DNA of 64,000 nt, taken from the NCBI RefSeq assembly GCF_025506335.1, contig NZ_JANZYO010000005.1, positions 402,453-466,452 of the forward strand, read 5' to 3'. Positions 1 to 64,000 of the stretch are shown here, piece after piece. The number at the start of each line of letters is the position of its first letter. Within the stretch, counting starts at the first letter, position 1. The DNA is from Mumia quercus (GTDB lineage Bacteria > Actinomycetota > Actinomycetes > Propionibacteriales > Nocardioidaceae). The notes under the pieces are model-generated. The model was not told the DNA's origin. It searched no databases and saw only the letters and a program-made list of their open reading frames with translations. The translations under genes were made by a program, and so were the position numbers.

Positions 1-1014
1 CTCGGGTTCCGCTCGATCGACGAGGCCGTGGGCCACGCCGAGATGCTCGACAGCCGCGAGGCGGTCGCGCACTGGAAGGCCAGCGGGCTCGACCTGACGC
101 CGATCCTGCACGTGCCCGAGCTTCCGGAAGGCACCTCGCTCCGCAACACCCGGGGGCAGGAGCACGGTCTGGAGCGTGCGCTCGACAACGAGCTGATCGC
201 GTTGTCGGCCGACGCGCTCGAACGCGGCGAGCCGGTGCGCGCGCAGCTGGAGATCCGCAACGTCAACCGCACGGTCGGCACGATGCTCGGCCACGAGGTG
301 ACCAAGCGCTACCGCGGCGCCGGGTTGCCCGACGACACGATCGACATCACGTTCACGGGCTCGGCAGGACAGTCGTTCGGTGCCTTCGTGCCGCGCGGCA
401 TCACCCTGCGTCTTGAGGGCGACGCCAACGACTACGTCGGCAAGGGCCTGTCGGGCGGACGGCTCGTGATCCGGCCGGCGCGCGATGCACGCTTCGTGGC
501 CGAGGACCAGATCATCGCCGGGAACGTCATCGCGTACGGCGCGACCAGCGGCGAGATCTTCGTCCGCGGGCGGGCCGGCGAGCGCTTCTGCGTCCGCAAC
601 TCCGGCGCGACCGCGGTCGTCGAGGGAGTCGGCGACCACGCGCTCGAGTACATGACCGGGGGACGCGTCGTGATCCTCGGCGCCACCGGCCGCAACGTCG
701 CGGCCGGGATGAGCGGGGGCGTCGCGTACGTGCTCGACCTTGACCACGACCTCGTCAACCGCGAGATGGTCGAGGTCCACGAGGTCGGCGACGCCGACGA
801 GCTCAAGGCGCTTGTCACCCGGCATGCCGAGGAGACCGGCTCGGAGGTCGCGCAGAAGCTCCTGGCCGACTGGCCGGCCGCGCTCTCCCGGTTCACCGAG
901 GTCATGCCGGTCGACTACCGCAGGGTGCTGCAGGCGCGTGCCGCAGCCCAGGAGGCCGGTCTCGGCGAGGACGAGACCACCGCAGCGATGATGGAGGCAG
1001 CGATCCGTGGCTGA
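1..1014 (+). CDS. gltB: Glutamate synthase large subunit, C-terminal part (gltB, truncated by window edge)
   Basis: The frame is open from base 1, reading [17 protein letters not shown], so this is the 3' part of a longer gene. It covers the end of the FMN/synthase region and the C-terminal beta-helical GXGXG domain, seen as repeated Gly-rich turns ([50 protein letters not shown]). In the family this subunit makes glutamate from glutamine-derived ammonia and 2-oxoglutarate, using electrons delivered by GltD. It overlaps gltD by 8 bp, so the two are translationally coupled, as expected for a heterodimeric NADPH-GOGAT. The start and the glutaminase domain lie outside the window. Confidence 0.96.
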
Positions 1015-2473
1015 TCCGAAGGGTTTCATGAAGACACCGCGCCAGGTTGCGCAGCGGCGGCCGGTCGAGGAGCGGATCCACGACTGGAACGAGGTGTATC
1101 CGGGCACGCCGGGGCGCGCGCTGCTGCCGATCATCACCGAGCAGGCCGGTCGGTGCATGGACTGCGGCATCCCGTTCTGTCACAACGGGTGCCCGCTCGG
1201 CAACCTCATCCCGGAGTGGAACGAGCTGGTCTGGCGTGACGACTGGGAGGCGGCGCTTTCCCGTCTGCACGCGACCAACAACTTCCCCGAGTTCACCGGT
1301 CGCCTCTGCCCGGCGCCGTGCGAGACGGCGTGCGTCGTCGGGATCAACCGCGAAGCGGTGACGATCAAGAACGTCGAGGTGTCGATCATCGACCGCGCCT
1401 GGGACGACGGCCGGGTCGCGCCCGAGCCGCCCGAGTGGCTGACCGGCAAGACCGTGGCCGTCGTCGGCTCGGGGCCGGCCGGTCTCGCCGTCGCGCAGCA
1501 GCTCACGCGTGCGGGGCACACCGTCGCCGTCTACGAGCGCGACGACGCGCCCGGGGGACTGCTCCGTTACGGCATCCCTGAGTTCAAGATGGAGAAGTCG
1601 GTCCTCGACCGCCGGATCGAGCAGATGGAGGCGGAGGGCACGATCTTCCGCACCGGTGTCGCCGTCGGCGTCGACCTGACCGGCGAGGAGCTGCGTAGCC
1701 GCTACGACGCGGTGGTCCTCGCGACCGGCGCGACCGTACGCCGCGACCTGCCGACGACCGGCCGCGACCTCGGCGGCATCCACCAGGCGATGGAGTACCT
1801 CCCTCAGGCCAACCGCGTCGCGCGAGGCGAGACGGTCGACGACCAGATCACCGCGGAGGGCAAGGACGTCGTCATCATCGGCGGCGGGGACACCGGCGCC
1901 GACTGCCTCGGTACGGCGATCCGCCAGCAGGCCCGTTCGATCACGCAGCTGGAGATCATGCCGCGTCCGAGCGAGGAGCGTCCAGATCACCAGCCGTGGC
2001 CGACGTACCCGATGATCTACCGCGTCGCCTCGGCCCACGAGGAGGGCGGCGAGCGGGTGTACGCGGTCTCGACGCAGGAGTTCCTCGGCGACGACGACGG
2101 CAACGTCCGTGCGCTGCGCGTGGTCGAGGTCGAGATGGTCGACGGCCGCTTCCAGGAGGTCGAGGGGAGCGCCCGCGAGATCCCGGCGCAGCTCGTGCTC
2201 CTGGCCATGGGCTTCACGGGTCCGGAGACCGACGGAGTCGTCGCGCAGCTGGGCGCGGGGCTCGACGACCGGGGCAACGTCGCCCGCGACTCCTCGTACA
2301 TGACCGACGTCGACGGCGTCTTCGTGGCCGGTGACGCCGGCCGTGGGCAGTCGCTGATCGTCTGGGCGATCGCGGAGGGACGTGCGTGCGCCGCGGGCGT
2401 CGACGCGTACCTCAACGGCTCGACCAACCTCCCTGCACCGATCCCGCCGACCGCACGCCCGCTGGTGGTCTAA
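1007..2473 (+). CDS. gltD: Glutamate synthase small subunit (NADPH, FAD, Fe-S)
   Basis: This 488-residue protein has the normal family length. An N-terminal cysteine cluster ([17 protein letters not shown], then CPAPCETAC) binds 4Fe-4S centres. An FAD Rossmann motif follows ([17 protein letters not shown], about residue 150), then an NAD(P)H-binding motif ([13 protein letters not shown], about 285) and the C-terminal [18 protein letters not shown] signature. It passes NADPH electrons to GltB. The GTG start at 1007 lies inside the end of gltB, giving a tight operon. Confidence 0.97.
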
Positions 2474-2505
2474 CACCTCCACCCCGCCCGCGGGGTGAAA
2501 GCAAG

Positions 2506-2534
2506 GTGCCCCTTTCCGCCCCGGAAAGGGGCAC
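2506..2534. terminator. Hairpin terminator after gltD
   Basis: A perfect 12-bp stem, gtgcccctttcc (2506-2517) with ggaaaggggcac (2523-2534), encloses a 5-nt loop. No T-tract follows. A smaller stem (accccg/cggggt, 2481-2496) lies just upstream. The position directly after gltD and before the pyk promoter fits an intrinsic actinobacterial-type terminator. Confidence 0.75.
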
Positions 2535-2646
2535 ATTGCTGTTCACCACGCGGACGCGGGGCGGGGAGCGTCCCACCGTTCGAGAAATTCTGCTTACGAA
2601 ACAACAAACTTCGCGGGTCGGGTCGCGCCCGGCAGGCGGGGCGCTC

Positions 2647-2658
2647 TAGGGTTGACGA
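2647..2658 (+). promoter_or_regulatory. -10 box of a probable leaderless pyk promoter
   Basis: TAGGGT at 2647-2652 is followed by 6 nt and then the GTG start of pyk. A transcript starting 6-7 nt after the box would begin at the start codon. There is no Shine-Dalgarno sequence in front of the GTG. Confidence 0.55.
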
Positions 2659-4116
2659 GTGCGTAGAGCAAAGATCGTCTGCACCATCGGTCCTGCCGTC
2701 TGGTCTGAGGACAAGATCCTCGAGCTGGCCCGTGCCGGCATGAACGTCGCCCGCCTCAACCTCAGTCACGGCGACCACGCCACCCACGACCGCTCGTTCG
2801 AGTGGACCCGCCACGCGGCGAAGCTCCTCGACGAGCCCATCGCGGTGCTGGCCGACCTCCAGGGCCCCAAGATCCGTCTCGGCCGCTTCGCGTCGGGGCC
2901 TGTGTCGCTCGCCGTCGGGGACACCTTCACGATCACGACGGACGACGTACCCGGTGACGGCGAGCGCTGCTCGACGACGTACGAAGGACTCGCCGGCGAC
3001 GTCAACGTCGGCGACACCCTCCTCATCGACGACGGGAAGGTCCGGCTTCGTGCGACCGACGTCACCGACACCGACGTCGTCACGGTGTGCGAGGTCCCAG
3101 GCGTCCTGAGCAACAACAAGGGGATCAACCTCCCCGGCGTCAGCGTCAGCGTGCCCGCGCTGTCGGAGAAGGACCGCGACGACCTGCGGTGGGCCCTGCG
3201 CACCGGCGTCGACTTCATCGCCCTGTCTTTCGTGCGGCGCGGTGCGGACGTCGAGGACGTGCACGCGATCATGGACGAGGAGGGCGTGCGGCGGCCGGTG
3301 ATCGCGAAGATCGAGAAGCCCCAGGCTGTCGAGAACCTCGACGACATCATGAATGCCTTCGACGGCGTGATGGTGGCGCGCGGTGACCTCGGCGTCGAGC
3401 TGCCGCTCGAGGACGTGCCGATCGTCCAGAAGCTGATCGTCGAGAAGGCCCGGCGCAACGCGAAGCCCGTGATCGTCGCGACGCAGATGCTCGAGTCGAT
3501 GATCTCGGCGCCGCGGCCCACCCGCGCCGAAGCCTCCGACGTCGCCAACGCCGTCCTCGACGGCGCGGACGCGGTCATGCTCTCCGGCGAGACGAGCGTG
3601 GGGGAGTTCCCGATGGAGGCCGTCTCCACCATGGCCCGCATCGTCGAGAGCACCGAGGAGCACGGGCTGCCGCGGATGGCGGCCTACCACTGGGACCCGA
3701 AGACACGCAGTGGCGTCATCGGTCGCGCCGCCTCGCAGATCGCCCAGAGCGTGGGGGCGAAGTACCTCTGCGCGTTCACCACGTCGGGGGACAGCGCGCG
3801 CCGGATGACGCGCTACCGCTCGACCGTTCCCGTGCTGGCCTTCACACCGGACCCGATCGTGCGCAACCAGCTGGCGCTGTCGTGGGGAGTCCAGTCCTTC
3901 CTCGTCCCCGAGGTCGAGCACACGGACATGATGGTGCTCCAGGTCGACCGCGCGCTGCTCGAGATCGGGCAGTGCTCCGAGGGCGACGAGGTGGTGATCG
4001 TCGCCGGCAGCCCGCCAGGGATCCCCGGCTCCACCAACGCGTTGCGCGTCCACCGCATGGGCGACGCGATCAAGGGCATCTCTCCCGCGTACACGCGGCC
4101 CCTCGTCCGCGACTGA
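2659..4116 (+). CDS. pyk: Pyruvate kinase
   Basis: This 485-residue protein is the usual length. It opens with RRAKIVCTIGPA and NVARLNLSHG, the phosphoenolpyruvate-side motifs. The signature IAKIEKPQAVENLDDI (about residues 215-230) contains the catalytic lysine, followed by the metal-binding VMVARGDLGVELP. The remainder is the C-terminal allosteric domain. It transfers phosphate from PEP to ADP in the last step of glycolysis. GTG at 2659 is chosen because the conserved N-terminus begins there and a -10 box lies 6 nt upstream. The 3' end is convergent with, and overlapped by, the extended livF frame. Confidence 0.97.
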   Translation: MRRAKIVCTIGPAVWSEDKILELARAGMNVARLNLSHGDHATHDRSFEWTRHAAKLLDEPIAVLADLQGPKIRLGRFASGPVSLAVGDTFTITTDDVPGDGERCSTTYEGLAGDVNVGDTLLIDDGKVRLRATDVTDTDVVTVCEVPGVLSNNKGINLPGVSVSVPALSEKDRDDLRWALRTGVDFIALSFVRRGADVEDVHAIMDEEGVRRPVIAKIEKPQAVENLDDIMNAFDGVMVARGDLGVELPLEDVPIVQKLIVEKARRNAKPVIVATQMLESMISAPRPTRAEASDVANAVLDGADAVMLSGETSVGEFPMEAVSTMARIVESTEEHGLPRMAAYHWDPKTRSGVIGRAASQIAQSVGAKYLCAFTTSGDSARRMTRYRSTVPVLAFTPDPIVRNQLALSWGVQSFLVPEVEHTDMMVLQVDRALLEIGQCSEGDEVVIVAGSPPGIPGSTNALRVHRMGDAIKGISPAYTRPLVRD

Positions 4117-5029
4117 CGCCACCTCCGCTGCCGCGCCGCGTGGAGTTTGCCACGCTGGCGTGGCAAACCGCGGTTGGCGGGGCAAGCATGCCGCGCCAAC
4201 CGGGCTTTCCCGCGTTGGCGTGGCAAACCGTGGGGGAAGGGCGGCCTCCTGTATGGACGAGAGCCGGGCCCCCCCCCCGGGGGGGGGGGGGCGGCGCGCC
4301 TCGGTCGACCGGGGCGGAGGCGTAGCCCGGGGAGGCCTCCGTGACCGCGGGATCGGCCAGCAGCTCGGCCCCGGTCCCGGAGCGCGTGATGCGTCCGGTC
4401 TCGAGGACGTACGCCCGGTCGGCGCGGCTGAGCGCCTGGTTGGCGTTCTGCTCGACGAGCAGGACGGTGATGCCCTGATCGTTCACCTGCGAGATGATCG
4501 AGAAGATCTGGCGGATGAACTGCGGTGCCAGCCCCATCGACGGCTCGTCGAGCAGGAGCACCTTCGGCTCGCCCATCAGCGCGCGTCCGATGGCCAGCAT
4601 CTGCTGCTCACCGCCCGACAGCGTGCCGCCCGCCTGCGACTCGCGCTCCTTGAGGCGAGGGAACAGGTCGAACACCCGGTCGAAGCTCTCGTCGACCGAG
4701 CCGCGGCTCTTGAGCGCGTACGTCCCCATCTCGAGGTTCTCGCGGACGGTCATGGCGGGGAAGATGCCCCGGCCCTCCGGTGTCAGCGAGATGCCGCGGA
4801 CGACGCGCTTGTGCCCGGCGAGCTTGGAGATGTCCTCGCCCTCGAACTTCACGCTGCCCGACGACAGGTTGAGCAGGCCCGCCAGCGCGCGCATCGTCGT
4901 GGTCTTGCCGGCGCCGTTGGCCCCGATGAGGGTGACGATCTCGCCCTCGTCGACGGTCAACGAGATGCCGTGCAGGGCCTGGATGCGGCCGTAGTGGACA
5001 GAGACGTCGTTGATCTCGAGCAACGCCAC
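4070..5029 (-). CDS. livF: Branched-chain amino-acid ABC transporter ATPase LivF, with anomalous C-terminal extension
   Basis: Residues 1 to about 235 are a standard LivF ATPase: Walker A GANGAGKTT (about 37), the signature LSGGEQQMLAIGRALM, Walker B KVLLLDEPSMGLAP and the H-loop region TVLLVEQNANQAL. Family members normally end soon after the motif corresponding to DPAVTEA. Here the frame continues for about 80 low-complexity residues through the homopolymer and palindromes and stops only inside pyk antisense sequence. The GTG start at 5029 lies 1 nt after the livG stop. It powers import of Leu/Ile/Val-type substrates together with LivG. The core is certain; the true C-terminus is not. Confidence 0.9.
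   Translation of the reverse strand: MALLEINDVSVHYGRIQALHGISLTVDEGEIVTLIGANGAGKTTTMRALAGLLNLSSGSVKFEGEDISKLAGHKRVVRGISLTPEGRGIFPAMTVRENLEMGTYALKSRGSVDESFDRVFDLFPRLKERESQAGGTLSGGEQQMLAIGRALMGEPKVLLLDEPSMGLAPQFIRQIFSIISQVNDQGITVLLVEQNANQALSRADRAYVLETGRITRSGTGAELLADPAVTEASPGYASAPVDRGAPPPPPRGGGPALVHTGGRPSPTVCHANAGKPGWRGMLAPPTAVCHASVANSTRRGSGGGVSRGRGAACTRERCP
4145..4202. repeat. Two adjacent palindromic (REP-like) hairpins between pyk and livF
   Basis: The first hairpin is gtttgccacgc (4145-4155), a 2-nt centre and gcgtggcaaac (4158-4168), a perfect 11-bp inverted repeat. The second is cggttggcg (4171-4179) paired with cgccaaccg (4194-4202), continued after one mismatch by ggca/tgcc. The block ggcgtggcaaaccg recurs just downstream at about 4217-4230. 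The pattern resembles an intergenic repetitive palindrome cluster. It may also terminate the converging pyk and liv transcripts. Confidence 0.6.
4269..4291. repeat. C10-G13 homopolymer palindrome
   Basis: Ten C (4269-4278) run straight into thirteen G (4279-4291), flanked by GC-rich bases. It can fold as a pure GC hairpin or G-quadruplex and is a probable slippage or assembly-error site. It lies within the C-terminal extension of the livF frame. Confidence 0.8.
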
Positions 5030-5030
5030 G

Positions 5031-5906
5031 TCAGTCTTCCTCTCCGAGGTAGGCGGCGATGACCGTGGGGTCGTTGCGGATGTCCTTGGGGAGCCCGTCG
5101 GCGATCTTCTTGCCGAACTCCAGGACGACGATCCGGTCGGTCACGCCCATCACGAGCCGCATGTCGTGCTCGATGAGCAGGACCGTGTAGCCGTCCGCGC
5201 GGATGGTCCGGATGAGCTGCATGAGCTCTTCCTTCTCCGCGGGGTTGAAGCCGGCGGCGGGCTCGTCGAGGCACAGCAGCTTGGGGTCGGTCGCGAGGGC
5301 ACGGGCGATCTCGAGACGGCGCTGGTAGCCGTACGGGAGCGCGCTGGCCTGGACCGCCGCCTTGTCGGCGATCCCGACGAACTCCAGCAGCGCCATACCA
5401 CGGTCGATCGCGCTCTTCTCCTCGCGGTAGAGCCGCGGGGTACGGAAGAGCGACCCCCACACGCCGACCTTGTGGCGGGCGTCGAGGCCGACGACGACGT
5501 TCTCCAGCGCGGTCATCTCGCCGAAGAGCCGGACGTTCTGGAACGTACGGGCGATGCCGCGGCGGGTGATCTTGTGCTGCTTGCTGCGGCCGATCGGCTC
5601 TCCCTCGAGGAGGACCTGGCCCGAGCTCGGACGGTAGACGCCCGTCATCGCGTTGAAGCAGGTCGTCTTGCCTGCACCGTTCGGGCCGATGAGCCCGAGG
5701 ATCTCGCCGCGCTTGATGTCGAACGTGACGCTGTCGAGCGCCGTGAGGCCGCCGAAGCGGACCGTGAGGTCCTGGATCTCGACGAGCTTGTCACCGACGT
5801 CGACGGCGATCTCGCGCTCCGCGGCGGCGAGCTGCGCCACCTCGGAGTCGAGCGGCGGCGGCGCGTCCGGCTTGGGCGTCGACGGGGAACTGGCCTGGTC
5901 GGTCAC
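5031..5906 (-). CDS. livG: Branched-chain amino-acid ABC transporter ATPase LivG
   Basis: This 291-residue ATPase has Walker [10 protein letters not shown], the LivG-type insertion ([20 protein letters not shown]), the short signature region [17 protein letters not shown] and Walker [15 protein letters not shown]. About 45 extra residues precede the ABC domain. The GTG start at 5906 overlaps the livM stop (GTGA) and is preceded by aaggagg at good spacing. A longer upstream open frame exists but is antisense shadow of livM. Confidence 0.95.
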
Positions 5907-7078
5907 TGGCCGGCCTCCTTCGCAGCGGGGGCGGACGTCGGCGCGTCGGCGAGGTTGGCGATCCGTTTGTGCGCACGTCGTTCGAACGTGAGCAGGTGCG
6001 GTCGCTTGCCGAAGAGCCCTTGCGGCCGGAAGATCATCAGGACCACGAGCACGGCACCGAAGATGAGGTACTTGTACTCGGCGATCGCGGTGAACCGCAG
6101 CGGGATGTACGCGACGAGCGCGCCGCCGATGATCGCACCGAACTTGTTGCCCTGACCGCCGAGGACGACAGCCACGAGGAACATGATCGACATCTGCACG
6201 TCGAACCGTTGGTTGTTGACGAATCCGATCTGACCCGCCGCGATCGCACCAGCACCCCCGCCGAGCGCGGCACCGATGCCGAACGCCCACAGCTTGTAGC
6301 GGAACGTCGGGACGCCCATGATCTCTGCGGCGTCCTCGTCCTCGCGCAGGGCGATCCAGTTGCGGCCGACCCGGCTGCGCTCGAGGTTCCCCAGAGCGAT
6401 CATCACGACGATGATCACGGTGAGCGTCAGCCAGTACCACGGGGCGCCCTCGCTGTTGGCGAAGACCGGGTTGCCGTCTGCGTTCTCGCCCGGCGGCCGG
6501 CCGACCTGCTGGAAGCCGACCTGACCCTTCAGCGCGGGGATGATCGTCGCCAGGAGGCGGATGATCTCGCCGAAGCCGAGCGTCACGATCGCGAGGTAGT
6601 CCCCTCGTAGCCGCAGCGTCGGGATGCCGAGGAGCACGCCGAAGACCACCGTGACCATCGCCGCGAGCGGCAGCGTGAGCAGGTACGGGATGTGGACCAT
6701 CGTCGAGTCCGGCGACGTCCACAGCGCGGCCACGTACGCGCCGACCGCGAAGAAGCCGACGTAGCCGAGGTCGAGCAGGCCGGCCTGTCCGACGACGACG
6801 TTGAGGCCGATCGCCACCAGGGCGTAGCGGGCCATCTCGGCGGTCGCCAGAGGCCAGTTGTTGCCGGGCTCGGTGGTGATCAGCGGGATGTTGACCAGCG
6901 GCAGCGCGAACGCGGCCGCGACGGCGATCAGCAGGAAGCCCCACTGAGCGACGCGGGGGAGGTGGTTCCACCATTCGGAGAGACCACGCAGCCGAGACGG
7001 CTTGGTGGTCTCGTCCACCAGCTCGTCGGCGCGGGCCTGGGACTCCGAGGCCCCACCCATCGGGGTTCCGGTGCTCAT
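5903..7078 (-). CDS. livM: Branched-chain amino-acid ABC transporter permease LivM
   Basis: This 391-residue polytopic membrane protein has a hydrophilic N-terminal stretch of about 50 residues and then around ten hydrophobic segments. It contains the family motif [25 protein letters not shown] and the cytoplasmic EAA-like loop [17 protein letters not shown] that contacts the ATPases. The ATG at 7078 overlaps the livH stop (ATGA), so translation is coupled. With LivH it forms the membrane channel. Confidence 0.95.
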
Positions 7079-8049
7079 GCCCTCACCTTTCCGAGATTGC
7101 TGCCGAGGATGCCCTCCGGCCGGACCATCAAGACGATGATCAGGACGACGAAGCAGACGACGTCGGTCCACTGGGCGCTGCCGAGGAGGATCTGGCCGTA
7201 GTTGCCGATCAGACCGAGCAGCAGGCCGCCGAGCAGCGCTCCGCGGACGTTGCCGATGCCGCCGAGGACGGCCGCGGTGAATGCCTTGATGCCGAGGAGG
7301 AAGCCACCGAGGTAGAGCACGCCGGACGGCACCTTCATGACGTAGAAGAGCGCGGCGACACCGGCGAGAAGGCCACCGATGACGAAGGTGCTGATGATGA
7401 TCCGCTCGCGGTTCACGCCCATGAGCGTGGCCGTGTCGGGGTCCTGGGCGACGGCGCGGATCCCGCGGCCGAGCTTGGTGCGGCGGATGAACTGGTCGAC
7501 GACGATCATCATGAGGATCGCCGCGGTGACGATGAGGATCGAGTCGAAGTAGATGAGCGTCCCGCCGATGTCGAAGATCGCCTTGTTCTCGAACATGATC
7601 ACCGAGGGCTCAGGGTTCGGCCCGCGCCAGACGAAGATCAGGTACTGGATGACGAACGACATACCGATGGCGGAGATCAGGAAGACCAGCCGCGGCGCGC
7701 CCTTGGCGCGCAAGGGTTTGTAGGCCACGCGTTCGACGATGAAGGCCGTCACGGCTGAGGCGAGCATGCCGAAGATGACCGCGAGCAACAGGTTCGCTGC
7801 GATCGCGTACCACTCGAGGTTGGGGACTGAGGGCCCGAAGCCGAGCGACGTCAGGGTGAAGACGATCGCGTACGCACCGACGATGAAGACCTCGGAGTGA
7901 GCGAAGTTGATGAGGTTGAGGACGCCGTACACGAGGGTGTAGCCGAGAGCGACGAGCGCGTAGATGCCGCCGAACGTGAGTCCGTCGACGGTCGCGCTCC
8001 AGAAGTTCGCCCCGAGGGCTTCCCAGTCGAAGGTGATCCACTGGTTCAC
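7075..8049 (-). CDS. livH: Branched-chain amino-acid ABC transporter permease LivH
   Basis: This 324-residue membrane permease carries the LivH signature GGIYALVALGYTLVYGVLNLINFAHSEVF near the N-terminus and the coupling loop GRGIRAVAQDPDTATLMGVN in the middle. It is the second gene of the liv operon, 82 nt after livK. The gap holds a large hairpin, which may lower expression of the membrane and ATPase genes relative to the binding protein. Confidence 0.95.
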   Translation of the reverse strand: MNQWITFDWEALGANFWSATVDGLTFGGIYALVALGYTLVYGVLNLINFAHSEVFIVGAYAIVFTLTSLGFGPSVPNLEWYAIAANLLLAVIFGMLASAVTAFIVERVAYKPLRAKGAPRLVFLISAIGMSFVIQYLIFVWRGPNPEPSVIMFENKAIFDIGGTLIYFDSILIVTAAILMMIVVDQFIRRTKLGRGIRAVAQDPDTATLMGVNRERIIISTFVIGGLLAGVAALFYVMKVPSGVLYLGGFLLGIKAFTAAVLGGIGNVRGALLGGLLLGLIGNYGQILLGSAQWTDVVCFVVLIIVLMVRPEGILGSNLGKVRA

Positions 8050-8082
8050 GAGGGTTCCTTTTGGGAGGGGGGAGCGAGCAGG

Positions 8083-8116
8083 CGGGGGGCCCGTCTGGTT
8101 CCAGACGGACCCCCCG
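8083..8116 (-). terminator. Intra-operon hairpin between livK and livH (attenuator)
   Basis: The outer stem is cgggggg (8083-8089) with ccccccg (8110-8116). The inner stem is cgtctgg (8092-8098) with ccagacg (8101-8107), with a small internal loop. A partial terminator after a periplasmic-binding-protein gene typically gives more binding protein than permease; that role is inferred. Confidence 0.6.
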
Positions 8117-8131
8117 TTGAGGTGCGGCTCG

Positions 8132-9349
8132 TTACTCGATCACGCCGACCGAGACGATCTTGCCGTCCTGCACCTTGTAGCCGTAGACGGGAAGCTCGGA
8201 GAGCTCACCGGTCTCGTCCCACTTCAGCGCCTTGCCGAGACCCTGGGCGTCGTAGTTCTTGACCCAGTCCTTGAGCTTGGCGCGGTCCTGGTTGCCCGCG
8301 TCGATGCCGGCGAGCAGCACGGTCGCGGCGTCGTAGCCCTCGACCGAGTACGTGCCGGGAGCGGCGCCGTTGGAGACCTTCTTGTACGCGTCGGCGAAGC
8401 TGGTGATCAGCTCACCGGGGACGCACGGGCAGGTGAAGTAGGCGTTGCTCGAGGCGTCGCCGGCCTGCTGGATGAACTGGTCGTCCTTGACGCCGTCCGG
8501 CCCGATGAAGATGCCGTCGTAGCCCTTGGCCACCAGCTGCTGGTTGAACGGAGCACCCTCGGCGTAGTAGCCCGAGTAGAACACCGCGTCCGGCTTCTCG
8601 GCGAGGATCTTGGAGATCGTCGCGGAGAAGTCCTTCTGACCCGTCGTGACCTTGTCGGTCCCGGCGAGACGGTCACCGAGCGCCTCGGTGGTCGACGTCG
8701 CGAGGCCGATGCCGTAGTCGGAGTCGTCCTGGACGACGTAGACGGTGTCGGCGTCGAGCTTCTCGGCGAGGACCGGGACGGCCGGGCCCTGGACGTTGTC
8801 GTTGCCCAGACCGCGGAAGAACGTCGTCCAGCCGTTGGTCGTCAGCAGCGGGTTGGTCGCCGACGGCGTGATGTGGACGAGGCCGGCCTGCTCGAAGATG
8901 TTGCCGGTGGCCTTCGACTCACCCGAGAACGGGAGGCCGACGACGCCGATGATGTTCTCGTCGTTGGTGGCCTGCGTGACCGGGCCGGTGGCCTTGTTGG
9001 GATCACCCTCGGTGTCGAACTTGCGCAGCTTGACCTGGCAGTCCTTGTTGGCCTCGTTGTGCTCGTTCACGGCGAGCTGGATGCCGTTGAGGATGTTGAT
9101 GCCCAGCTGCGCGTTGGGGCCGGTCTCGGCGCCGATGTAGGCGAGCGTGGTGGTCGCGGGGCACGTGGCCTTGCCGTCGCCCGCGGGGGTCACGGCGTCG
9201 CTCGGTGCCTCGATCGAGGTCTGCACCTCCAGCTCGGGCGCAGCGTTGCTGTTGTCGTCGTCGCTGCCGCCGTCGTCGTTGTTGGCACACCCGGCGAGCG
9301 CCAGGGTCAGCGCCGCGACTGCCGCGAGCGCCTTCGTGGAACGAGACAC
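8132..9349 (-). CDS. livK: Branched-chain amino-acid ABC transporter substrate-binding lipoprotein
   Basis: This 405-residue protein starts with a lipoprotein signal peptide, MSRSTKALAAVAALTLALAGC, with the lipobox cysteine at residue 21. An Asp/Asn/Ser-rich linker follows, then a type-I periplasmic binding fold (LAYIGAETGPNAQLGINILNGIQLAVNEHN, then VGLPFSGESKATGNIF). It is anchored outside the membrane and delivers substrate to LivHM. The GTG start is preceded by a ggagga ribosome-binding site. It is the first gene of the liv operon, and the 250 nt upstream must hold the operon promoter. Confidence 0.94.
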   Translation of the reverse strand: MSRSTKALAAVAALTLALAGCANNDDGGSDDDNSNAAPELEVQTSIEAPSDAVTPAGDGKATCPATTTLAYIGAETGPNAQLGINILNGIQLAVNEHNEANKDCQVKLRKFDTEGDPNKATGPVTQATNDENIIGVVGLPFSGESKATGNIFEQAGLVHITPSATNPLLTTNGWTTFFRGLGNDNVQGPAVPVLAEKLDADTVYVVQDDSDYGIGLATSTTEALGDRLAGTDKVTTGQKDFSATISKILAEKPDAVFYSGYYAEGAPFNQQLVAKGYDGIFIGPDGVKDDQFIQQAGDASSNAYFTCPCVPGELITSFADAYKKVSNGAAPGTYSVEGYDAATVLLAGIDAGNQDRAKLKDWVKNYDAQGLGKALKWDETGELSELPVYGYKVQDGKIVSVGVIE

Positions 9350-9600
9350 GATGGTGTCCTCCGATTCGTTGGTGCCCGGCCCGTGGATCGTCTCGGGGCG
9401 GACGTGCGTCCCAATGCATTAACTGCATCGTTGTAGCACAGCGGACGGGCATTCGAACCCCGAAGATTCCAAGCCGTTATCAAACCGGCGTGAAGCCGAC
9501 AGAATCCGGTTGTGCCCGGCAACCGTGCGTTCGGGGACTGACCGTAGCGGCCCCACGTTGCGGGAAGATTTCGCCACGCAACGGGTGTGCGCCTCTGAAG
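9350..9600. other. Non-coding upstream region of livK
   Basis: This 251-nt stretch lies between the livK start and the tRNA 3' end and has no credible gene. It is less GC-rich than its surroundings and holds a short inverted repeat around atgcattaactgcat (about 9415-9427). It must contain the liv operon promoter, but I cannot point to a convincing -35/-10 pair. Confidence 0.5.
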
Positions 9601-9683
9601 TGCCGGGTGCGGGACTCGAACCCGCACATCCTTTCGGACAGTGGTTTTTGAGACCACCGCGTCTACCATTCCGCCAACCCGGC
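9601..9683 (-). tRNA. tRNA-Leu (anticodon CAA)
   Basis: On the minus strand an 83-nt cloverleaf can be drawn. The acceptor is gccgggt/acccggc, the D-arm follows, and the anticodon stem gtggt/accac encloses the loop ctcaaaa with anticodon CAA. There is a long variable arm (class II) and a T-arm with ggttcgagtcc. The discriminator is A, and CCA is not encoded. It reads TTG codons, which are rare in this GC-rich DNA. Confidence 0.96.
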
Positions 9684-9709
9684 CGGCGCGAGGCGTCGAA
9701 CGCGCGGGA

Positions 9710-9721
9710 TAACCTTCTCAT
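9710..9721 (+). promoter_or_regulatory. -10 box of a probable leaderless pdtaR promoter
   Basis: TAACCT at 9710-9715 lies 6 nt before the GTG start at 9722. There is no ribosome-binding site. The box sits between the divergently placed tRNA-Leu and the regulator gene. Confidence 0.55.
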
Positions 9722-10369
9722 GTGACTTCCCCAGAGAGCACCCCTGGTACGATCCCGCCCGTACGCCGTGTGGTCATCGCCGAGGACGAGGCCCTGATCC
9801 GTCTCGACCTCGCCGAGATGCTCGCTGAGGAGGGCGTGGAGGTCGTCGGCCAGGCGGCCGACGGCGAGCAGGCGGTCGCCCTCGCGGAGGAGCTGCGTCC
9901 GGACCTGGTCGTGCTGGACGTCAAGATGCCCAAGCTCGACGGCATCTCGGCCGCCGAGCGCATCGCCTCCCAGCGGATCGCGCCTGTCGTGATGCTCACG
10001 GCCTTCAGCCAGCGCGAGCTGGTCGAGCGGGCCCGAGACGCCGGCGCCATGGCGTACCTCGTCAAACCGTTCAGCAAGTCCGACCTCGTCCCCGCCATCG
10101 AGATGGCGGTCAGCCGCTTCGCCGAGATCGCGGCGCTCGAGGCGGAGGTCGCGGGGCTGGAGGACCGTCTGGAGACGCGGCGCGCCGTCGAGCGCGCCAA
10201 GGGACTCCTCCAGGAGGCGCTGGGGATCACCGAGCCGCAGGCGTTCCGGTGGATCCAGAAGACCGCGATGGACCTACGGATGTCGATGCGCGCCGTCGCC
10301 GAGGGAGTCGTCGAGCACGGTCCCGCCCTCGGTGGGGCCGCGGCGGACGCTCCGTCCGACACCCCCTAG
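9722..10369 (+). CDS. pdtaR: ANTAR-domain response regulator (PdtaR type)
   Basis: This 215-residue protein has an N-terminal receiver domain (VVIAEDEALIRLDLAEML, phosphoacceptor Asp66 in VVLDVKMPKLDG, Thr in VVMLTAF, Lys in YLVKPFSK). It ends in an ANTAR RNA-binding domain (ERAKGLLQEALGITEPQAFRWIQ). Such proteins act as phosphorylation-dependent transcription antiterminators that bind paired hairpins in mRNA leaders; the M. tuberculosis homologue Rv1626 is controlled by the kinase PdtaS. No kinase gene is adjacent. The gene is leaderless and is followed after 10 bp by a convergent gene. Confidence 0.93.
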   Translation: MTSPESTPGTIPPVRRVVIAEDEALIRLDLAEMLAEEGVEVVGQAADGEQAVALAEELRPDLVVLDVKMPKLDGISAAERIASQRIAPVVMLTAFSQRELVERARDAGAMAYLVKPFSKSDLVPAIEMAVSRFAEIAALEAEVAGLEDRLETRRAVERAKGLLQEALGITEPQAFRWIQKTAMDLRMSMRAVAEGVVEHGPALGGAAADAPSDTP

Positions 10370-10379
10370 CTCGCGCGCG

Positions 10380-11132
10380 TCAGCGCAGCCAGATCACCGT
10401 CTGGACGAGCAGCGGGGCGACGACCAGAGCCGGGAGCATGTCGCCGACCGCCACCGGACGGATGTTGAGCAGCCGCAGCGCCACGCCGACGAGGAGCACG
10501 CCGCCGGTCGCGGTCAGGGCGACGACGTGGGGCTCGGGGACGAACGACCCCATGAGCGCGCCGAGGAGCGTGAACGCACCCTGCACCACGCCCACCGTGA
10601 GCGCGGACGCCATCACGCCGATCCCGAGGGACGCCGCGAAGGCGATCGCGGCGAACCCGTCGAGCGCGGACTTGAGCAGCAGCTGCTGCGCGCCGCCGCC
10701 CAGCCCGTCGGTGATCGACCCCAAGATGGTGAGGGGCCCGACGCAGAAGACCAGCGAGGCCGTCATGAACCCCTCGACGAACCGCGCCCGGGCGCCGTCG
10801 TCGCCGGCACCGCCCATCCGCGACTGCAGGACCACACCGACCCTCTCCAGCCGGTGCTCGATCCGTAGGAGCGAGCCGGCGAACCCACCGAGGACGACCG
10901 CGCCGAGGACGATGAGCACGGGGGCGTTCGGGCCCACCGCGTCCGAGAGGAGGCGGTCGGTGACCGCGACGGCCGACAGGGCGGCGATCAAGAGCGTCAC
11001 GAGGCCGAGACCGTCGGTGACGACCGCGCGCGTACGGGCCGGGAGCCGGTGCCCGACCAGGAGCCCGATGCCGGAGCCGGCCAGCACCGCGAGCACGTTC
11101 ACGACCGTCCCTGCCCCGATGAACACTGCCAC
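10380..11132 (-). CDS. DUF554 family membrane protein
   Basis: This 250-residue polytopic protein starts MAVFIGAGTVVNVLAVLAGSGIGLLVGHRLP and contains LVFCVGPLTILGSITDGL and LKSALDGFAAIAFAASLGIGV, typical of DUF554 (YdfK-like) proteins, whose transport function is unproven. The GTG start at 11132 follows a gagga-like ribosome-binding site. The much longer upstream open frame is antisense to the GNAT gene and is not used. It is convergent with pdtaR. Confidence 0.85.
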   Translation of the reverse strand: MAVFIGAGTVVNVLAVLAGSGIGLLVGHRLPARTRAVVTDGLGLVTLLIAALSAVAVTDRLLSDAVGPNAPVLIVLGAVVLGGFAGSLLRIEHRLERVGVVLQSRMGGAGDDGARARFVEGFMTASLVFCVGPLTILGSITDGLGGGAQQLLLKSALDGFAAIAFAASLGIGVMASALTVGVVQGAFTLLGALMGSFVPEPHVVALTATGGVLLVGVALRLLNIRPVAVGDMLPALVVAPLLVQTVIWLR

Positions 11133-11223
11133 TCCTCGGCTCGTCCGACATCGCCCCGACCTTGTGACAAGAGCGTCCGCCACCGCGTAGTGTTTCACCC
11201 TGAGTCGACCCGAAGGGGGCCTG

Positions 11224-11832
11224 GTGGCACGGACGCCGCTGGAGGTGCGCGAGGCGGTTCCCGCCGACGCATCGGCACTGATCGACCTCTGGAGGCTGTG
11301 CGTAGCCGGGGACCCCGCGACGGCCGGCGACGTCGGTCCGTCCTTGGTGGTCTGGCACGAGCCCTCGGTCGGCGAGGCGACCGAGGCGCTGCGGCTGCTC
11401 GAGGCCGACGACCGTCGCCGCCTCTGCGTCGCGACGGTCGGCGAGCGGGTCGTCGGGGCGATCCACGTCGAGCTGGCCACCACGACGCCGCTGCACCTCA
11501 GCAGCACCGTCGTCGTCAGCGAGCTGCACGTCCACCCGAGCTTTCGTCGCCGGGGGATCGCCTCGTCGCTGATGGGGGTCGCGGTGGAGTGGGCCGAGGC
11601 GGCGGGCTCGGGGCTGGTGTACGCCTGGGCGCCGTCGGCCTCCCGTGACGCGCACCGCTTCCTGACCAGGATCGGCTTCGGGCAGTACGCGACCGTCCGC
11701 GCTGCCCGCCTGCGCGTCCTGCAGGCCCGCGCCGCCGCCCGGGCCAGCGGCCGGGGCACCGGCCGGCTGATCGCCGTGCGCCGCTCGCTGCGGCGGGCTC
11801 ACGACGGCCTCGCCCGGACCGGCCGCGACTGA
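11224..11832 (+). CDS. GNAT family N-acetyltransferase
   Basis: This 202-residue protein shows the GNAT order: an N-terminal VREAVPADASALIDLW strand/helix, a central beta-strand pair, then the acetyl-CoA pyrophosphate loop ELHVHPSFRRRGIASSLM and C-terminal AHRFLTRIGFGQYATV. The last 50 residues are Arg/Ala-rich and outside the fold. The substrate cannot be predicted. The GTG start is preceded by gaaggggg, and the gene lies just upstream of polA. Confidence 0.85.
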   Translation: MARTPLEVREAVPADASALIDLWRLCVAGDPATAGDVGPSLVVWHEPSVGEATEALRLLEADDRRRLCVATVGERVVGAIHVELATTTPLHLSSTVVVSELHVHPSFRRRGIASSLMGVAVEWAEAAGSGLVYAWAPSASRDAHRFLTRIGFGQYATVRAARLRVLQARAAARASGRGTGRLIAVRRSLRRAHDGLARTGRD

Positions 11833-11877
11833 CGCCGGCCACCGAAAGGCGTCGGGATCTGCGTCGGTGGCGCCCGT

Positions 11878-11889
11878 TAGAGTCGGTGC
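11878..11889 (+). promoter_or_regulatory. -10 box of a probable leaderless polA promoter
   Basis: TAGAGT at 11878-11883 is separated by 6 nt from the polA GTG start. No Shine-Dalgarno sequence precedes the start codon. Confidence 0.55.
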
Positions 11890-14589
11890 GTGGACTCGAC
11901 CAGCACCGCTGACCCTGCGCGCGCCGACTCCGGCCGCCTCCTTCTCATCGACGGCCACTCGGTGGCCTACCGTGCGTTCTTCGCCCTTCCCGTCGAGAAC
12001 TTCTCGACGACCACGGGCCAGCACACCAACGCGGTCTACGGGTTCACGTCGATGCTGATCAACGTCCTGCGCGACGAGCAGCCGACTCACCTGGCGGTGG
12101 CCTTCGACGTCTCGCGCAAGACCTTCCGCAGCGAGGAGTACGCCGAGTACAAGGCCAACCGCTCCAAGTCCCCCGACGAGTTCACCGGTCAGGTCGGCCT
12201 CATCAAGGAGGTCCTCGACGCGCTCCACGTGACCTACCTGGAGCTCGAGGGCTTCGAGGCCGACGACATCATCGGCACCCTCGCGACCCGTGCGGAGCAG
12301 GACGGCTACGAGGTCCTCATCTGCACCGGCGACCGTGACGCGCTCCAGCTCGTGTCCGACGCCACGACGGTGCTCTACCCGCGCAAGGGCGTCTCGGACC
12401 TCGCCCGGATGACGCCGTCCGCCGTCGAGGAGAAGTACGGCGTGCGACCCGAGGCGTACCCCGACCTCGCCGCGCTCGTCGGCGAGTCCAGCGACAACCT
12501 CCCCGGTGTGCCTGGGGTCGGCCCCAAGACCGCAGCCAAGTGGCTCGGCCAGTACGGCGGCCTCGAGGGCCTCGTGGCCGACGCCGACAAGGTCACCGGC
12601 AAGGCCGGGCAGTCGTTCCGCGACCACCTCGCCGACGTGATCCGCAACCGCCGCATCAACGCCCTCGTGCGCGACCTCGACCTGCCCGTCACGACCGCCG
12701 ACCTGGCGCTGCAGCCGTGGGACCGCGACGCTGTCCACCAGGTCTTCGACGGTCTGGAGTTCCGGGTGCTGCGCGACCGGCTCTTCCAGACGCTCTCGAC
12801 CGAGGAGCCCGAGGCGGAGGAGGGGTTCGAGGTCTCCGGCGTGGTCCTCGGCGAGGGCGAGGTCGCCGCGTGGCTCGACGAGCACGCACCCGCAGGCGTG
12901 CCGGTCGGCGTACGCGTCGGCGGGGCATGGGGCCGGGGGACCGGCCGGGTCGACTCGCTCGCTCTCGCCACGGGCGACGACGGGGCCGCCTGGTTCGACG
13001 TCGCGACGCTGACGCCCGCCGACGAGGCCGCGGTGGCCGCGTGGCTCGCCGACGAGACCCGCCCGAAGGTGCTCCATGACGCGAAGGGTCCGATCCTCGC
13101 GCTGCGCGCCCAGGGGTGGACGGTCGCAGGCCTTGCCAGCGACACGGCGTTGGCCGCCTACCTGGCCCGCCCCGACCAGCGCTCGTACGACCTCGAGGAC
13201 CTCGCCCTGCGCTACCTCCACCGCGAGCTGCGCGTCGAGGACCACGGCGACCAGCTCACCCTGGACGTCGCCGACGACGCCGCCGCGCAGGACGCGATGC
13301 TCCAGGCGGCGGCCGTGGGAGAGCTGAGCGGCGCCCTCGACGCCGAGCTGGACAAGCAGGGCGGTCGGGCGCTCCTCGACACCGTCGAGCTGCCGCTCGT
13401 GAGCGTGCTGGCCGACATGGAGGAGGTCGGCGTCGCCGTCGACTCCGAGGCGCTCGCCACGCTCGAGGACGAGTTCGCGACGCGGGTCCGTACGGCAGCC
13501 GACGAGGCGTACGAGGTGATCGGCAAGGAGATCAACCTCGGCTCGCCCAAGCAGCTCCAGGTCGTGCTGTTCGACGAGCTCGGCATGCCCAAGACCAAGC
13601 GGACCAAGACCGGCTACACGACCGACGCCGACGCCCTCCAGCAGCTCTACGTCAAGACCGAGCACCCCTTCCTCCTCCACCTGCTGGAGCACCGCGACGC
13701 GACCCGCCTGCGGGTGACGGTCGAGGGCCTGCGCAAGACGGTGGCCCCCGACGGTCGGATCCACACGACGTACAACCAGACGATCGCGGCGACCGGTCGG
13801 CTCAGCTCGGCCGACCCCAACCTCCAGAACATCCCGATCCGCACGGCCGCCGGTCGCCGGATCCGCGAGGCGTTCGTCGTCGGCGAGGGCTTCGAGACCC
13901 TGCTGACGGCCGACTACAGCCAGATCGAGATGCGCATCATGGCCGACCTCTCCGAGGAGCAGGCCCTGATCGACGCGTTCAACTGCGGCGCCGACTTCCA
14001 CACGATCACGGCCTCGCGCGTGTTCCAGGTCGAGCCGGAGGCGATCGACGTCGGGATGCGCTCACGCATCAAGGCGATGAACTACGGCCTCGCGTACGGG
14101 CTCTCCTCGTACGGGCTCAGCCAGCAGCTGGGCATCGAGACGCGTGAGGCACAGGCGCTCATGGACGAGTACTTCGCGCAGTTCGGCGGTGTGCGCGACT
14201 ACCTGCGCGGCGTCGTCGACGACGCCCGTCGGACGGGGTTCACCGAGACGATCATGGGCCGCCGCCGCTACCTGCCCGACCTCGTGAGCGACAACCGCCA
14301 GCGGCGCGAGATGGCCGAGCGCATGGCGCTCAACGCGCCGATCCAGGGCTCGGCAGCCGACATCATCAAGGTCGCGATGCTGGGGGTGCACCGCGCCCTG
14401 CGCGAGGCGGGCCTGCGGTCGCGCATGCTCCTGCAGGTCCACGACGAGCTCGTGCTTGAGGTGGCGACGGGGGAGCGCGACGCCGTCGAGCAGATCGTGC
14501 GCGACGAGATGGGACGGGCGGCCGCCCTCAAGGTGCCGCTCGACGTCTCGGTCGGCATCGGGCGCTCCTGGCACGAGGCGGGCCACTGA
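11890..14589 (+). CDS. polA: DNA polymerase I
   Basis: This 899-residue protein begins with the 5' nuclease domain (LLIDGHSVAYRAFFAL, EADDIIGTLA, GDRDALQL, SSDNLPGVPGVGPKTA). A degenerate 3'-5' exonuclease-like region (about 300-490) seems to lack the usual catalytic acidic triad, as is common in actinobacteria. The C-terminal polymerase domain shows motif A TADYSQIEMRIMA (about 673), motif B RSRIKAMNYGLAYGLSSYG (about 722) and motif C LLQVHDELVLEV (about 848). It works in Okazaki-fragment processing and repair. It is probably leaderless, and is convergent with the flippase gene after 13 bp. Confidence 0.98.
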   Translation: MDSTSTADPARADSGRLLLIDGHSVAYRAFFALPVENFSTTTGQHTNAVYGFTSMLINVLRDEQPTHLAVAFDVSRKTFRSEEYAEYKANRSKSPDEFTGQVGLIKEVLDALHVTYLELEGFEADDIIGTLATRAEQDGYEVLICTGDRDALQLVSDATTVLYPRKGVSDLARMTPSAVEEKYGVRPEAYPDLAALVGESSDNLPGVPGVGPKTAAKWLGQYGGLEGLVADADKVTGKAGQSFRDHLADVIRNRRINALVRDLDLPVTTADLALQPWDRDAVHQVFDGLEFRVLRDRLFQTLSTEEPEAEEGFEVSGVVLGEGEVAAWLDEHAPAGVPVGVRVGGAWGRGTGRVDSLALATGDDGAAWFDVATLTPADEAAVAAWLADETRPKVLHDAKGPILALRAQGWTVAGLASDTALAAYLARPDQRSYDLEDLALRYLHRELRVEDHGDQLTLDVADDAAAQDAMLQAAAVGELSGALDAELDKQGGRALLDTVELPLVSVLADMEEVGVAVDSEALATLEDEFATRVRTAADEAYEVIGKEINLGSPKQLQVVLFDELGMPKTKRTKTGYTTDADALQQLYVKTEHPFLLHLLEHRDATRLRVTVEGLRKTVAPDGRIHTTYNQTIAATGRLSSADPNLQNIPIRTAAGRRIREAFVVGEGFETLLTADYSQIEMRIMADLSEEQALIDAFNCGADFHTITASRVFQVEPEAIDVGMRSRIKAMNYGLAYGLSSYGLSQQLGIETREAQALMDEYFAQFGGVRDYLRGVVDDARRTGFTETIMGRRRYLPDLVSDNRQRREMAERMALNAPIQGSAADIIKVAMLGVHRALREAGLRSRMLLQVHDELVLEVATGERDAVEQIVRDEMGRAAALKVPLDVSVGIGRSWHEAGH

Positions 14590-14602
14590 CCCCCGCGTGT
14601 CG

Positions 14603-15823
14603 TCAGGGGTTGCGCGCCGCCTGACGGGCCTCGCGGCTCGACAGCACCCACGCCGCCAACGCCACCACGGCCGCGGTCGTGACCATGACGACGACGACCC
14701 CTGCGACGTGCAAGGGCAGCACGAGGATGAGGGTCGCGGCGACGGCGCTCGCCACCCACAGCAGTGCGACGATGCCGTGGGAGCGTCGGGCGAGCGCGTC
14801 GAAGACGAGGAGCTGGACGATCGCGAGCAGCGAGCCCTCCAAGGCGAACAGCCACAGGAGCGGCTGCACCTCGGCGTACTGGTCGCCACCGACGAGCACC
14901 AGCGCCAGCCCTGACAGGGCGGCGGTCGCCGCGGTCGCACACGCGCCGACGATGGCGACGGCGAGGGTGGCGAGCCTGCGCGCGCGGTCGGCGCGGGCGC
15001 GGGCCAGGCGCGGGAAGGCGACGATGCTGACGAACTGGGGGAGGAAGAGCGCCGCCTTGGTCAGGATCAGGCCCGCCCCGTAGAGGCCGCTGTCGTGCGG
15101 ATCGAGCGCGACCCGGGCGAGCAGGGCGTCGAGGTTGCTGAGGACGAGGTATGCCAGCATCGCGTGGGAGCCCGCCAGGACCTCCCACGCGTACGGACGC
15201 CCGCCGGCGACGCCGCCCGTCCTCAGGAGCCGTCCGCAGACGAGGATCGGGAGCCAGGCGCCGACCATGATGCCGGCGACGGCCGCGGTGGGCGTGGTGC
15301 TGATCAGCAGGGCGGCCGTCCCGAAGACGATCCGGCCGACCCCGCTGGTGATGTAGACGACCGAGAGCGTCGTCCACCGGTGCTGGCCCTGCGCGATGCC
15401 CGCCAGCGCGCCCATCAGGGTCAGCGGGACGACCGCCGCGCCGCAGAGCACCACGGGCCACGCGGAGTCGAGCTGGAGGATGTCGGCGATGAACGGGCTG
15501 AGGACGGCGAGCACTCCTCCTACCGCCGCCCCCATGCCCAGCGACACGGCTGTTGCGGTCGCCGCGATGCGGTCGGCCGAGCCGGGGGAGACCGCGATCC
15601 GGCGCGCCGTCGTCGTCTGGACGGCCAGCGAGCCGACGTTGGCGACGAGGATGACGCCGAGCAGCGCGGTGAGGGCGCCGAACGAGGACGGGATCAGCAG
15701 CCGGGCGGCGACCAGCGTGAACGCGTAGGCGCCGACGTTCTGGACCATCATCGCCGCAGCGATCCGGCCTCCGGCGCTCACAGCGGTCGACGGACGGCTC
15801 GGCGAGGGCGCGGGCTCAGACAC
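14603..15823 (-). CDS. Polysaccharide flippase-like membrane protein (MOP superfamily)
   Basis: This 406-residue protein has about twelve hydrophobic segments. It starts with GGRIAAAMMVQNVGAYAFTLVAARLLIPSSFGALTALLG, the typical opening of Wzx/oligosaccharide flippases, and contains YLVLSNLDALLARVALDPHDSGLYGAGLILTKAALFLP. It probably moves a lipid-linked glycan across the membrane for the neighbouring envelope cluster. GTG at 15823 is chosen over an upstream ATG because a TATATC -10 box lies 6 nt before it. It is divergent from the next gene. Confidence 0.82.
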   Translation of the reverse strand: MSEPAPSPSRPSTAVSAGGRIAAAMMVQNVGAYAFTLVAARLLIPSSFGALTALLGVILVANVGSLAVQTTTARRIAVSPGSADRIAATATAVSLGMGAAVGGVLAVLSPFIADILQLDSAWPVVLCGAAVVPLTLMGALAGIAQGQHRWTTLSVVYITSGVGRIVFGTAALLISTTPTAAVAGIMVGAWLPILVCGRLLRTGGVAGGRPYAWEVLAGSHAMLAYLVLSNLDALLARVALDPHDSGLYGAGLILTKAALFLPQFVSIVAFPRLARARADRARRLATLAVAIVGACATAATAALSGLALVLVGGDQYAEVQPLLWLFALEGSLLAIVQLLVFDALARRSHGIVALLWVASAVAATLILVLPLHVAGVVVVMVTTAAVVALAAWVLSSREARQAARNP

Positions 15824-15829
15824 GGACCC

Positions 15830-15837
15830 GATATAAC
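15830..15837. promoter_or_regulatory. Shared bidirectional -10 element for two divergent leaderless genes
   Basis: The octamer gatataac gives TATATC on the minus strand (15835 to 15830), 6 nt before the flippase GTG at 15823. It also gives TATAAC on the plus strand (15832-15837), 5 nt before the GTG at 15843. The two start codons are only 19 nt apart, so both promoters must use the same AT-rich core. Confidence 0.6.
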
Positions 15838-15842
15838 CATGC

Positions 15843-17405
15843 GTGATGGGACGACGTCGCTTGGGGAACGCATGGCCGTGGGTCATGGCGCTGCTGGTGT
15901 GCGCGCCGATGCTCGCGCCGGGCTACGTCCTGTCGTACGACATGGTGTTCGTCCCGAGGCTCGACGTCACCCGCGCGGACGTCTGGGGACTGGGGTCGGG
16001 GACCCCGCGTGCGGTGCCGTCCGACGCGGTCGTCGCCCTCGCGAACCTGGCTCTCCCCGGCTGGCTCCTCCAGAAGCTGGTCCTCGTCGGGAGCCTCGTG
16101 GCGGCGGGGGCCGGGGCGATGCGGATGCTGGAGCGCTTCGGGCTCGGCGCGCAGCTGGCCGGGACGACCTGGTTCGTCTGGAACCCGTACGTCGCGGAGC
16201 GCCTCGTGATCGGGCACTGGCCGCTGCTGGTCGCGTACGCGGCGCTGCCGTGGCTGGTCGTCGCCTGCCTGCAGGTCCGTGAGGGCGCGGCGCCGCGGTG
16301 GTGGCGCTGGGCCGTACCCCTGGCGCTGACCGCCCTGAGCCCGGCGTCGGGCGTGATCGGGGCGGTGCTGGCGGTCACGGTGTGCGGGTGGCGGCGGTGC
16401 GGAAGGGTCGCGCTGGTCGCCGTCCTCGTCAACCTGCCGTGGATCGTGGCCGGCTTCGCCCACCCGGGCGCGGGGAGCAGCGACCCGGAGGGGGTCTCGG
16501 TGTTCGCCCTGCGCCCCGAGGCGGGTCTGGGGCGCCTGGGAGCGGCGCTCAGCCTCGGCGGCATCTGGAACGCCGACGTGGTCCCGGACTCCCGCGGCCT
16601 GGTGACCGCGACGGTCTTCTGCCTGGTCCTGTGGGCGGTGATGGCGCTCGGGGCGGTGGCTGCCTGGCGTGGCGGGCCGGCACGCGAGCCCGTACGCGCC
16701 CTGGTGCCTGCGGCGGCGATCGGCCTGGCCGTCGCCCTCGCCGGAGCGTACGTTCCGGCGGCCGTGGAGTGGGTCGTCGAGACGGTCCCGGGCGGTGGCC
16801 TCGTCCGTGACGGCGCGCGCTACCTCGCTCTGCTCGCCCCGCTGCAGGCCGTCCTCGTGGCCTCCGGCGTGGCGGCGCTGGCCGGTCGGGTGCGTGCCGG
16901 CTTCGCGCGGGCGAGCATCCTCGCGGTGGCCGTCCTGCTCCCGATCGCGGCGATGCCGGACCTCGCCTGGGGAGCCGCGGGCAGGCTGGAGCCGGTCTCC
17001 TACCCGGCCGAGTGGGACGAGGCCCGCGCCGCGATCGCCGACAGCGACGCCGAGGGCGACCTCGTGTCCCTGCCGTTCGGCGCGTTCCGCGCGCCGGCCT
17101 GGAACGACGGCCGCGTCGTGCTCGACCCGGCGGGCCGCTACTTCCCTCGTACGACGGTGACCGACGACGAGCTGGTCGTGTCAGGGAGGGTGGTCGCGGG
17201 CGAGGACGAGCGCGCCGACGCGGTGCGCGACGCCCTGGACGCGGGCGACCTGGCGGACGCCTTGCGTGAGCAGGGGATCGGTCTGGTCGTGCTCACACGT
17301 GACGCCTACGGGGCCGAGGCGGTGGAGGAACAGCTGTCCGGGTTCGCGCCGGTCTACACCGGGGACGAGATCGCCGTGTACGAGGTGCCGCCCGAGGGTC
17401 GCTGA
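15843..17405 (+). CDS. Large GT-C-like membrane protein of the envelope-glycan cluster
   Basis: This 520-residue protein has about ten transmembrane segments and an extracytoplasmic C-terminal part. The first loop carries SYDMVFVPRLDVTRADVWGLG, an acidic loop typical of polyprenyl-sugar-dependent (GT-C) transferases. The C-terminal 130 residues (ADSDAEGDLVSLPFGAFRAPAWNDGR onward) resemble the soluble parts of actinobacterial arabinan/mannan transferase-like proteins. It corresponds by type and context to M. tuberculosis Rv0226c-like membrane proteins, though homology was not tested. Substrate unknown. Confidence 0.75.
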   Translation: MMGRRRLGNAWPWVMALLVCAPMLAPGYVLSYDMVFVPRLDVTRADVWGLGSGTPRAVPSDAVVALANLALPGWLLQKLVLVGSLVAAGAGAMRMLERFGLGAQLAGTTWFVWNPYVAERLVIGHWPLLVAYAALPWLVVACLQVREGAAPRWWRWAVPLALTALSPASGVIGAVLAVTVCGWRRCGRVALVAVLVNLPWIVAGFAHPGAGSSDPEGVSVFALRPEAGLGRLGAALSLGGIWNADVVPDSRGLVTATVFCLVLWAVMALGAVAAWRGGPAREPVRALVPAAAIGLAVALAGAYVPAAVEWVVETVPGGGLVRDGARYLALLAPLQAVLVASGVAALAGRVRAGFARASILAVAVLLPIAAMPDLAWGAAGRLEPVSYPAEWDEARAAIADSDAEGDLVSLPFGAFRAPAWNDGRVVLDPAGRYFPRTTVTDDELVVSGRVVAGEDERADAVRDALDAGDLADALREQGIGLVVLTRDAYGAEAVEEQLSGFAPVYTGDEIAVYEVPPEGR

Positions 17406-17406
17406 C

Positions 17407-18291
17407 TCAGGTCGCGACGCCGAGGGCGAACGTCGCCAGCCAGACGAGCCCGATCGCCTGGAGGACGTGGTCGCGCAGCACGATGTCCTCCGGCTCGCCG
17501 GCAAGCCCACGGTCGATGTCGACGGCGTAGCGCAGCAGCGCGAGGACGAACGGAGCGATCGAGATCGCCTGCCACGGGATGCCGGTGCCGGGCGAGATCT
17601 CGAAGGCCCACAGGCTGTAGGCGGTGATCGTGACCCCTGCGGCCAGGCCCCAGACGAAGCGGAGGTACGACTCGGAGTACAGCGACAGCGACCGGCGGGT
17701 CCCCGCGGCGCTGCCGAGGCTGTGCATCTCGGAGTAGCGCTTCCCGGCGACCATGAAGAGCGACCCGAACGCCGCGACGAGCAGGAACCACTGGGAGAGC
17801 GCGACGTCGACGGCGACACCGCCGCCCACCGCCCGGAGCAGGAAGCCCGAGGCGACGACGGCGAGGTCGATGACCGCCATGTGCTTGAGCCAGAGGGCGT
17901 AGGAGACCTGGAGAGCCGCGTAGATGACGAGCGTGAGGCCCAGCCGGACGTCCAGCCAGGTGCCGGTGGCGATCCCCAGGCCGGCGAGGATCGCGGCGGC
18001 GAGCAGGGCGAGGCGCGGAGTGACCTCTCCTGCGGCGATGGGACGCATGGACTTGAGGGGGTGGCGTCGGTCCTCCTCGGCGTCGCAGACATCGTTCGTG
18101 AGGTACACGGCGGCCGACACGAGGGTGAAGGCCACGACGGCGACGAGGACGCGCCAGAGGACGTGGGGCTCGGCCAGAACGCCCGCGGCCAGGGGTGCCG
18201 TGACGACGATGAGATTCTTCAGCCACTGGCGCGGTCTCATCGAGACGACGAGGCTCATGGCTCTGGACCGCCGCGGTGGGTAGGGTCTCAT
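17407..18291 (-). CDS. ubiA: Decaprenyl-phosphate phosphoribosyltransferase-like UbiA prenyltransferase
   Basis: This 294-residue membrane enzyme has the UbiA motif YLTNDVCDAEEDRRHPLKSMRPIAAGEV (about residues 65-92), with Asp residues for Mg-diphosphate binding, and a second Asp-rich loop equivalent around MAVIDLAVVASGFLLRAVGG. The HPLKSMRPIA wording is typical of DPPR synthase (Rv3806c type), which attaches phosphoribose to decaprenyl phosphate, the first step to the arabinose donor DPA. Its place beside AftD fits that role. ATG at 18291 is used; an in-frame GTG at 18303 is a possible alternative. Confidence 0.86.
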   Translation of the reverse strand: MRPYPPRRSRAMSLVVSMRPRQWLKNLIVVTAPLAAGVLAEPHVLWRVLVAVVAFTLVSAAVYLTNDVCDAEEDRRHPLKSMRPIAAGEVTPRLALLAAAILAGLGIATGTWLDVRLGLTLVIYAALQVSYALWLKHMAVIDLAVVASGFLLRAVGGGVAVDVALSQWFLLVAAFGSLFMVAGKRYSEMHSLGSAAGTRRSLSLYSESYLRFVWGLAAGVTITAYSLWAFEISPGTGIPWQAISIAPFVLALLRYAVDIDRGLAGEPEDIVLRDHVLQAIGLVWLATFALGVAT

Positions 18292-18429
18292 GGTGCGCCT
18301 CACCTTAGAGGATCGTGGGAGCCGGTCTGCTCGCAGACGGCACGGCCCGAGCGAGTTCTCCGGTGTGGTGGCCCAGGTGGCCGAGCGGCTGGTACCGTGG
18401 CGGCTCTGACTTCAGGAGGGAAGATTTTC

Positions 18430-18579
18430 GTGGGTGGATTCCTTGGTGGCGTGGCCGCGGTCGTCGTGGGCGCTGGGCTGGGCGCAGCAACCGTCGTCGG
18501 TGTCGTCCAGTCTCAGGCGGCGTCGGACAGCCCGACTCAGCCGACGTCGTCCGTCGTGAACTACGGCTCCAACAACTGA
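18430..18579 (+). CDS. DUF2613 small membrane/secreted protein
   Basis: This 49-residue protein starts GTG after aggagg (18414-18419). It has one glycine-rich hydrophobic helix (FLGGVAAVVVGAGLGAATVVGVV) and a short polar tail (TSSVVNYGSNN). Size and pattern match DUF2613 proteins, which in mycobacteria (Rv0236A) lie next to aftD, as here. The function is unknown; proximity suggests a partner of the arabinan machinery. It is followed by a strong hairpin at 18611-18648. Confidence 0.78.
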   Translation: MGGFLGGVAAVVVGAGLGAATVVGVVQSQAASDSPTQPTSSVVNYGSNN

Positions 18580-18606
18580 CGATCACGCCGACACGTCGGT
18601 TTCATC

Positions 18607-19734
18607 TCACCGAGAGGGCTTCGCCAGCACGCTGGCGAAGCCCTCTCGCGTCTGGGTCCAGGTGAAGGCGCGGCTCTTGTCGAGCGCGCCCTTGCCGAGG
18701 CGCTCGCGCAGCGCGTCGTCGGTCATCAGCCGCCGCACGGCGTCGAGGAACTCGGCGCGGTCGTCCACGAGGACGCCGGAGTCACCGTCGTCCACGGACT
18801 CCTGGGTCCCGCCCGCCGACCGGTACGCCACCGTCGGGGTGCTGTGGGAGCCGGCCTCGCCGACGACCAGCCCCCAGCCCTCCTTCAGCGAGGGGAGCAA
18901 CATCAGCCACGACGACGCGTACACGGCATGCTTCGTACGCTCGTCGACGAACCCGGTGAAGACGACCCGGTCCGCGACGCCACGGGCTGCGGCGTAGTCC
19001 CGGAGCTCCTGCTCCCACCATCCGTCGCCGACGACGGTGAGCGTGAGGTCCGGGAACTCCGTGAGCTCCGCGACGGCGTCGATCGCGTGCTCGACCTGCT
19101 TGTGCGGGACCAGGCGGCCGACGACGCACATCGTGGGGTGCGTCGACCGCTCGACGTCGGTGACCGGTGTCGGGTCGGTGCCGTTGTGGACGATCGAGAT
19201 CCGCTCGCGGTCGACGCCGAGGGCGACCAGCTCGTCGCGGGTGGCGGTCGAGACCGCGACGTAGCGTGAGCGGCGGTAGAGCCGAGGCGCGAGCCAGGAC
19301 TCGATCCACCACCCGATCCGGCCCACCAGGCCCGGGTACACGACCGGCCACTGCTCGCGGTGGACGTGGTGGACGAGGACCACGACCGGCTTGCGGGTCG
19401 CGAGCCGGGTGAAGAACGGGAGACCGTTCTGGACGTCGACGACGACGTCGATCCGTCCGAACCGACGCAGCAGCAGGCCGAGGAAAGCGTGGAGGTAGAC
19501 GGCCATCTTGTCGCCCCGGCGGACGAAGCGGATGCCGTCACGCAGCTCGTCGCGGGGAGCCTGGTCGTGGGCGGCGCAGAACAGCGTGACGCGGTCGCCG
19601 CGCTCGACCAAGCCCAGCGCGACCTCCTCCACGAACCGCTCGGAACCGCCGCCCTCGGGGTTGCGCGTGTCACGCCAGTTGCAGATGAGCACGTGACGTG
19701 ACGGTCGCCGCGTCGGCTGGCTCGCTGATGCCAT
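18607..19734 (-). CDS. Glycosyltransferase family 4 protein
   Basis: This 375-residue cytoplasmic enzyme has a GT-B fold. The N-terminal part (VLICNWRDTRNPEGGGSERFVEEVALGLVERGDRVTLFC) is typical of GT4 acceptor domains. The C-terminal donor domain has VVGRLVPHKQVEHAIDAV, the catalytic-type motif PSLKEGWGLVVGEA and the nucleotide-sugar EX7E region. In the M. tuberculosis Rv0224c-Rv0228 locus a comparable glycosyltransferase (Rv0225) adjoins a methyltransferase, as here. ATG at 19734 follows gggagg. Its 3' end is built into the terminator hairpin. Confidence 0.88.
   Translation of the reverse strand: MASASQPTRRPSRHVLICNWRDTRNPEGGGSERFVEEVALGLVERGDRVTLFCAAHDQAPRDELRDGIRFVRRGDKMAVYLHAFLGLLLRRFGRIDVVVDVQNGLPFFTRLATRKPVVVLVHHVHREQWPVVYPGLVGRIGWWIESWLAPRLYRRSRYVAVSTATRDELVALGVDRERISIVHNGTDPTPVTDVERSTHPTMCVVGRLVPHKQVEHAIDAVAELTEFPDLTLTVVGDGWWEQELRDYAAARGVADRVVFTGFVDERTKHAVYASSWLMLLPSLKEGWGLVVGEAGSHSTPTVAYRSAGGTQESVDDGDSGVLVDDRAEFLDAVRRLMTDDALRERLGKGALDKSRAFTWTQTREGFASVLAKPSR
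18611..18648. terminator. 18-bp perfect inverted repeat overlapping the end of the GT4 gene
   Basis: cgagagggcttcgccagc (18611-18628), a 2-nt centre and the exact reverse complement (18631-18648). It lies between the converging DUF2613 and GT4 genes and encodes the last residues of the GT4 protein. It should work as a bidirectional terminator. Confidence 0.8.
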
Positions 19735-19811
19735 CGTGTGATCTCCCTCCCAGCGGCCGCCCAGGTTACCAGCGAGTCAAGGGACCCCGAATCACCTCAT
19801 GGGTCGTCGGC

Positions 19812-19823
19812 TATCGTCGGCGC
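19812..19823 (+). promoter_or_regulatory. -10 box of a probable leaderless methyltransferase/aftD promoter
   Basis: TATCGT at 19812-19817 lies 6 nt before GTG 19824. This supports that start codon over longer in-frame alternatives upstream. Confidence 0.5.
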
Positions 19824-20567
19824 GTGACCGCTCCCTCCCTCGATCTCGCGCGCCCGACGCTGGGCCGGTCCGTTCGGCTCTTCCGGGCGCACCGGGTGGA
19901 GCAGAGTGATCCCGACCACTTCTACGGGATGCTCGCCGCCGACTCCGTCGCTCAGCTGGCCCGGTACGGCTCGCTGGACGGGCAGCACGTCCTCGACGTC
20001 GGGGGCGGCCCTGGATACTTCGCGAGCGCCTTCCGGGCAGCCGGCGCGCGCTACACCCCGCTGGACTCCGACCTCGGAGAGCTGTCCGGGCTCGGTGACC
20101 CCGAGCCCGGGACCGTGATCGGCAGCGGCATGTCGTTGCCGTTCCGTGACGGGGCCTTCGACGTCACCTACTCGTCCAACGTCCTCGAGCACGTGCCGGC
20201 GCCGTGGACGATGGCGGACGAGATGATGCGCGTGACGCGTCCCGGCGGACTCGTCTTCTTGTCGTACACCTTGTGGTTCGGGCCCTGGGGCGGCCACGAG
20301 ACCGCGCCCTGGCACTACCTGGGTGGCCGTCGGGCTGCCGATCGCTACGCGCGCCGGCACGGCAAGCGCCCCAAGAACGACTTCGGTACGTCCCTGTTCC
20401 CCGTCACCGCCGGCGCCGGCCTGCGCTGGGCTCGGACGCAGACGGCCGGAGAGGTGCTCGAGACGATGCCCCGGTACCACCCGGGCTGGGCGTGGTGGAC
20501 GCTGCGTGTGCCGCTGCTGCGGGAGGTGACGACGTGGAACCTCGCGATCGTCGTCCGGAAACGCTGA
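19824..20567 (+). CDS. SAM-dependent methyltransferase (Methyltransf_11 type)
   Basis: This 247-residue class I methyltransferase has motif I VLDVGGGPGYFASAFRAAG, then YTPLDSD, the post-I region FDVTYSSNVLEHVPAPW and the GGLVFLSYT strand. Such proteins adjoin the GT4 gene in the mycobacterial envelope locus (Rv0224c). The substrate is probably a glycan or lipid intermediate, but this is inference. Its last 34 bp overlap the start of aftD in another frame, so the two are coupled. Confidence 0.85.
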   Translation: MTAPSLDLARPTLGRSVRLFRAHRVEQSDPDHFYGMLAADSVAQLARYGSLDGQHVLDVGGGPGYFASAFRAAGARYTPLDSDLGELSGLGDPEPGTVIGSGMSLPFRDGAFDVTYSSNVLEHVPAPWTMADEMMRVTRPGGLVFLSYTLWFGPWGGHETAPWHYLGGRRAADRYARRHGKRPKNDFGTSLFPVTAGAGLRWARTQTAGEVLETMPRYHPGWAWWTLRVPLLREVTTWNLAIVVRKR

Positions 20568-23500
20568 CCTGGCGCTTCCGTCTCCTCGCGGTGAGCCTCG
20601 GGCTCGTCGCGATCGCGTTCGTCCAGTCGCCCGGGCGGGTGCTCACGGACACGAAGCTCGACCTCACGGTCGACCCGGCGGGCTTCCTGGCACGGGCGCT
20701 GACCCTGTGGGACCCGGTCGGTGCTTTCGGGCAGGTGCAGAACCAGGCGTACGGCTATCTGTTCCCGATGGGACCGTTCTTCCTGCTCGGTGACGCCGTC
20801 CAGCTCGAGCCCTGGGTGATCCAGCGCCTGTGGTGGTCCCTCCTGCTGGTGACCGCCTTCCTCGGCATCGTCAAGCTCGCCGGAGCGCTGCGCATCGGCG
20901 CACCGTGGGCGCGTGTCGTCGCCGGCCTGGCGTACGCCCTGTCGCCGCGGATGCTGTCGGTGATCGGCCCGAGCTCCGTCGAGGTCTGGCCGATGGCGCT
21001 GGCCCCGTGGGTCCTGGTGCCCCTGGTGATCGGGATGAGGCGCCACGACCCGCGGTGGATGGCGGCGCTGAGCGCGCTCGCCGTCGCGTGCGTCGGCGGC
21101 GTCAACGCGGTGGCGACGTTCGCCGTCATCCCGCTCGGCGCGCTCTGGCTGCTGCTCGCGCCGGCGTCGCCGCGCCGCCGGTCGATGATGCTGTGGTGGC
21201 CCCTCTTCGTCCTCCTGGGGACGCTGTGGTGGCTGGTGCCGCTGTTCCTCCTGGGCGAGTACAGCCCTCCCTTCCTCGACTACATCGAGAGCGCGTCGAC
21301 GACGACGTTCGCCGCGACGCTGTTCGACGCCCTGCGGGGAACCAGCAACTGGGTCCCGTACGTCGACCCGAACTCGGTCGCCGGCAACGACCTCCTGCGC
21401 TCGATCGGCCTGATCGCCAACGGGGTCGTCGTCGTCGCCCTGGGCGTCGTCGGGATCGCTCGGAGCGCCACGCGGCACCGTCGGTTCCTCCTCGCCGGTG
21501 CCGTGCTCGGCCTGGTCCTCCTCACCCTCGGGCACACGGGCACGGTCGACGGCTGGGGGGCCGACAGCATCCAGCGCGCGCTCGACGGCGTGCTCTCGCC
21601 GCTGCGCAACACCCACAAGTTCGACCTCGTGGTCCGCATCCCGCTCGTCCTCGGGCTCGCCGCCGCCCTCTCCGGCGCGGGCGCGGCGCTGAAGAAGGCC
21701 GACGGCGAACGGGTGCTGCGCCGTGGGGTCGCCGTTCTCGGCGTGGCCGCCGTGGTCGGCGCCACGGTGCCTGCCTGGACCGGGTCCCTCGCCAACCGCG
21801 GGACGTACGAGGCGGTGCCCGACTACTGGCGCGACGCCGCGAGCTGGCTGAAGACCCACGACTCCGGCCAGCGTGCCCTCGCCGTGCCGGCCTCGGCGTT
21901 CGGCGACTATCTCTGGGGGCGGACGGGCGACGACGTCCTTCAGCCGCTGGCCGGTGCGCCCTGGGCGACGCGGAACGCGGTCCCGCTCGCGCCCGGCGGC
22001 AACATCCGCACCCTCGACGCCATCGAGCGCCGGCTCGCGTCGGGCCAGGGGTCTGCCGGGCTCGCGCGGTTCCTCGAGCGCTCCGGCGTCAACTACCTGG
22101 TCGTCCGCAACGACCTCGCGCTGACCAACGAGAACACCCACGTCGAACGGATCTACGCGACGCTCGCGCAGACGCCGGGCGTCAACTCCGTCGCCTCGTT
22201 CGGGCCGACCGTCGGCAGCACGGCCGTGGCGGTCGACGCGGAGGACGAGACCGTCCTGGTCAAGGGCGGCTGGCAGGCAGAGCGCCCAGCGGTCGAGATC
22301 TTCGCGGTCGGCTCGGGCGGGCGAGGCCCGGTCACGGTGCAGGACGCCGGCAGCACGCCCGTCGTCGCGGGTGGTCCGGAGTCGTTGCTCACCCTGGACG
22401 AGCTCGGGCAGCTCGGTGGTGCCGCGCTCCTCGCTGACGACGTCGTGGGGGAGGAGCGTCCCGAGCAGGTCGTCCTCACCGACGGGGCGCGTCGCCAGGA
22501 GGCGGCCTTCGGCCGGGCGGAGCAGAACCGCTCGGCATCTCTGGCCGCCGACGAGCCCTACTCGCTCGACCGTCCCGTGCACGACTACCGCGTCAGCCCC
22601 GACGAGCGGTACCTCTCCGTGCCGCGGATCGTGGGCGCAAGGCGTGTCAGCGCCTCGTCGTCGCAGTCCGACGCGGGCTCGCCCGGACCGCTCGTGCCCG
22701 GCGAGCAGCCGTGGTCGGCGCTCGACGGGGACCCGCGGACCACCTGGCGGGCCGGGGGCGGGGACGAGGAGACGTCCTGGATCGAGGTCGAGTTCGGCGG
22801 ACCTGTCGACGTCGACCGCATCACCGTGACCATGGACAGGGATGCCGAGCGCGCGCGGCGCCTGACCGTGCGTACCGACGTCGGCGAGGTGGCCACCACC
22901 GCCCAGCCCGGCGTGTCCACGAACGTCGTGCTCCGCCCCGGGGCGACCCGCACCTTGCGGGTGTCCGGTGCAGCGTCGGCGTTCGAGCCGCTCGCGCTCA
23001 CAGAGATCGACATCCCGGGAGTGGAGATCACGCGCCCGCTGGTCATGCCGACCCTCCCGTCGTCCTGGGGCGCCCCGGACCAGATCGTGATGACCGTCGA
23101 CCAGGCCTACCGGTCGGGTTGCCTCGACGTCGAGGGCGACACCCGTTGCATCGAGGACCGCGAGCAGTGGGGCGAGGACGGACGCGTCCTGGACCGTGAG
23201 CTGACGATCGGCGCCGACGCCTCGTACGCTCCGCAGCTGCAGGTCGCGCCGGTGGGCGGCGCCGCCTTCGACGCTGCCGTCCAGTCGGAGAAGCTCGCCG
23301 CCGCCTCCGCGAGCTCCTACGCGGTCGAGGACCCGCGCAACAGCGTCGTGCGGGCGATCGACGGGGACCTGGCGACAGGGTGGGTGGCGGCCGCCGACGA
23401 CCACGACCCGACCCTGACCCTGGCGTGGGTCGGTGAACGGCGGGTCGGCCGGGTCGCCGTGACGACGAGCCGCGCGCTGTCGGCTTCCGAGCCGCGCGAG

Positions 23501-24625
23501 GCCAGGCTGGTCTTCTCGGACGGCTCGGAGCGCGAGGTCACCTTCGAGGACGGTGTCGCCCGCTTCGACCCTGTGCGCGCCGAGTCTGTGGCGATCCACT
23601 TCACCGCTACCGACAACCGTCAGGCGATCGACGACTTCGGCGTGAAGTCGTCGCTCCCGGTCGGGGTCAGCGAGGTCCGGCTGTCGCCGCGACGACCGGT
23701 CTTCCCGCAGCCTCCGCGCGCCGACAGCGCCCTCGGCCGCTGTGGCAACGGGCCGCTGGTGGAGATCGACGGCCGTACGTACGAGACGCGCGTGCGCGCC
23801 TCCAGCGTCGAGATGCTCACGTCGGCGTCGCTCCCCGCGACCCTCTGCGGGCTCGCAGAGGTCGAGCTGTCCGAGGGGACGCACCGCATCCGGGTCGTCG
23901 GCAACGACCTCTACCGTCCGCTGTCGCTGACTCTCGGCGACCTGGCCGGTGGCGCTCAGGCCGCCGGCGCCACGCCGACGGCCTGGGGCAGGACCGCACG
24001 GACCGTCCCGCTCGACGACGAGGCGGACGGCGAGCGACTGGTCACGGTGGCGGAGAATGCCAACGCCGGCTGGCAGGCGGCCACCGGAGCGAGGTCGGTC
24101 CAGGTCAACGGCTGGCAGCAGGGCTGGCTCGTCGACAGCCAGCAGGACACGCTCAGCCTCAGCTATGCCCCGGCGCCGTGGTACCGCGCCGCGCTGATCG
24201 GTGGTGCTCTCGCGTTCGTCGCCCTGCTCGGGCTGACGTTGGTCCGGCGTCGCGTCCAGCTCCCCGCGGTCGGGGAGCGCCGTGGCGGGAGCTGGGCGCT
24301 GCTGGTCGCCGGAGGGGTGGCTGCCGGTCTGCTCGCCGGCTTTGCCGGTGCGGCGGTGGCGGTCGTGGCGTGCCTGGTGGGACTGCTCCTGCGGGGCCGC
24401 GCCGACGAGGCGCTTGCCTGGCTGGCGGGGATGCCGATCGTGGTGGCCGCGGTCGGCTACGTCGTCCAGCCGTGGGGCTCGGAGTCGGGGTGGGCGGGCG
24501 AGAGCAGCTGGCCTCAGCTGCTGGTCGTCGCCTCGCTCGGGCTGGTCGCCTCGGCCGTCGTGGGCGGAGGCGTACGACGCCCGAGGTTGCGCAGGCGCAT
24601 CGTCGGGAGCTCGATCACCCGGTAG
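20534..24625 (+). CDS. aftD: Alpha-(1->3)-arabinofuranosyltransferase family protein (AftD type)
   Basis: This protein is about 1363 residues long, close to mycobacterial AftD (about 1400). The N-terminal GT-C membrane domain has an acidic first loop (DTKLDLTVDPAGFLARALTLWDP) and around ten helices to about residue 440. A large extracytoplasmic part contains two F5/8-type carbohydrate-binding modules (about 719-775, SALDGDPRTTWRAGG; about 935-977, RAIDGDLATGWVA). Two or more C-terminal helices follow (from about 1219). AftD adds branching arabinofuranose from decaprenyl-phosphoryl-arabinose to arabinan. GTG 20534 is the first credible start; GTG 20591 is an alternative. Its 3' end overlaps the convergent acyltransferase by 112 bp. 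Confidence 0.88.
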   Translation: MEPRDRRPETLTWRFRLLAVSLGLVAIAFVQSPGRVLTDTKLDLTVDPAGFLARALTLWDPVGAFGQVQNQAYGYLFPMGPFFLLGDAVQLEPWVIQRLWWSLLLVTAFLGIVKLAGALRIGAPWARVVAGLAYALSPRMLSVIGPSSVEVWPMALAPWVLVPLVIGMRRHDPRWMAALSALAVACVGGVNAVATFAVIPLGALWLLLAPASPRRRSMMLWWPLFVLLGTLWWLVPLFLLGEYSPPFLDYIESASTTTFAATLFDALRGTSNWVPYVDPNSVAGNDLLRSIGLIANGVVVVALGVVGIARSATRHRRFLLAGAVLGLVLLTLGHTGTVDGWGADSIQRALDGVLSPLRNTHKFDLVVRIPLVLGLAAALSGAGAALKKADGERVLRRGVAVLGVAAVVGATVPAWTGSLANRGTYEAVPDYWRDAASWLKTHDSGQRALAVPASAFGDYLWGRTGDDVLQPLAGAPWATRNAVPLAPGGNIRTLDAIERRLASGQGSAGLARFLERSGVNYLVVRNDLALTNENTHVERIYATLAQTPGVNSVASFGPTVGSTAVAVDAEDETVLVKGGWQAERPAVEIFAVGSGGRGPVTVQDAGSTPVVAGGPESLLTLDELGQLGGAALLADDVVGEERPEQVVLTDGARRQEAAFGRAEQNRSASLAADEPYSLDRPVHDYRVSPDERYLSVPRIVGARRVSASSSQSDAGSPGPLVPGEQPWSALDGDPRTTWRAGGGDEETSWIEVEFGGPVDVDRITVTMDRDAERARRLTVRTDVGEVATTAQPGVSTNVVLRPGATRTLRVSGAASAFEPLALTEIDIPGVEITRPLVMPTLPSSWGAPDQIVMTVDQAYRSGCLDVEGDTRCIEDREQWGEDGRVLDRELTIGADASYAPQLQVAPVGGAAFDAAVQSEKLAAASASSYAVEDPRNSVVRAIDGDLATGWVAAADDHDPTLTLAWVGERRVGRVAVTTSRALSASEPREARLVFSDGSEREVTFEDGVARFDPVRAESVAIHFTATDNRQAIDDFGVKSSLPVGVSEVRLSPRRPVFPQPPRADSALGRCGNGPLVEIDGRTYETRVRASSVEMLTSASLPATLCGLAEVELSEGTHRIRVVGNDLYRPLSLTLGDLAGGAQAAGATPTAWGRTARTVPLDDEADGERLVTVAENANAGWQAATGARSVQVNGWQQGWLVDSQQDTLSLSYAPAPWYRAALIGGALAFVALLGLTLVRRRVQLPAVGERRGGSWALLVAGGVAAGLLAGFAGAAVAVVACLVGLLLRGRADEALAWLAGMPIVVAAVGYVVQPWGSESGWAGESSWPQLLVVASLGLVASAVVGGGVRRPRLRRRIVGSSITR

Positions 24626-25707
24626 AGCACCTCCGACACCAGGAGGCTGATCCCGACCGTGAGGACGAAGACCTCCCACCCGGGCGCCGCGAAGACCTCG
24701 TAGTCCCGCCAGGCGAAGACCAGGTGGAGCACGACGAGGTGGCAGCAGAACAGGCTGTACGAGATGAAGCCCAGGTGGCGCAGCGCCGACACCGAGAGCA
24801 CGCGCTGGAAGGTCGTCGACGGCGGCGCGAAGATCGCCGGCAGGATCAGCAGGGCTGCCGCAAGGGCGTACAGGACGTTCTTGACCACGGCCTCCGCCGC
24901 GGACGGCGGCTCGAGGAGGACGGGTCCGGCGATCGGTGTGCTCGCCACCAGCAGCACGGCGGCCGCGGCCAGCCACGCCGACCACGGCGCGGTGGCCAGC
25001 CGGCGTACGAGCGTCGACTGCTCGATCTCGGCGATCGCGAAGGCGAGGCCCACGCCGAACCAGCTGAGGTAGGCCGGGAGCCACTGACCCGGTGACGGGA
25101 GGTTGCCGAGCGGTGAGGTCGCTGCGAGGCCGTTCCAGACCCAGCTCAGCACCGCCGCGGCGGCGAGGACGAGGAGCAGCAGACCGGGACGCCAGCGCCG
25201 GCGGCACACCGTACGGGCGAGGACCGCCATGCCGAGCGGCAGCAGGAGGTAGAACGCGACCTCGGTCGACAGGCTCCACATCTGGGTCAGGCCCGTGGTG
25301 AGCCCGTCCTCGGTGTAGAGGCTGGTCAGGGTGAGGTTCTCGATCCAGGTGGCAGGGCCGGCGCCGTCGTTCTCGGGGAGGAGGGTCAGCGCCGCCACGA
25401 CCGACACCCAGTAGACCGGGAGGATGCGAAGCGCGCGGTGCCAGAAGTAGCGTCCCGTGGGCGGGGTCGGGGAGCGGCGCGCGAGTGCGGAGAGGTACGG
25501 CTCGCCGAGGAGGAAGCCGGAGAGCACGAAGAAGACGGCCACGCCGAAGTCGAGGCGGGCCGTGAGTGCGCCGAGGGTGCCCTGGGTGTAGTAGCCGGCC
25601 CAGAAGGCGACGTGGGTCGCGACCACCGCGAGCGACGCGACGGCACGCATCGTGTCGAGCGCGGGATAGATCGTGCGGTGCTCCCGCTCGTCAGGACGGT
25701 CCTTCAC
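24514..25707 (-). CDS. Membrane acyltransferase (acyltransferase 3 / OafA type)
   Basis: This 397-residue protein has about ten transmembrane helices. It opens with YPALDTMRAVASLAVVATHVAFW, with the catalytic-type His in the first helix, then FFVLSGFLLGEPYL and the RALRILPVYW motif of acyltransferase-3 proteins. These acylate glycans or peptidoglycan using cytoplasmic acyl donors. The cluster in M. tuberculosis has a similar gene (Rv0228). GTG 25707 overlaps the stop of the upstream gene (GTGA). The 3' end is antisense to the end of aftD. Confidence 0.87.
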   Translation of the reverse strand: MKDRPDEREHRTIYPALDTMRAVASLAVVATHVAFWAGYYTQGTLGALTARLDFGVAVFFVLSGFLLGEPYLSALARRSPTPPTGRYFWHRALRILPVYWVSVVAALTLLPENDGAGPATWIENLTLTSLYTEDGLTTGLTQMWSLSTEVAFYLLLPLGMAVLARTVCRRRWRPGLLLLVLAAAAVLSWVWNGLAATSPLGNLPSPGQWLPAYLSWFGVGLAFAIAEIEQSTLVRRLATAPWSAWLAAAAVLLVASTPIAGPVLLEPPSAAEAVVKNVLYALAAALLILPAIFAPPSTTFQRVLSVSALRHLGFISYSLFCCHLVVLHLVFAWRDYEVFAAPGWEVFVLTVGISLLVSEVLYRVIELPTMRLRNLGRRTPPPTTAEATSPSEATTSS

Positions 25708-27542
25708 CGTGACATCGCCTCCAGGTTGCCGACCGTCACCTGGTCGACGCAGACAGGACGTCCTCCCGCGTCGATCGAGACCGAGTCGTACGAGCCGACC
25801 GTGGGGAGGAAGAGCGTGTGCAGGCCACGCTCGAGGTGCACACGGTACGCGTTGTCGCCCGCGCTCACGGCGGCGTACCCGTCCTCGCCCGCGAGGTAGC
25901 CGATCGACATCCAGAAGGAGTAGTCGATCGTGGGGCTGGAGAGCGGGATCGTGACCGGCGCATCGGCGTCGCCGAGCGCGTACCCGCACCCGTCGGCCTC
26001 GCCCGGCACGGACGTGATGCCGGGGGCGACGAAGGCTTTCGCGACCTCACCGGACTGGTCGAGGATCATCAGGTCGTTGGCCGTCTGCGGGGTCGAGAAG
26101 CGGTCGCCGAGCGGGGCGAAGAACCGCGACGGCAGGTTGTACGGGGTGTTCACGTTCCACATGACCTCGTCGGGGACGGGGACGTCGGCGAGCGCGGGCC
26201 GGTCCGCCTCCTCGATCGAGGCGATCGCCGTACGGCCGAAGTCCTTCACGGCGTTGCCGTCGTGCCACGGGCGGGCGTAGGTGATCGACGACCAGACGGA
26301 GCCCGCGACGTACGCGGCGACGGCCGCGACCAGGACCAGCCGGGACGGTCGGACGGTGATCAGCGGCTGGTCGCGCGGCTCGGACGACTCGACGGCGCCG
26401 CGCAGCGGCATCATCGCGAGGGCGAGGACGAGGGCGAGCACGGCGGTCGCGTCAGACAGGTAGCGGGCCTCGTTGCCGCTGATCTCACCGAACGCACCCG
26501 AGCGGCCGACGGCGATGATGCCGTACGAGATGAGGAGGTACGGGGCGGCGATCACGAGGGAGCGCAGCGCCCGGACCCGGGTCGCGTACAGGTAGCCCCA
26601 CCCCGCGACGACGACCATCCACGAGACCGCGACGAGGAACGTCGACGGCGCCGTCACCGAGCGCGGCCCGTCGTTGAGGAGCTCCCAGGACCAGGACAGG
26701 CCGCTCAGCCCGGTGCCGAGGGTGTCGAAGAGCATGGATCGCGCCAGGGCCAGGTAGTCGGTCTCGCCGGCGGCCTGGTCTCGGGGCATCCGGGCGAAGT
26801 ACATGGCGAGGTAGGCCAGCCCCAGCGCGCCGTACGTCAACCAGGCCCACAGGTAGCGGCGGACGACGGCGACGAAGCGCTGGCGCAGCCCGCCCTCGGC
26901 GAAGTACAGCAGGGCGAGCAGGCCGAAGACCATCGGCAGCGCGATCGCCTTGACGTAGAACAGCATGCCCACCCCGGTGGCGAGGGTGGCCAGCAGCGCG
27001 TACCGGTAGCGGCGGGTCCGCAGGTAGGTCACGTGGGCGAGGACGCCGAGGAAGATGCAGGTGTGCAGCGGGAGCTGGTTGATCATCGCCGCGTACCACG
27101 TGAGGCTGGGGACGCTCAGGACGCTGAAGAGGTAGAACGCGAGCGGCACCAGGATGAGCGGCCGGTTGCCGAAGAGCTTGGCGAGCATCCACCAGCAGGT
27201 CAGGCCGGCGAGCGCCTGCAGGACGACCGTCTCCAGGGCCGCGAGCCACCACGCGAACGGGCCGCCCCAGGTGACGATCTTGACCAGGACGAAGCTCAGC
27301 GGCATGAAGTGGACGTTGTGCGGACGTACGTACCAGGCGGCGTCGTCCTCGCCACGGGCGATGTCGGTGAGGAACTGGAAGTCGTCCTCGAAGAACCAGC
27401 TGCCGCCCACGATCCAGGCCCGGAGCAGGAGCTGGGCGGCGATCAGCGACAGCGCGACCGCCGTCACCTTCTGGGCACGCGACAGGTCGGCAGGGATCCA
27501 TCCGCGGACCGCCCGCTTCGTGTCCGCGGCGAGTGTGCTCAC
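25704..27542 (-). CDS. Large GT-C-like membrane protein, envelope cluster
   Basis: This 612-residue protein has about eleven transmembrane segments. The first extracytoplasmic loop has SWFFEDDFQFLTDIARGEDDAAWYVRPHN, an acidic pair typical of lipid-linked-sugar transferases, then an extracytoplasmic C-terminal domain of about 170 residues. No closer family is recognised. It is the first gene of a two-gene unit with the acyltransferase. GTG 27542 is supported by a TACACT -10 box 7 nt upstream (27555 to 27550 on the minus strand), giving a leaderless transcript. Confidence 0.75.
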   Translation of the reverse strand: MSTLAADTKRAVRGWIPADLSRAQKVTAVALSLIAAQLLLRAWIVGGSWFFEDDFQFLTDIARGEDDAAWYVRPHNVHFMPLSFVLVKIVTWGGPFAWWLAALETVVLQALAGLTCWWMLAKLFGNRPLILVPLAFYLFSVLSVPSLTWYAAMINQLPLHTCIFLGVLAHVTYLRTRRYRYALLATLATGVGMLFYVKAIALPMVFGLLALLYFAEGGLRQRFVAVVRRYLWAWLTYGALGLAYLAMYFARMPRDQAAGETDYLALARSMLFDTLGTGLSGLSWSWELLNDGPRSVTAPSTFLVAVSWMVVVAGWGYLYATRVRALRSLVIAAPYLLISYGIIAVGRSGAFGEISGNEARYLSDATAVLALVLALAMMPLRGAVESSEPRDQPLITVRPSRLVLVAAVAAYVAGSVWSSITYARPWHDGNAVKDFGRTAIASIEEADRPALADVPVPDEVMWNVNTPYNLPSRFFAPLGDRFSTPQTANDLMILDQSGEVAKAFVAPGITSVPGEADGCGYALGDADAPVTIPLSSPTIDYSFWMSIGYLAGEDGYAAVSAGDNAYRVHLERGLHTLFLPTVGSYDSVSIDAGGRPVCVDQVTVGNLEAMSR

Positions 27543-27713
27543 TCGCCGGAGTGTAGCGGTGGGGTGGTGGGCGACCTGCCGGATCTCGGCACCTCAGAGG
27601 GACTGAGCAGGCGTCGGCGGTCGCCGATGTCAAATCGTTGCACGCCGGTGGTCCAGGACCTCCCTACCGGCTGGTAGTGTCGCGTCCGTCTCATCGACTG
27701 TGAGGGAGTTCAC
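27543..27713. promoter_or_regulatory. Divergent promoter region of the membrane protein and DUF3068 genes
   Basis: This 171-nt gap holds TACACT (minus strand, 27555-27550) for the leaderless gene on the left. On the right is TAGTGT (about 27675-27680) followed by a gaggga ribosome-binding site for DUF3068. No other structure is evident. Confidence 0.45.
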
Positions 27714-28748
27714 GTGGGCAAGAAGACCGGGTTCGCGGCCGTTGTCATCGGCGCGTTCCTCCTGGTGCTGGCCGTCCTGGCCAAGACGTACGCGTATGAC
27801 CAGCTGGCCACCGTGCCGCTCGACCAGGAGACCGAGACAGTCTCCAAGACGGCGCCGGGTGACGACGCCACCTATCTCAACGTCGGAGCCGAGGGCGGCC
27901 CCGCGATCGAGACCGGCCCGCTGGAGTCCCGCCGCAAGGTCGTCGGCCAGGTCGAGGCGAGCAAGGACGCGAGCGACGAGCTCGACGGTGACATCGCGGT
28001 CTGGGACACGTTCTCCTACACGGCGCCTCCGGGCACGCCCGCCGAGGAGTCGCTGAGCGGCACGCGTGACCTGGTGCCGTTCGACCGCGTCACGGGCGAG
28101 ACGGTCCGCTGGCCTGGTGCGAGCACCGAGACCAGCGGCGTCAAGATCGAGCCGACCGTGTTCTACGGCCAGTACTTCAAGTTCCCCTTCAACACCCAGA
28201 AGAAGGACTACGAGTTCTGGGACGGCTCCGTCAAGAAGGCGACGCCGGCGACGTACGAGGGCACCGACGAGCTCGAGGGCCTGTCGGTCTACAAGTTCGT
28301 CCAGGAGATCGAGCCGGTCAAGATCGCCGAGCTGCAGGTTCCGGGCAACCTCGTCGGCAGCACCGAGCCGAGCGTGCTGGCGGACCGCATCTACGGCAAC
28401 ACCCGCACCCTGTGGGTCGAGCCCGAGACCGGCGTCATCATCAAGGGCCAGGAGGAGCAGCTCGCGACCCTCGAGGTCGACGGCGAGACCAAGGCCACGA
28501 TCACCGAGGCCAAGCTCGGCTACGACGACGAGACCGTCAAGGCGACCGTCGACGACTACGCCACCAAGGCGTCGCTGCTCAAGATGATCCGTGTCTGGAT
28601 CCCGCTCATCGGCGGCATCCTCGGCGTCGTGCTCATCCTCGGTGGCGCCGTCCTGCTGCTGCGCAGCCGCGGTGGCGACGACGACGCTCCGAAGCACGCG
28701 GCGACGGACTCCGACGCACCGGCCGACACCGCGGACGCGAAGGCGTGA
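27714..28748 (+). CDS. DUF3068 membrane-anchored protein
   Basis: This 344-residue protein has an N-terminal membrane helix (FAAVVIGAFLLVLAVLAKTYAYDQL) and a long extracytoplasmic domain rich in paired beta-strands (SVYKFVQEIEPVKI; RTLWVEPETGVIIKGQEEQLATL). A second helix lies near residue 300 (IPLIGGILGVVLILGGAVLLL), followed by an acidic cytoplasmic tail. It matches DUF3068 (PorA-like) proteins of actinobacteria; M. tuberculosis Rv0227c belongs here. A role in envelope glycan assembly or transport is inferred from the neighbours. Confidence 0.85.
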   Translation: MGKKTGFAAVVIGAFLLVLAVLAKTYAYDQLATVPLDQETETVSKTAPGDDATYLNVGAEGGPAIETGPLESRRKVVGQVEASKDASDELDGDIAVWDTFSYTAPPGTPAEESLSGTRDLVPFDRVTGETVRWPGASTETSGVKIEPTVFYGQYFKFPFNTQKKDYEFWDGSVKKATPATYEGTDELEGLSVYKFVQEIEPVKIAELQVPGNLVGSTEPSVLADRIYGNTRTLWVEPETGVIIKGQEEQLATLEVDGETKATITEAKLGYDDETVKATVDDYATKASLLKMIRVWIPLIGGILGVVLILGGAVLLLRSRGGDDDAPKHAATDSDAPADTADAKA

Positions 28749-28777
28749 TCGCCTGACGTCGTGGTAGCCGGGCTGAC

Positions 28778-28790
28778 TACGATGACGTCG
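28778..28790 (+). promoter_or_regulatory. -10 box of a probable leaderless M18 aminopeptidase promoter
   Basis: TACGAT at 28778-28783 is 7 nt before ATG 28791. This favours that ATG over the in-frame starts 9-30 nt upstream. Confidence 0.5.
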
Positions 28791-30095
28791 ATGTCTTCTG
28801 AGAGCACGACTACCAGCCCACGCGACGAGCGCGCACAGGACCTGTGCGCGCTCGTCGACGCTTCTCCGTCGCCTTTCCACCTGTGCGCCGAGGTGAGCCG
28901 CAGGCTCGAGGCAGCAGGGTTCGCCCGCACCCTGGAGGCGGACGCCTGGCCCGCCGAGCCGGGCCGCTACTACCTCGTACGCGGCGGGTCGCTGCTCGCG
29001 TGGTCCACCGAGTCGGCGCGCGGGCCGCAGTCGGCGTTCCGGATCGTGGGCGGGCACACCGACTCGCCGAACCTGCGCGTCAAGCAGCACCCTGACCGTA
29101 CGAGCGCGGGGTGGGAGACCGTCGCCCTCCAGCCGTACGGAGGTCCGCTGCTCAACTCCTGGCTGGACCGCGAGCTCGGCCTGTCGGGACGCGTCACCGT
29201 CGCCACCGGCGGGGGAGCCGAGCAGCGTCTCGTCCGCATCGACGAGCCCGTCCTGACCGTCCCGCAGCTGGCGATCCACCTCGCTGAGGACCGCAAGGGC
29301 GTCGAGCTCAACCCTCAGCGTCACCTCGACGCCGTGTACGGCGTGGGAGAGGGGGCCGCCCTCCTCTCGGACGTCGCGGCGTCGCTCGACGTCGACGCCG
29401 ACGCGATCCTCGGCTGGGAGCTCATGACGCACGACCTCGTGCCGAGCAGGGTGTTCGGCCGGCACGCCGACATGCTCGCCGCCCCCCGCCTCGACAACCA
29501 GACGACGTGCTGGGCCGGGACCACCGCGCTGCTCGACGCCGTGGAGCGTCCGACGGAGGGCGTCGTGCCGCTCCTCGTGCTCTTCGACCACGAGGAGGTG
29601 GGCTCGACCTCCGACCGCGGGGCGGAGTCCGACCTGCTCGTGACGGCGATCGAGCGGATCGTCCTGGCCGCAGGCGGCACGCGCGAGGACTACCACCGGG
29701 CGGTCGCGGGGTCGGTGGTCGCCTCCGGCGACATGGCGCACGCCACCCACCCCAACTACGCCGACCGCCACGAGCCGTACCACCAGATCGCGCCCAACGG
29801 CGGGCCTGTCCTCAAGGTCCACCCGAACCTGCGCTACGCCACCGACGCGACCGGCACGGCGGCGTTCGCGCTCGCGTGCGACCAGGCCGGCGTCCCTCTG
29901 CAGCGCTACGAGCACCGCGCGGACCTGCCCTGCGGATCGACGGTCGGCCCCATGACCGCCGCGCGCACGGGCATCCCGACCGTGGACGTCGGCGCCCCGC
30001 AGCTGGCCATGCACGCCGCCCGTGAGCTGATGGGAGCTGCCGATCCGGGCATGTACGCTGACGCCCTGGCGGCATTTCTCGCACCCGCGCGGTGA
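28791..30095 (+). CDS. M18 family aminopeptidase
   Basis: This 434-residue zinc peptidase opens with [25 protein letters not shown]. It has the metal/active-site motifs [39 protein letters not shown] and, near the end, [22 protein letters not shown] with AMHAARE. The length matches the bacterial ApeB/aspartyl-aminopeptidase family, which removes N-terminal residues from peptides in the cytoplasm. The start is set by the leaderless promoter pattern. Confidence 0.93.
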
Positions 30096-30123
30096 CGCGG
30101 CTCCTGAGGTGTGGTAGCCCGCG

Positions 30124-30153
30124 TTGACCCTATGACGCGCGACCCCGTACCCT
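30124..30153 (+). promoter_or_regulatory. Probable rpsA promoter
   Basis: TTGACC (30124-30129), an 18-nt spacer and TACCCT (30148-30153) form a good SigA-type promoter. Transcription from here gives a leader of about 160 nt before rpsA, long enough for the autogenous control known for ribosomal protein S1. Confidence 0.55.
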
Positions 30154-30317
30154 TGGTGGTGCGTTGTGGACTCGTACGACCCCAGACCGAGCGGGTTCGT
30201 GCTCCAGCTGCGTCGGGTCATGGCGGACGGTTCGCCGCCTCGTGATCATCCGTGGCCAGTGTTCCACGGTCCGCTTCGCTCCGGCACGACTTCTATCCAC
30301 CCAGGACTCAATCCCAT

Positions 30318-31814
30318 ATGACGAGCAGCATCCAGGCAGCACCCGCGCCGCAGGTCGCGATCAACGACATCGGCAGCGAGGAGGACTTCCTCGCAGCGGT
30401 CGACAAGACCATCAAGTACTTCAACGACGGTGACATCGTCGACGGCACCATCGTCAAGGTCGATCGTGACGAGGTTCTCCTCGACATCGGCTACAAGACC
30501 GAAGGTGTCATTCCCTCGCGGGAGCTGTCCATCAAGCACGACGTCGACCCCCACGAGGTCGTCTCGGTCGGCGACGCCGTCGAGGCCCTTGTCCTCCAGA
30601 AGGAGGACAAGGAGGGGCGTCTGATCCTCTCGAAGAAGCGGGCGCAGTACGAGCGCGCCTGGGGCGACATCGAGAAGATCAAGGACGAGGACGGCGTCGT
30701 CGAGGGCACCGTCATCGAGGTCGTCAAGGGCGGCCTCATCCTCGACATCGGCCTGCGTGGCTTCCTGCCCGCGTCGCTCGTCGAGATGCGTCGCGTCCGC
30801 GACCTCGCTCCGTACGTCGGCCAGAAGCTCGAGGCCAAGATCATCGAGCTCGACAAGAACCGCAACAACGTGGTCCTGTCGCGTCGTGCCTGGCTCGAGC
30901 AGACGCAGTCGGAGGTTCGCCAGAACTTCCTCACGCAGCTGCAGAAGGGTCAGATCCGCAAGGGCGTCGTCTCGTCGATCGTCAACTTCGGCGCGTTCGT
31001 CGACCTCGGCGGTGTGGACGGACTCGTCCACGTGTCCGAGCTGTCGTGGAAGCACATCGACCACCCGTCCGAGGTCGTCCAGGTGGGCGACGAGGTCACG
31101 GTCGAGGTCCTCGACGTCGACATGGACCGCGAGCGCGTCTCGCTGTCGCTGAAGGCGACCCAGGAGGATCCGTGGCAGCACTTCGCCCGGACCCACCAGA
31201 TCGGCCAGATCGTCCCGGGCAAGGTCACCAAGCTCGTCCCGTTCGGTGCGTTCGTGCGCGTCGAGGAGGGCATCGAGGGCCTGGTGCACATCTCGGAGCT
31301 CGCCGAGCGTCACGTCGAGATCCCGGAGCAGGTCGTCCAGGTCGGCGACTCGGTGATGGTCAAGATCATCGACATCGACCTCGAGCGTCGCCGCATCTCG
31401 CTGTCGCTGAAGCAGGCCAACGAGACCGAGGTCGCCCAGGACGCGGACGAGTTCGATCCGACGCTCTACGGCATGGCTTCGTCGTACGACGCCCAGGGCA
31501 ACTACATCTACCCCGAGGGCTTCGACCCGGAGACGGGCGAGTGGCGCGAGGGCTTCGACGAGCAGCGTGAGACGTGGGAGCGGCAGTACGCCGAGGCCCA
31601 CGCCCGCTGGGAGGCCCACAAGAAGCAGATCGCCGACGCCGAGACCGCAGCCCGCGAGGCCGGTCAGAGCAACGGCGGCTCGTACTCGAGCGCGGCTCCG
31701 CAGGAGTCGTCGTCCTCGTCGAGCCGACCGTCCACCGGTGGTGGCGGCGGTGGCGCCCTCGCCTCGGACGAGGCACTGCAGGCGCTGCGTGACAAGCTCA
31801 CCGGCGGCGAGTGA
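30318..31814 (+). CDS. rpsA: 30S ribosomal protein S1
   Basis: This 498-residue protein has four S1 RNA-binding repeats (from about residues 38, 125, 208 and 294), each with a version of GxVxxixxFGAFVxl...GLvHiSEL. The actinobacterial C-terminal extension is acidic/aromatic and then Ser/Gly-rich (SSSSSSRPSTGGGGGGALAS), ending in EALQALRDKLTGGE. It binds mRNA on the ribosome. ATG 30318 is the first start in front of the conserved sequence; the longer upstream frame is not credible. It is followed by a strong terminator. Confidence 0.97.
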   Translation: MTSSIQAAPAPQVAINDIGSEEDFLAAVDKTIKYFNDGDIVDGTIVKVDRDEVLLDIGYKTEGVIPSRELSIKHDVDPHEVVSVGDAVEALVLQKEDKEGRLILSKKRAQYERAWGDIEKIKDEDGVVEGTVIEVVKGGLILDIGLRGFLPASLVEMRRVRDLAPYVGQKLEAKIIELDKNRNNVVLSRRAWLEQTQSEVRQNFLTQLQKGQIRKGVVSSIVNFGAFVDLGGVDGLVHVSELSWKHIDHPSEVVQVGDEVTVEVLDVDMDRERVSLSLKATQEDPWQHFARTHQIGQIVPGKVTKLVPFGAFVRVEEGIEGLVHISELAERHVEIPEQVVQVGDSVMVKIIDIDLERRRISLSLKQANETEVAQDADEFDPTLYGMASSYDAQGNYIYPEGFDPETGEWREGFDEQRETWERQYAEAHARWEAHKKQIADAETAAREAGQSNGGSYSSAAPQESSSSSSRPSTGGGGGGALASDEALQALRDKLTGGE

Positions 31815-31840
31815 TCTCTCGCCACGGCTGACGCCTTGAT

Positions 31841-31876
31841 GACGAGGCCCCTACCCGTCCGGGTAGGGGCCTCGTC
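31841..31876. terminator. rpsA terminator
   Basis: gacgaggcccctacccg (31841-31857) pairs perfectly over 17 bp with 31860-31876 around a 2-nt centre. No T-tract. The lplA-like promoter lies just downstream. Confidence 0.8.
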
Positions 31877-31895
31877 GCGTCCCGGCCACGCTGGG

Positions 31896-31907
31896 TAGCC
31901 TTGCCCC
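31896..31907 (+). promoter_or_regulatory. -10 box of a probable leaderless promoter (lipoate-ligase-like gene)
   Basis: TAGCCT (31896-31901) is 6 nt before GTG 31908, with no ribosome-binding site. Confidence 0.55.
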
Positions 31908-32687
31908 GTGCGCTTCATCCTCGACCCCAAGCCGGTGGACGCCGACCCGGTCACCGACGTGGCGATCGCGCACGCGCTCCTGCGCCTGGCGTCCGAGGGT
32001 GAGCTCGGTCCGACCGTCCGGATCAGCGTGCCGGGGGGACCGACCGCCGCCTTCGGGCGCTCCGACGTCCGTCGCCCGGGCTTCGTGTCGGCGGCAGAGG
32101 CGAGCCGCGCGCTCGGGTTCGCGCCGATCGTGCGCGGCGCCGGCGGACGCGTCGCGGCGTACACCGAGAAGACGTTGGTGATCGATCACGTCAGTCCGGA
32201 CCCCGACCCTGGCGCCGGCATGCGCGACCGTTTCCGTGACTACGGGACGCTGCTCACCAGCGTGCTCCAGGAGGTCGGGGTCGACGCGCGCGTCGGCGCC
32301 GTGCCGGGGGAGTACTGCCCCGGTGAGTACAGCGTGAACGCGCGCGGTGTGGCCAAGCTCGTGGGGACGGCGCAACGCATCGTACGAGGCGCGTGGCTGT
32401 TCAGCGCCGTCGTCGTGCTCGGAGACGGGCCGTTGCTGCGCGCGACGCTCCCGATCGTCCACAACAGGCTCGAGCTGGCGTTGCGGCGCAGGTCGATCGG
32501 ATCGGTCTTCGAGGAGGCTCCTGGTCTCGACGTCGACGCGGTGGCCAGCGCCCTTCTGCGCGCGTACGACCGCATGACGGACGTCGAGGTCGTCCCGCTG
32601 GAGGACGCGATCCTCGACCGGGCAGACCGTCTGCGTCCTGACCACCGGCCCGTACGCCCCGGCGTCGGGTCGAGGAGGTCGGCGTGA
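31908..32687 (+). CDS. Lipoate/biotin protein ligase A family protein
   Basis: This 259-residue protein has the fold-specific elements of the LplA/LipM group. AAFGRSDVRRPGFVSAAEASRALGFAPIVRGAGGRVAAYTEKTLVIDHV corresponds to the R-R-x(n)-GGG region. NARGVAKLVGTAQRIVRGAWLFSAVVVLGD corresponds to the K-x-G-x-A-Q lipoyl-site motif. It probably ligates or transfers an octanoyl/lipoyl group. The stop overlaps the coaE start by 4 bp (GTGA), so the two genes form an operon. Confidence 0.8.
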   Translation: MRFILDPKPVDADPVTDVAIAHALLRLASEGELGPTVRISVPGGPTAAFGRSDVRRPGFVSAAEASRALGFAPIVRGAGGRVAAYTEKTLVIDHVSPDPDPGAGMRDRFRDYGTLLTSVLQEVGVDARVGAVPGEYCPGEYSVNARGVAKLVGTAQRIVRGAWLFSAVVVLGDGPLLRATLPIVHNRLELALRRRSIGSVFEEAPGLDVDAVASALLRAYDRMTDVEVVPLEDAILDRADRLRPDHRPVRPGVGSRRSA

Positions 32688-33274
32688 CTCGCGTGGGCCT
32701 GACGGGCGGCATCGGGGCGGGCAAGAGCGCGGTGACGGCGCTGCTGCGCCAGCGCGGGGCGGTGGTGATCGATTCCGACGCGCTGGCGCGGGAGGTGGTC
32801 GAGCCGGGCACGTCCGGGCTCGACGCGGTGGTGGAACGCTTCGGTGAGTCGATCCTGGGTGCCGACGGGCGGCTCGACCGGCCCGCGCTGGGGGCGGTGG
32901 TGTTCGCCGACGAGCAGGCCCGCCGCGACCTGGAGGCGATCATCCACCCGCGCGTCCGGGCGCGTGCCGCGCAGCTCGAGGCCGAGGCCGGGCCCGACGC
33001 GATCGTCGTCCACGACGTCCCCTTGCTGGTGGAGACGGACCAGGCCGGGCTGTACGACCTCCTGGTGGTCGTGGACGTCCCCGTCGAGACCCAGATCGAG
33101 CGGCTGGCGGCGCGCCGCGGGATGTCGACGGACGAGGCCGAGAGCCGTATCGCCGCCCAGGCGACCCGCGAGCAGCGCCTCGCGGCCGCCGACGTGGTTC
33201 TCGACAACACGGGGTCGCTCGACGACCTGGCGAAGGCGGTCGACGCGCTCTGGGAGAGGCTCGCGTCCCGCTGA
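32684..33274 (+). CDS. coaE: Dephospho-CoA kinase
   Basis: This 196-residue kinase starts VGLTGGIGAGKSAVTALL (P-loop), then VVIDSDALAREVVEPG, IHPRVRARAAQ and VVHDVPLLVETDQAGLYDLLVVVDVP, the CoaE hallmarks. It phosphorylates the 3'-OH of dephospho-CoA in the last step of coenzyme A synthesis. It is shorter than the rpsA-associated fused CoaE proteins of some actinobacteria. GTG 32684 is set by the overlap with the upstream gene. Confidence 0.96.
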   Translation: MTRVGLTGGIGAGKSAVTALLRQRGAVVIDSDALAREVVEPGTSGLDAVVERFGESILGADGRLDRPALGAVVFADEQARRDLEAIIHPRVRARAAQLEAEAGPDAIVVHDVPLLVETDQAGLYDLLVVVDVPVETQIERLAARRGMSTDEAESRIAAQATREQRLAAADVVLDNTGSLDDLAKAVDALWERLASR

Positions 33275-33325
33275 CACGGGCTTCTGCGGTGGCGGAGGCC
33301 GCCGATCGGGTGTGGCCTAGGCGCC

Positions 33326-33685
33326 ATGACGGTCACACGATTCCAGGACCTGCCGTTGGCCGACCGCGACCGGGCGTGGGACGGGGCGGCGGCAGAGAAG
33401 AGGGTCCGCTCCTGGGCGGACGCCGAGGACGCGCCGAACGCCAAGTACCGCGACGCTCACGTCTGGTACGACGGTGACTCCCCGGACAACTTCACCTCGT
33501 ACAAGCTGCTCATCGCCGACGTCGTCGACGGACGCCTGAAGGCGGTTCCGCGCGGTGTCATGGCGGCGGCCGGCGTGCTCGAGGGCGCGCGCGGCGGTGT
33601 CGACATCCCCGCCGACGACGCGCAGCGGGCGCGCAGCCATCTGGCGCGCTACTACGAGAAGATGGGCGACCAGCCGCCCTGGTGA
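33326..33685 (+). CDS. Small protein resembling a phage head/protease-associated domain
   Basis: This 119-residue protein begins with FQDLPLADRDRAWDGAAAEKRVRSWADAE. It contains YRDAHVWYDGDSPDNFTSYKLLIADVVDGRLKAVPRGVMAAAGVLEGARGG and ends DDAQRARSHLARYYEKMGDQPPW. I recognise this pattern from domains beside or fused to prohead proteases and other structural proteins in actinophages and other phages. Here it is alone, with no phage genes nearby, between coaE and a terminator. The exact role is unknown. ATG 33326 has no clear ribosome-binding site. Confidence 0.7.
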   Translation: MTVTRFQDLPLADRDRAWDGAAAEKRVRSWADAEDAPNAKYRDAHVWYDGDSPDNFTSYKLLIADVVDGRLKAVPRGVMAAAGVLEGARGGVDIPADDAQRARSHLARYYEKMGDQPPW

Positions 33686-33699
33686 CATCGGGAGCACGA

Positions 33700-33738
33700 A
33701 GGCCGGCGCCTCGACCGTGAGGGTCGAGGCGCCGGCCT
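33700..33738. terminator. Bidirectional terminator hairpin
   Basis: A 17-bp perfect stem (aggccggcgcctcgacc, 33700-33716, with 33722-33738) closes a 5-nt loop. It lies between the converging small phage-type gene and the sigB-like gene. Confidence 0.82.
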
Positions 33739-33769
33739 CTCGTACTGCTCGGAGCTCGCTGCGCCCCCG

Positions 33770-34723
33770 TCAGGCGGCGAGGTCCGGGTCGGCGATCTTG
33801 CGGAGTCGCTGGATCGCCTCCCGCTCGAGCTGACGGACTCGCTCGGCGGAGATGCCGTGACGCTTGCCGATGTCGGCCAGCTTGTGCTGGCGTCCGTCGA
33901 GCAGGCCGTAACGACAACGGATGATGTCGGCCTCACGCTCGCCGAGGTGCTCGACGAGGCCGGAGAGCCGGTCGCGCGACTCGGTGTCGAGGACCGCGCT
34001 GTCGGGCCCGGGCTGAGTCTCCCGGGCGACGAGGTCACCCAGCGACGTGTCGCCGTCTTCATCGACGGGCGAGTCGAGGCTGACGTGGTCGCGACCCCAG
34101 GCGATGAGGTCGAGGACACGCTCGACCTCCATGCCGAGCTCCTCGGCGATCTCGGCGGGATCGGGCTCGTACCCGAGCTTGCGCTCGAGGTTGCGACGGG
34201 CGGCACCGACCTGGTTGAGCTCCTCCACGACGTGGACGGGGAGGCGCACGACGCGGCCCTGCTGGGCGATGCCGCGGGTGATGGCCTGGCGGACCCACCA
34301 GGTGGCGTAGGTCGAGAACTTGAAGCCCTTGAGGTAGTCGAACTTCTCGACGGCGCGGATCAGACCGGTGTTGCCCTCCTGCACGAGGTCGAGCAGCGGC
34401 ATCTGAGAGCGTCCGTACTTGCGGGCGATCGACACGACGAGTCGGAGGTTGGCGGTGATGAACTCGTCGAGGGCACGCTCGCCCTCGGCGACCATCCACT
34501 CGAGCTCCTCGAGCGTCGCGTACTTCGGGGCACCGCCCTTCTTGCGCCCGACGCGGCCCTCGGCGATGAGGTGCTGGGCGAAGAGTCCGGCTTCGATGGT
34601 CTTGCTCAGCTCGACTTCCCGAGCGGCGTCGAGCAGCGGGGTACGCGAGATCTCGTCGAGGTACATCCCGACGCTGTCTCGTCCCTCGACCCGCTCGCGC
34701 ACCTGAGTCGTTGCTGTCGTCAC
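33770..34723 (-). CDS. sigB: RNA polymerase sigma factor, SigB/group 2 type
   Basis: This 317-residue protein has region 1.2 (DSVGMYLDEISRTPLLDAAREVELSKTIEAGLFA), region 2 ([59 protein letters not shown]), region 3 and region 4 with a helix-turn-helix (HKLADIGKRHGISAERVRQLEREAIQRLRK). There is no region 1.1 tail, unlike the SigA gene in this window, so it is a primary-like alternative factor. GTG 34723 is chosen because aaggag sits 9 nt upstream; the in-frame GTG at 34741 would place that site inside the gene. Confidence 0.9.
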   Translation of the reverse strand: MTTATTQVRERVEGRDSVGMYLDEISRTPLLDAAREVELSKTIEAGLFAQHLIAEGRVGRKKGGAPKYATLEELEWMVAEGERALDEFITANLRLVVSIARKYGRSQMPLLDLVQEGNTGLIRAVEKFDYLKGFKFSTYATWWVRQAITRGIAQQGRVVRLPVHVVEELNQVGAARRNLERKLGYEPDPAEIAEELGMEVERVLDLIAWGRDHVSLDSPVDEDGDTSLGDLVARETQPGPDSAVLDTESRDRLSGLVEHLGEREADIIRCRYGLLDGRQHKLADIGKRHGISAERVRQLEREAIQRLRKIADPDLAA

Positions 34724-34754
34724 GCAGACCAGCTCCTTCACTTCGTTTGTTACT

Positions 34755-34775
34755 CGATCGTTGACAACACGATCG
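34755..34775. promoter_or_regulatory. Inverted repeat upstream of the sigB-like gene
   Basis: cgatcgt (34755-34761), a 7-nt spacer and acgatcg (34769-34775) form a perfect 7-7-7 dyad 31 nt upstream of the chosen start. It is AT-richer than its surroundings and could be an operator or part of the promoter. Confidence 0.35.
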
Positions 34776-34922
34776 GCTGCCAGTCGATTCCGTCCGGCAC
34801 TGGAAACGACGAACGAAGCGTGCTAATGGTGCCGGTCTCAGGTGTTTCTTAAGCGACGTCACAGGTCGCGACGAGACCGGAACGCTTCCAGATCAGCCCG
34901 AGAAGCCTGCAATGGCAGGCGA

Positions 34923-34951
34923 GGGGCCGGGCGTCGAAGACGCGCGGCCCC
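34923..34951 (-). terminator. Terminator of the DHFR-like gene
   Basis: ggggccg/cggcccc and, after a G-G mismatch, gcgtc/gacgc close a 3-nt loop. It lies 9 nt beyond the stop of the minus-strand gene. The rest of the 34776-34922 gap shows no gene. Confidence 0.65.
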
Positions 34952-34959
34952 CAGTCTGC

Positions 34960-35502
34960 TCAGCGCTTCACGGTGTAGGTGGCCGAGACGAACGTGCCGT
35001 CGTGACGAACGTCACCCTGCACGAGGTCGAGCCTGCGCGGCAGCAGAGGGGCACCCGAACCGAGGGTGACGGGGGCGTACGAGATCTCGACACGGTCGAG
35101 GAGCCCGGCGTCGGCGAGCTGGCCGGCGAGGTCTCCGCCCCCGACGACCCACACGTCCTTGCCCCCGGCAGCCGCGACCGCTTCGGCGTGGACCGCGGCG
35201 ACGTCACCCTGGGCGAAGTGGATATCGGCACCCGGGACAGCCGGGAGGTCGCGGTGGGTCATCACCCACGTGGGCGCGGTGTAGGGCCAGGCGTCGGGCT
35301 TCTCCAGGACCTTCTCGTGGTCGAGGATCCACTGGTAGGTGCTCGACCCCATGAGCATCGCGCCGAACCTCGTCGTGAGCGCGCTCATCTCCTCGGAGAT
35401 GTCGTCCGAGAGCGGTTGTGAGAGCAACCAGTCGAGAGAGTGGTCGGAGGTCGCGATGAATCCGTCGAGGCTGCTGGCCGTGTAGTAGATCGTCGAGCTC
35501 AT
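34960..35502 (-). CDS. Dihydrofolate reductase family protein (RibD C-terminal type)
   Basis: This 180-residue protein has the fold signature YYTASSLDGFIATSDHSLDWLL, the substrate-loop MLMGSSTYQWIL and the NADPH-binding DVWVVGGGDLAGQLADAGLLDRVEISYAPVTLGSGAPLL. These short reductases are related to RibD-C and DHFR; the physiological substrate is generally unknown. Single gene with its own terminator. Confidence 0.86.
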   Translation of the reverse strand: MSSTIYYTASSLDGFIATSDHSLDWLLSQPLSDDISEEMSALTTRFGAMLMGSSTYQWILDHEKVLEKPDAWPYTAPTWVMTHRDLPAVPGADIHFAQGDVAAVHAEAVAAAGGKDVWVVGGGDLAGQLADAGLLDRVEISYAPVTLGSGAPLLPRRLDLVQGDVRHDGTFVSATYTVKR

Positions 35503-35536
35503 CCGGACATGGTGACGCGCGCCACTGACAGTTCTG

Positions 35537-37666
35537 CTACTCGAGCAGCTCTTCCGGCGCGCCGAGGGTGTCGATCACCCAGGCGAGCTCGTACGCACGC
35601 TCCTTCCACGACTCGTACCTGCCGCTGACCCCGCCGTGCCCGGCGCTCATCTCGGTCTTGAGGAGGACGTCCGCGCCGGCGACCGCGCGCAAGCGCGCGA
35701 CCCACTTCGCCGGCTCGACGTACAGGACGCGGGTGTCGTTGAGGCTCGTGACCGCGAGAATCTTGGGGTAAGGCTGCGCGACGACGTTCTCGTAGGGCGT
35801 GTACGACTTCATGTAGGCGTAGACCTCAGGGTCGTGGAGCGGGTCGCCCCACTCGTCCCACTCGATCACGGTCAGCGGGAGCGAGGGATCGAGGATCGAC
35901 GTCAGCGCGTCGACGAACGGCACCACGGCGAGGATCCCCGCGAAGTCCGCAGGGGCCATGTTGGCGACGGCTCCCATGAGGAGGCCCCCGGCAGACCCGC
36001 CCTCGGCGACGAGGCGCTCGTGCGAGGTCCAGCCCTGCGCGACGAGGTGGCGGCCTGCGTCGACGAAGTCGGTGAACGTGTTCTTCTTGTGCAGCAGCTT
36101 GCCGTCGTCGTACCAACCGCGCCCGCGCTCGCCGCCGCCACGGACGTGCGCGACCGCGAACACGACGCCGCGGTCGAGCAGCGAGAGCCGCGTGACCCGG
36201 AAGCTCGGGTCCATGCTCGCCTCGTACGCGCCGTAGCCGTAGAGGAGAGCAGGGGCCGTGCCGTCGCGGGGCACGCCCTTGCGGACGACCACCGAGATCG
36301 GGACCAGCGTGCCGTCGCGGGCGGTCGCCCACTCGCGGTGCTGCTCGTACGCGGTGGGGTCGTAGCCGCCGAGCACGGGCTGCTGCTTGCGCAGGACCAG
36401 CTCGCCGGTCGCGACGACGTAGTCGTAGACGGTCTCGGGCGTGACGAAGGAGGTGTAGCCGAGACGGACGACCGGCTGGTGCCACTCCGGGTTCGCGCCG
36501 ACTCCGGCGGTGAAGAGCGTCTCGTCGAAGGTGATGGGCTCCGGCGTGCCGAGAGGGGCGCCCGGCTCGGCGTCGGGGTCGAGCCGGACCACCCCGACCT
36601 GGCTCAGCGCGTCGCGACGCAGGCTCACGACGACGAAGCCGGCGAACGCGTCCACGTCCTCGAGGCGGGTGTCGTCGCGCTCGGCGATCTCCGTACGCCA
36701 GTGCTCGGGACCGGGGGTCTGCACCGGGGCGCTCGCGAGGGCGAAGTTGAGCGCGCCGTCGTTGTGCAGGATCAGGAAGCGGTCCTCGCCACCCATGACG
36801 ACGTGCTCGACGGAGTACTCGACGCCCTCGCGCCGCTCGGCGACCACGCGGAACTCGCCCGTCGGGTCGGTCGCGTCGAGGACGCGGAGCTCTGTGGTGA
36901 TCTTCGAGCCGGAGGCGATCACGAGGTAGCGGTCGCTGCGCGTCGCGCCGATCCCGGTGAAGTAGCGCTCGTCGGTCTCGTGGAAGACCAGCTCGTCGGC
37001 GTCGGACGACGTGCCGATCGCGTGGCGCCAGACCTTGTCGGGCCGCCAGGCGTCGTCGACCGTCGAGTAGTAGAGGTGGTCGGCGGCGAAGGACCAGGTC
37101 GCCCCGTACGAGACGCCGGTGATCTCGTCGCCGAGCAGCTCGCCCGTACGGAGGTCCTTGACGCGCAGCGTGAAGCGCTCGTCACCCTCGGTGTCGGTCG
37201 AGTACGCGAGGAGGCTGCCGTCCCGGCTCACGCTGAGCGCCCCCAGGGCGAAGTAGTCGTGGCCCTCGGCCTCCGCGTTGCCGTCGAGGAGCACCTCCTC
37301 ACCCTCGACCGGGGCGCTGGAGTCGAGCTCGGGCGGTGTCCAGTCGTCGGGACCCGCGACCGGGCGCCGGCAGTGGACGGCGTACTCGCGGCCCTCGTAC
37401 GTGCGTGCGTAGTACCACCAGTCGCCTCGACGGACCGGCACCGACAGGTCGGTCTCGAGCACCCGCGACTTGATCTCGTCGAAGATCCTCTCGCGCAGCG
37501 GGGCGAGGTGCGCCGTGCGCTCTGCGGTGTAGGCGTTCTCTGCCTCGAGGTACGCGAGGGTCTCGGGGTTGTCCTTGTCGCGCAGCCACTCGTAGTCGTC
37601 GACGACCTCGTCGCCGTGGTGGACGCGGACCTGCGGGTGCCTCTTGGCGACCGGAGGGGTGCTCAT
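35537..37666 (-). CDS. ptrB: Oligopeptidase B, S9A prolyl oligopeptidase family
   Basis: This 709-residue protein has an N-terminal beta-propeller (about 70-420; RHPQVRVHHGDEVVDDYEWLRD is the usual start) and a C-terminal alpha/beta hydrolase. The nucleophile Ser is in VAEGGSAGGLLMGAVAN, the acid is near ILAVTSLNDTRVLYVEPAKW and the His is in TEMSAGHGGVSGRYESW. It cleaves peptides after basic residues in the family. ATG 37666 overlaps the dinB stop (ATGA), so it is co-transcribed with dinB, an odd functional pairing. Confidence 0.94.
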   Translation of the reverse strand: MSTPPVAKRHPQVRVHHGDEVVDDYEWLRDKDNPETLAYLEAENAYTAERTAHLAPLRERIFDEIKSRVLETDLSVPVRRGDWWYYARTYEGREYAVHCRRPVAGPDDWTPPELDSSAPVEGEEVLLDGNAEAEGHDYFALGALSVSRDGSLLAYSTDTEGDERFTLRVKDLRTGELLGDEITGVSYGATWSFAADHLYYSTVDDAWRPDKVWRHAIGTSSDADELVFHETDERYFTGIGATRSDRYLVIASGSKITTELRVLDATDPTGEFRVVAERREGVEYSVEHVVMGGEDRFLILHNDGALNFALASAPVQTPGPEHWRTEIAERDDTRLEDVDAFAGFVVVSLRRDALSQVGVVRLDPDAEPGAPLGTPEPITFDETLFTAGVGANPEWHQPVVRLGYTSFVTPETVYDYVVATGELVLRKQQPVLGGYDPTAYEQHREWATARDGTLVPISVVVRKGVPRDGTAPALLYGYGAYEASMDPSFRVTRLSLLDRGVVFAVAHVRGGGERGRGWYDDGKLLHKKNTFTDFVDAGRHLVAQGWTSHERLVAEGGSAGGLLMGAVANMAPADFAGILAVVPFVDALTSILDPSLPLTVIEWDEWGDPLHDPEVYAYMKSYTPYENVVAQPYPKILAVTSLNDTRVLYVEPAKWVARLRAVAGADVLLKTEMSAGHGGVSGRYESWKERAYELAWVIDTLGAPEELLE

Positions 37667-38985
37667 GGCTCGACCGTACCCGGTCGCAACGCCGGGTCGT
37701 CCGCGTCGAACGTCCGCACCGGACCGGGCCCGCTCGTCCGCGTCTCGAAGCGCACCGTGACCCGGCCGATGCCCGATCCCCAGACCCACCCCGGCCCGAG
37801 GTCGGCGTGCACGACGTCGGCGCCCGCAGGCCACCGCGTACGGGCTCGTACGGACGCCACCGGGACGGCAGCCACCTCGGTCGCGGCGTCCTCGAGGGGC
37901 GGCTCCTCGTCGGACACGAACAGGTCGTCCTGCACCCAGTCGGCCATGCCGGAGACGCCGACGCCGAGCAGGCGCAGTCCGGACGACGTGTCGACCTCGG
38001 CGAGGAGTCCGGTCGCGGTCCGGGCGATCGTGCGCGCGTCGTCGGTCGGCCCGGCGAGGGTGGCCGACCGTGTGTGGGTCTCGAAGTCGTGGTGACGGAT
38101 CTTGAGCGTGACCGTGCGTCCGGACATCCCGCGCTCGCGCAGCCGCGTCGACAGACGACGGCTCATCGTCGTGGCGATGTCGGCCAGGACGCGCGGGTCG
38201 GTGATGTCGGTCTCGAAGGTGTCCTCGACGCTCAGCGACTTCGTCTCCCGCTCGGCGACCACCGGGCGGTGGTCGATGCCGCGGGCCAGCGCGTGCAGGG
38301 ACGTCCCGTACGCGGTGCCGAGGAGCGAGGTGAGCTCCGTGGTGTCGAGGCCGCGCAGCTCCGAGACCGTGTGCACGCCGACACGGCGGAGCCGCTCGGC
38401 GGTGGCGGGGCCGACACCGGGGATCGCGCGGACCGACATCGGGGCGAGGACGTCCAGCTCAATGCCGGGCTCGACCACGTGGACGCCGTCGGGCTTGGCG
38501 AGCTCGCTGGCGATCTTGGCGAGGAACTTCGACGAGGCGATGCCGACCGAGGCCGTGAGCCCGCCGGTCCGCTCCGCGATGTCGGCGCGCACCTGCTCGG
38601 CGAGGGCGCGGGCGCCCTCGAGGTCGAGGAACCGCGACTCCTCTCCGGCCGCCAGGTCGACGAACGCCTCGTCGAGCGAGAGGGGCTCGACCAGGGGCGA
38701 GATCTCGCGCAGCCGGCCCATGACGATCCGGCTGGCCTCGCGGTAGGCGTCGAAGCGTCCGGAGAGGTACGCCGCGTGCGGGCACCGCGCCCGCGCCTCC
38801 GCCGTCCGCATCGCCGACCGGACCCCGTACGCCCGCGCCTCGTACGACGCGGTCGAGACCACGCCGCGTGGTCCCAGACCGCCGACGACGACCGGCTTGC
38901 CCCGCAGCGACGGTTTGTCGCGCTGCTCGACCGCGGCGAAGAACGCGTCGAGGTCGAGGTGGAGGACGGTGGCCTGGCGGCGCAT
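37663..38985 (-). CDS. dinB: DNA polymerase IV
   Basis: This 440-residue Y-family polymerase has HLDLDAFFAAVEQRDKPSLRGKPVVVGG, SLDEAFVDL with the catalytic acidic pair, SVGIASSKFLAKIASELAKPDG, the helix-hairpin-helix AIPGVGPATAERLRRVGV and a little-finger domain. QDDLF near residue 355 is a sliding-clamp-binding motif. The C-terminal extension of about 80 residues is actinobacterial. It performs error-prone lesion bypass. A GACAAT -10-like box lies 6 nt before the ATG. Confidence 0.95.
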   Translation of the reverse strand: MRRQATVLHLDLDAFFAAVEQRDKPSLRGKPVVVGGLGPRGVVSTASYEARAYGVRSAMRTAEARARCPHAAYLSGRFDAYREASRIVMGRLREISPLVEPLSLDEAFVDLAAGEESRFLDLEGARALAEQVRADIAERTGGLTASVGIASSKFLAKIASELAKPDGVHVVEPGIELDVLAPMSVRAIPGVGPATAERLRRVGVHTVSELRGLDTTELTSLLGTAYGTSLHALARGIDHRPVVAERETKSLSVEDTFETDITDPRVLADIATTMSRRLSTRLRERGMSGRTVTLKIRHHDFETHTRSATLAGPTDDARTIARTATGLLAEVDTSSGLRLLGVGVSGMADWVQDDLFVSDEEPPLEDAATEVAAVPVASVRARTRWPAGADVVHADLGPGWVWGSGIGRVTVRFETRTSGPGPVRTFDADDPALRPGTVEP

Positions 38986-39101
38986 GCGTCCATTGTCTCC
39001 GGCTGCTCTGACGGGGCTGCCTGTGGACGACCCGATCGGCTGTCCACAGCCCGGCCGAACGAGCGCCCGCGCGGCTGTCCGGGCGCACCACGCTGTCAGC
39101 C

Positions 39102-40139
39102 ATGACCGACGTGATCCGCGCCCGCACCCTTGCCGACCTCATCAGCGCCGTGCCGGCGATGTTCGGCTTCCACCCCGAGGAGTCCCTCGTGGCGTTCTGC
39201 CTCGACGGCGAGCGCCGCCGGATCGGGTTCCGCTTCCGCGCGGACCTCCCGCCGCCAGACGTTGCCGCGGCGCTCGCCGAGTCCCTCGTCGGGCACCTCG
39301 TCGCGCAGCAGCCGGAGGCGGTGGTCGTCCTCGCGTACGGCGCCGCCGACGACCGGTGCGCCCGTCCGGCGGTCGAGGCGCTCGTGGCGCTGCTGGAGCA
39401 GGCAGGCGTGCCGGTCGCCGAGGCGGCACGCTTCGACGGCGCGCGCTACTTCTCCTACACCTGCGACGAGCCGCGCTGCTGCCCGCCTGAGGGCGTCCCG
39501 TGCGATGTCGAGGGGTCCGCCGTGCTCGCGGAGGCGGTCTTCCGCGGCCAGGAGATCCTTCCCGACCGGGAGGCGCTCGCCCGCCGCTTCGCGCCGGTCG
39601 CCGGTCCGGTCCGTGACGACGTGCAGCAGGCGGCGGGTCCGCAGCTGACCGCGCTCGCCGGCGCGGCCGCCGGCGCGGTCGACCCCGAGCAGGACCTTCG
39701 CACCCTGCGGGCCGGGCTCGACCGCGTCGTCGCCGTCCTCGACGACGCCCTCGAAGGCGCTGACGACGAGGCGGTGGTCGTCACGGCCGAGCAGCTCGCG
39801 ACCTTGGGCGTCTGGGCGACGCTGGTGGTCGTCCGCGACGTCGCGTGGGCGCGGATCACCCACGAGAACGCGGCGCGCTCTCTCGAGCTCTGGCGCCAGG
39901 TGGCGGTCTCGGTGGACGAGCCGTTCCAGGCTCCGGCGCTGTCGCTCGCCGCGTTCGCCGCATGGTTGAGCGGCGACGGGGCACAGGCGCAGTGCGCGCT
40001 CGACCGCGCGCACGTGGTCGCTCCCGACTACTCGATGGCGAGGCTCGTCCAGTCGGCGTTGTCGGGGTGTCTCGATCCGCGGTCCTGGCCTGAGATGGAC
40101 GTCGACCAGGTGCTGCGGAGCGTGCCCGGGCTCTCCTAG
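39102..40139 (+). CDS. DUF4192 domain-containing protein
   Basis: This 345-residue protein begins RARTLADLISAVPAMFGFHPEESLVAFCLDGERRRIGFRFRADLPP, the characteristic DUF4192 start, and contains FSYTCDEPRCCPPEGVPCD and the end region PALSLAAFAAWLSGDGAQAQCALDRA. The family is restricted to actinobacteria and has no known function. No membrane segments are seen. Confidence 0.88.
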   Translation: MTDVIRARTLADLISAVPAMFGFHPEESLVAFCLDGERRRIGFRFRADLPPPDVAAALAESLVGHLVAQQPEAVVVLAYGAADDRCARPAVEALVALLEQAGVPVAEAARFDGARYFSYTCDEPRCCPPEGVPCDVEGSAVLAEAVFRGQEILPDREALARRFAPVAGPVRDDVQQAAGPQLTALAGAAAGAVDPEQDLRTLRAGLDRVVAVLDDALEGADDEAVVVTAEQLATLGVWATLVVVRDVAWARITHENAARSLELWRQVAVSVDEPFQAPALSLAAFAAWLSGDGAQAQCALDRAHVVAPDYSMARLVQSALSGCLDPRSWPEMDVDQVLRSVPGLS

Positions 40140-40190
40140 GCTGGGAGCGTCCGCGACGGGGAAAGCGACCGGCGAGTCCAGGAGGACGTG

Positions 40191-41663
40191 ATGGGGCAAG
40201 AGGTCGACGAGCAGGTCTTCACCCGCGAGGACCGGACCGCTTTCCGGGAGAAGGTGCGTCGAAGTCTCGACGTCTTCTCGCGGATGCTGAAGGACACCCG
40301 CTTCGACGCTGCGCGTCCGATGACCGGCGTCGAGATCGAGCTCAACCTCGTCGACGGTGAGAGCGCCCCGGCGCTGCGCAACGCCGAGGTCCTGTCGGCG
40401 ATCGCCGACGACGACTTCCAGACCGAGCTCGGACAGTTCAACATCGAGATCAACATCGCTCCGCGGCCGCTGGACGGCACGGGCCTGCGGACGTACGAGA
40501 AGACGATCCGCGACGCCCTGAACCACGCCGAGGAGAAGGCACGCACCGTCGGCGCCCACCTGACGATGATCGGCATCCTGCCGACCCTGCGTGCCGGCCA
40601 CATGACGCCGTCGACGATCTCGGCCAGCCCGCGCTACGCGCTGCTGTCGGAGCAGGTGCTGGCGGCCCGTGGCGAGGACATCGCCATCTCGATCGCGGGG
40701 GAGGAGCGTCTCTCCACGACCTCGGAGTCGATCATGCCCGAGGCCGCCTGCACGAGCGTCCAGCTGCACCTCCAGGTCGCCCCGTCGGAGTTCGCCGCCT
40801 ACTGGAACGCCTCCCAGGCGATCGCCTCGACCCAGCTCGCCCTGGGGGCCAACTCGCCGTTCCTGCTCGGCAAGCAGCTGTGGCACGAGACGCGCATCCC
40901 GCTCTTCGAGCAGGCGACGGACACGCGCTCGGAGGAGCTCAAGGCCCAGGGCGTCCGCCCGCGCGTCTGGTTCGGGGAGCGCTGGGTGACCTCCATCTTC
41001 GACCTCTTCGAGGAGAACGTCCGCTACTTCCCTGCGCTGCTCCCCGTCCTCGAGGACGAGGACCCCGAAGCCGTCCTCGCCGCCGGTGACATCCCGTCGC
41101 TGGCCGAGCTGCGGCTGCACAACGGCACCATCTACCGGTGGAACCGGCCGATCTACGACGTCGTCGGCGACCGCCCGCACCTGCGTGTCGAGAACCGCGT
41201 CCTGCCGGCCGGGCCGACGGTCGTCGACACGGTCGCGAACGCGGCGTACTACTTCGGGCTCGTCCGCGCCCTTGTCGACGCCGACCGCCCGCTGTGGACG
41301 CAGATGTCGTTCAGCGCCGCCGAGGAGAACTTCATGGTGGGCGCGCGCGACGGTCTCGGCGCCAGCGTCTACTGGCCGGGGATCGGCACCGTCGGGGTCA
41401 CCGAGCTGGTGCTGCGGCGCCTCCTCCCGCTCGCCTCCGAGGGCCTGGACGCCCTGGGGGTCGATCCGGCCGACCGGGACTTCTACCTCGGCATCATCGA
41501 GCAGCGCTGCCTGACCGGCCGCAACGGGGCGACCTGGCAGATCGAGCGGTTCCGGACCCTGTACGAGAGGGCCGGCACCGATCGTGCGGAGGCGTTGCGT
41601 GCGATGACCCAGGACTACCGCGAGCGCATGCACGCCAACGAGCCGGTGCACACCTGGGACTGA
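40191..41663 (+). CDS. Glutamate-cysteine ligase family (GCS2) protein
   Basis: This 490-residue protein has the GCS2-type core. TGVEIELNLVD and LGQFNIEINIAPRPLDG are likely metal/substrate-binding acidic residues, followed by HLTMIGILPTL, CTSVQLHLQVAPSEF and NGTIYRWNRPIYDVVGDRPHLRVENRVLPAGPTVVDTVANAAYYFGLV. It probably forms an amide or gamma-glutamyl bond using ATP; the substrate is not known. ATG 40191 is preferred because aggagg ends 5 nt upstream; the GTG at 40188 would be too close. Confidence 0.85.
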   Translation: MGQEVDEQVFTREDRTAFREKVRRSLDVFSRMLKDTRFDAARPMTGVEIELNLVDGESAPALRNAEVLSAIADDDFQTELGQFNIEINIAPRPLDGTGLRTYEKTIRDALNHAEEKARTVGAHLTMIGILPTLRAGHMTPSTISASPRYALLSEQVLAARGEDIAISIAGEERLSTTSESIMPEAACTSVQLHLQVAPSEFAAYWNASQAIASTQLALGANSPFLLGKQLWHETRIPLFEQATDTRSEELKAQGVRPRVWFGERWVTSIFDLFEENVRYFPALLPVLEDEDPEAVLAAGDIPSLAELRLHNGTIYRWNRPIYDVVGDRPHLRVENRVLPAGPTVVDTVANAAYYFGLVRALVDADRPLWTQMSFSAAEENFMVGARDGLGASVYWPGIGTVGVTELVLRRLLPLASEGLDALGVDPADRDFYLGIIEQRCLTGRNGATWQIERFRTLYERAGTDRAEALRAMTQDYRERMHANEPVHTWD

Positions 41664-41664
41664 C

Positions 41665-42117
41665 TCACGGGCGTGCCCGGCGCCCCGTGGTGCCGTCGGG
41701 CACGCTCACCCAGCCGGTGTGTGTCACCACCAGCAGGGGTGGCGGCGCAGCCGTAGGGGCGTGCCGAAGCCAGGCCGCGTACCAGGCCAGGTCGTCGGGA
41801 CGGAGCCGCAGGGCGCCCGTGCGCTCCCAGACCACGAGCGCCGTCTGCGGGCCGGCGTCGTACGGCGACAGCAGCCGGCGCACGACCTCGCTCCGGAGCC
41901 ACCCGTCGAGCCGCGCGGCGACGCGTGAGGGAGCGGACCAGCGGCTGAGCGGGGTGGCCCTGTCGGCGTCGTACGTCCACACGGCGAGCGCGGGGTCGCG
42001 GGGGCCGTTGTCGGACCCGCGGGCCCTCCTGTCGGCCAGCGTGGTCGCGAGACGCTGGGCCGCCTCGGGGGAGAGCCCCGGCAGCGGGGGAGCGGGTGTC
42101 GGCCGGCGTGTGGTCAT
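41665..42117 (-). CDS. Conserved hypothetical protein
   Basis: This 150-residue protein is not recognised. It has Pro-rich ends and a compact middle (DPALAVWTYDADRATPLSRWSAPSRVAARLDGWLRSEVVRRLL, then LRLRPDDLAWYAAWLRHAP, then PPLLVVTHTGWVSVPDGTTG). Codon use and third-position GC match the neighbours. It converges with the GCS2 gene, leaving a 1-nt gap. No ribosome-binding site is obvious. Confidence 0.6.
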   Translation of the reverse strand: MTTRRPTPAPPLPGLSPEAAQRLATTLADRRARGSDNGPRDPALAVWTYDADRATPLSRWSAPSRVAARLDGWLRSEVVRRLLSPYDAGPQTALVVWERTGALRLRPDDLAWYAAWLRHAPTAAPPPLLVVTHTGWVSVPDGTTGRRARP

Positions 42118-42237
42118 GCCGTCAGCGTGTGTCCGCCGAGCGGGCGTCCGGCGCGGCTGTCCACACCCCTACCGCCGGGTGCCGCGGCACGCCGATCGGG
42201 GATAGTGTCGGAGCACGTTCACAACGGGAGGTAGAGG

Positions 42238-42642
42238 ATGGGCACGATCGTCGTGGGATACGTCCCCAAGCCCGAGGGCCGAGCGGCTCTCGCACGAGCC
42301 GTCGAGGAGGCGAAGCTTCGGGGAGCGCACCTCGTGGTGGTCAACTCCCACCGCGGTGGCCGGGACTTCGACGACGAGGACGCCGTCAAGACCGAGGAGC
42401 AGCTCGCGGAGGTGCGCGCCCAGCTCGCGGACTCCGGCGTCGACTCCGAGGTGCGCCAGCTGGTCCGCGGCATGGACCCGGCCGACGACCTCGTGAAGGT
42501 CGCCAACGAGACGGGCGCCGACTTCATCGTGATCGGCCTGCGCCGCCGGTCGCCGGTCGGCAAGCTCATCCTCGGCAGCAACGCCCAGCGCGTCCTCCTC
42601 GATTCGTCCTGCCCGGTCCTCGCGGTCAAGGCCAGCAGCTGA
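42238..42642 (+). CDS. Universal stress protein family
   Basis: This 134-residue single-domain UspA protein starts TIVVGYVPKPEGRAALARAVEEAKLRGAHLVVVNSH and carries the ATP-binding signature FIVIGLRRRSPVGKLILGSNAQRVLLDSSCPVLAVK. The start ATG follows gggagg. TAGTGT (about 42203-42208) is a likely -10 box, giving a leader of about 30 nt. Confidence 0.92.
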   Translation: MGTIVVGYVPKPEGRAALARAVEEAKLRGAHLVVVNSHRGGRDFDDEDAVKTEEQLAEVRAQLADSGVDSEVRQLVRGMDPADDLVKVANETGADFIVIGLRRRSPVGKLILGSNAQRVLLDSSCPVLAVKASS

Positions 42643-42864
42643 CCGGACGACGCCGCGCGCTCACGCATGGCCGCGGCGTAAGCGGCAACCGTGCACCAAA
42701 GGTCGCGTTTCGGTCACGGTCCGCGACTCGGCCGAAGGCGGTTCGTGGTTCGCTCGGGGCGCGTGGCACACTGGACGGTGCCGCGGTTGACGGGAGGCCG
42801 GTTGATCGCGCCCTCGAACGCTCGCAGCGACCTTTTGGTCCGTACACCCCAAGGGAGTCTCCTC

Positions 42865-44160
42865 GTGGTTTCAGCGCCCGACAGTCGAGCACGTAAGACA
42901 GTCGTAGCGGAGGCTGGTTCCCGCACCACCGTCAAGGCGACGACCGAGTCGGGCGCCAAGGCGCCTGCGAAGAAGGCTGCTCCGGCGAAGAAGGCAGCCG
43001 CCAAGAAGGCTCCTGCCAAGAAGACGGCGGCCAAGAAGACCGCCGCGAAGAAGGCAGCCGACGTCGACGTCACCGCCAACGCGATCATCGTCGACGAGAA
43101 CGGCAAGAAGGTCCTCCCCGACATCTCGGACGAGGTCTTCGAGAAGGACCTGAAGACCGACCCGACGCTCAAGGAGGACGAGGCGTCGGGCTTCACGATC
43201 TCGGCGGCCGACGACACCGACGAGCCCGAGCAGCAGGTCACCGTCGCCGGTGCCACCGCTGACCCGGTCAAGGACTACCTCAAGCAGATCGGCAAGGTCT
43301 CGCTGCTCAACGCCGGCCAGGAGGTCGAGCTCGCCAAGCGGATCGAGGCCGGGCTCTTCGCCGAGGAGCAGCTCGCCACCGCCAAGCGGCTCTCGGAGTC
43401 GATGCGCGAGGAGCTCGAGTGGATCGTGGAGGACGGTCGCCGCGCCAAGAACCACCTCCTCGAGGCCAACCTGCGCCTCGTCGTCTCGCTGGCCAAGCGC
43501 TACACCGGCCGCGGCATGCTGTTCCTGGACCTCATCCAGGAGGGCAACCTCGGTCTGATCCGTGCGGTCGAGAAGTTCGACTACACCAAGGGCTTCAAGT
43601 TCTCGACCTACGCGACGTGGTGGATCCGCCAGGCGATCACCCGCGCGATGGCCGACCAGGCCCGCACCATCCGCATCCCCGTCCACATGGTCGAGGTCAT
43701 CAACAAGCTGGCCCGCGTCCAGCGCCAGATGCTGCAGGACCTCGGTCGCGAGCCCACTCCGGAGGAGCTCGCCAAGGAGCTCGACATGACGCCGGAGAAG
43801 GTCGTCGAGGTCCAGAAGTACGGCCGCGAGCCGATCTCGCTGCACACCCCGCTCGGCGAGGACGGCGACTCCGAGTTCGGCGACCTCATCGAGGACTCCG
43901 AGGCGATCGTCCCGGCCGACGCCGTGTCGTTCACGCTCCTGCAGGAGCAGCTCCACGCGGTGCTCGACACGCTGTCGGAGCGCGAGGCGGGCGTCGTCTC
44001 GATGCGCTTCGGCCTCACCGACGGCCAGCCCAAGACGCTCGACGAGATCGGCAAGGTCTACGGCGTGACGCGCGAGCGGATCCGCCAGATCGAGTCCAAG
44101 ACGATGAGCAAGCTGCGTCACCCGTCGCGCTCGCAGGTGCTGCGCGACTACCTCGACTGA
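42865..44160 (+). CDS. sigA: Primary RNA polymerase sigma factor SigA/RpoD
   Basis: This 431-residue protein has an N-terminal region 1.1-like tail that is Lys/Ala/Pro-rich ([19 protein letters not shown], about residues 33-60) and then acidic. Region 1.2 is [34 protein letters not shown]. Region 2 is [59 protein letters not shown]. Regions 3 and 4 follow with [40 protein letters not shown]. It is the housekeeping sigma factor. GTG 42865 follows aagggag at 7 nt. Its last 22 bp are duplicated at 45066-45087 (see the mobile element). Confidence 0.96.
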
Positions 44161-44161
44161 G
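44140..44161 (+). repeat. Left copy of 22-bp direct repeat (attL-like, end of sigA)
   Basis: ctgcgcgactacctcgactg plus ag, covering the last seven codons of sigA, the stop and one base. It is identical to 45066-45087. Confidence 0.9.
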
Positions 44162-44311
44162 CCTGCGAGCCCGCTGGACTGTTTCCGCAGGTCAGAGTGG
44201 CTTTACGTGCGCGGCGGACCCACTTCGCGGTCTCTATGGCGTTGTGAGTCCAGATATTCAGAGCACGCCCGGTTCGCGCAACGAGGCCGTCCGGCTCTCC
44301 GCTCTCCGCCA

Positions 44312-44331
44312 GGATTCCGTGCACGGAATCC
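44312..44331. repeat. 20-bp perfect palindrome inside the element
   Basis: ggattccgtgcacggaatcc reads the same on both strands with no spacer. It lies 46 nt beyond the stop of the element's gene. It could be an operator for a dimeric regulator, a recombinase arm site or a cruciform. Confidence 0.6.
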
Positions 44332-44376
44332 GAACGGATGATCAGACAACTGAGCTTGTTCGTCGGTGCCAGGTGG

Positions 44377-44877
44377 TCAGGGAACGGCAGGAGGTTCAGC
44401 TTCAGCCGCGGAAGCAATCCGCTCATCGAGGCGCACATTGAACGCCGCGAGTTGCGTGGGGTCCTTGAGGTAGTACGTGCACGCCGCCGTGAGAATTGAA
44501 AGGGTGGCGAAGAGGGGGTGCGGGTTGGCCTCGGGCCCCGACTGAAGCAGCAGTGGCATCTGTTCCTTCACCGCATTGGCCAACTTGTTGAGCGCCTCGG
44601 CGAACGCTGGCGAGGCGGCCTCGATCTCGATGGCGAGCGTGTGTGCGCTCATCACGACGTCCCAGGCTGCGTTGATCGCTTGAGGAGGGTCGCTCGCGGC
44701 GAGCTGGCCGGGGCGACGCGCGGCGCGGCTGAGGGCTCGGACTTCACCGATGGTCTCGATGTCCATGGCGAGCCTACGCTCGGCGCCCCAGGTGAGACGA
44801 GCGCCGAGGAGAGCGAAGCCACCACCAACGACACCTCCGATGACAGCACCGACGAGTGAGATCACGAAGTCGCTCAT
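44377..44877 (-). CDS. Unknown membrane-anchored protein carried by the element
   Basis: This 166-residue protein has an N-terminal glycine-zipper-like membrane helix (VISLVGAVIGGVVGGGFALLGARLTW). An alpha-helical cytoplasmic part follows, AERRLAMDIETIGEVRALSRAARR, with a second helix-rich region to AAFNVRLDERIASAAEAEPP. No family is recognised. ATG 44877 has a TAGGTT -10 box 6 nt upstream (44889-44884), the same leaderless layout as chromosomal genes, which supports real expression. The location inside the repeat-bounded insert makes it the likely cargo. Confidence 0.68.
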   Translation of the reverse strand: MSDFVISLVGAVIGGVVGGGFALLGARLTWGAERRLAMDIETIGEVRALSRAARRPGQLAASDPPQAINAAWDVVMSAHTLAIEIEAASPAFAEALNKLANAVKEQMPLLLQSGPEANPHPLFATLSILTAACTYYLKDPTQLAAFNVRLDERIASAAEAEPPAVP

Positions 44878-44883
44878 GCCGCG

Positions 44884-44889
44884 AACCTA
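44884..44889 (-). promoter_or_regulatory. -10 box of the element gene
   Basis: TAGGTT on the minus strand, 6 nt before ATG 44877; leaderless layout. Confidence 0.5.
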
Positions 44890-45065
44890 GACCCCGCAGA
44901 GTGCCGGTGGCCCGCCCGTGGTCGCGCGTGTCGGTTCGACCGCGCGGCGAAAAGGTTCCGACCTAGGTGCCGTGCCCAGGGCAGGATTCGTGGTGGCATG
45001 GCAATGCCGCGCACTGACAGAGTCGCTGGTGTCCAGCGATTCTGTACGGAGTTGAGTCGTGGAGA

Positions 45066-45087
45066 CTGCGCGACTACCTCGACTGAG
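45066..45087 (+). repeat. Right copy of the 22-bp direct repeat (attR-like)
   Basis: Identical to 44140-44161, the sigA 3' end. Here it is not in frame with any gene. The sigA-type terminator at 45110-45146 follows after 22 nt. Confidence 0.9.
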
Positions 45088-45109
45088 ACGCAGCCCTCCA
45101 GGACGACCA

Positions 45110-45146
45110 CGAGCGCCGCGTACGGGATCGCCGTACGCGGCGCTCG
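45110..45146. terminator. Strong terminator hairpin, probably the original sigA terminator
   Basis: cgagcgccgcgtacgg (45110-45125) pairs perfectly over 16 bp with 45131-45146, loop gatcg. It now lies between the element and the phytase gene, and would follow sigA directly without the insertion. It also terminates the converging phytase gene. Confidence 0.8.
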
Positions 45147-45172
45147 CGTCTGTCGCCGTCGCCGTTCCGCGG

Positions 45173-46485
45173 TCAGCGCCGGCTGACAGCGCCCCAGTCG
45201 ACGAGCTTGAAGTTCGTGCTCGTCCGCGGTTGGCCGTCCGCCCCCGTCTCGTACGGGGTGGCGTCGCCGTCGTGCACGACCAGCAGGCCGCGCGGGAAGG
45301 CGCGACCGAGCGGTGTGGTGACGACCGCGGCGCCGTCGCTGTGCTGGACGCCGTCGGTCGCCCGCGAGTCGCCGATCGCGATGGTGCGCTCCGGCTTCCA
45401 GCCCCGGTCGATCCGGAAGGTGGCAAAGGTGCTGTCGCCCTGGCTGGAGGCGACGAGCGTCCGCCGGCCCCGGGCCCGTAGGCGATCGCCAGGCCTTCTG
45501 CGTCGGCGCGCAGCCGGTGCCCGCCGGAGGGCGAGGTGCCGGTGACCGTGCACTCCTCGGTCTCCGGGTCGTACGAGGCGGGCGCGCCGAACTCGCGTAC
45601 GCGTTCGACGAGCGTCGGGCGGCCGAGCCCGTGCCGGCCGAGCGGGATCCGCCAGACGCCGACGTCCTCCTGCGCCGCGTACAGCACGTCCTCGTCGACG
45701 TCGACGACCATGCCCTCGACCTGGGGGCCTTCGCCGGGTTCCCCGCACGGGCTCCACGTGCCGCCCTCGGCGAGGGTGAAGGTGCTAGGGAGGACGACGC
45801 GGTCGACCGGCGCGTACGAGACGCCGCCGCGTGGCGTCACGACGACCCGGAACAGCCCGACGGTCGTCCGGTTGCGCTGACTCACGACGACGTACGGCAG
45901 TCCGCCGGCGGGATCAGGGCGGACCGTCAGCCCGTACCCGGTGTTCTGGTCCTCGACGGAAGCCTCGTCGGGCGCGAAGAGTCGCGGCGCGGAAGTGTCG
46001 GTCACGTCGCGCAGGACCTCTCCGCCTCGCGACGCGTCGGGCGTGAGCGCGTAGAAGCGCAGGCGGTCCCGCCCCCGGTCGCTGACGACGGCGAGGTCCG
46101 TACGAGTGCCGCCCAGATGGACGTCCAGGGCAAGGTCGACGTTGTTGAACCGGCTCGACTCCAGCCCCTCAGCGGGGGCGGCGGGCGCCGCGACGTGCTG
46201 CACGAGCCGGCCGCGCAGGTCGTACGCCGCGAGCCCGCCGTTCTTCAGGGTGCCGAGGACGAGACTGCGCGAGCGGTCTCGTGGGGCGACCCAGATGGCC
46301 GGGTCGTCGGCGTCGGCGAAGCCGCCCGGCTCGTCGTCGAAGACCGCGGGTGTCTCCGACACCGCGGCGATTGGCTGGACAGCATCGGGCGAGTGGTCGG
46401 CCGCGGCGGCACCGGCGGCGGTGAGCACGGACGCCGCCCCGACGAGACAGACGGCGAGGCTGCGAGAGCGGGGTGGTCGGGCCAC
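45173..46485 (-). pseudogene. Secreted 3-phytase (beta-propeller), frameshifted
   Basis: The reading frame starts with a signal peptide (SRSLAVCLVGAASVLTAAGAAAA). It then shows phytase features: ADADDPAIWVAPRDRSRSLVLGTLKNGGLAAYDLRGRLVQHV, RFNNVDLALDV, EDQNTGYGLTV, EGMVVDVDEDVLYAAQEDVGVW and DAEGLAIAYGPGAGG. After that (about 45455-45480) the homology moves to another frame: TLVASSQGDSTFATFRIDRGWKPERTIAIGDS up to NFKLVDWGAVSRR and the stop at 45173. One base is missing relative to an intact gene, in a run of G and C. It is either a recent pseudogene or a sequencing error. Phytases release phosphate from inositol phosphates outside the cell. Confidence 0.82.
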
Positions 46486-46607
46486 GGGAGGCTCCTGGGG
46501 TGAGGTGGTTCGGTCGGCAACACCCTGGTGCTGTCCGGCAACCGGCTGGTGGCGACGGCATGTCGTCGCGGCGACGTCTTGATGACCCGCTGGTTGCGCC
46601 GCGCGGA

Positions 46608-46619
46608 TAGCCTGAACGC
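46608..46619 (+). promoter_or_regulatory. -10 box of a probable leaderless rhomboid promoter
   Basis: TAGCCT at 46608-46613, 6 nt before ATG 46620; no ribosome-binding site. Confidence 0.55.
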
Positions 46620-47231
46620 ATGTCCTCGACGAGCTCGCCGACGCGCCGGTCGTACCTCGGCCCGGTGGTCCCGGTGCTGGTCCTCCTCGGCGTGATGTGG
46701 CTGCTCGAGATCATCGACGCGGTGCCGGGTGTGTTCCTGGACCAGCACGGCATCCGGCCGCGGGACACCGACGGCTTGTACGGGGTGGTGGCGGCGCCGT
46801 TCCTGCACGGCGGGTTCGACCACCTGATCGCCAACACGACGGCGTTCCTCGTCCTGGGCACGCTCCTCGCCTACACCGCCCGCTCCCGCTTCTGGCCGGC
46901 GACGCTCGGCATCGTCCTGCTCGGCGGACTGGGCACGTGGCTCATCGGCGCGCCGTACACGGTCCACATCGGCGCGAGCGGCGTGATCTACGGCTACGCG
47001 GCCTTCCTCGTCGTGTGGGGGATCGTCACGCGGCGGGTGGTGTCCGTGCTGGTCGCGGTCGTCGTGGCGGTGCTGTACGGGGGGATCGTCGGCGGGATCC
47101 TGCCGGGCCAGGCGGGCGTCTCGTGGGAGGGCCACCTGATGGGCGCGCTCGCCGGCATCGTGATGGCGTGGTGGCTCGGGCGCCGCGACAACCGCGAGCG
47201 CCGGGCACAGCGGCGGACCCAGGCGTACTGA
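46620..47231 (+). CDS. Rhomboid family intramembrane serine protease
   Basis: This 203-residue protein has six hydrophobic segments. FLHGGFDHLIANT (His63, Asn72) supplies the oxyanion side, HIGASGVIYG contains the catalytic Ser120, and WEGHLMGALAG contains the catalytic His172. All key residues are present, so it should be active and cleave membrane-spanning substrates. Confidence 0.92.
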   Translation: MSSTSSPTRRSYLGPVVPVLVLLGVMWLLEIIDAVPGVFLDQHGIRPRDTDGLYGVVAAPFLHGGFDHLIANTTAFLVLGTLLAYTARSRFWPATLGIVLLGGLGTWLIGAPYTVHIGASGVIYGYAAFLVVWGIVTRRVVSVLVAVVVAVLYGGIVGGILPGQAGVSWEGHLMGALAGIVMAWWLGRRDNRERRAQRRTQAY

Positions 47232-47232
47232 C

Positions 47233-47715
47233 TCAGCTCGCGACGAGCCCGGCCACCCACACGGTGGTCGACAGCAAGCCGCCGGTGAGCTCGATGAGGA
47301 TCGAGAGCCCGGCCGCCTTCATCGCGTGCTTGGTCGCCGTCCAGGCGGCGGAGTGGATGCGGAGCCGGTTCAGCTCCCAGGCGTAGACGCCGAGGACGAA
47401 GCCGACGAACAGCCCGACGAACGGGATCACGAAGAACCCGACCACCCCCAGCACGCCACCGGCCAGCATCGCCTTGCCGGGGACGCCGGCCTCCTTGAGG
47501 CGCTTGCCGGGGACGAGGTACTGCACGACCAGCGTCAGCGCGTAGATCACGGTGCACACCGCGAAGACGACCCACCCTGTCGTGGTCCCGGTGGCCACCG
47601 CCCACACGCCGATGGCGGCCCAGATGAGCAGCGAGCCCGGCAGGACGGGGACGACGATCCCGGCGAGCCCGACGAGGATGGCGAGGCCGACGAGGACGGT
47701 GCCGAGGGTTCCCAT
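47233..47715 (-). CDS. DUF456 family membrane protein
   Basis: This 160-residue protein starts GTVLVGLAILVGLAGIVVPVLPGSLLIWAAIGVWAV. It has the glycine-rich module AMLAGGVLGVVGFFVIPFVGLFVGFVLGVYAWE, typical of DUF456. Four to five transmembrane segments; function unknown. It converges with the rhomboid gene, 1 nt apart. Confidence 0.85.
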   Translation of the reverse strand: MGTLGTVLVGLAILVGLAGIVVPVLPGSLLIWAAIGVWAVATGTTTGWVVFAVCTVIYALTLVVQYLVPGKRLKEAGVPGKAMLAGGVLGVVGFFVIPFVGLFVGFVLGVYAWELNRLRIHSAAWTATKHAMKAAGLSILIELTGGLLSTTVWVAGLVAS

Positions 47716-47820
47716 GGGGGAAGCGTGCCAGAGGAGTTGGGCGGTGGGACCGGCGGTGCGCCGTACGCCCTCAGAACGCCGTCACGAATTGTTACGCTAC
47801 GCATCTGGCGCTTCGGCGCG

Positions 47821-47843
47821 GTGGGACGATAGAAACGTCCCAC
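47821..47843. promoter_or_regulatory. Inverted repeat over the -10 region of the secreted protein gene
   Basis: gtgggacg (47821-47828), a 7-nt spacer atagaaa and cgtcccac (47836-47843) form a perfect 8-bp dyad. The spacer contains TAGAAA, a possible -10 box 42 nt before GTG 47878. It could be a repressor site or an mRNA leader hairpin. Confidence 0.4.
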
Positions 47844-47877
47844 GTCACGTACCACGCGTGACCGGCCGGAGGATCAG

Positions 47878-49926
47878 GTGCAGATCGGACGACGGCCGCG
47901 TCTCGCGGCATTCCTGGCGACCTCGCTCGGCGGGGCCCTCGTGGCGGGAGCGCTGGCGTTCGCGCCAGGCAGCGCCGTGGGAGAGACGACTCCGGCAGCC
48001 CCGGCGCCGTCGCCGCTCGGATGGGCGAGCGTGAACCTCGTGCCGGACCTCGTACAGGTGGGCCACGGCCTCGCCGCGGCCGACGGACGTACGGTCGTGG
48101 GCGTCGCCAGCGGTTGGTGGGAGTCGGCCTCGATCCCCAAGAGCGTGCTCCGGATGTCGACCGACGGGGGGCGTACGTTCGGTGCTCCTCGGGACCTGTC
48201 GGGCTACCCGCTCGCGGTCGCGGTCGAGGGCGAGCGCGCGTGGCTCGTCTCGTCGCCCGGCGGCCCTTCCCCGGAGCTCGTCGTCGAGACCTGGGGCGTC
48301 GGAGGGAGCACCCCGCTCACCACGTTCCGGACGAGCCTGCCCAACGTGCCGCAGGACGCAGCGATCACGGTCTCCGGCGACGACGTCGTCGTGGCGGCAG
48401 GTCTCTCGGGAGGTGCTCTGGTGTCTCTCGCGAGCGGGGATGCGGGGGTGACCTTCGGCGAGCGCGTCCAGGTCACGACCGACTGGGCGGTCGGGATCGA
48501 TGCCGCGGTAGCGGCAGGGCGGACCGTGCTCGCGTACGGCGTGCGGCCGGGAGGCGACTTCGACGTCGAGGTCAGGACGTCGGACGACACCGGCGCGACG
48601 TGGAGCAGCGGCACGCTCGTGGGGGCCGACGCGACGAAGTCGCCCTCCCTTGCGGTGGGCACGCACGGATTCAGCCTCGGCGTCGTCCGCAGTGGGCGCG
48701 TCGCGGTGCTCTCGTCGGCGGACGGGAAGACCTGGGACGCAGGCACCTCCGTCGCGCCCGTCCCGGCGGGCGAGATCAACTCATCCGTCGCCGCCCATGG
48801 CGACACGGTGTACGCGACGTCCGACGGCACCCGCATCTACGCATCGACCGCGGGGTCGGACTGGCAGCAGCTGCCCTCGCCTGCTCCGCTGGGCACGATG
48901 TTCCCGTCGCTGCCACCGGGCGACATCGACGGCTTCGTCGCCACCGACGACGGGGTCGGGGTGCTCAACCTCGGCGTGCTCGTCCGTGGCTACCAGGACA
49001 CGCGGGCGCCTGCCGTCCGTTTCACGGCCGTCCCGCCGGCGATCACCACGGTCGCGAGGCACCTCGTCCGGTTCACCTCGACCGACCCTGACAGCCCCGG
49101 CGCCTGGTCCCGGTACGAGTGCGCGTACGGGAGCAACGAGTTCCGTCCGTGCACGAGCCCGCACGACCTGGCGGAGTGGTATCCGCACCTGCACGACGCG
49201 GCCCAGTCCTTGCGCGTCCGCGCCGTGGACGCCGCCGGGCACGTCTCCGCAGTCGCGACGGCGCGCTGGATTCTCGACGAGGCCGCGCCGTACAACGTCT
49301 TCGCCGCTGCCAAGAGCAACGTGACGCTCAGCTCCCGCGCGAGCTTCCGCTGGGGCGCCGACGACCCTGAGTCCGGCGTCGCGTCGTACGACCTGCGGTG
49401 GTCCTCGACGTCGCAGAAGGCCTCGCGGATGTCACGGTCCTGGCGGACCAGGAGCGCCGTGAAGACGACATCGGGCTCGTTCGGCGTCGCGCGCGGCAAG
49501 ATCGTCTGCCTCCAGGTGCGCGCACGCGACCGTGCGGGACGCGTCTCCGCGTGGTCGCGCACCGAGTGCGTCGCGCGCACGTACGACGACCGCGGGCTCG
49601 CGCGCTCGGGCAGTACGAAGAAGCTGCGGCACAAGCGGTTCGTGGACGGGAGTGCGACGCGGATCCGCTCCGGCGGCGAGGTCAGGCTGCGGGAGGTCCG
49701 GCGCGGGTCGGACGTCGTGGTCGTGTTCAAGCGCGAGCCCGGCCGGCGTGGGTTCACGATCCGTCGGCCCGGCGTCTCCAAGGACTACGTCGATACCGCG
49801 GGACGGGTCAAGTACCGGGTGGTGAGGATGGCGGCGGAGCCGCGTCAGCGGCGTGCGGGCACCCTCCGCATCAGCGGCGATGGCGTCCTGGACGGGATCG
49901 CGGTCCTCCCGCGCTGGGCCAGGTGA
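47878..49926 (+). CDS. Secreted repeat protein with sialidase-like beta-propeller and Ig-like domains
   Basis: This 682-residue protein has a signal peptide (RRPRLAAFLATSLGGALVAGALAFAPGSAVGE). Residues 50 to about 370 form BNR/sialidase-like repeats (SVLRMSTDGGRTFGAPRDLS, SLASGDAGVTFGERVQV, VRTSDDTGATWSSGTLV, SSADGKTWDAGTSV). Two fibronectin/Ig-like modules follow (APAVRFTAVPPAITTVARHLVRFTSTDPDSPGAWSRYECAYGS; ASFRWGADDPESGVASYDLRW). A basic C-terminal domain rich in Arg/Lys ends the protein. GTG 47878 follows ggagga. Catalytic sialidase residues are not evident, so enzymatic activity is uncertain. Confidence 0.8.
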   Translation: MQIGRRPRLAAFLATSLGGALVAGALAFAPGSAVGETTPAAPAPSPLGWASVNLVPDLVQVGHGLAAADGRTVVGVASGWWESASIPKSVLRMSTDGGRTFGAPRDLSGYPLAVAVEGERAWLVSSPGGPSPELVVETWGVGGSTPLTTFRTSLPNVPQDAAITVSGDDVVVAAGLSGGALVSLASGDAGVTFGERVQVTTDWAVGIDAAVAAGRTVLAYGVRPGGDFDVEVRTSDDTGATWSSGTLVGADATKSPSLAVGTHGFSLGVVRSGRVAVLSSADGKTWDAGTSVAPVPAGEINSSVAAHGDTVYATSDGTRIYASTAGSDWQQLPSPAPLGTMFPSLPPGDIDGFVATDDGVGVLNLGVLVRGYQDTRAPAVRFTAVPPAITTVARHLVRFTSTDPDSPGAWSRYECAYGSNEFRPCTSPHDLAEWYPHLHDAAQSLRVRAVDAAGHVSAVATARWILDEAAPYNVFAAAKSNVTLSSRASFRWGADDPESGVASYDLRWSSTSQKASRMSRSWRTRSAVKTTSGSFGVARGKIVCLQVRARDRAGRVSAWSRTECVARTYDDRGLARSGSTKKLRHKRFVDGSATRIRSGGEVRLREVRRGSDVVVVFKREPGRRGFTIRRPGVSKDYVDTAGRVKYRVVRMAAEPRQRRAGTLRISGDGVLDGIAVLPRWAR

Positions 49927-49937
49927 GCTGAGACTGC

Positions 49938-49970
49938 GAGGGCCCCGTACCGATCCGGTACGGGGCCCTC
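49938..49970. terminator. Terminator hairpin
   Basis: gagggccccgtaccg (49938-49952) pairs perfectly with 49956-49970, loop atc. It serves the converging secreted-protein and DUF7455 genes. Confidence 0.82.
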
Positions 49971-50002
49971 AGCACGTCGTGCGTAGTCAGCGTGCGGGGA
50001 GC

Positions 50003-50233
50003 TCAGCGCTCCTCGGCCGGCGTCGTCGCCGAGGTGTTGGTCAGCTTGTCGGACTCGTCGTGGATGGTCGCAGCGACCTCGCGCAGCTTCGCGTCGTGGG
50101 CGCGGGCGTGGTGGGCGCAGAACAGGAGCTCGAAGCCGCTCGAGAGCTCGGCGCGTACGTAGGCCTGGGCTCCACAACGGTCGCAACGATCAGCGGCGCT
50201 GAGGGCAGCGGTGGGGGCGACAGCAGTTGTCAC
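50003..50233 (-). CDS. DUF7455 small zinc-ribbon-like protein
   Basis: This 76-residue protein has four metal-type ligands in DRCDRCGAQAYVRAELSSGFELLFCAHHARAH (CxxC then CxxH). A helical part (AKLREVAATIHDESDKLTNTSATTP) follows. It matches the DUF7455 proteins encoded next to topoisomerase genes in many actinobacteria. GTG 50233 is preceded by an agagg-type ribosome-binding site; longer upstream starts are unlikely. Function unknown. Confidence 0.82.
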   Translation of the reverse strand: MTTAVAPTAALSAADRCDRCGAQAYVRAELSSGFELLFCAHHARAHDAKLREVAATIHDESDKLTNTSATTPAEER

Positions 50234-50507
50234 GTCTGACCTCTTCTCTACTCGACGGCGGACCAGGTGGTCCGTCTGGTTCAACATCCAACCACGGGTA
50301 GGTGTTCCCGTGCCGGTCATCCCGGAGATGCCGACACCTCGACCGTACCCGTCAGCGACAACCTCACTCCTGCAGGTCCGCAGCGTGTGGCGTGCGACAC
50401 GCGGGGCGCGGACCCCCTACAGGCTGACGGAATCGCCAGACCCGCTCGGTAGATTGGCTTCGTCGCACCCGGCCACCCCGGGTCGTACGTCGCAGAAGGA
50501 GCCTGTC
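50234..50507. promoter_or_regulatory. Divergent intergenic region DUF7455/parE with a dyad
   Basis: cggacca (50259-50265), gg and tggtccg (50268-50274) form a perfect 7-bp dyad near the DUF7455 promoter. TAGATT at 50450-50455 is the best -10 box for parE, giving a leader of about 45 nt with aagaagg-type aaggag at 50496-50501. Confidence 0.4.
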
Positions 50508-52565
50508 ATCGACACCGAGTACAACGCCCGCAACCTGCTCGTGCTGGAGGGGCTGGAGGCGGTCCGCAAGCGCCCCGGCATGTACATCGGCTCCACGGAC
50601 ACGCGCGGCCTCATGCACTGCCTCTGGGAGATCATCGACAACGCGGTCGACGAGGCGCTCGGCGGCTTCTGCGACCGCATCGAGGTCGTGCTGCACCCCG
50701 ACGGCTCCGTCGAGGTCCAGGACAACGGGCGCGGCATCCCGGTGGACACCGAGACCAAGACCGGGCTGTCTGGTGTCGAGGTCGTCTTCACCAAGCTCCA
50801 CGCGGGCGGCAAGTTCGGCGGCGGCTCGTACGTCGCGACCGGCGGTCTGCACGGCGTCGGCGCGTCGGTGGTGAACGCGCTGTCGGAGCGCCTCGACGTC
50901 GAGGTCGCCAAGGACGGTGCGCGCTGGGAGATGTCGTTCCGCCGCGGGGCACCGGGCGAGTTCGCCGGCGACACGCCCGATGCGACGTTCACGCCCAAGA
51001 GCGGCCTGCGCAAGCTCGGCCGGATCAAGAAGACGACCACCGGCACCCGCGTCCGCTACTGGGCGGACCACCAGATCTTCATCAAGGGCGCCGAGTTCTC
51101 GTACGACGAGCTGGTCGCCCGCGCACGCCAGACGTCGTTCCTGGTGCCCGGCCTCGAGATCGTGCTGCGCGACTTCCGCGGCCCCGAGAAGCACGAGGAG
51201 TCGTTCAAGCACGACGGCGGCATCACCGAGTTCTGCGAGTTCCTGGCGCCCGACCCGGCGGTCTCCGACGTGCTGCGCCTGTCCGGCACCGGCCACTTCA
51301 CCGAGACCGTGCCGCTGCTCGACGACAAGGGCCACATGACGCCGCAGGACGTCGAGCGTGACCTCGGTGTCGACATCGCGCTGCGCTGGGGGACCGGGTA
51401 CGAGACGACCATGCGGTCGTTCGTGAACATCATCGCCACGCCCAAGGGCGGCACCCACGTCAACGGCTTCGAGCGCGCGCTCACCAAGACGTTCAACGAG
51501 GTCCTTCGCGCGAACCGCCAGCTGAAGGCGGGCGACAAGGACGTCATCAAGGACGACATCCTCGAGGGGATGACCGTGGTCGTCACCGTCCGCCTCGCCG
51601 AGCCGCAGTTCGAGGGCCAGACCAAGGAGGTCCTCGGCACGCCGCCGGTCAGCCGGATCGTCGCGAAGGTCGTCTCGGACGAGCTCAAGGCGTTCCTCAC
51701 CTCCAACAAGACCGCGCACAAGGCGAAGGCGCGCGCGGTCATGGAGAAGGTCGTCTCGGCCGCGCGTACGCGGGAGATGGCGCGCCAGCAGCGCGAGACC
51801 CAGCGCCGCAAGAACGCGCTCGAGTCGAGCTCGCTCCCGGCCAAGCTCGCCGACTGCCGCAGCAACGACAACGACCGCACCGAGCTTTTCATCGTGGAGG
51901 GCGACTCCGCCCTCGGGACGGCGAAGTCGGCGCGCTCGTCGGAGTTCCAGGCGCTGCTGCCGATCCGCGGCAAGATCCTCAACGTCCAGAAGTCGTCGAT
52001 CGCCGACATGCTCAAGAACGCCGAGTGCAGCTCGATCATCCAGGTCGTCGGCGCCGGCTCCGGCCGTACGTTCGACCTCGAGCAGGCGCGGTACGGCCGC
52101 ATCATCTTCATGGCGGACGCCGACTCCGACGGGGCGCACATCCGCTGCCTGCTGGCGACGCTGTTCTTCCGCTACATGCGTCCGCTCGTCGAGGCGGGGC
52201 GCGTGTTCTCGGCCGTGCCGCCGCTGCACCGCATCGAGCTGACCAACCCGAAGAAGGGGATGGACAAGTACGTCTACACGTACTCCGACCCCGAGCTGCA
52301 GCGCAAGCTCGCCGAGCTGAGCAAGAAGGGCCTTCGCTGGAAGGACCCGATCCAGCGCTACAAGGGGCTCGGTGAGATGGACGCCGACCAGCTGGCGGAG
52401 ACGACGATGGACCCGCGCCGCCGTACGCTGCGGCGCCTCACCGTCGACGACGCCGAGGAGGCGAGCGAGGTCTTCGAGCTGCTCATGGGCAACGAGGTCG
52501 CGCCGCGCAAGGAGTTCATCGTCCAGGGCGCGTACGAGCTCGACGCGGACCGCATCGACGCCTGA
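50508..52565 (+). CDS. parE: DNA topoisomerase IV subunit B (ParE)
   Basis: This protein is about 685 residues. The ATPase domain shows YNARNLLVLEGLEAVRKRPGMYIGS, EIIDNAVDEAL, DNGRGIPVD and GGLHGVGASVVNALS. The TOPRIM domain shows ELFIVEGDSALGTAKSARSSEFQALLPIRGKILN and DADSDGAHIRCLL. GDSALG in place of GDSAGG marks the actinobacterial ParE branch. Conserved sequence starts right after base 50508, but no ATG, GTG or TTG is there. The Shine-Dalgarno aaggag (50496-50501) points to ATC at 50508 (or GTC at 50505) as start. A TTG at 50454 would overlap the -10 box. The protein is certain; the start is not. Confidence 0.9.
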   Translation: MDTEYNARNLLVLEGLEAVRKRPGMYIGSTDTRGLMHCLWEIIDNAVDEALGGFCDRIEVVLHPDGSVEVQDNGRGIPVDTETKTGLSGVEVVFTKLHAGGKFGGGSYVATGGLHGVGASVVNALSERLDVEVAKDGARWEMSFRRGAPGEFAGDTPDATFTPKSGLRKLGRIKKTTTGTRVRYWADHQIFIKGAEFSYDELVARARQTSFLVPGLEIVLRDFRGPEKHEESFKHDGGITEFCEFLAPDPAVSDVLRLSGTGHFTETVPLLDDKGHMTPQDVERDLGVDIALRWGTGYETTMRSFVNIIATPKGGTHVNGFERALTKTFNEVLRANRQLKAGDKDVIKDDILEGMTVVVTVRLAEPQFEGQTKEVLGTPPVSRIVAKVVSDELKAFLTSNKTAHKAKARAVMEKVVSAARTREMARQQRETQRRKNALESSSLPAKLADCRSNDNDRTELFIVEGDSALGTAKSARSSEFQALLPIRGKILNVQKSSIADMLKNAECSSIIQVVGAGSGRTFDLEQARYGRIIFMADADSDGAHIRCLLATLFFRYMRPLVEAGRVFSAVPPLHRIELTNPKKGMDKYVYTYSDPELQRKLAELSKKGLRWKDPIQRYKGLGEMDADQLAETTMDPRRRTLRRLTVDDAEEASEVFELLMGNEVAPRKEFIVQGAYELDADRIDA

Positions 52566-52579
52566 CGTCGCGACGCCCG

Positions 52580-54796
52580 TCAGGGCATGAGCACGACCAG
52601 CTGCTGGGTCGCACGGGTCATGGCGACGTAGCGGTCGACAGCGCCCTCGATCCCGGCGCCGTACGACGCGGGGTCGACGAGCACGACGAGGTCGAACTCC
52701 AGGCCCTTCGCGAGCTCCGGCGTCAGGGATCGTACGCGGGGTGACGCGAGGGCGTCGCCGGCGTTCCCGTCGGCCGAGATCACGCAGACGATGCCCTCGT
52801 CGTGGGCGTCGAGCCACGTGCGGACGATCGTGTCCAGCTCCGCCTGCGACCCGCGGACGACGGGGACCCCGGTCTCGCGCACCGACGTGGGCACGTTCGC
52901 GTCCGGGAGCGCGGCCCGGATCACCGGCTCCGCCTCGGCCATCACCTCCGCCGGCGTCCGGTAGTTGATGCTCAACGAGGCGAGCGCGACCTGGTCGAAT
53001 CCGACTCGCGAGAGCCGCTCCTCCCACGACTCCGTGAAGCCGTGCCGAGCCTGCGCCCGGTCGCCGACGACGGTGAAGCTCCGAGACGGGCACCGCAGGA
53101 GGAGCATCTGCCACTCGGCGTCCGTGAGCTCCTGCGCCTCGTCGACCACGACGTGCGCGAACGGGCCCGCCAGGAGGTCGGGGTCGGCGCTCGCCAGGAC
53201 CGACGTGTCGACGAGCGAGTTCTGCATGTCGTTCTCCCGCAGCGTGGTCATGAGCAGCAGCTCGCTGTCGTCGGCCGCGATGAGCTCGTCGACCACGCGG
53301 GACATCTGCTCGCGCTCTGCTGCCAGCGCGGCCTCGTCGCGGTGGCGGCGCCGGGACGCCTCGGGGTCGCCGAGCCGTTGGCGTGCGGCGTCCAGGATCG
53401 GCAGGTCGGCGTCCGTCCACGCCTGGGCGTCGGGACGCAGCAGGCGCTCGACCTGATCGGAGCTCAGCCACGGCGCGCAGTGGCGCAGGTAAGCCCGTAC
53501 GGTCCACAGGTCGGCGACGAGGTCCGTGGGCTCGAGCATCGGCCAGGCCCTCACGAGAGCCTCACGGAGCTCGGTGCTGCGCGCGAGCTCACGCCGGACC
53601 TCCTCCGCCGTCGGCCCGTCGTCGTCCTCGTCGAGCCCCAGCTTGTCGACCAGGATCGTCAGCAGCTCGTCCCAGACCTCGTCGCGCGCCTCGTTGTGGG
53701 GCGTCCCCGGCGAGGGCGCCCGGAACGCCTCCGCCCAGTCGTCGGCGCTCACCCACACGTCGGCCCACGGGGTGTCGACCTCCATCCCTTCGGTCGGCGG
53801 CTCCTCGTAGATGCCGACCGCCGCCTCCACGGCCCTCACCATGTCGACGGTCGCCTTCAGCCGCGCGACCTCCGGGTCGGACTCGGGCCGAGCGGTCGCC
53901 CCCTCGGGGACCAGGTCTCGCAGCGTGCAGGTCTGCACGCCTTCCTCGCCGAGGCTCGGCAGCACGTCGGAGACGTACGCGAGGTACGGCGCGTGCGGCC
54001 CGACGAAGAGCACCCCACCGCGCCGGTGGCCGAGCCGAGGATCGGAGTAGAGGAGGTGCGCCGTCCGGTGCAGCGCGACCACCGTCTTGCCCGTCCCGGG
54101 GCCGCCGTCCACGACGAGCGCGCCACGCGAGCCGGATCGGATGATCGCGTCCTGGTCGGCCTGGATCGTGCCGAGGACGTCGCGCATCCGCTCGGTGCGG
54201 CTGCTGCCGAGGGTGGCGAGGAACGCGGACTGGTCGTCGAGGGAAGCGGCGTGTCCGGCGAGGCCGCCTTCTGTGAACACTTCGTCCCAGTAGTCCGTGA
54301 CCCGGCCGTCGCTCCAGCGGTAGCGACGCCGGCTCTCCAGACCCATCGGATGGGCGTGCGTCGCCGCGAAGAACGGCTCGGCGGCAGGCGAGCGCCAGTC
54401 GACGAGCAGGCGTCGCCCCTCGGAGTCGGTGAGGCCGAGGCGCCCCACGTACAGCGGCTCGTCCTCGCCCTCGGCGACGATGTGGCCGAGGCAGAGGTCG
54501 AGCCCGAAGCGGCGCAGCATCCGCAGCCGACCGGACAGCCGGCGGATCTCGATGTCGCGCTCGAGGGCCGCCTGGCCTTCGCCGCCAGGCGCCTTGCGCG
54601 TCGTCTCCAGGCGTGCGGTCAGGTCGGCGACCGTGCCTTCGAGACAGTCCGCGATCGCGGCGAGGTGTCGCTCGTCGCGGGCGATGAGGGCCGGGTCGGC
54701 CTTGGCGGAGAGGTGGTCGGGAAGGGCGAAGACAGTGGTCCGAGGACGGCTGGACGGCTGGTGCAAGGCGGCTCCGATCAGGAACGAGGGCCGCAC
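52580..54796 (-). CDS. helR: HelD-family RNA polymerase recycling ATPase (HelR type)
   Basis: This 738-residue UvrD-like protein has an N-terminal coiled arm (KADPALIARDERHLAAIADCLEGTVADLTARLE). Walker A is GGPGTGKTVVALHRTAHLLY (about 235). The DEAQ box is HVVVDEAQELTDAEWQMLL, then SFTVVGDRAQ, LSINYRTPAEVM and the C-terminal YVAMTRATQQLVVLMP. LVDWRSPAAEPFF is the HelD signature. The start sequence matches HelR proteins, which displace rifamycins from RNA polymerase. A rifamycin-associated-element-like repeat overlaps its promoter. GTG 54796. Confidence 0.88.
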   Translation of the reverse strand: MRPSFLIGAALHQPSSRPRTTVFALPDHLSAKADPALIARDERHLAAIADCLEGTVADLTARLETTRKAPGGEGQAALERDIEIRRLSGRLRMLRRFGLDLCLGHIVAEGEDEPLYVGRLGLTDSEGRRLLVDWRSPAAEPFFAATHAHPMGLESRRRYRWSDGRVTDYWDEVFTEGGLAGHAASLDDQSAFLATLGSSRTERMRDVLGTIQADQDAIIRSGSRGALVVDGGPGTGKTVVALHRTAHLLYSDPRLGHRRGGVLFVGPHAPYLAYVSDVLPSLGEEGVQTCTLRDLVPEGATARPESDPEVARLKATVDMVRAVEAAVGIYEEPPTEGMEVDTPWADVWVSADDWAEAFRAPSPGTPHNEARDEVWDELLTILVDKLGLDEDDDGPTAEEVRRELARSTELREALVRAWPMLEPTDLVADLWTVRAYLRHCAPWLSSDQVERLLRPDAQAWTDADLPILDAARQRLGDPEASRRRHRDEAALAAEREQMSRVVDELIAADDSELLLMTTLRENDMQNSLVDTSVLASADPDLLAGPFAHVVVDEAQELTDAEWQMLLLRCPSRSFTVVGDRAQARHGFTESWEERLSRVGFDQVALASLSINYRTPAEVMAEAEPVIRAALPDANVPTSVRETGVPVVRGSQAELDTIVRTWLDAHDEGIVCVISADGNAGDALASPRVRSLTPELAKGLEFDLVVLVDPASYGAGIEGAVDRYVAMTRATQQLVVLMP

Positions 54797-54815
54797 GGCG
54801 CGGCCTCGGCCGATG

Positions 54816-54851
54816 ATTCTCCGCCCTTGTGGGGGGCTTGTTTCAAGCCCC
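54816..54851 (-). promoter_or_regulatory. Promoter of helR with rifamycin-associated element (RAE)-like repeat
   Basis: ggggcttg (54833-54840), ttt and caagcccc (54844-54851) make a perfect 19-bp dyad of the RAE type. On the minus strand its centre supplies TTGAAA as a -35 box; GAGAAT (54821-54816) lies 19 nt further as -10. The start codon follows about 20 nt later. Confidence 0.7.
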
Positions 54852-54870
54852 GGGGTCGGCTATACCTTGG

Positions 54871-54903
54871 AAAGGGAGAGGGAGCCGCACCCCCTCTCCT
54901 TTT
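54871..54903. terminator. Terminator of the carbonic anhydrase gene
   Basis: aaagggagaggg (54871-54882) pairs with ccctctcctttt (54892-54903) with one G-U pair; the loop is 9 nt. It lies beyond the stop of the minus-strand gene and before the helR promoter, so it shields helR from read-through. Confidence 0.65.
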
Positions 54904-54916
54904 CTTTGCCCCGGGC

Positions 54917-55429
54917 TCAGACGACCTGCTCGAGGAGCCCGGTGTCGACGTCGTAGAGGAACCCTCCGGCGCGCACGTGCGACGGGATCAACGGGTGCGA
55001 GTCGATCTTGTGCACCGACTCGGCGAGCTCGGCGCGCTGGTCGCTGATGGCACCCAGGAACATCCACGTCGCATCCGTGCCGGTCGCCTCGCCGACCCGC
55101 GCCTGCAGACCGGCCTCCGACGCGCTGGCCATCGCGCAGCGGGTGTGCTCGACGACCATGACGCGGTCGACCTTCAGCAGGTTCGCGCCGAGGACCAGCG
55201 CCACGAGGACCTGCTCGGTGACGCGGCCACCGGGGTTGCGCAGGATCTTGGCGTCACCGGGCTCCAGCCCGACCATCCGCAGCGGGTCGATGCGCGAGTC
55301 CATGCAGGTGACGATCGCGACACCCGCGCGGGCGACACCGTCGAACCCGGACAGGTCGAAGTGGTCGGCGTACTCGCGGTTCGCCGCCAGCAGGTCGTCG
55401 AAGCCGCGGTCATCGAAAGAAGACGTCAT
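54917..55429 (-). CDS. can: Beta-class carbonic anhydrase
   Basis: This 170-residue enzyme has the zinc ligands Cys42 in VTCMDSR with Asp44/Arg46, then His95 and Cys98 in VVEHTRCAM. The fold signature is KILRNPGGRVTEQVLVALVLGANLL. It interconverts CO2 and bicarbonate. It is probably leaderless: TAGGTT (55442-55437, minus strand) lies 7 nt before the ATG, and its TAG is the stop codon of the upstream transporter gene. Confidence 0.93.
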   Translation of the reverse strand: MTSSFDDRGFDDLLAANREYADHFDLSGFDGVARAGVAIVTCMDSRIDPLRMVGLEPGDAKILRNPGGRVTEQVLVALVLGANLLKVDRVMVVEHTRCAMASASEAGLQARVGEATGTDATWMFLGAISDQRAELAESVHKIDSHPLIPSHVRAGGFLYDVDTGLLEQVV

Positions 55430-55436
55430 AGGTCAG

Positions 55437-55442
55437 AACCTA
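55437..55442 (-). promoter_or_regulatory. -10 box of can overlapping the stop codon of the upstream gene
   Basis: TAGGTT on the minus strand; its first three bases are the TAG stop of the P55-like gene. Seven nt separate it from the can ATG. Confidence 0.5.
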
Positions 55443-57203
55443 GTCGCCGACGACCTCGGCGGTGCTCGCGGGACGAGGGGTGAGAAGCAGGACCGCCACG
55501 ACGGCCGCGATCCCGGCGCACACCGCCGCACCGGTGAACACGGTGCTGAGCTGGACGATGCCTGCGTCGATCATCGCGTCGTTGTACGCGTCGCAGGTGG
55601 TCGCCGAGCCGGGGCAGAGCTCGGCGAGCGCGGGCATCTGGGCGACCGCGTCCTGGTAGGCCTGCAGTCCCCACGACGTCAGCGCCGAGATCCCGACGAG
55701 CATCCCCACCATGCGCGCGACCACCACGAGAGCCGAGGCGATGCCGTGCGTGGCGTCGGGAGTCGCGTCGAGCAGGGCGGCGTTGACGGGCGCGGCCGCG
55801 AGGCCGAACCCGAGGCCGGCGAGCGCGAGCGCGACCGACGACGTCGGGTGGGTGAGGGCGTCGCGCTCCCAGCCCGCCATGACGACGAAGCAGCCGCAGG
55901 CCAGCGCCATGCCCGCCCCGGCGACCCACCCGGGACGGATGCGCCGCGTCGCGTACCCGCCGACGAGCGCGCCGACCGGCAGGGCGACGAGGAACTGCAC
56001 GAGCACGAGGGCGGCGCCGAGCTGCGAGCCGCGGTGCTCGGTCAGGCGCGCGAAGAACGGGACGTCGACCAGCGCCGCGATCAGGGCAGCGCCGACGAAC
56101 AGCGAGACGATCAGCGAGCCCCAGGCAGGACGGGCGCTCAGCGTCCGCCGGGGCACGAGCGGCGCCGTCGCCGTCCGCTGCCTCCAGACGAACGCCACCG
56201 TCGCCACGGCGGCGCCGCCCAGCAGCAGCGGCGCAGCGGGCGACACCACGCTCTGCTCCGGGTCTGCCGACGCGAACGTCACGATCACGCAGCCGAGCGC
56301 CGCTCCGAGGAGCAACGCACCCCCCAGGTCGACCGTACGGGCGGTGGCGGGCCAGGTGCGCAGTGCGACCAGCGGCCGTCGTGCGGTCAGCTCCCGGACG
56401 ACGAACGCGGCGGCGAGGGCGTACGTCACGAGCGCGGCCGGGGTGGTCCAGCGGAGCTCGCCGACCACCGGGAGGAAGAGCGTGCCGAGCTCGACGTCGT
56501 CGCGCATCGGGGCGGGCTCGGCGAGCGTGAGCGCCAGGGCTGCCACGGCGAGCACCGCGAGGACGGCACCGAGGACGTCGGGGAATCCCGTGGCCTCGCG
56601 GCGAGCGCCCGTCCCTCGCCGGTGGCCGGTCGCCAGGATCGCCCCGGCGAGGACGAGACCGGCGGCGCAGTTGAGCCAGAAGATCGCCCGCCAGTCCGCG
56701 ACGGCGAGCACGGCCGCGCCGTACAGGGGTCCGAGCACGCTGCCGAGCTCCTGCACTGCCCCGACCACTCCGAGCGGCACGCCCCGTCGGCGCGGGGGCC
56801 ACAGGTCCGCGACGAGTGCGAGCGTCGCGGGGACGAGACCGCCGCCTCCGACGCCCTGCAGGAACCGGCCCGCCACCATCGGTAGCAGGCCGTCGGCCGC
56901 CGCGGTGACGACGGACCCGACGGCGAACAGCACCAAGGAGCCGACCAGCACCGGACGGCGCCCGCGCAGGTCGGCGATCCGACCGACCAGCGGCAGCACC
57001 GCGACGTACCCGAGCAGGAATCCCGACACCAGGGGAGCGGCACGCTGCAGCTCGTCCAGGCCGAGCCCGCCGGCCGCCATCATGTCCGGCAGCGCCATCA
57101 CGACGACGTACGTGTCGGCGGCGGCGAACGCGACCGCGACTGCAGCGAGGCCGAGGAGGAGCCGCGCCGCGCGTCCGGCCGGGGCGGCGGCGCTCTCGGT
57201 CAC
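55440..57203 (-). CDS. MFS exporter, DHA2/P55-like, 14 transmembrane segments
   Basis: This 587-residue protein has about fourteen hydrophobic helices. ADTYVVVMALPDMM lies in helix 1, GRIADLRGRRPVLVGS is the loop 2-3 motif A and RFLQGVGGGGLVPATLALVADLWPPRRRG is motif C-like. It directly follows an LprG-type lipoprotein gene with a 4-bp GTGA overlap, the arrangement of the mycobacterial lprG-Rv1410c (P55) operon. That pair moves triacylated lipids to the outer envelope and affects drug tolerance. The assignment as P55 functional counterpart is inference. Confidence 0.86.
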   Translation of the reverse strand: MTESAAAPAGRAARLLLGLAAVAVAFAAADTYVVVMALPDMMAAGGLGLDELQRAAPLVSGFLLGYVAVLPLVGRIADLRGRRPVLVGSLVLFAVGSVVTAAADGLLPMVAGRFLQGVGGGGLVPATLALVADLWPPRRRGVPLGVVGAVQELGSVLGPLYGAAVLAVADWRAIFWLNCAAGLVLAGAILATGHRRGTGARREATGFPDVLGAVLAVLAVAALALTLAEPAPMRDDVELGTLFLPVVGELRWTTPAALVTYALAAAFVVRELTARRPLVALRTWPATARTVDLGGALLLGAALGCVIVTFASADPEQSVVSPAAPLLLGGAAVATVAFVWRQRTATAPLVPRRTLSARPAWGSLIVSLFVGAALIAALVDVPFFARLTEHRGSQLGAALVLVQFLVALPVGALVGGYATRRIRPGWVAGAGMALACGCFVVMAGWERDALTHPTSSVALALAGLGFGLAAAPVNAALLDATPDATHGIASALVVVARMVGMLVGISALTSWGLQAYQDAVAQMPALAELCPGSATTCDAYNDAMIDAGIVQLSTVFTGAAVCAGIAAVVAVLLLTPRPASTAEVVGD

Positions 57204-57913
57204 GGCGCGGTGATCTCGACCGGCTCGTCGGAGGTCGCGACCGCGACCTTGTAGGTCACCGGCTCGTCGGCGTCGTAGAACAGGCCGCCGAGCACGACAT
57301 CGCGCAGCTCGTCGTCGTCGGTGAGGCGGTACGTCGCGTCGAAGCTCTCGTCCTCGCGTGCGGTGGGGATGAGCGTACGGACGACCGAGCCGGGGATCGT
57401 GCCCGTGATCGTCGTGAGCACCTCGCGGCCGTCCCGGCTCTCGCCGTCCTCCTCGAGATCCTCGGTCTCGGTCAGCAGCGAGGAGATGCCACCGTCGCTC
57501 TTCATCAGGGTCGCGGGGTCCGGCGCGCCGAGCGACGCGGGGTCCATCGGCACGAAGTCGGGGGAGAAGCCGGTCTTGACGAGCACCTCGCCGTCGACCG
57601 AGACGACCTCCGCGCCCACCGGCACGCCCTTGAGCGACACCTTCACGGTGCCGGTGAAGGCAGGGGAGTGGTTGCCCTTCCCCTGGGCGTCGAGCAGGCC
57701 CGTCACTCCGGACGGGAGCTTCTCGGTGGACAGCGAGAGCGAGAGGCTCTCCGCGTCGTCGAGGTTCGTGCGGGCGGCCGCGAGCCGGTCGGAGAGGTCC
57801 GCGCCCGTCGAGCCGTCGTCACCGTCACCGCCACCCGTGCAGCCGGCGGCGGCAAAGGCGAGCAGAGGCAGGACGGAAATAACGGTGACACGCTTCAGCA
57901 TGGGCGTCAGCAT
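57200..57913 (-). CDS. lprG: LprG/LppX-family lipoprotein
   Basis: This protein of about 237 residues has a lipoprotein signal (LKRVTVISVLPLLAFAAAGC, lipobox Cys near residue 25) and a Gly/Asp-rich linker. The LppX_LprAFG fold follows: LAAARTNLDDAESLSLSLSTEKLP, FTGTVKVSLKGVPVGAEVVSVDGEVLVKTGF and the C-terminal DDELRDVVLGGLFYDADEPVTYKVAVATS. Members bind a lipid in a hydrophobic pocket. ATG 57913 is used; ATG 57901 is equally possible. It is the first gene of an operon with the MFS exporter. Confidence 0.86.
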   Translation of the reverse strand: MLTPMLKRVTVISVLPLLAFAAAGCTGGGDGDDGSTGADLSDRLAAARTNLDDAESLSLSLSTEKLPSGVTGLLDAQGKGNHSPAFTGTVKVSLKGVPVGAEVVSVDGEVLVKTGFSPDFVPMDPASLGAPDPATLMKSDGGISSLLTETEDLEEDGESRDGREVLTTITGTIPGSVVRTLIPTAREDESFDATYRLTDDDELRDVVLGGLFYDADEPVTYKVAVATSDEPVEITAP

Positions 57914-57986
57914 AGGCGTACCTGAACCGCTCAGGACGCAGCGGGAGACGTTGTCACCCGGGGCGGCACACCACGGGAGGACATGC

Positions 57987-58418
57987 GTGCACGCCAAGAT
58001 CGAGAACATCATCCTGGGAGTGACCGACGTCGACCGCGCGAAGGAGTTCTACGCCGACCGGCTCGGCTTCCACCTCGACGTCGACCACCAGCCGAACGAC
58101 CAGTTCAGGGTCGTCCAACTCACTCCCGTCGGGTCGGCGTGCTCGATCACGTTCGGCATCGGCCTGGTCGGTACGGAGCCCGGCGCGACCACCGGCGTCT
58201 ACCTCGTGGTCGACGACATCGAGGTCGCCCACGCCGACCTGGAGGCGAACGGGGTGACGAACACCGGTATCCAGCACTTCGCCGAGGGCGGGCTGGTGCC
58301 GGGAGTCGATCCCGAGCGGCGCGACTTCATGTCGTACGTCTACTTCGACGATCCCGACGGCAACTCGTGGGTCGTCCAGGAGGCGCACCACCGGCCGAGC
58401 ACGGCGCCCGACGCCTGA
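57987..58418 (+). CDS. VOC (glyoxalase/bleomycin resistance) family protein
   Basis: This 143-residue protein begins KIENIILGVTDVDRAKEFYADRLGFHLDVDHQP and shows two paired beta-alpha-beta modules, ending FMSYVYFDDPDGNSWVVQEAHH with a metal-type Glu. The substrate is not predictable. GTG 57987 follows gggagg at 6 nt. It converges with parC, 7 nt apart. Confidence 0.9.
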   Translation: MHAKIENIILGVTDVDRAKEFYADRLGFHLDVDHQPNDQFRVVQLTPVGSACSITFGIGLVGTEPGATTGVYLVVDDIEVAHADLEANGVTNTGIQHFAEGGLVPGVDPERRDFMSYVYFDDPDGNSWVVQEAHHRPSTAPDA

Positions 58419-58425
58419 GGCAGCC

Positions 58426-60885
58426 TCACACCAGCTGCGTCGCCACCGGGCTGCCGACCGCGAGGACCGGCTGGGCGAGCGGGACGCCCGACCCGTCGCG
58501 GCGCTGGTCGACCTCGGGCAACGGGGCCGCGGCTCCGCCGGACCCTGACGCCATCGCGGGACCACGACCGGCCCAGGCGAGGACGAGAAGGTCCTCGCCC
58601 TTCAGCAGACGCTGGCAGCGCACGCCGCCCGTCGCGCGTCCCTTCGCCGGGTACGCGCTGAACGGCGTGACCTTCACCGAGCCCGACTCCGCGCCAGGCA
58701 GCGTGTCGGCGGCCCCCGCGATCGTCACGACCTCGGCGTCCTCCGCAACGTCGAACGCGCCGAAGAAGAGCACGGAGGCGCCGGCGGCGAGCTTGATGCC
58801 GGCCATCCCCGAGCCCGTCCGGCCCTGCGGGCGCACGGATGCCGCCGGGAAGTGGAGCAGCTGGGCGTCGGAGGTGATGAAGCAGAGCTCCTCGTCAGCG
58901 GTGACCAGCTGACGGATGCCGACGACCTCGTCGTCGTCGGCCAGCGCCACGACCTCCCAGTCGTCCTTGCTGGGGAGGTACTCCGGCTTGACCCGCTTGA
59001 CGACGCCCTTGCGTGTGCCGAGCGCGAGGCCGGGAGAGTCCGGGTCGAAGCTCGTGAGGGCGAGAGGACGCTCGCCGTCGCGCAGCGCCAGGATCTCCAC
59101 GAGCGGCAGGCCGCCCTGGAGGTTCGGGGCGGCGGCGGTCGGCGGGAGACCGGGCAGGTCGAGGACGTTGAGCTTGACGAGCCGTCCGGCCGAGGTGAGG
59201 AGACCGACCTCGCCGCGGGCGGTCGCGCGTACGGCGGAGGCGATGACGTCGTGCTGGTGCCGGTGGGCGACGTCGATCTCGGGAACCGTGTCGTCGGCGG
59301 TGCGGGCGAGCAGACCGGTGGCCGACAGCAGGACGAAGCACGGGTCGTCGGCGACCTCGAGAGGCACCGCGGCGGTGACCGTCTGTCCCGCGCTCTGGAG
59401 GAGGACCGTACGACGGGGCGTGCCGAACTTCTTGGCGACCTCGCCGAGCTCGTCGGAGACGATGCCGCGCAGGAGCGCGTCGTCGGACAGGATCGCGTCC
59501 AGCTCCTCGATCGTCGCGCGCAGCTCGTCGGCCTCGCGCTCGAGCTCGATCTGCGAGAAGCGCGTCAACCGGCCGAGCTGGAGGTCGAGGATGTACTCGG
59601 CCTGCTTCTCGGAGAGGTCGAAGACCTCGATCAGCCGCCCGTGGGCATGGCGACGGTCGTCGCTGGAGCGGATCAGCGCGATGACCTCGTCGATGTCGAC
59701 GATCGCGATGAGGAGGCCCTCGACCAGGTGGAGCCGTGCCGCGGCCTTGTCGCGACGGAACTGGCTGCGCCGACGGACCACGACGATGCGGTGGTCGAGG
59801 AAGACCTCCAGCAGCTCCTTCAGACCGAGGGTGCGCGGCTGCCCGTCGACGAGGGCGACGTTGTTGACGCCGAAGGAGTCTTCCATCGGCGTCATCTTGT
59901 AGAGCTGGGCGAGGACCGCGTCGGGGTTGAACCCGTTCTTGATCTCGATGACGAGGTTGAGGCCCTGGGAGTCGGTGAGGTTCTTGAGGTCGGAGATGCC
60001 CTGGAGCTTCTTCGACTGGACGAGCGTCTTGATGCGCTCGATGACCTTCTCCGGGCCCACGTTGTAGGGGAGCTCGGTGACGACGATGCCCTTGCGGCGC
60101 GGCGTGACGTTCTCGACGCGCGCGGTCGCCCGCATCACGAACTTGCCGCGCCCTGTCGCGTACGCCTCGCGGACGCCGTCGAGGCCGACGATCTTGCCGC
60201 CGGTGGGCAGGTCGGGCCCGGGGATGAAGCGCATGAGGTCGTCGAGGGACGCCTCGGGCTTCTTGATGAGGTGGCGGAGCGCCTGGACGACCTCGACGAG
60301 GTTGTGGGGCGCCATGTTGGTGGCCATGCCGACGGCGATGCCGGACGCGCCGTTGACCAACAGGTTGGGGATGGCCGACGGCAGCACCGACGGCTCCTCC
60401 TCGCGACCGTCGTAGTTCGGCCGGAAGTCGACCGTGTCTTCGTCGATCGACGCCGTCATCGCGAGGGCGGGATGGTCCATCCGGCACTCGGTGTAACGCA
60501 TCGCGGCGGGGCCGTCGTCGGGCGAGCCGAAGTTGCCGTGGCCGTCGACGAACGGCAGCCGCAGCGACCAGGGCTGGACGAGCCGCACCAGCGCGTCGTA
60601 GATCGCGCCGTCGCCGTGCGGGTGGAGCCGGCCCATCACCTCGCCGACGACACGGGCGCTCTTGACGTGACCGCGGTCGGGCCGCAGGTTCATGTCGTCC
60701 ATCGTGTAGAGGATGCGGCGCTGGACCGGCTTGAGGCCGTCACGCGCGTCCGGCAGGGCCCTGGAGTAGATCACCGAGTAGGCGTACTCGAGGAAGCTCG
60801 AGCGCATCTCCTCGCGCACGTCGATGTCGACGATGTGCTCTTCGAAGTCGTCCGGGGGCGGTGCAGTCGGCGTACGGCGGGCCAT
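58426..60885 (-). CDS. parC: DNA topoisomerase IV subunit A (ParC)
   Basis: This 819-residue protein has the gyrase A/ParC breakage-reunion domain: SSFLEYAYSVIYSRALPDARDGLKPVQRRILY, the quinolone-region MGRLHPHGDGAIYDALVRL and the catalytic Tyr131 in AAMRYTECRM. A coiled-coil and a beta-pinwheel C-terminal domain follow, ending without a GyrA box. Partner of ParE, encoded 6 kb away. ATG 60885 has TAGGGT 7 nt upstream (60898-60893, minus strand), a leaderless layout. Confidence 0.95.
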   Translation of the reverse strand: MARRTPTAPPPDDFEEHIVDIDVREEMRSSFLEYAYSVIYSRALPDARDGLKPVQRRILYTMDDMNLRPDRGHVKSARVVGEVMGRLHPHGDGAIYDALVRLVQPWSLRLPFVDGHGNFGSPDDGPAAMRYTECRMDHPALAMTASIDEDTVDFRPNYDGREEEPSVLPSAIPNLLVNGASGIAVGMATNMAPHNLVEVVQALRHLIKKPEASLDDLMRFIPGPDLPTGGKIVGLDGVREAYATGRGKFVMRATARVENVTPRRKGIVVTELPYNVGPEKVIERIKTLVQSKKLQGISDLKNLTDSQGLNLVIEIKNGFNPDAVLAQLYKMTPMEDSFGVNNVALVDGQPRTLGLKELLEVFLDHRIVVVRRRSQFRRDKAAARLHLVEGLLIAIVDIDEVIALIRSSDDRRHAHGRLIEVFDLSEKQAEYILDLQLGRLTRFSQIELEREADELRATIEELDAILSDDALLRGIVSDELGEVAKKFGTPRRTVLLQSAGQTVTAAVPLEVADDPCFVLLSATGLLARTADDTVPEIDVAHRHQHDVIASAVRATARGEVGLLTSAGRLVKLNVLDLPGLPPTAAAPNLQGGLPLVEILALRDGERPLALTSFDPDSPGLALGTRKGVVKRVKPEYLPSKDDWEVVALADDDEVVGIRQLVTADEELCFITSDAQLLHFPAASVRPQGRTGSGMAGIKLAAGASVLFFGAFDVAEDAEVVTIAGAADTLPGAESGSVKVTPFSAYPAKGRATGGVRCQRLLKGEDLLVLAWAGRGPAMASGSGGAAAPLPEVDQRRDGSGVPLAQPVLAVGSPVATQLV

Positions 60886-60892
60886 GCATCGA

Positions 60893-60959
60893 ACCCTAGG
60901 CCATCGGGCCGACGCGACCGGGTCGTGGCGGTCCCCACGCTGGGATCAGGCGGTAGATT
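60893..60959. promoter_or_regulatory. Divergent leaderless promoters of parC and the acetyltransferase gene
   Basis: TAGGGT (60898-60893, minus) lies 7 nt before the parC ATG. TAGATT (60954-60959, plus) lies 7 nt before GTG 60967. The two -10 boxes are 55 nt apart. Confidence 0.5.
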
Positions 60960-60966
60960 CTGGCGT

Positions 60967-63675
60967 GTGGCCGACGAACTCGACGTACCCGACGAGCGCT
61001 ATCCCGAGCACTGGGAGGCCGATGTCGTCCTCCGAGACGGCGGCACGGCCCACCTGCGGCCCATCACGCCCGACGACGGCGAGGAGCTGGTCCGCTTCTA
61101 CGCCCGGGTCTCCGAGCAGTCGAAGTACTACCGCTTCTTCGCCCCGTACCCGAAGCTGTCCGACCGCGACGTCAAGCGCTTCACCCACGTCGACTACGAC
61201 AAGCGGGTCGCCTTCGTCGTGACGATCGGCGCCAGCATCATCGCCGTGGGCCGCTACGACGCGGTGGCCGACGGCGAGGCCGAGGTGGCGTTCCTCGTCG
61301 AGGACGACCAGCAGGGCCGCGGGCTCGGCCAGCTCCTCCTCGAGCACCTCGCCCAGGCCGGCCGCGAGATGGGGATCCACCGCTTCGTCGCCGACGTGCT
61401 CCCCGAGAACGTCCGGATGATCCAGGTCTTCCGCGACCAGGGCTACCAGGTCGAGCGCAGCGTCGCCGACGGTGTGATGCGCCTCGTGTTCTCGATCGAC
61501 CCCACGGAGACCGCCATCGGGGTGATGCAGTCGCGCGAGCACCGCGCCGAGGCCGCGTCGATCGAACGGTTCTTCAACGCCCGCAGCGTCGCGGTCGTCG
61601 GGGCGAGCCGCCGACAGGACACGATCGGCCAGGGCATGGTCCGCAACCTCGTGCTCGGTGACTTCACCGGCGCCGTGTACGCCGTCAACCCGCAGGCCGA
61701 GGCGGTCTCGGGCCTGCCGGCGTACAAGACGGTCCAGGACATCCCGGGCGACGTCGACCTCGCCGTCATCGCCGTCCCCGCCGAGTCCGTCCCTGAGGTC
61801 GTGCTCGACTGCGCCGCCAAGGGCGTCCACGGGCTCATCGTCATCTCGTCGGGATTCGCCGAGATCGGCGAGGAGGGGCGCCGACGCCAGCGCCGCCTGG
61901 TCGGGCTCGCCCGCTCGTACGGGCTGCGCCTCGTCGGCCCCAACTGCCTCGGCGTCATCAACACGTCCTCGCAGATGCGGCTCAACGCGTCGCTGTCGCC
62001 GATCATGCCGCCACGCGGCCGCGTCGGGTTCTTCTGCCAGTCCGGTGCGCTCGGGCTCGCGATCCTCGAGAACGTCGACCGCCGGGGCCTGGGCCTCTCG
62101 ACGTTCGTCTCGGCCGGCAACCGCGCCGACGTGTCGGGCAACGACCTCCTGCAGTACTGGGAGGAGGACGACGCGACCGAGGTCGTCCTGCTGTACCTCG
62201 AGTCCATCGGCAACCCGCGCAAGTTCTCCCGCATCGCGCGCCGCGTCGGCCGCAAGAAGCCGATCGTCGCGGTGAAGTCCGGCCGTTCGACCCAGGGTGT
62301 CCCTGTCGGCCACGCCGTCCGCAAGACCACCGCGCCGCAGTCGGCCGTCGACGCGATGTTCCGCCAGGCGGGCGTGATCCAGGTCGACACGCTCGACGAG
62401 ATGTTCGACGTGGCCCAGCTGCTCGCGCACCAGCCGTTGCCGCGCGGGCCGCGGGTGGCGGTCGTCGGCAACTCCGACGCCCTCGCCCTCCTCGTCGCCG
62501 ACGCCGCGACCGCGGCGGGCCTGAAGGTCGCCGACCCCATTGCGCTGGGCGCGGGCGCGGGTGCCGACGACTTCGAGCACGCCCTCGACACGGCGATCGA
62601 CAACCCCGACGTCGACGCGATCGTCGCCGTCTACATCCCGCCGGTCAACACCACCGGCGAGGACGTCGCCAACGTGCTCGCCGCGGTGGGGGAGCAGTCC
62701 GACAAGCCGATCGTGTCCACGTTCCTCGGGTCTGAGGGCGTGCCCGAGCTGCTGCGCGTCCCCGACGTCGAGGGCGCGGCCGGCCGCGGCTCCGTCCCGT
62801 CGTACTCGGCGCCGGAGTCGGCGGTGCGCGCGCTCGCCCGCGTCGTCAGCTACGCCGCCTGGGCCGGACGCGACCAAGGGCAGATCGCCCACTACGAGGA
62901 CGTCGACCGCGAGGCCGCGAGCGACCTGGTCCGCGCCGCCCTCAGCCGTACGCCCGACGGCGGGTGGCTCGACGACGACGACGTCCACCGCCTCCTCCGC
63001 CTGTACGGCATCGACCTCTGGGACTGGTTCCGTGCGCCGACGCTCGAGGCGGCGATCGCTGCGGGCCACGAGCTCGGCTGGAACGTCGTCCTCAAGGCCA
63101 CCGCCGACACGGTGCGCGCGCGCCCGGACATGACGCACGTGTGGCGCAACGTCTCCGACGCCGACGACATGCGCGAGGCGTGGACGGCGATGACCGAGTA
63201 CATCGGCCCTCCGGAGCGGGCGATGTTCGTGGTCCAGAAGATGGCCCCGCCCGGGGTCCCGATGTCGATCCGTACGGTCGAGGACCCGCTGTTCGGCCCG
63301 CTGCTGTCGTTCGCCCTCGCCGGTGCGGCCAGCGACCTCCTGGACGACCGCTCGTACCGGATCCCACCCGTGACCGACGTCGACGCCGCCGAGATGATCC
63401 GTGAGCTCAAGTCGGCGCCGCTGCTGTTCGGCTACCGGGGAGGCCCGCGCGCCGACCTGGACTCCGTCGAGGACCTCCTGCAGCGTGTCGCGGCGCTCAA
63501 GGACGACCTGCCGGAGGTGGCCGAGATCAACCTCGAGCCGGTGCTCGCGGGGCATGACGGCTACCGCGTGCTCAAGGCGAGGGCGCGGGTCGCGCAGCCG
63601 GTCGACAACCGGCGCGACTGGTACGTCCGCCGGCTCAGCTCGCCGGCCGGCCTCGGCGACACGGTGGCCCGCTGA
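60967..63675 (+). CDS. GNAT / acyl-CoA synthetase (NDP-forming) fusion, protein lysine acetyltransferase type
   Basis: This 902-residue protein has an N-terminal GNAT domain (about 20-180; VEDDQQGRGLGQLLLEHLAQAGREMGIHRFVADVLPEN). An NDP-forming acetyl-CoA synthetase-like region follows (about 200-660; RSVAVVGASRRQDTIGQGMVRNL, GPNCLGVIN, FFCQSGALGLAILE). The third part is an ATP-grasp-like domain (LRLYGIDLWDWFRAPTLEAAIAAGHELGWNVVLKA). The GNAT-first order matches the Streptomyces PatA arrangement, opposite to enterobacterial Pat. Such enzymes acetylate and switch off acetyl-CoA synthetase; the synthetase-like part is often a sensor only. Confidence 0.9.
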   Translation: MADELDVPDERYPEHWEADVVLRDGGTAHLRPITPDDGEELVRFYARVSEQSKYYRFFAPYPKLSDRDVKRFTHVDYDKRVAFVVTIGASIIAVGRYDAVADGEAEVAFLVEDDQQGRGLGQLLLEHLAQAGREMGIHRFVADVLPENVRMIQVFRDQGYQVERSVADGVMRLVFSIDPTETAIGVMQSREHRAEAASIERFFNARSVAVVGASRRQDTIGQGMVRNLVLGDFTGAVYAVNPQAEAVSGLPAYKTVQDIPGDVDLAVIAVPAESVPEVVLDCAAKGVHGLIVISSGFAEIGEEGRRRQRRLVGLARSYGLRLVGPNCLGVINTSSQMRLNASLSPIMPPRGRVGFFCQSGALGLAILENVDRRGLGLSTFVSAGNRADVSGNDLLQYWEEDDATEVVLLYLESIGNPRKFSRIARRVGRKKPIVAVKSGRSTQGVPVGHAVRKTTAPQSAVDAMFRQAGVIQVDTLDEMFDVAQLLAHQPLPRGPRVAVVGNSDALALLVADAATAAGLKVADPIALGAGAGADDFEHALDTAIDNPDVDAIVAVYIPPVNTTGEDVANVLAAVGEQSDKPIVSTFLGSEGVPELLRVPDVEGAAGRGSVPSYSAPESAVRALARVVSYAAWAGRDQGQIAHYEDVDREAASDLVRAALSRTPDGGWLDDDDVHRLLRLYGIDLWDWFRAPTLEAAIAAGHELGWNVVLKATADTVRARPDMTHVWRNVSDADDMREAWTAMTEYIGPPERAMFVVQKMAPPGVPMSIRTVEDPLFGPLLSFALAGAASDLLDDRSYRIPPVTDVDAAEMIRELKSAPLLFGYRGGPRADLDSVEDLLQRVAALKDDLPEVAEINLEPVLAGHDGYRVLKARARVAQPVDNRRDWYVRRLSSPAGLGDTVAR

Positions 63676-63743
63676 TGAAGTGGCGCAGACCGGTGTCGGG
63701 GACAGCGTCACACCGTTCGGACGACAGTGGGAGACTGGGAGGC

Positions 63744-64000
63744 ATGGCCAACCGACACCCCTCGCCGCAACGCGCCGAGAGCGGCGAGCAGCTGCGCGAC
63801 CGTACCGCAGAGCTGACCGCCGACATCGAGACGACCGGCTACTACCCCCAGGTGGTCACGGCCGGCATCGACGACGCGCTCGCGGGCGAGCCCGTGCTGG
63901 CCTACGTGCTCCACCACGAGCCGACGTTCGACCGCGAGGAGGTCCGCCGGCACATGACGGTCCTCACGCTGACGCCGTCGCGCCTGGTCCTCGCGCACAC
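63744..64000 (+). CDS. DUF5998 family protein (N-terminal part, cut by window edge)
   Basis: An open frame from ATG 63744 runs to the window end without a stop (85 complete codons). It reads ELTADIETTGYYPQVVTAGIDDALAGEPVLAYVLHHEPTFDREEVRRHMTVLTLTPSRLVLAHT. I recognise the actinobacterial DUF5998 pattern (GYYP..V....D.A..GE.V......HEPTFDR). Function unknown. gggagg lies unusually close (1-2 nt) to the ATG, so the start is tentative. Confidence 0.78.
   Translation, partial: MANRHPSPQRAESGEQLRDRTAELTADIETTGYYPQVVTAGIDDALAGEPVLAYVLHHEPTFDREEVRRHMTVLTLTPSRLVLAH

Follow-up and report, generated by a model that had tools for sequence, protein, structure and literature searches.

How did 904 bp of DNA come to lie directly behind an intact housekeeping sigma factor gene, bracketed by two identical copies of that gene's last bases, and what is it? 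We address this question for a 64,000-nucleotide stretch of Mumia quercus DNA, referred to as the window throughout. The features that define the problem are the gene and the two repeat copies, which we call cores.

42868..44160, plus strand: sigA, housekeeping sigma factor of 430 amino acids with Sigma70 regions 1.2, 2, 3 and 4
44140..44161, plus strand: left core copy (attL core), exact 22-bp direct repeat
45066..45087, plus strand: right core copy (attR core), exact 22-bp direct repeat

The sequence CTGCGCGACTACCTCGACTGAG occupies 44140-44161 and 45066-45087, and it is the sole 22-mer that occurs twice on the plus strand of the 64-kb window. Across the 4.1-Mb genome its only two matches with up to two mismatches are again the two cores. 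An earlier note on this locus had reported the identical recurrence, and its uniqueness in the window bears that out, but several of its details need trimming. The sigA stop codon lies at 44158-44160, and the left core comprises the last 21 bp of the gene plus one base rather than its final 22 bp. Likewise, the insertion is repeat-bounded as described, but the DNA between the cores (44162-45065) measures 904 bp, and the 926 bp given for it is the distance from core start to core start. The different base composition attributed to the segment also amounts to a modest difference only: the insert's G+C content of 64.9% compares with 67.1% for sigA and 70.9% for the window. Here the attachment site is the 3' end of sigA, and the gene has been rebuilt intact.

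Among the loci compared, the closest by sigA (G103, 97.7% protein identity) has an empty site. Window positions 42500-44162 align to positions 1384-3044 of its locus (L035) at 92.7% identity and 45066-47242 to positions 3022-5233 at 80.2%, and these two flank alignments overlap across the core and one base only. The window flanks overlap in the same way in G104, where the site is again empty and the core single. A further genome, G101, aligns to the end of sigA and not directly beyond, and therefore tells us little on the junction. The right flank of the insert holds a feature that fits this picture of interrupted DNA.

45110..45146, plus strand: strong hairpin of 16 perfect pairs with a 5-nt loop (z -5.18), probable native sigA terminator pushed downstream

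In G103 a similar hairpin stands directly after sigA (z -5.81), and comparison of the two loci suggests that the window's hairpin is probably the native sigA terminator displaced by the insert. Our terminator scan, which requires a T-run, did not list it. Both the strong terminator that had been noticed after the right copy, at the place a sigA terminator would take without the insert, and the single-core empty site that would be expected of relatives are thus matched in G103, and the empty site in G104 as well.

A 22-bp repeat could in principle arise with no integrase at all, if a transposon or replication slippage had duplicated this stretch of sigA around unrelated DNA. The stretch does seem capable of duplicating, for G102 carries a 23-bp tandem duplication of the sigA tail (L034 3165-3209), the sequence of which suggests slippage between CCTGCG repeats. 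Against such an origin for the window insert, the repeat listing of the window contains no inverted-repeat pair joining the two insert ends, the left end of the insert is homologous in register to the left ends of other elements, and the same core flanks integrase-bearing elements in other genomes (both described below). A 22-bp target duplication would also be unusual for a transposon. We regard an origin of this kind as very improbable. Two second cores elsewhere were considered as elements and rejected: the one in G102, only 23 bp from the first, and one in G026 (L038), where both copies follow sigA coding sequence and represent a duplicated gene end, a second, partial sigA 3' end lying 3.4 kb from the first.

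The core is present within two mismatches in 298 of 341 genomes of the bacterial family (the window's own included). The sigA tail is thus well conserved, and an element that restores the gene on docking finds its site in almost all potential hosts. Nine genomes other than the window's have two cores bracketing other DNA at sigA (G065, G069, G134, G155, G258, G278, G314, G338 and G105, the left core copy of the last having four mismatches), and four further bracketed elements were found at sigA in G123, G289, G188 and G125. Measured from left core start to right core end, these range from 665 bp (G278) and 1,424 bp (G069) to 15.3 kb (G289), 17.1 kb (G123) and 35 kb (G134), with the remaining eight of the 13 between 6.1 and 10.3 kb. 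The G105 element is 9.5 kb long and resides in a member of the same genus, Mumia xiangluensis (NZ_WJYO01000002.1, the contig with the integrase match). In G161, G177, G204 and G299 the second core matches are on a different contig or at a great distance. Attachment at the sigA 3' end is therefore recurrent in this family and not a one-off. The use of a primary sigma factor gene had been called unusual; site-specific use of the gene stands, its singularity does not. Larger elements with the same core and an integrase, of which the one in G105 is an example, do exist elsewhere. The proposal that site-specific integration rebuilt the end of the target gene likewise gains support from the empty sites, the common core and the left-end homology.

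Several occupants of the site resemble the window insert in lacking an integrase. Neither the 1.4-kb mini-element of G069 nor the 0.66-kb element of G278 at sigA shows any trace of an integrase at E<=1e-4. The first 52 bases after the core of the G069 mini-element are common to the left end of an integrase-bearing element on another contig of the same assembly (the loci are L040 and L109); the two contigs may not share one cell, because that assembly is 70% complete. Left ends following sigA with no close integrase match were also found in stretches from G053, G119, G301, G061 and G070; some of these contigs end early, and the G070 stretch contains, 8-9 kb further downstream, two matches to recombinases that are distant (29-30% identity). 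Together with the G069 mini-element, G278, G134 and the window, these five stretches make nine, so that integrase-less forms at sigA are not rare. Other junctions were seen as well. On one G004 contig (L112, G004:C195, reverse strand position 2500) a right end is followed by the core and then a left end, an arrangement that points to an excised circle or a tandem array. G077 (L177, reverse strand position 1031) has another junction of this kind, the core of which is diverged, and the stretch retrieved there contains no sigA match.

The G105 element encodes a tyrosine integrase of 307 aa (Phage_integrase, 7.9e-27) that starts at base 138 from the left core start. Searches with this protein gave matches at E<=1e-40 in 48 of the 341 genomes and none at that threshold in the window's own genome. 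We looked at one integrase locus from each of 30 of these 48 genomes, and in addition at G065, G050, G004, G140 and G157. In 13 of the 30 loci examined the 3' end of sigA was found a short distance 5' of the integrase, and G050 and G065 carry partial cases of the same linkage. An order-level sample of 391 genomes, some of them from the family, had 17 with a match at E<=1e-70; five of the matches fall outside the family, and two of these (G442, G420) are at sigA. Of 16 integrase loci in genome contigs, seven are at sigA: those of G105 and G155, and additional ones from Actinotalea, Glutamicibacter, a Micrococcus MAG, Demequina (with an apparently broken frame) and an Actinomycetota MAG. Among three IMG/VR loci, one (L121) contains both cores at a distance of 9.6 kb. 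When 48 integrases were placed in a tree, the 21 sigA-linked rows, among which the Streptomyces phage Kromp was counted by virtue of its core, needed four label changes as compared with 15.8 in shuffles. As placed by this tree, the sigA-linked integrases are clustered and do not form one clade. Near them the tree has a clade made up of 12 related integrases from sites other than sigA (L085, L088-L091, L093, L095, L097-L099, L117 and L119), and ARAGORN found a tRNA-Met in two of these 12 loci.

The cargo of the full elements gives an indication of what kind of element they are. Two libraries were each searched with ten proteins, some of which gave no match. We recognised a tape-measure protein in the G258 element, major capsid proteins in those of G125 and G314, a terminase and a single ORF with portal, protease and capsid domains in that of G123, and a topoisomerase-like protein in that of G105. 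Tape-measure-like ORFs in G123, G188, G289 and G338 were recognised by eye only. The structural modules of four of the sigA-docking elements (L044, L104, L110 and L046) differ, being tape measure, capsid, or portal-protease-capsid with terminase. Because capsid, portal, terminase or tape-measure genes occur in the four full elements tested, these resemble phage satellites, and their gene content suggests that the full sigA elements may be phage satellites or reduced prophages. We infer that they would be satellites needing a helper. Phage Kromp (MH744420.1) has a tyrosine integrase 57% identical to that of G105, and carries TGCGCGACTATCTCGACTGAG just upstream of it (L140 2374-2394), with sequence around it that by eye is element-like. 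This core is probably the attP of the phage, which would then use hrdB/sigA as attB.

Whether the window insert belongs with these elements can be judged from its ends.

44162..44261, plus strand: element left end, recognised with profiles made from the left ends of other elements; it contains the motifs GCAGGTCAGAG (44187-44197) and AGTCCAGATATT (44247-44258), both conserved
45045..45066, plus strand: 22 bp up to the TGCG of the right core, the last base being the first base of the right core copy; weakly like related right ends, 14 of 22 positions matching G105

All left-end profiles were built without the window. One made from 17 other left ends matches window positions 44166-44260 at E=2.1e-5, with the next best match at 9.2, and a model from 20 other left ends matches 44167-44261 at E=1.4e-5. 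With the latter, the window's left end is the best of three matches in its own genome (9e-4). This model, R1, also finds a match at E<=0.1 in 276 of 341 genomes, several with bit scores like that of the window; the score alone is thus not striking genome-wide, and what counts is where the match lies, its strand and register, and how much of the model it covers (95 of 118 columns). Judged by these profiles, the left end of the insert is homologous, in register, to the left ends of integrase-bearing elements. The right end is recognisable weakly. Its 22 bp rank 124th of 127,956 positions with G105 in the profile and 440th without it, which makes for a weak comparison; an earlier 24-bp version ranked 21st of 127,952 positions, and the right-end profile search produced no match at the window's right end. 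The left ends of relatives may also contain a hairpin, with z <= -2.39 in six of nine folded singly. This hairpin is absent in the window copy (z 0.34), and RNAalifold gave no consensus fold for 20 left ends. We offer a conserved terminator in the left ends of these elements as a suggestion only.

Between its ends the insert holds one reading frame of interest here.

44377..44877, minus strand: 166-aa ORF with one N-terminal transmembrane stretch predicted from hydropathy, no detected relatives, coding status uncertain

Its length is unremarkable, since 93 of 300 shuffles of the insert contained an ORF of 166 aa or longer. Its codon score of 0.015 is the best of the six frames, falls below those of all 32 host training ORFs (lowest 0.234), and is near that of the topoisomerase-like gene of G105 (0.013). 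Coding support for the ORF is therefore weak. Among the 341 family genomes, 17 matched the ORF at E<=0.01, one being the window's own; the best of the others, at 0.00125, was considered as a relative and taken as noise. Phages, plasmids, genome contigs and viral contigs yielded no relatives beyond weak matches, Pfam gave TPP_enzyme_N at E 0.05 only, PADLOC gave SspC at 0.036 only, and no relatives appeared in PHROGs or NCBIfam. The earlier note had spoken of one orphan gene, and the ORF is indeed without detected relatives, but the codon score and the shuffles leave its status as a gene uncertain. When the middle 780 bp of the insert was searched against 197 relatives, 33 matched at E<=0.001, and apart from the window none of the matches exceeded 57 bases, which looks like chance. 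No protein of the other elements matched the insert better than E 0.004, and no phage structural or packaging genes were found in the window copy. With neither the middle nor the element proteins giving convincing matches, the comparison does not trace the insert base by base to a full element from which it would have arisen by deletion. The insert contains no trace of an integrase (best tblastn E 0.05), in keeping with what had been noted of the segment and with the search of the genome at E<=1e-40.

We consider it very likely that the insert is an internally deleted, integrase-less relic of a family of phage-satellite-like elements that dock at sigA. In this reading, a tyrosine integrase would have recombined the attP of an element with the 3' end of sigA (attB). 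As the attP would have borne a copy of the last ~21 bp of the gene, sigA would have been rebuilt and its old tail pushed to the right end of the element. The parent family would comprise mostly elements of 6-17 kb in Actinomycetota with the integrase just inside the left end, and the window copy would have lost the integrase and nearly all of the body, so that what remains is a left arm, a right arm in degraded form, the two cores and a single ORF of uncertain status. We infer that its small size was made by deletion and not by arrival as a small element, and that it is probably immobile now.

The insert might instead be a non-autonomous mini-element that still moves, the integrase of a sigA-targeting phage or satellite acting in trans on its cores and arms, in which case it would be a tiny satellite with one cargo ORF. 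The identity of its two cores is consistent with such a life, as are the other short integrase-less forms at sigA (1.4 kb in G069, 0.66 kb in G278). So are the first 52 bases of the G069 mini-element, which equal those of an integrase-bearing left end in the same assembly, but the incompleteness of that assembly weakens this last point. The right-arm motifs of full elements are, moreover, missing or weak in the window, and the 197 relatives searched contain no second copy of the middle part. We think continued mobility unlikely. Of the two origins proposed earlier, a decayed island and a satellite mobilised in trans, the former, in the shape of an internally deleted island, is favoured by the poor conservation of the right arm, by the missing left hairpin and by the lack of a related integrase at E<=1e-40 in the genome. 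In either case the element is a relic or a non-autonomous form, an incomplete member of a sigA-targeting family. It is likewise doubtful that it is a live minimal satellite of less than 1 kb, moved by any incoming sigA-targeting recombinase and encoding a small membrane protein that might interfere with rivals for the site. Were this true, a single lineage would extend from a 58-kb phage by way of satellites to passengers of less than a kilobase, the window insert being at its small extreme, and the housekeeping sigma gene would be their common dock.

Three publications provide points of comparison for the insert and its family. Candidate mycobacterial PICIs are defined by integration machinery and a major capsid gene (PMC10654092). 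The sigA elements of G125 and G314 are likewise small, with integrase and capsid, whereas the window copy lacks both and a tape-measure protein was recognised in the G258 element; the main text of that paper nowhere uses the words sigma or sigA. Genomic islands of the kind catalogued by Islander split and restore their target gene, classically a tRNA gene (PMC4383910), and the family described here is like them in its tyrosine integrase, its restored target and the displaced fragment marking the far end. It differs in that the target is a protein-coding sigma gene, and the window copy has lost its integrase. An integrase clade of HE-PICI targets prophage late genes (PMC10111431). Satellite integrases are tied to protein-coding targets in both cases, but theirs act inside genes of the helper prophage, whereas the sigA elements sit at a housekeeping gene of the host, and the integrases linked to sigA do not form a single clade. 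Kromp has an integrase and a sigA-tail core in common with the elements, but is a 58-kb phage and not a small element. In the portions of the literature covered we found no description of sigA, rpoD or hrdB as an attachment site, which does not prove that none has been published.

Within the sigA-docking family the window copy itself looks ordinary. At one extreme of its relatives stands an isolated phage and at the other are relics, with small elements that carry phage structural genes in between; the shrinkage and death of satellites could be studied along this natural series. The family also offers new integration sites for actinobacterial genetics. Downstream of the insert we also observed a phytase-like gene (44887-46485, minus strand) that matches only positions 13-145 of the 375 in the Pfam Phytase profile and is overlapped by a 194-aa ORF in a different frame; the phytase-like gene may be frameshifted.
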